Assembly: GCA_003343805.1 (NCBI GenBank)
Contig: QAKM01000027.1
Location: 1 to 8,808, forward strand
Direction: 5' to 3'
DNA: 8,808 nt
Source: Bacillota bacterium
Lineage (GTDB): Bacteria > Bacillota > Clostridia > Christensenellales > Borkfalkiaceae
Positions 1 through 8,808 of this stretch are shown piece after piece. A program made the position numbers and the translations under genes. Every line of letters begins with the position of its first letter. Positions within the stretch are counted from its first letter, which is position 1. Under the pieces are notes generated by a model. The model saw only the letters and a list, made by a program, of their open reading frames with translations, searched no databases and was not told the origin of the DNA.

Positions 1-1
1 C

Positions 2-2494
2 GACATCACCTACGGTACCAACAACGAGTTCGGCTTCGACTATCTGCGCGACAATCTGAAGTCCGACTTAAAGCTCATGGTCCAGCGCGAACTCAACTTC
101 GCCATCGTCGACGAGGTGGACTCCATCCTCATCGATGAAGCGCGTACCCCCCTCATCATCTCGGGCAAGGGCGAGCAGTCCTCCGCCCTCTACGAACAGG
201 TGGATAAGTTCGTGCGCACCCTCACGGGCGGCTTCGACGACGATCTCAAGGACGCCGAGGAGCGGGCAGGCAGATCCCGCAAGGACCGCGAAGAGGCAGG
301 GGAGCGCAAGCTCGCCAAGGCCGAGGAACTGCATTGGGACTATGTCATCCAGCGCAAGGAAAAGCAGGTGCAGCTCACCGAGTTCGGCGCGGAAAAGGCA
401 GAGAAGTTCTTCAACGTCGAAAACATCGCCGACATCGCCAACGTCACCCTGAACCATCACATCCAGCAGGCCCTCAAGGCGCACAAGCTCTTCCACCTCA
501 ACGAAGAGTATATCGTGAAGGACAACGAGATCATCATCGTCGATGAGTTCACGGGCCGCCTCATGATCGGCCGCCGCTATTCGGACGGCCTGCATCAGGC
601 CATCGAGGCGAAGGAAGGCGTCAAGGTGCGCGAGGAGAACAAGACGTTTGCGACCATCACCTTCCAGAACTACTTCCGTCTCTATCACAAGCTCTCGGGT
701 ATGACGGGTACCGCCAAGACGGAGGAGGGCGAGTTCCGCACCATCTATTCCCTCGACGTCGTCGAGATCCCCACCAACCGCCCCGTGCGCCGCAAGGATA
801 TGCCCGATAAGATCTTCTCCACCGAAGAGGGCAAGAAGCGCGCCATCGTGCGCGAGATCGTCGAGCGGCACGAAAAGGGCCAGCCCATCCTCGTGGGTAC
901 CGTCTCCGTCGAGAAGTCGGAAGAAATTTCCCGCCTTCTCCGCCGGAACGGCATCCAGCATAACATCCTGAACGCAAAGAACCACGAACGCGAGGCGGAG
1001 ATCGTCGCTCAGGCGGGCCGCTTCAACGCCGTCACCATCTCCACCAACATGGCGGGCCGCGGTACCGATATCCTGCTCGGCGGCAACCCCGAATACCTTG
1101 CCAAGAAGCGCCTGAGAGAGGAGGGCGTCGATCACGAGACCATCGAGCTCGCGACCTCGTATGCCGAACTCGATGAGGCGACGCAGGCCGTCCGCGACCG
1201 CTACGATCACCTCTACAAGACCTACAAGGCGCAGACGGACGAGGAGAAGAAGAAGGTCATCGAGGCAGGCGGTCTCTGCATCATCGGCACCGAGCGTCAC
1301 GAGGCGCGCCGCATCGACAACCAGCTCCGCGGCCGTGCCGGCCGTCAGGGCGACGAAGGCGTCTCCGTGTTCTTCATCTCCCTCGAGGACGACCTCATGA
1401 AGCGCTTCGGCGGCGAACGTATGAAGGCCATCTACGAAAAGAGCAAGATGGAAGAGGACGAGTGCCTGGAGGCAAACGTGCTCTCCCGCCTCGTCGAATA
1501 CGCCCAGAAGCAGATCGAGGGCAGGCACTTCGCTGCCCGCAAGAGCGTCCTCCAGTACGACGACGTCATGAACCAGCAGCGCATCATCATGTACGGACAG
1601 CGCATGAAGGTGCTGCGCGGCGAAAATGTACACGAACAGGTCATAAAGTACATCCCCGACTATGTGGAGAGCACGGTGCGCACCGCGGTGAACACCGACG
1701 TCGAGCCCTCCAAGTGGAATGTGGATGATCTCAACCGTGCGCTCGAACAGCGGCTCCTGCCCGAAGGCACGAACTATGTCACGCAGGAGAAGCTCGAAAA
1801 GTGGGACTATGACGTCGCCATCAAACAGATCACCAAGCGCACCGAAAAGGCGTACGAGGAGAAGATCGCAGATCTTCAGAAGGAGACGGGCATCAACTTC
1901 GGCGATGTGGAGCGCCAGATCCTCCTTCGCAATGTCGACCGCAACTGGATCGACCACATCGACGCGATGGATCAGCTCCGCAAGGGCATCGTGCTCCGCG
2001 CCTACGGCCAGACCGATCCCGTCATCGCCTACAAGCAGGAAGGCTCCGCGATGTTCAACGAGATGATCGAACGCATCCAGACGAACACCGTCGCCATGCT
2101 CCTGAAGGTGCGCATCGAAGTGCGCCAGAGGCCTGCGACCCGCGTCCTGCCCACGGCGTCCCGCTTTACGCCCCGCCCGCAGCCTGCGGCAGAGAATGCT
2201 CCCGCCGCAGAGGCACAAAGGCCCGCGGCAAACGAAGCGCCTGCTCAGGCACCCGTGCAGAATGCGGCATCCGCGTCCGCGCAGAGTGCAGCTCCCGCGG
2301 CGCCTCACCTTCCCGGGCTCGACGCGGCAGGCATCCCCGATCTTCCTCCCGCCGTCGATGTAGACAGCTTAAAGACGAGCGGGGAGAGCAAGTTCAATCC
2401 CGCCTCCATGCCCAAGCGCAAGAAGATCGGCCCCAACGATCCCTGCCCCTGCGGCAGCGGGCTCAAGTACAAGAAGTGCCACGGCAAGCCGTAA
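2..2494 (+). CDS. secA: Protein translocase subunit SecA (5'-truncated by window edge)
   Basis: SecA is the cytosolic ATPase that drives preproteins through the SecYEG channel. The reading frame is open from base 2, so about 170 N-terminal residues, including Walker A, lie outside the window; 830 residues are visible. The first codons read DITYGTNNEFGFDYLRDN, a SecA hallmark. Numbering from base 2, the Walker B DEVD is at 37-40, GMTGTAKTEEGEF starts at about 233, the second helicase-motor block STNMAGRGTDILLGGN lies at about 347-362, and QLRGRAGRQGD is at about 441-451. The C-terminus carries the zinc-binding SEC-C motif, with Cys815, Cys817, Cys826 and His827. Two oddities are a charged insertion at about 77-111 in the first nucleotide-binding domain and an unusually long Ala/Pro-rich linker before the zinc tail. 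The stop is TAA. prfB follows 120 bp later, the usual Firmicutes order. The assignment is essentially certain. Confidence 0.98.
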   Translation, partial: DITYGTNNEFGFDYLRDNLKSDLKLMVQRELNFAIVDEVDSILIDEARTPLIISGKGEQSSALYEQVDKFVRTLTGGFDDDLKDAEERAGRSRKDREEAGERKLAKAEELHWDYVIQRKEKQVQLTEFGAEKAEKFFNVENIADIANVTLNHHIQQALKAHKLFHLNEEYIVKDNEIIIVDEFTGRLMIGRRYSDGLHQAIEAKEGVKVREENKTFATITFQNYFRLYHKLSGMTGTAKTEEGEFRTIYSLDVVEIPTNRPVRRKDMPDKIFSTEEGKKRAIVREIVERHEKGQPILVGTVSVEKSEEISRLLRRNGIQHNILNAKNHEREAEIVAQAGRFNAVTISTNMAGRGTDILLGGNPEYLAKKRLREEGVDHETIELATSYAELDEATQAVRDRYDHLYKTYKAQTDEEKKKVIEAGGLCIIGTERHEARRIDNQLRGRAGRQGDEGVSVFFISLEDDLMKRFGGERMKAIYEKSKMEEDECLEANVLSRLVEYAQKQIEGRHFAARKSVLQYDDVMNQQRIIMYGQRMKVLRGENVHEQVIKYIPDYVESTVRTAVNTDVEPSKWNVDDLNRALEQRLLPEGTNYVTQEKLEKWDYDVAIKQITKRTEKAYEEKIADLQKETGINFGDVERQILLRNVDRNWIDHIDAMDQLRKGIVLRAYGQTDPVIAYKQEGSAMFNEMIERIQTNTVAMLLKVRIEVRQRPATRVLPTASRFTPRPQPAAENAPAAEAQRPAANEAPAQAPVQNAASASAQSAAPAAPHLPGLDAAGIPDLPPAVDVDSLKTSGESKFNPASMPKRKKIGPNDPCPCGSGLKYKKCHGKP

Positions 2495-2532
2495 TGCCCC
2501 GTCCCGCACGCGATCACTGACATCCCATCCCG

Positions 2533-2558
2533 ATCTCCGAGTTTCCCTCGGAGATTTT
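2533..2558 (+). terminator. Hairpin between secA and prfB, weak intrinsic terminator
   Basis: A perfect 9-bp stem (ATCTCCGAG at 2533-2541 with CTCGGAGAT at 2547-2555) has a 5-nt loop and is followed by TTT and then GGGG. The U-tract is too short for an efficient terminator. It may only partly reduce read-through from secA into prfB, or act as an RNA-processing or stability stem. The structure is seen in the sequence; the function is inferred. Confidence 0.5.
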
Positions 2559-2614
2559 GGGGTATTTGCGGGCAATGCGCCGGAGGCCGATCGCCCGCGC
2601 CGAAAGGAGAAAGT

Positions 2615-3712
2615 ATGTTCAAAGCAGACGATTACAGACTCAAGATCAAGGAGCTCGAGGAGACGCTCGGCGAGGCAAAGTACGCCCTCGATATCGACGC
2701 CATCTCCGAAAAGCTCAAGGAATTAAAGGCTGAGCAGGAAAAGCCGGAAGTATGGCAGGATCTCGAGCGTTCCGCCAGGATCGGACGGGAGATCTCCTCC
2801 ATCGAGGGCAAGATCGCTTCCTACATGAAGGGCCGCAAGGCGCTCGACGATGCGGGGGAGATCATCGACCTCATCGAAGAGACGGAGGAAGAGGAGCTCG
2901 TGCCCGAGCTCGACCGCATGATGGCGGACGCCGAGAAGGACATCGAAGAGATGCGCATCCGTGCGCTCCTCCGCGGCAAGTACGACGGCAACAACGCGCT
3001 CATGTCGCTGCACGCGGGTGCGGGCGGCACGGAGGCGTGCGACTGGTGCCAGATGCTCTATCGTATGTACTGCCGCTATGCCGAAAAGAGCGGCTATAAA
3101 GTGACCGAGATCGACCGCCTCGCGGGCGACGGAGCAGGCCTTAAATCGGTGGATTTCAAGGTGGAAGGGGAGAACGCCTACGGCTATCTGAAGGCGGAGA
3201 TCGGCGTGCATCGCTTGGTGCGCATCTCTCCCTTTGACGCCAACAAGCGCCGCCAGACCTCCTTTGCCTCCGTCGAGGTCATGCCGGAAGTGGACGACGA
3301 CGGTGAAGTCGAGATCCGCGACGAGGATATCCGCATCGACGTCTACCGCTCCTCGGGCGCAGGCGGGCAGAAGGTCAACAAGACGGAGACCGCCATCCGC
3401 ATCACGCACTTCCCGACGGGTATCGTCGTCACCTGCCAGAACGAGCGCAGCCAGCTCCAGAACAAGGAGATGGCGTTCAAGTATCTTCGCAGTAAGCTCA
3501 TCGAAAAGCAGATCGAGGAGCGCATGGCGGCGGAAGCGGCGCTCAAGGGCGAGACCAAGAAGATCGAGTGGGGTTCGCAGATCCGCTCCTACGTCTTCTG
3601 CCCCTACACCCTCGTCAAGGACCACCGCACGGGCTACGAAGTGGGCGACGTGCAGGCGGTGATGGACGGGGACATTCAGGGCTTCATCATCGACTACTTG
3701 AAGAAGTCTTGA
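2615..3712 (+). CDS. prfB: Peptide chain release factor 2 (RF2), no programmed frameshift
   Basis: RF2 recognises UGA and UAA stop codons on the ribosome and triggers hydrolysis of peptidyl-tRNA. The 365-residue product has the normal family length. It shows an N-terminal coiled-coil-rich domain (1-110), the codon-recognition tripeptide SPF at 205-207, which marks RF2 rather than RF1, and the catalytic GGQ loop at 250-252 within SSGAGGQKVNKT. The ATG at 2615 has AAAGGAGA about 4 nt upstream. In many bacteria this gene is interrupted at about codon 26 by an in-frame UGA that requires a +1 shift. Here codons 25-26 are CTC GAT (Leu-Asp), and the frame is continuous from ATG to stop. The native stop is itself TGA. 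It lies 120 bp downstream of secA and is probably cotranscribed, at least by read-through past the 2533-2558 hairpin. Confidence 0.98.
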   Translation: MFKADDYRLKIKELEETLGEAKYALDIDAISEKLKELKAEQEKPEVWQDLERSARIGREISSIEGKIASYMKGRKALDDAGEIIDLIEETEEEELVPELDRMMADAEKDIEEMRIRALLRGKYDGNNALMSLHAGAGGTEACDWCQMLYRMYCRYAEKSGYKVTEIDRLAGDGAGLKSVDFKVEGENAYGYLKAEIGVHRLVRISPFDANKRRQTSFASVEVMPEVDDDGEVEIRDEDIRIDVYRSSGAGGQKVNKTETAIRITHFPTGIVVTCQNERSQLQNKEMAFKYLRSKLIEKQIEERMAAEAALKGETKKIEWGSQIRSYVFCPYTLVKDHRTGYEVGDVQAVMDGDIQGFIIDYLKKS

Positions 3713-3719
3713 CCGAACC

Positions 3720-3837
3720 CGCTTTTCATCTGCGTCGCAATACTTTGTCGAGCTGCGGCAACCCTCAGTCACTTACCTCTAAGTAAGCTCCTTCGGGTTT
3801 TCCTCGCTCTCCTCGTCTTGCTCGCATCTGAAAAGCG
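3720..3837. repeat. Nested palindromic intergenic element (118 bp)
   Basis: Three pairs of inverted arms share almost the same centre (about 3778). The outer arms are 3720-3734 and 3823-3837 (13 of 15 complementary, CGCTTTTCATCTGCG against CGCATCTGAAAAGCG). The middle arms are AACCC at 3760-3764 and GGGTT at 3795-3799. The inner arms are ACTTA at 3771-3775 and TAAGT at 3780-3784, around a CCTC loop. Partial similarity between the remaining arm segments suggests one long imperfect hairpin. It fills nearly all of the prfB-tsaD gap and lacks a convincing ORF. From memory, sequences of this kind (CCTCAGTCAC...CTCCTTCGG) recur between genes in clostridial genomes, so I read it as an interspersed palindromic or MITE-like repeat. 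Only one copy is in this window, so repetitiveness is inferred. Confidence 0.6.
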
Positions 3838-3874
3838 AAGCATCCTCGCCTGTGTGGAGGACTGCCTTATCACC

Positions 3875-4909
3875 ATGAACACCATTTTTCCGCGCGTGCT
3901 GAAAGAACAGCCGCTCATCCTCGGGATCGAATCTTCCTGCGATGAGACCGCCGCCGCCGTCATTTCGGGCAGGCGGCTTTTGTCCGATGAGATCGCCTCT
4001 TCCGCCAACATCCAGGCGCTCTACGGGGGCGTCGTGCCGGAGATCGCCTCCCGCGCCCATACGGACGCCGTCGATCTCGTCGTCGAACGCGCCCTCCGAT
4101 CGGCGGGCGTCCAAAAGGAGCAGCTCGATGCCGTCGCCGTCACCTACGGGGCGGGGCTTTTGGGCGCGCTCCTCGTGGGGCTCTCCTTCGCAAAGGGCCT
4201 TGCCTACGGGCTCAACATCCCGCTCATCGGGGTCAACCACATCCGCGGCCATCTCTCCGCGGCGTATCTGGAGGACGAGACGCTCCGCCCGCCCTTTGTG
4301 ACGCTGCTTGCAAGCGGCGGGCATACGGCGGTCATCTACACAAAGTCCGCGCTCGAGATGGAAGTGCTGGGCGGCACGCTGGACGACGCGGCGGGGGAGG
4401 CGTTCGATAAAGTCGCGCGCGTCCTCGGGCTCCCGTACCCAGGCGGTCCGCACATCGAGGCGCTCGCCCGCGAGGGAAGCCCCGTCGTGCATATGCCCAG
4501 GATGCTCAAGGGGGAGGGTGGCTACAACTTCTCCTACAGCGGTTTAAAGACCGCCGTCATCAACTACTGCCACACGATGGAGCAGCGCGGGGAGGCATGG
4601 AGCCGTGCCGACGTCGCGGCCTCCTTCCAGAGCGCCGCGCTCGACATCCTCGTGCAAAAGACCGTCGAGGGCGCGCTCGAAAGAAACGTCACGACGGTGA
4701 CGGCGGGCGGCGGGGTCATCGCCAACGGGTACCTCCGCGATAAGCTGACGGAAGCCTGCAGGGCGCACGGGCTCAGACTTGTCCTGCCCGTCAGAAAGCA
4801 CTGCACGGACAACGCCGCCATGATCGCCGCCGAAGGGCTCATCCAATACGAGGCGGGCCATTTCTCCCCGCTGTCCTTGAACGCCTGCGCCAGCATCCCT
4901 TTAAGATAG
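3875..4909 (+). CDS. tsaD: tRNA N6-adenosine threonylcarbamoyltransferase TsaD
   Basis: TsaD transfers the threonylcarbamoyl group from threonylcarbamoyl-AMP (made by TsaC/YwlC) to A37 of ANN-decoding tRNAs, working with TsaB and TsaE in the cytosol. The 344-residue product has the ASKHA-fold signatures: LILGIESSCDETAAAV at 14-29, GVVPEIASRAH at 52-62, metal-ligand histidines 122 and 126 in NHIRGH, ASGGHT at 146-151, GEAFDKVARVLGLPYPGGP at 174-192, GGGVIANGYLR at 278-288, and TDNAAMIAAEG with the metal-ligand Asp312. I chose ATG 3875. A GGAGG lies 14 nt upstream, slightly distant, and the in-frame TTG at 3818 lies inside the right arm of the palindromic element. The product has a 13-residue N-terminal extension before the usual start. 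tsaB and tsaE are not adjacent here. A terminator follows at once. Confidence 0.97.
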   Translation: MNTIFPRVLKEQPLILGIESSCDETAAAVISGRRLLSDEIASSANIQALYGGVVPEIASRAHTDAVDLVVERALRSAGVQKEQLDAVAVTYGAGLLGALLVGLSFAKGLAYGLNIPLIGVNHIRGHLSAAYLEDETLRPPFVTLLASGGHTAVIYTKSALEMEVLGGTLDDAAGEAFDKVARVLGLPYPGGPHIEALAREGSPVVHMPRMLKGEGGYNFSYSGLKTAVINYCHTMEQRGEAWSRADVAASFQSAALDILVQKTVEGALERNVTTVTAGGGVIANGYLRDKLTEACRAHGLRLVLPVRKHCTDNAAMIAAEGLIQYEAGHFSPLSLNACASIPLR

Positions 4910-4922
4910 TTTAAAAAAGCAG

Positions 4923-4962
4923 AAAAACGTCCGCGCCGTTTCAACGGGGCGGCGTTTTGTTT
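4923..4962 (+). terminator. Rho-independent terminator after tsaD
   Basis: A GC-rich imperfect hairpin has left arm AACG(T)CCGC(G)CCG ending at 4938, loop TTTCAA at 4939-4944 and right arm CGG(G)GCGGCGTT from 4945. It is preceded by AAAA and followed by TTTTGTTT. The A and U tracts can extend the stem. This is a standard intrinsic terminator ending the secA-prfB-tsaD side of the window. Confidence 0.85.
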
Positions 4963-4963
4963 A

Positions 4964-4969
4964 TATAAT
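4964..4969 (+). promoter_or_regulatory. Consensus -10 box for the flavoprotein operon
   Basis: A perfect TATAAT sits directly after the tsaD terminator U-tract and 25 bp before the flavoprotein ATG. No good -35 hexamer is visible; the best candidates at about 4939-4945 match TTGACA at only three positions and lie inside the terminator hairpin. The implied 5' leader is about 20 nt and contains the RBS GGGAGG at 4983-4988. The promoter call is inference from position and the -10 match. Confidence 0.5.
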
Positions 4970-4994
4970 AGTGATATCATCCGGGAGGCAACTT

Positions 4995-5612
4995 ATGAAA
5001 GTTCTGATGGTAAACGGCAGTGCAAAGGCTGCGGGCTGTACCTTTACGGCGCTCACCGAGGTGGGCAAGGCCCTCAACGAAGAGGGCATTGATTACGAAA
5101 TGTTCCAGCTCGGCGCAGGCCCCATGCGCGACTGCATCGGCTGTCTGCAGTGCTCGGACAAGGGCTGTGTCTTTGACGACGACAAGGTCAACGAGTTCTT
5201 GCAGAAGGCGCGCGAGGCGGACGGCTTTGTATTCGGTTCGCCCGTCTACTATGCGCATCCGAGCGGCCGCATCCTCTCCTTTTTGGACCGCGCCTTCTAT
5301 GCGGGCAGCCGCAACAGCGCGGGCAGTCCCTTTGCGGGCAAGCCCGGGGCGGCGGTCGTCTCGGCGCGCCGCGGCGGCACGACGGCTTCCTTGGACGTCC
5401 TCAACAAGTACTTCACGATCGCCTCCATGCCCGTCGTGGGCTCGTCCTATTGGAACATGGTGCACGGCAGCAAGCCGGAGGACGTCCTCGAAGATAAGGA
5501 AGGCCTCCAGACCATGCGCAATCTGGGGCACAATATGGCGTGGATGCTCAAAAACCTGCACGAAGGCTTCCCTCCGCAGGAGAAGGGCGCGCGCACCAAC
5601 TTCATCCGCTGA
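4995..5612 (+). CDS. NAD(P)H-dependent FMN reductase / iron-sulfur flavoprotein-like
   Basis: A 205-residue flavodoxin-fold protein of the NADPH-dependent FMN reductase family. The N-terminal beta strand and FMN-phosphate loop read MKVLMVNGSAKAAGCT (1-16), and the second flavin loop reads GSPVYYAHPS (81-90). Between them is a compact cluster with Cys47, Cys50, Cys53 and Cys58 (CIGCLQCSDKGC). This fits the C-x2-C-x2-C-x4-7-C pattern that carries a 4Fe-4S cluster in methanogen-type iron-sulfur flavoproteins, so this protein may bind both FMN and a cluster; that is inference. The ATG at 4995 has GGGAGG 6 nt upstream. An in-frame GTG at 4971 lies beside the -10 box and is unlikely. The physiological substrate is unknown. 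It is followed 8 bp later by another flavin-fold gene, so the two are almost certainly one operon. Confidence 0.87.
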   Translation: MKVLMVNGSAKAAGCTFTALTEVGKALNEEGIDYEMFQLGAGPMRDCIGCLQCSDKGCVFDDDKVNEFLQKAREADGFVFGSPVYYAHPSGRILSFLDRAFYAGSRNSAGSPFAGKPGAAVVSARRGGTTASLDVLNKYFTIASMPVVGSSYWNMVHGSKPEDVLEDKEGLQTMRNLGHNMAWMLKNLHEGFPPQEKGARTNFIR

Positions 5613-5620
5613 GGTGATTT

Positions 5621-6106
5621 ATGTTTCGTGAAATGAGAAGGGCAGAGCGCGCGCTGGACAAAGAGGCGTGTGAGGACATCTTAAGCCGCGGCGAGACGTG
5701 CGTGCTCGCGCTCATGGGCGACGACGGCTATCCATACGCCGTGCCCGTCAACTACTGCTATACGGACGGCAAGGTCTACATTCATTGCGCGAAGGAGGGC
5801 CACAAGCTGGACGCGATCCGCCGCTGCGATAAGGGGAGCCTGACGGTCGTCGGTTGCGCCGAGATCTTGCCCGAGAAGCACTCCACGCACTATCAAAGCG
5901 TCATCGCATTCGGCAGGTTCCGCATTCTGGAGGACGAAGGGGAGATGCGCCGCGCGCTTTCCCTCTTTGCCGCCCGTCTTGCGCCCGAGGAGAGCGAAGA
6001 GGCCCGCCTTCGCGAGATCGACCGCTGGTTCCCTTCCGTCTCCGTTCTGGAATTTACACCCGAGCATATTTCGGGAAAGTGTTCTCTTTCTTGCCTCTCT
6101 TCCTGA
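5621..6106 (+). CDS. Pyridoxamine 5'-phosphate oxidase-fold protein, NimA-like
   Basis: A 161-residue split-barrel flavin-binding protein of the pyridoxamine 5'-phosphate oxidase superfamily, closest by pattern to the 5-nitroimidazole-reductase (NimA-like) group. Recognisable blocks are LALMGDDGYPYAVPVNYCY (28-46), then GKVYIHCAKEGHKLDAI (50-66) with the family His61, then SVIAFGRFRIL (93-103) and WFPSVSVLEFTPEHISGK (136-153). The start codon is 8 bp after the flavoprotein stop, with GAGGTGA overlapping that stop, so translation is probably coupled. The family normally continues past HITGK with a few more residues. Here the last eight residues (CSLSCLSS) and the TGA lie in the first copy of a hairpin repeat, so the natural C-terminus may have been replaced. 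A natural substrate cannot be given; nitro-reduction is only one family activity. Confidence 0.88.
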   Translation: MFREMRRAERALDKEACEDILSRGETCVLALMGDDGYPYAVPVNYCYTDGKVYIHCAKEGHKLDAIRRCDKGSLTVVGCAEILPEKHSTHYQSVIAFGRFRILEDEGEMRRALSLFAARLAPEESEEARLREIDRWFPSVSVLEFTPEHISGKCSLSCLSS

Positions 6107-6230
6107 GAGGTTCGCAGGCGCTTTTTCCCTTGCCTCCCTCTCTGAGGGAGGTGCCGCGCGCCCGCTCTTGCGGGCGCGCGGCAGAAGGAGTCACCTCATT
6201 ATAGGCGCCTCCTCGGGGGGAGCTGTCACG
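6091..6230. repeat. Multi-hairpin intergenic repeat with 39-bp tandem units
   Basis: A chain of stem-loops is visible. CCTCTC/GAGAGG lies at 6094-6110. CCTCCCTC/GAGGGAGG at 6133-6151 has a 3-nt loop. A perfect 14-bp stem pairs 6152-6165 with 6170-6183 (TGCCGCGCGCCCGC, loop TCTT). A weaker CTCC/GGAG lies at 6209-6222. The first two hairpins sit in diverged direct repeats (TTGCCTC... at 6091 and 6130, period 39). GAGGTG (6148-6153) can also pair with CACCTC (6192-6197) around the long stem. None is followed by a U-tract, so these are not ordinary terminators. The layout resembles interspersed palindromic elements I know from gut clostridia; genome-wide repetition is inferred. The first unit supplies the stop codon of the upstream gene. 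The rest of the gap to 6311 shows no gene. Confidence 0.6.
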
Positions 6231-6311
6231 GCGTTCGGCTTTCCAAGCCAAACTTGTTTGTAAGCATTCATCGGCCGAATAACTTTGCCGATTGACTTTT
6301 CGCCATCCCCC

Positions 6312-6351
6312 AAAAAATACGCCGCCGCGCGCCCATCGGGCGCGCGGCGGC
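6312..6351 (-). terminator. Rho-independent terminator of the CNNM transporter gene
   Basis: A perfect 14-bp GC stem (6321-6334 with 6338-6351) has a 3-nt loop. On the minus strand it is followed by GTATTTTTTG (A-run 6312-6317 on the plus strand). It begins 17 bp past the transporter stop. The plus-strand side has a looser T-rich tail (CTTTCTGCTTTG), so it could also stop convergent transcription from the redox operon. Confidence 0.92.
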
Positions 6352-6367
6352 TTTCTGCTTTGATTCC

Positions 6368-7831
6368 TTATTTTTCTTCGTCTTTGGACGTCTTGGCGGG
6401 CTTTTTCTCATCCGCCTTCGAGGCCTTTTTCCCGTCGTCCTTTTCGTCGTCCTCGTCCGATCTCTTCTTCTTGGGCTTCTTGCCCTCGTCGTCGTCCTCG
6501 TCCTTGGGCTGTTCCTTCTTGAAAACGCGCATCTGTTCGATGCGGTGCTCTGCAACGCGGAGCACTTCGACCTTCACATACTCATCCTCGCATTCGGCCG
6601 TCGTGCCGTCGTCGGGAACTTCGCCCAGCATCTCGCACACATAGCCGCCGAAGGTCTCGTAGTCGTAGTCCTCCTCCTCGTCCTCGGGGAGCTTGATGCC
6701 CATCGCCTCGATCACTTCATCGAAGGGCGCAAGGCCGTTGATCTCCCATTCGTTCTCGCCCACCTGCTTGATCTCGAACTTGGATTCCTCGCCCTTCTCG
6801 TTGAGGTCGCCGACGAGCAGCTCGATCAGATCGTGCAGCGTGATGATGCCGTTGATCCCGCCGTATTCGTCGAGGACGACCGCAAAGTATTCGCGCGTCG
6901 TCTTCATGCGGTAGAAAAGGTCGTCCGCCTGCATGGTCTCGGAGATGAACATGGGATCGACGATCGCCTGTTTTTTGACGTTTTCGGGCGACTTGTCGTC
7001 GAGGCGGAAGTAGATCTTCGTGTTGAGCACGCCCGTCACGTCGTCGATGTCCTTGCCGCAGACGGGATAGAAGGTATGATAGCTCTTCTTGATGGTCTCC
7101 TCCCAGACGGAGGGATCGTCGCGCTCGAAGAGGAAGTCGACGTCTTTGCGGTGCGTGCACACTTCGCCGACGTCGTTCTCCTTGAACTCAAAGATGTTCT
7201 GGATGAACTCGTTCTCCTTCTCGTCGATGGAGCCCTTCTCGCTGCCCGCTTCCGCCATGAGCATGATCTCCTCTTCGGTGACGTCCTCGCCCTGATCTTC
7301 GGGCTTGATGCCAAACAGGCGCAGGATGCCGTTGGAGGACACCGTTAAGAGCCATACGAGGGGAGCAAAGAGCACCGAGACAAAGCGCAGGATGCCCGAG
7401 AGCCCGCACGAGACTTTCTCGGGGTTGCGCATCGCGATGCGCTTGGGCACGAGCTCGCCGAACACGATGGAGAAGTAGGAGAGCACGAGCGTGATGAGAA
7501 TGAGGCAGATGGTCTCGAGCACCTCAAAGCTCATCGCAAGCCCCGCGTTGATGATGGCCTGCGCGAGGGGTTCTGCAAAGTTGTCCGCCGCGAACGCACT
7601 GCCGAGGAGGGATGCGAGCGTGATGGCCACCTGGATGGTGGAGAGGAAGCGCGAGGGGTTTTGCGTGAGGCGGACGATGCGTCTTGCTCTGCGGTTGCCG
7701 TCCTCGGAGAGCTTTTCCATCTTGGTCTTGTTGGCGGAGACGACTGCGATCTCGGCACAGGCGAAGATGGCGTTGAGGGCGATGAGTACGACCTGCAGGA
7801 TAAGGGATATGGCTATGTCGCCGGGATTCAT
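6368..7831 (-). CDS. CNNM/CorC-family (HlyC-like) transporter with CBS pair
   Basis: A 487-residue membrane protein of the CNNM (DUF21)-CBS-CorC/HlyC family, whose characterised members (CorB, CorC, MpfA) move or export Mg2+, probably with Na+. The DUF21 domain (about 1-180) has hydrophobic segments at about 6-31, 66-84, 104-125 and 143-173, with the family motif GELVPK at 125-130. The CBS pair spans about 205-340 and ends with DEYGGINGIITLHD (321-334). The CorC/HlyC cytosolic domain covers about 352-437. A 48-residue tail of Lys, Asp and Glu (440-487) is predicted to be disordered. ATG 7831 fits the family start but has no Shine-Dalgarno. A five-codon ORF (MRNSP) ends in TGA overlapping it. 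The TTG at 7915 would put an implausible soluble extension in front and overlaps the leader terminator. The exact ion cannot be told from sequence. Confidence 0.93.
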   Translation of the reverse strand: MNPGDIAISLILQVVLIALNAIFACAEIAVVSANKTKMEKLSEDGNRRARRIVRLTQNPSRFLSTIQVAITLASLLGSAFAADNFAEPLAQAIINAGLAMSFEVLETICLILITLVLSYFSIVFGELVPKRIAMRNPEKVSCGLSGILRFVSVLFAPLVWLLTVSSNGILRLFGIKPEDQGEDVTEEEIMLMAEAGSEKGSIDEKENEFIQNIFEFKENDVGEVCTHRKDVDFLFERDDPSVWEETIKKSYHTFYPVCGKDIDDVTGVLNTKIYFRLDDKSPENVKKQAIVDPMFISETMQADDLFYRMKTTREYFAVVLDEYGGINGIITLHDLIELLVGDLNEKGEESKFEIKQVGENEWEINGLAPFDEVIEAMGIKLPEDEEEDYDYETFGGYVCEMLGEVPDDGTTAECEDEYVKVEVLRVAEHRIEQMRVFKKEQPKDEDDDEGKKPKKKRSDEDDEKDDGKKASKADEKKPAKTSKDEEK

Positions 7832-7845
7832 GGTGAGTTTCGCAT
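7828..7845 (-). CDS. Possible 5-codon ORF overlapping the transporter start (ATGA)
   Basis: On the minus strand, ATG CGA AAC TCA CCA TGA encodes MRNSP, and its stop overlaps the transporter ATG by the ATGA arrangement typical of translational coupling. It has no recognisable Shine-Dalgarno of its own, but neither does the transporter. A short hairpin GGGC-AAAT-GCCC lies just upstream. It may be coincidence. Confidence 0.25.
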   Translation of the reverse strand: MRNSP

Positions 7846-7913
7846 AAGGGCATTTGCCCGTAGGTGGAAGCGGAAAAGGGGGAATAGATTGCTCTTCCGA
7901 TTTTTTACAACAC

Positions 7914-7956
7914 AAAAAACATAACCCGCTCCCGCTTTACGCAAGGCAAGTTATGT
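7914..7956 (-). terminator. Strong intrinsic terminator inside the transporter leader
   Basis: On the minus strand, left arm ACATAACTTGC (7956-7946) pairs with GCGGGTTATGT (7929-7919). The stem continues with CTTGC (7945-7941) against GCGGG (7935-7931), leaving one bulged A and the loop GTAAA (7940-7936). Six U residues follow at once. The stem is about 16 bp with some G-U pairs. No minus-strand protein gene ends here. It lies between a strong promoter and the transporter start, so it is best read as an attenuator, or as the 3' end of a small RNA of about 120 nt. Confidence 0.8.
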
Positions 7957-8017
7957 TCCGAAAAGGCACTGTGAAGTTCCGCGATCGTCGCGGCACGCTG
8001 CTTTCGCTGCCGTCCAC
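7937..8017 (-). CDS. Possible 26-aa leader peptide ending in the terminator loop
   Basis: A GTG start at 8017 lies 11 nt downstream of a perfect AGGAGG (8034-8029). The ORF encodes MDGSESSVPRRSRNFTVPFR followed by NITCLA and stops at UAA (7939-7937). That UAA is in the 5-nt apical loop (GUAAA) of the intrinsic terminator. A ribosome reaching the stop would cover the terminator's left arm and could prevent termination, so translation of the leader would favour transporter expression. The peptide starts acidic and has two prolines and four arginines. Against it: a GTG start, the SD only a few nt from the predicted 5' end, and no conservation data. The same bases also form the P1-P3 RNA structure. 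This is a hypothesis, not an established gene. Confidence 0.35.
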   Translation of the reverse strand: MDGSESSVPRRSRNFTVPFRNITCLA

Positions 8018-8042
8018 TATGCTTTGTTCCTCCTATAAAGCT

Positions 8043-8071
8043 ATCATATCATGAATGCCCCTGCTTGTCAA
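8043..8071 (-). promoter_or_regulatory. Near-consensus sigma-A promoter for the transporter leader
   Basis: On the minus strand, TTGACA (8071-8066) is followed by a 17-bp spacer (8065-8049) and TATGAT (8048-8043). This is a perfect -35, optimal spacing and 5 of 6 at -10. The expected transcription start is at about 8036-8034, immediately before AGGAGG. The transporter start is about 200 nt further on, leaving a long structured leader. Confidence 0.85.
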
Positions 8072-8078
8072 CTGTTTT

Positions 8079-8450
8079 ATGAAAATTTTATTCAAATTCA
8101 GGGGCCGCGAACTCATCGCCTGTTATTGCGAATACAATCGAATAGAATACAAAAAGTTTTTTTTGGAATATCGTTCATCTGAACTGCATCAAACACATAC
8201 ACAGGTATTTGTTTGCTATAAAGGGAAATGGTATGAGGCGCCCGATAACACCTCGCCGCTGAACTTCGGGGAAGCCGGATGTGTCGATGCGGAAAAATGT
8301 GTTCTCACACTGATCGAAAGTTTTGTTGCCTATTTGAAAAGTATTTTGAAAAAATATGATGAAGCGGCTTTTCTTGTTAAAGAAGTGACTTGCCCTGTTC
8401 CCAATGGTATTTCAGAGGAGGAATATTTAGAGCTGGTCCGGCATGGTTGA
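8079..8450 (+). CDS. Hypothetical protein, AT-rich orphan ORF
   Basis: I do not recognise this gene. From ATG 8079 it would encode 123 residues starting MKILFKFRGRELIACYCEY; an in-frame ATG at 8055 adds eight residues (MPLLVNCF). Neither start has a visible Shine-Dalgarno. The sequence looks protein-like: a beta-rich aromatic N-terminal half containing QVFVCYKGKWYEAP, then a charged, helix-prone segment around ESFVAYLKSILKKYDEAAF, and a C-terminus with SEEEYLELVRHG. It has no signal peptide, no membrane span and no cysteine-pair metal motif. It is clearly richer in A/T than every other gene in the window and lies next to a truncated regulator, suggesting acquired DNA. The 8055 start would overlap the divergent transporter promoter. 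It could also be a decayed gene. Confidence 0.5.
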   Translation: MKILFKFRGRELIACYCEYNRIEYKKFFLEYRSSELHQTHTQVFVCYKGKWYEAPDNTSPLNFGEAGCVDAEKCVLTLIESFVAYLKSILKKYDEAAFLVKEVTCPVPNGISEEEYLELVRHG

Positions 8451-8544
8451 GCCGCCGCGCCACCCAATAACGCCCGAGCACATCCGTTTTCCCGCCCATG
8501 CGGCGAAATTCTACCTGTATTCGACAACCTTCTAACCGTGGTGG

Positions 8545-8573
8545 TTGACTTTTCCTCCTTCTTTTTCTATACT
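8545..8573 (+). promoter_or_regulatory. Sigma-A promoter of the truncated HTH gene
   Basis: TTGACT (8545-8550), a 17-bp spacer and TATACT (8568-8573) are followed by GGGAGG at 8585-8590 and the ATG at 8600. An inverted repeat AACC-GTGGT-GGTT (8534-8546) touches the -35 box and could be an operator, but its arms are only 4 bp. Between the preceding stop (8450) and this promoter I see only weak inverted matches and no gene. Confidence 0.75.
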
Positions 8574-8599
8574 GAAATCGAAAAGGGAGGGAAAACCGC

Positions 8600-8731
8600 A
8601 TGACGGCATTCGGAAACTTTTTGTATGAACTCCGCAAGGAGAGGGGCATGACACAGCAGGAGCTTGCAGATCAGCTCCACATCACCAATAAGGCGGTGAG
8701 CAAGTGGGAGACGGGGGTATCGCTTAGATAA
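8600..8731 (+). pseudogene. XRE-family HTH regulator, truncated after the DNA-binding domain
   Basis: An ATG with a good RBS (GGGAGG, 9-nt spacing) opens a frame of 43 residues. Residues 6-39 (NFLYELRKERGMTQQELADQ and onward to KAVSKWETG) are a classic Cro/C1-type helix-turn-helix. After WETGVSL the family normally continues with a Pro-Asp segment and the fifth helix, then a C-terminal effector region. Here the sequence diverges to Arg and a TAA at 8729-8731. The promoter, RBS and first four helices are intact, so loss is recent or the short protein is still made. The break coincides with an inverted repeat GGTATC (8716-8721) / GATACC (8733-8738). Downstream frames to the window end show no HTH continuation. 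It is most likely a remnant; a functional mini-regulator is less likely. Confidence 0.75.
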
Positions 8732-8808
8732 AGATACCACACCAATCCCACGCTGACTTTTGCTCAACCGATACAGCCGGAGGGCTGGATAACAAGAAAA
8801 GGCGGTAT
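8732..8808. other. Unassigned end of window after the HTH break
   Basis: No recognisable feature. One plus-strand frame is open from about 8728 to the window edge (ending STDTAGGLDNKKRRY), and another is open right after the HTH stop. Neither has a start codon with an RBS. This may be the fused end of another element or an interrupted gene continuing beyond the window. Confidence 0.3.

Follow-up and report, generated by a model that had tools for sequence, protein, structure and literature searches.

A leader open reading frame overlapped by an intrinsic terminator as a candidate Mg2+-responsive attenuator of a CNNM/CorC transporter gene in Clostridia

Introduction

In the stretch of clostridial DNA analyzed here (8,808 nucleotides of contig QAKM01000027.1, hereafter the window), a gene coding for a probable Mg2+ exporter of the CNNM/CorC family is preceded by a promoter, a Shine-Dalgarno (SD) sequence and a short open reading frame (ORF) overlapped by an intrinsic terminator. 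This layout is conserved, and acid-rich leader ORFs reaching a terminator are found before CNNM genes class-wide. With a probability of about 0.6, the region is read as a leader-ORF attenuator in which translation would abort at low Mg2+, the terminator then keeping the gene OFF, and would run to completion at high Mg2+, giving read-through.

Nascent-chain sensing of Mg2+ through leaders has so far been described for the enterobacterial MgtL, CorL and MgtQ, which serve importers. According to excerpts of the respective studies, ribosomes are lost at acidic and proline codons (EPDP) of MgtL when Mg2+ is low (PMC11282234), the Asp2 and Glu5 codons of MgtQ abort translation (PMC8092293), and efficient translation of MgtL or CorL represses importers in E. 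coli and Salmonella (PMC11552253). On the side of Mg2+ excess, Salmonella CorC is described, in the available part of its study, as protecting against excess Mg2+ and as rising in expression at high Mg2+ (PMC12421838). If the proposed reading is true, a sensor of the MgtL kind is widespread in Clostridia, tied to Mg2+ efflux, with an inverted sign and an intrinsic terminator, and reaches at least one further transporter family; how Clostridia set Mg2+ efflux becomes directly testable, and the leaders form a natural panel of candidate ribosome-destabilizing peptides outside E. coli.

Organization of the Leader and of the Downstream Gene

All elements of the leader lie on the minus strand. The promoter consists of a -35 box, TTGACA (8071-8066), invariant in 14/14 aligned sequences, and an extended -10 box, TATGAT (8048-8043), whose first two and last bases are, like the TG ahead of it, invariant in 14/14; the two boxes are separated by a 17-nt spacer and match the consensus at 11 of 12 positions. 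The promoter scan, covering 2.8 kb, found five promoter-like sites; shuffled sequences gave a mean of 1.2. Downstream, AGGAGG (8034-8029) is the SD sequence of a 26-codon leader ORF that extends from a GTG at 8017, 11 nt further on, to a TAA at 7937 and codes for the peptide MDGSESSVPRRSRNFTVPFRNITCLA. The intrinsic terminator (7958-7914) is composed of a hairpin (7958-7917; -22.4 kcal/mol for the hairpin alone) and a T6 run (7919-7914), and its 5' arm starts 59 nt after the leader start codon. The terminator pattern scan did not list this hairpin, probably owing to a bulge in its stem; the fold shows it. Because the TAA falls in the terminator loop, a ribosome completing the leader ORF would occupy the terminator 5' arm. 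The predicted fold of the leader RNA reaches -45.2 kcal/mol (z -3.1), equaled in 1 of 200 shuffles. The preliminary description of this DNA had reported the promoter, the AGGAGG and a stable six-U terminator on the transporter strand, all of which are confirmed, the T-run lying 82 nt before the CNNM ATG (7831); the leader ORF with its overlapping terminator, the long-range pairing discussed below and the SD-less CNNM ATG are additions to it.

An A6 tract (7906-7901, minus strand), invariant in the 14 aligned sequences, is complementary to the terminator U6. The segment U6-GUGUUGU-A6 (7919-7901) is nearly invariant in the clade, and base pairing between its A6 and the U-run is conceivable once RNA polymerase has read through. 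Upstream of the promoter, the minus strand bears mutually overlapping ORFs of 65-90 aa. On the plus strand, an ATG-led frame at 8600-8731 starts like a helix-turn-helix regulator and stops after 43 codons, which by eye gives it the look of a broken gene.

The downstream gene (6368..7831, minus strand) is devoid of an SD sequence of its own and codes for a membrane protein of 487 aa with CNNM (PF01595, 180.7 bits), CBS (PF00571, 28.2 bits) and CorC_HlyC (PF03471, 60.9 bits) domains, all above cut-off. Its best relatives of solved structure are 7m1u and 7m1t, along with the CorC efflux protein 4hg0. Assigned by family membership alone, the protein is probably a Mg2+ exporter. An N-terminal extension of the protein from a TTG at 7915 was ruled out, the frame being broken at locus L004.

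Conservation in the Clade of the Window

A search with the CNNM protein gave 18 loci, of which 13 (73-96% identity) have the same leader; Candidatus Gallimonas gallistercoris, with a CNNM identity of 96%, is the sole named species among the 13. Locus L055 (genome G448), whose CNNM protein is 72% identical, also has it, such that the leader is present at 14/14 close orthologues besides the window. The window and the 14/14 orthologues compared share AGGAGG, a 6-nt interval, GCATAGTGGA and the terminator. This layout is kept even though the sequence further upstream differs between the orthologous loci; hence the terminator belongs to the CNNM gene, as had been supposed at the outset. The same conservation bears out the earlier view of an attenuator-type leader ahead of the CNNM/CorC gene and, taken with the lack of any Rfam match, makes it likely that expression is set by read-through.

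The sequence itself is confined to a narrow clade. Among 391 genomes of the class, the exact leader DNA occurs only in G005, the Gallimonas genome; with 3 mismatches allowed, 4 of 121 family genomes match: G005 and G448, both real cases, together with G457 and G499. What is widespread is the architecture, and since the exact-DNA motif is restricted to the clade, the architecture around CNNM genes was examined instead. Aligned by eye, the window peptide MDGSESSVPRRS corresponds to MDDSPSSVPR (L008-L010), MDGSPSGAPS (L012) and MDDHQSSIPR (L055) and, in sister loci at 61-64% CNNM identity, to MDADGSSKP/RP (L057-L059), where the leader stop codon immediately abuts the terminator, and MEEDRSSGA (L056, L060, L061).

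Within the clade, variable columns of the leader ORF number 5, 6 and 4 at codon positions 1, 2 and 3, and pairwise codon differences amount to 28 synonymous versus 60 non-synonymous, a pattern of variation that is not decisive for coding; RNA constraints such as the helix P1 described below could explain the conservation. In the RNAalifold alignment, 9 pairs show two-sided changes, distributed as 3 in the terminator, 3 in hairpin P2 and 2 in hairpin P3, with only 1 in the 5' part of the leader. The layout is conserved before orthologues, and the terminator, P2 and P3 covary; the 5' domain barely does. In agreement with the preliminary description, the RNA was matched to no class: Rfam gave no match in the window or at 18 leader loci at the gathering threshold, and the leaders of 7 loci had no match at E values up to 1. 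Its further suggestion of a new class of folded RNA in the 5' part is not sustained, since a single pair among the 9 changed on both sides lies in the helices there, and an MgtL-like leader ORF fits better. A new riboswitch class was rejected as a candidate on the basis of the Rfam nulls over the leaders scanned and of the scant covariation of the 5' domain.

Acid-Rich Leader ORFs Before CNNM Genes

A set of 208 CNNM loci was assembled, to which one search contributed its best-scoring matches only, and which leaves out L018 (Gemmatimonadetes), duplicate loci, the weak matches L044 and L045 and a few contig-end or second copies. Three loci with <250 nt upstream were dropped, leaving 205 usable. 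Leaders were called without regard to amino acids, by a rule based on hairpin energy, SD sequence, start codon, distances and an ORF that reaches at least to 15 nt from the hairpin. A terminator was detected at 102 of the 205 loci and none was found at the other 103; at 72 of the 205, the blind rule returned a leader ORF with its terminator.

The 40 non-redundant CNNM leader peptides contain a mean of 2.43 acidic residues (D/E) in residues 2-12, compared with 0.87 in 212 non-redundant control leaders called by the same rule (Mann-Whitney U, p 3e-11); the remaining two frames of the CNNM leader DNA give about 0.55. The control leaders were drawn before 676 terminator-like sites located in flanks, on both strands, at loci up to L113, some of them inside genes. 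An acidic residue occupies position 2 in 47% of CNNM leaders and 8% of controls, and is accompanied by a second one in 19/40 versus 11/212. An earlier, narrower scan, which missed hairpins with 1-2 nt ahead of the T-run, had given 2.68 versus 0.88 acidic residues. Examples include MDDSPLPERNITIN (L224), MDDSPLPERSKNYL (L155), MDDNPGSKTGN (L111), MEDGPDETRSK (L222), MDSDDSDTNGNK (L174), MSDDDSDSSNLINLI (L179), MDGDSSEDDNANSFSPP (L031) and MIPEDPADGDRTTPPEP (L014), as well as starts such as MDDSPLPER and MDSDDSD; several of the 72 leaders are clearly off-motif (L071, L082, L129, L153, L181). With D2, E5 and P9, the window peptide has 2 acidic residues in positions 2-12, where the strongest leaders have 5, and is a weak, modest example of the class.

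At the codon level, 12 MDDSP leaders vary between GAC and GAT, between AGC, TCG and TCA, and between CCT, CCA, CCC and CCG. Summed over pairs, codons 2-8 of four MDDSPLP leaders differ by 17 synonymous and 3 non-synonymous changes; other groups of related leaders, too close or mixed, gave synonymous to non-synonymous ratios of 0:2, 2:0, 0:1 and 7:8, the out-of-register pair L121/L135 being excluded. CGA makes up 24/48 of the leader Arg codons versus 21/481 in the bodies of the corresponding CNNM genes, related loci being counted repeatedly. Leaders with CGA are those of L056, L060, L108, L126, L135, L155, L218, L222 and others, several within CGAAGT, which may mark an RNA motif or a slowly translated codon.

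Some CNNM genes depart from this scheme. No leader was chosen by the scan at L067, L069, L075 (where the upstream region was too short to scan), L078, L081, L230, L231 and L233, and the CNNM proteins at these loci start with MDPEPQPDGN, MDPEPGPDGS, MDTDQPPPD or MEADQPPPD. Such acid/proline starts (e.g., L067, L230) are possibly built-in ribosome-destabilizing starts, or else an effect of an N-out topology, which acidic N-termini of CNNM proteins can also serve. The idea that CNNM proteins with a leader go without an acidic N-terminus and leaderless ones have it was refuted by L124, L139, L155 and L188, which combine a leader with an acidic N-terminus. At L062 and L063, the CNNM gene is preceded by a different terminator-bearing leader (AAGGGAGUAG...), ion-riboswitch-like by eye; the L062 leader has no Rfam match at the gathering score. 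A literature search of open PMC papers listed, among its matches, none on leaders before CNNM or MgtE genes in Clostridia.

ORF-Terminator Geometry and Proposed Mechanism

Leader stop codons fall shortly before the terminator arm, within the arm or loop, or past the hairpin. ORFs with the motif end at most 12 nt from the 5' arm or beyond it in 44/48 cases, versus 36/84 for other SD-preceded ORFs (p 8e-9); this comparison set no condition on the ORF end and is descriptive, since the motif pattern was written after viewing the leaders, and some loci are counted twice. The blind test is the acid-enrichment comparison of 40 versus 212 leaders. At L004, L006 and L007, the stop codon ends 7 nt before the terminator arm, and a ribosome there would therefore only touch the hairpin. 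Pairing of the 5' arm with upstream sequence has a mean probability of 0.38 and exceeds 0.5 at 17 of 62 loci; in the window, 9 of the 18 nt of the arm are so paired in the minimum free energy (MFE) structure, with a mean probability of 0.36. These values point to no consistent antiterminator that would reverse the sign of control, and the simplest reading of this layout is that the terminator would be broken by translation itself.

Under low Mg2+, the acid- and proline-containing nascent peptide would destabilize the ribosome, which would likely abort in the first codons of a translated leader ORF, leave the terminator intact and keep the probable exporter gene OFF. Under high Mg2+, taken as the signal, the ribosome would reach the terminator 5' arm, RNA polymerase would pass and the gene would be ON, with export of Mg2+ by the CNNM protein as the presumed outcome. 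The sign is opposite to that of MgtL and CorL, which fits because the gene controlled codes for a probable exporter rather than an importer. The sensor is more likely the peptide than an RNA fold.

A Predicted Long-Range Helix and Possible Sharing of the Shine-Dalgarno Sequence

In the window's clade, the leader also contains a predicted long-range helix, P1, found by RNAalifold and present in the MFE of the window itself. On the minus strand, its 5' strand GCATA-GTGGA (8013..8022; pairing sequence GCAUAGUGGA) spans the leader start codon, and its 3' strand is split into TCCAC (7864..7868), the partner of GTGGA, and TATGC (7842..7846), the partner of GCATA, located 10 nt before the CNNM ATG. 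Hairpin P3 (GGGC...GCCC, 7848..7860), with two pairs showing two-sided changes, lies between the two halves, and hairpin P2 (CGGAAG...TTTCCG, 7871..7899), with three such pairs, lies on the same strand. The ten pairs of P1 are intact in 14 aligned sequences, except for one pair in one sequence, and P1 is without covariation because its pairs hardly vary. An exact complement is found in 13/15 clade members. Shuffling reproduces this particular match 108 times in 20000 trials and some decamer match of this type 185 times in 2000.

The spacing of these elements is tightly kept: AGGAGG lies 6 nt from GCATA in 15/15 clade members, and YATGC lies 8-13 nt from the CNNM ATG, the distance being 10 nt in 11/15. 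None of the 15 clade members has an SD-like match of at least 4 nt before the CNNM start, compared with 174 of the 190 other loci, at which the CNNM starts were partly picked by SD. In the read-through RNA, P1 would hide the leader GUG and bring the only AGGAGG near the SD-less CNNM AUG. Judging from this arrangement, the leader AGGAGG may also serve the CNNM gene through P1 in the window's clade. A parallel is offered by genes of phage T4 in which a hairpin separates the SD sequence from the start codon.

Leaders of Other Mg2+ Transport Genes

MgtE was intended as the control family; it has leaders of its own, and TrkH was therefore added as a control. The terminator-based rule returned leaders at 13/30 MgtE loci, with a mean of 1.4 acidic residues, below that of CNNM leaders, and some of them off-motif. 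ORFs upstream of MgtE genes start with MDYDPLPILN, MDSDPLPGKY, MDTVPLPCF, MDAYPGR or MDAGSSSGTIPDRRR, and those upstream of CorA genes with MDTDPYPNRS, MDIDPYPNYS or MDADPKRTN; MDDPNNRCVM precedes the CorA gene of L309, from the Candidatus Gallimonas genome itself. CorA genes are preceded by leaders of the form MD[ITA]DP.. or MDDPNNRC at L304, L306, L308, L309, L313 and L314, those of L313 and L314 being one residue apart in the stretch printed. Leaders of the form MDA[YH]PGR stand ahead of the MgtE genes of L241, L248 and L249.

In the upstream ORF with the strongest SD, the motif is present in 24/72 cases for CNNM, 7/19 for MgtE, 4/15 for CorA and 0/12 for TrkH (p 0.012, 0.019 and 0.078 for the first three versus TrkH), and acidity exceeds that of TrkH with p values of 0.001, 0.011 and 0.10, respectively. 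A looser D/E-P pattern, written after viewing the leaders and hence giving descriptive counts, was found on the sense and antisense strands at 37 and 7 of 205 CNNM loci, 10 and 0 of 30 MgtE loci, 6 and 0 of 30 CorA loci, and 4 and 3 of 28 TrkH loci. SD-preceded starts are rarer on the antisense strand (sense:antisense 375:213 for CNNM, 95:35 for MgtE, 78:17 for CorA and 62:38 for TrkH), and CorA is therefore hardly above TrkH per start. These counts support the presence of acid/proline leaders before MgtE genes and are suggestive of them before CorA genes.

At L248 and L249, the MgtE leader ORF covers GGGCGGUC, which by eye is able to pair with GACCGCC; the GACC can alternatively pair with a GGUC around the SD sequence, and a U-run is present. 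This layout, resting on by-eye pairing, would suit a gene that is ON at low Mg2+. One could go further and imagine a clostridial Mg2+ regulon built on one peptide sensor, combined in the window's clade with an SD hand-off by a long-range helix, a joint reading that is tentative, somewhat more doubtful than even and made slightly less likely by the comparison per SD-preceded start. MgtL-like acid/proline leaders would then precede both exporters (CNNM) and importers (MgtE, CorA), the sign of control being set only by the placement of the ORF over hairpins. Failure of ribosomes at low Mg2+ would shut the exporter, whose terminator stays intact, and would open the importers via alternative hairpins, and in the window's clade one SD sequence would serve the leader and then, once the terminator is passed, the transporter start. 

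Alternative Explanations

An attenuator based on a leader peptide could likewise be switched ON by translation and yet respond to a signal other than Mg2+, such as slowing at CGA or proline codons, ABC-F/EF-P status or a ribosome-targeting drug. The share of CGA among leader Arg codons (24/48 versus 21/481 in CNNM bodies) points in this direction, as does the report, in excerpts of PMC11282234, that EttA relieves acidic and proline motifs; several leaders are nonetheless without CGA in the stretch printed, and similar leaders stand before MgtE and perhaps CorA genes while the motif is seen in 0/12 TrkH ORFs, albeit in small numbers, so that another signal is considered unlikely. A constitutive partial terminator or an ordinary short RNA, with no conditional control, would also place a terminator between promoter and gene, since such terminators can simply reduce expression; this accords poorly with an acid enrichment and an ORF-terminator overlap that exceed controls across the class, and it is the least probable of the explanations weighed here.

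Two further explanations give P1 the main role. A riboswitch that P1 closes and that binds a metal or a metabolite, the short ORF being incidental, would account for the retention of the ten pairs across 14 aligned sequences, with a single pair broken in one of them, for the presence of P1 in the window MFE and for the covariation of the terminator, P2 and P3. It is nevertheless improbable given that no Rfam match was obtained over the leaders scanned, that the 5' domain covaries little and that the sister loci L057-L059 retain the ORF and terminator, by eye without P1-like pairing. Alternatively, the 5' block would only share its SD sequence with the CNNM gene through P1, the leader ORF being untranslated or non-regulatory. 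The clade's CNNM starts without SD-like match (0/15, against 174/190 at partly SD-chosen starts elsewhere) and the constant distances (6 nt from AGGAGG to P1 in 15/15, 10 nt from P1 to AUG in 11/15) are in line with this; such sharing, however, leaves the terminator unexplained, and beyond the clade the leader ORF is present although the CNNM genes there have their own SD, making it decidedly improbable as the whole explanation. 

Comparison With Known Systems

In Bacillota, M-box and yybP-ykoY riboswitches place Mg2+ or Mn2+ transport genes under terminator control; they differ from the window leader, which has no Rfam match. Nor does the window ORF contain the run of codons for a regulated amino acid that is a trait of trp-type attenuators, and the gene downstream of the leader codes for a cation transporter. 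For another trait of these attenuators, a mutually exclusive antiterminator that a stalled ribosome would favor, the upstream pairing of the terminator 5' arm gives mean probabilities above 0.5 at 17 of 62 loci and of 0.36 in the window.

The closer parallels are enterobacterial. CorL, before corA in E. coli and Salmonella, shares with the window an upstream ORF whose translation depends on Mg2+ and is coupled to termination ahead of a gene for Mg2+ transport, and differs in being Rho-dependent, in having a single proline and in that efficient translation represses (from the available part of PMC11552253). MgtQ, before mgtB in Salmonella, has Asp2 and Glu5, which D2 and E5 of the window peptide match in position; as described in excerpts of PMC8092293, it differs by its 8 codons, its intergenic location, its target, which is the ribosome-binding site of mgtB rather than a terminator, and the rise in expression upon abortion. 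CorC/YbeX offers a likeness in sign, this Mg2+ efflux protein having an N-terminal ribosome-destabilizing sequence and being predicted to rise at high Mg2+, when translation is completed (excerpts of PMC12421838). There, the sequence belongs to the protein's own N-terminus, with neither leader nor terminator, and the protein lacks the CNNM membrane domain and is located in the cytoplasm. YoaL, according to the same excerpts of PMC12421838, is a leader peptide ahead of mgpA (yoaE), a CorC-domain Mg2+ tolerance gene, and its translation raises MgpA, an effect proposed to act at high Mg2+; it overlaps the mgpA upstream region and affects mgpA translation, with no terminator mentioned in these excerpts, and is likened here by description, not sequence.

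MgtL, before mgtA in E. coli and Salmonella, has like the window early acidic/proline codons in a short ORF between the promoter and a Mg2+ transport gene, and its translation is Mg2+-sensitive according to excerpts of PMC11282234 and PMC11552253. It differs by Rho-dependent termination (none detected in E. coli according to the available part of PMC11552253) and by alternative RNA structures, where the window has an intrinsic terminator overlapped by the ORF and no consistent antiterminator. The outcome also differs, as ribosome drop-off on MgtL turns an importer ON, whereas drop-off on the window leader would turn a probable exporter OFF. As a sensor, the window leader would by analogy function in the manner of MgtL, yet it is not classed as an MgtL leader.
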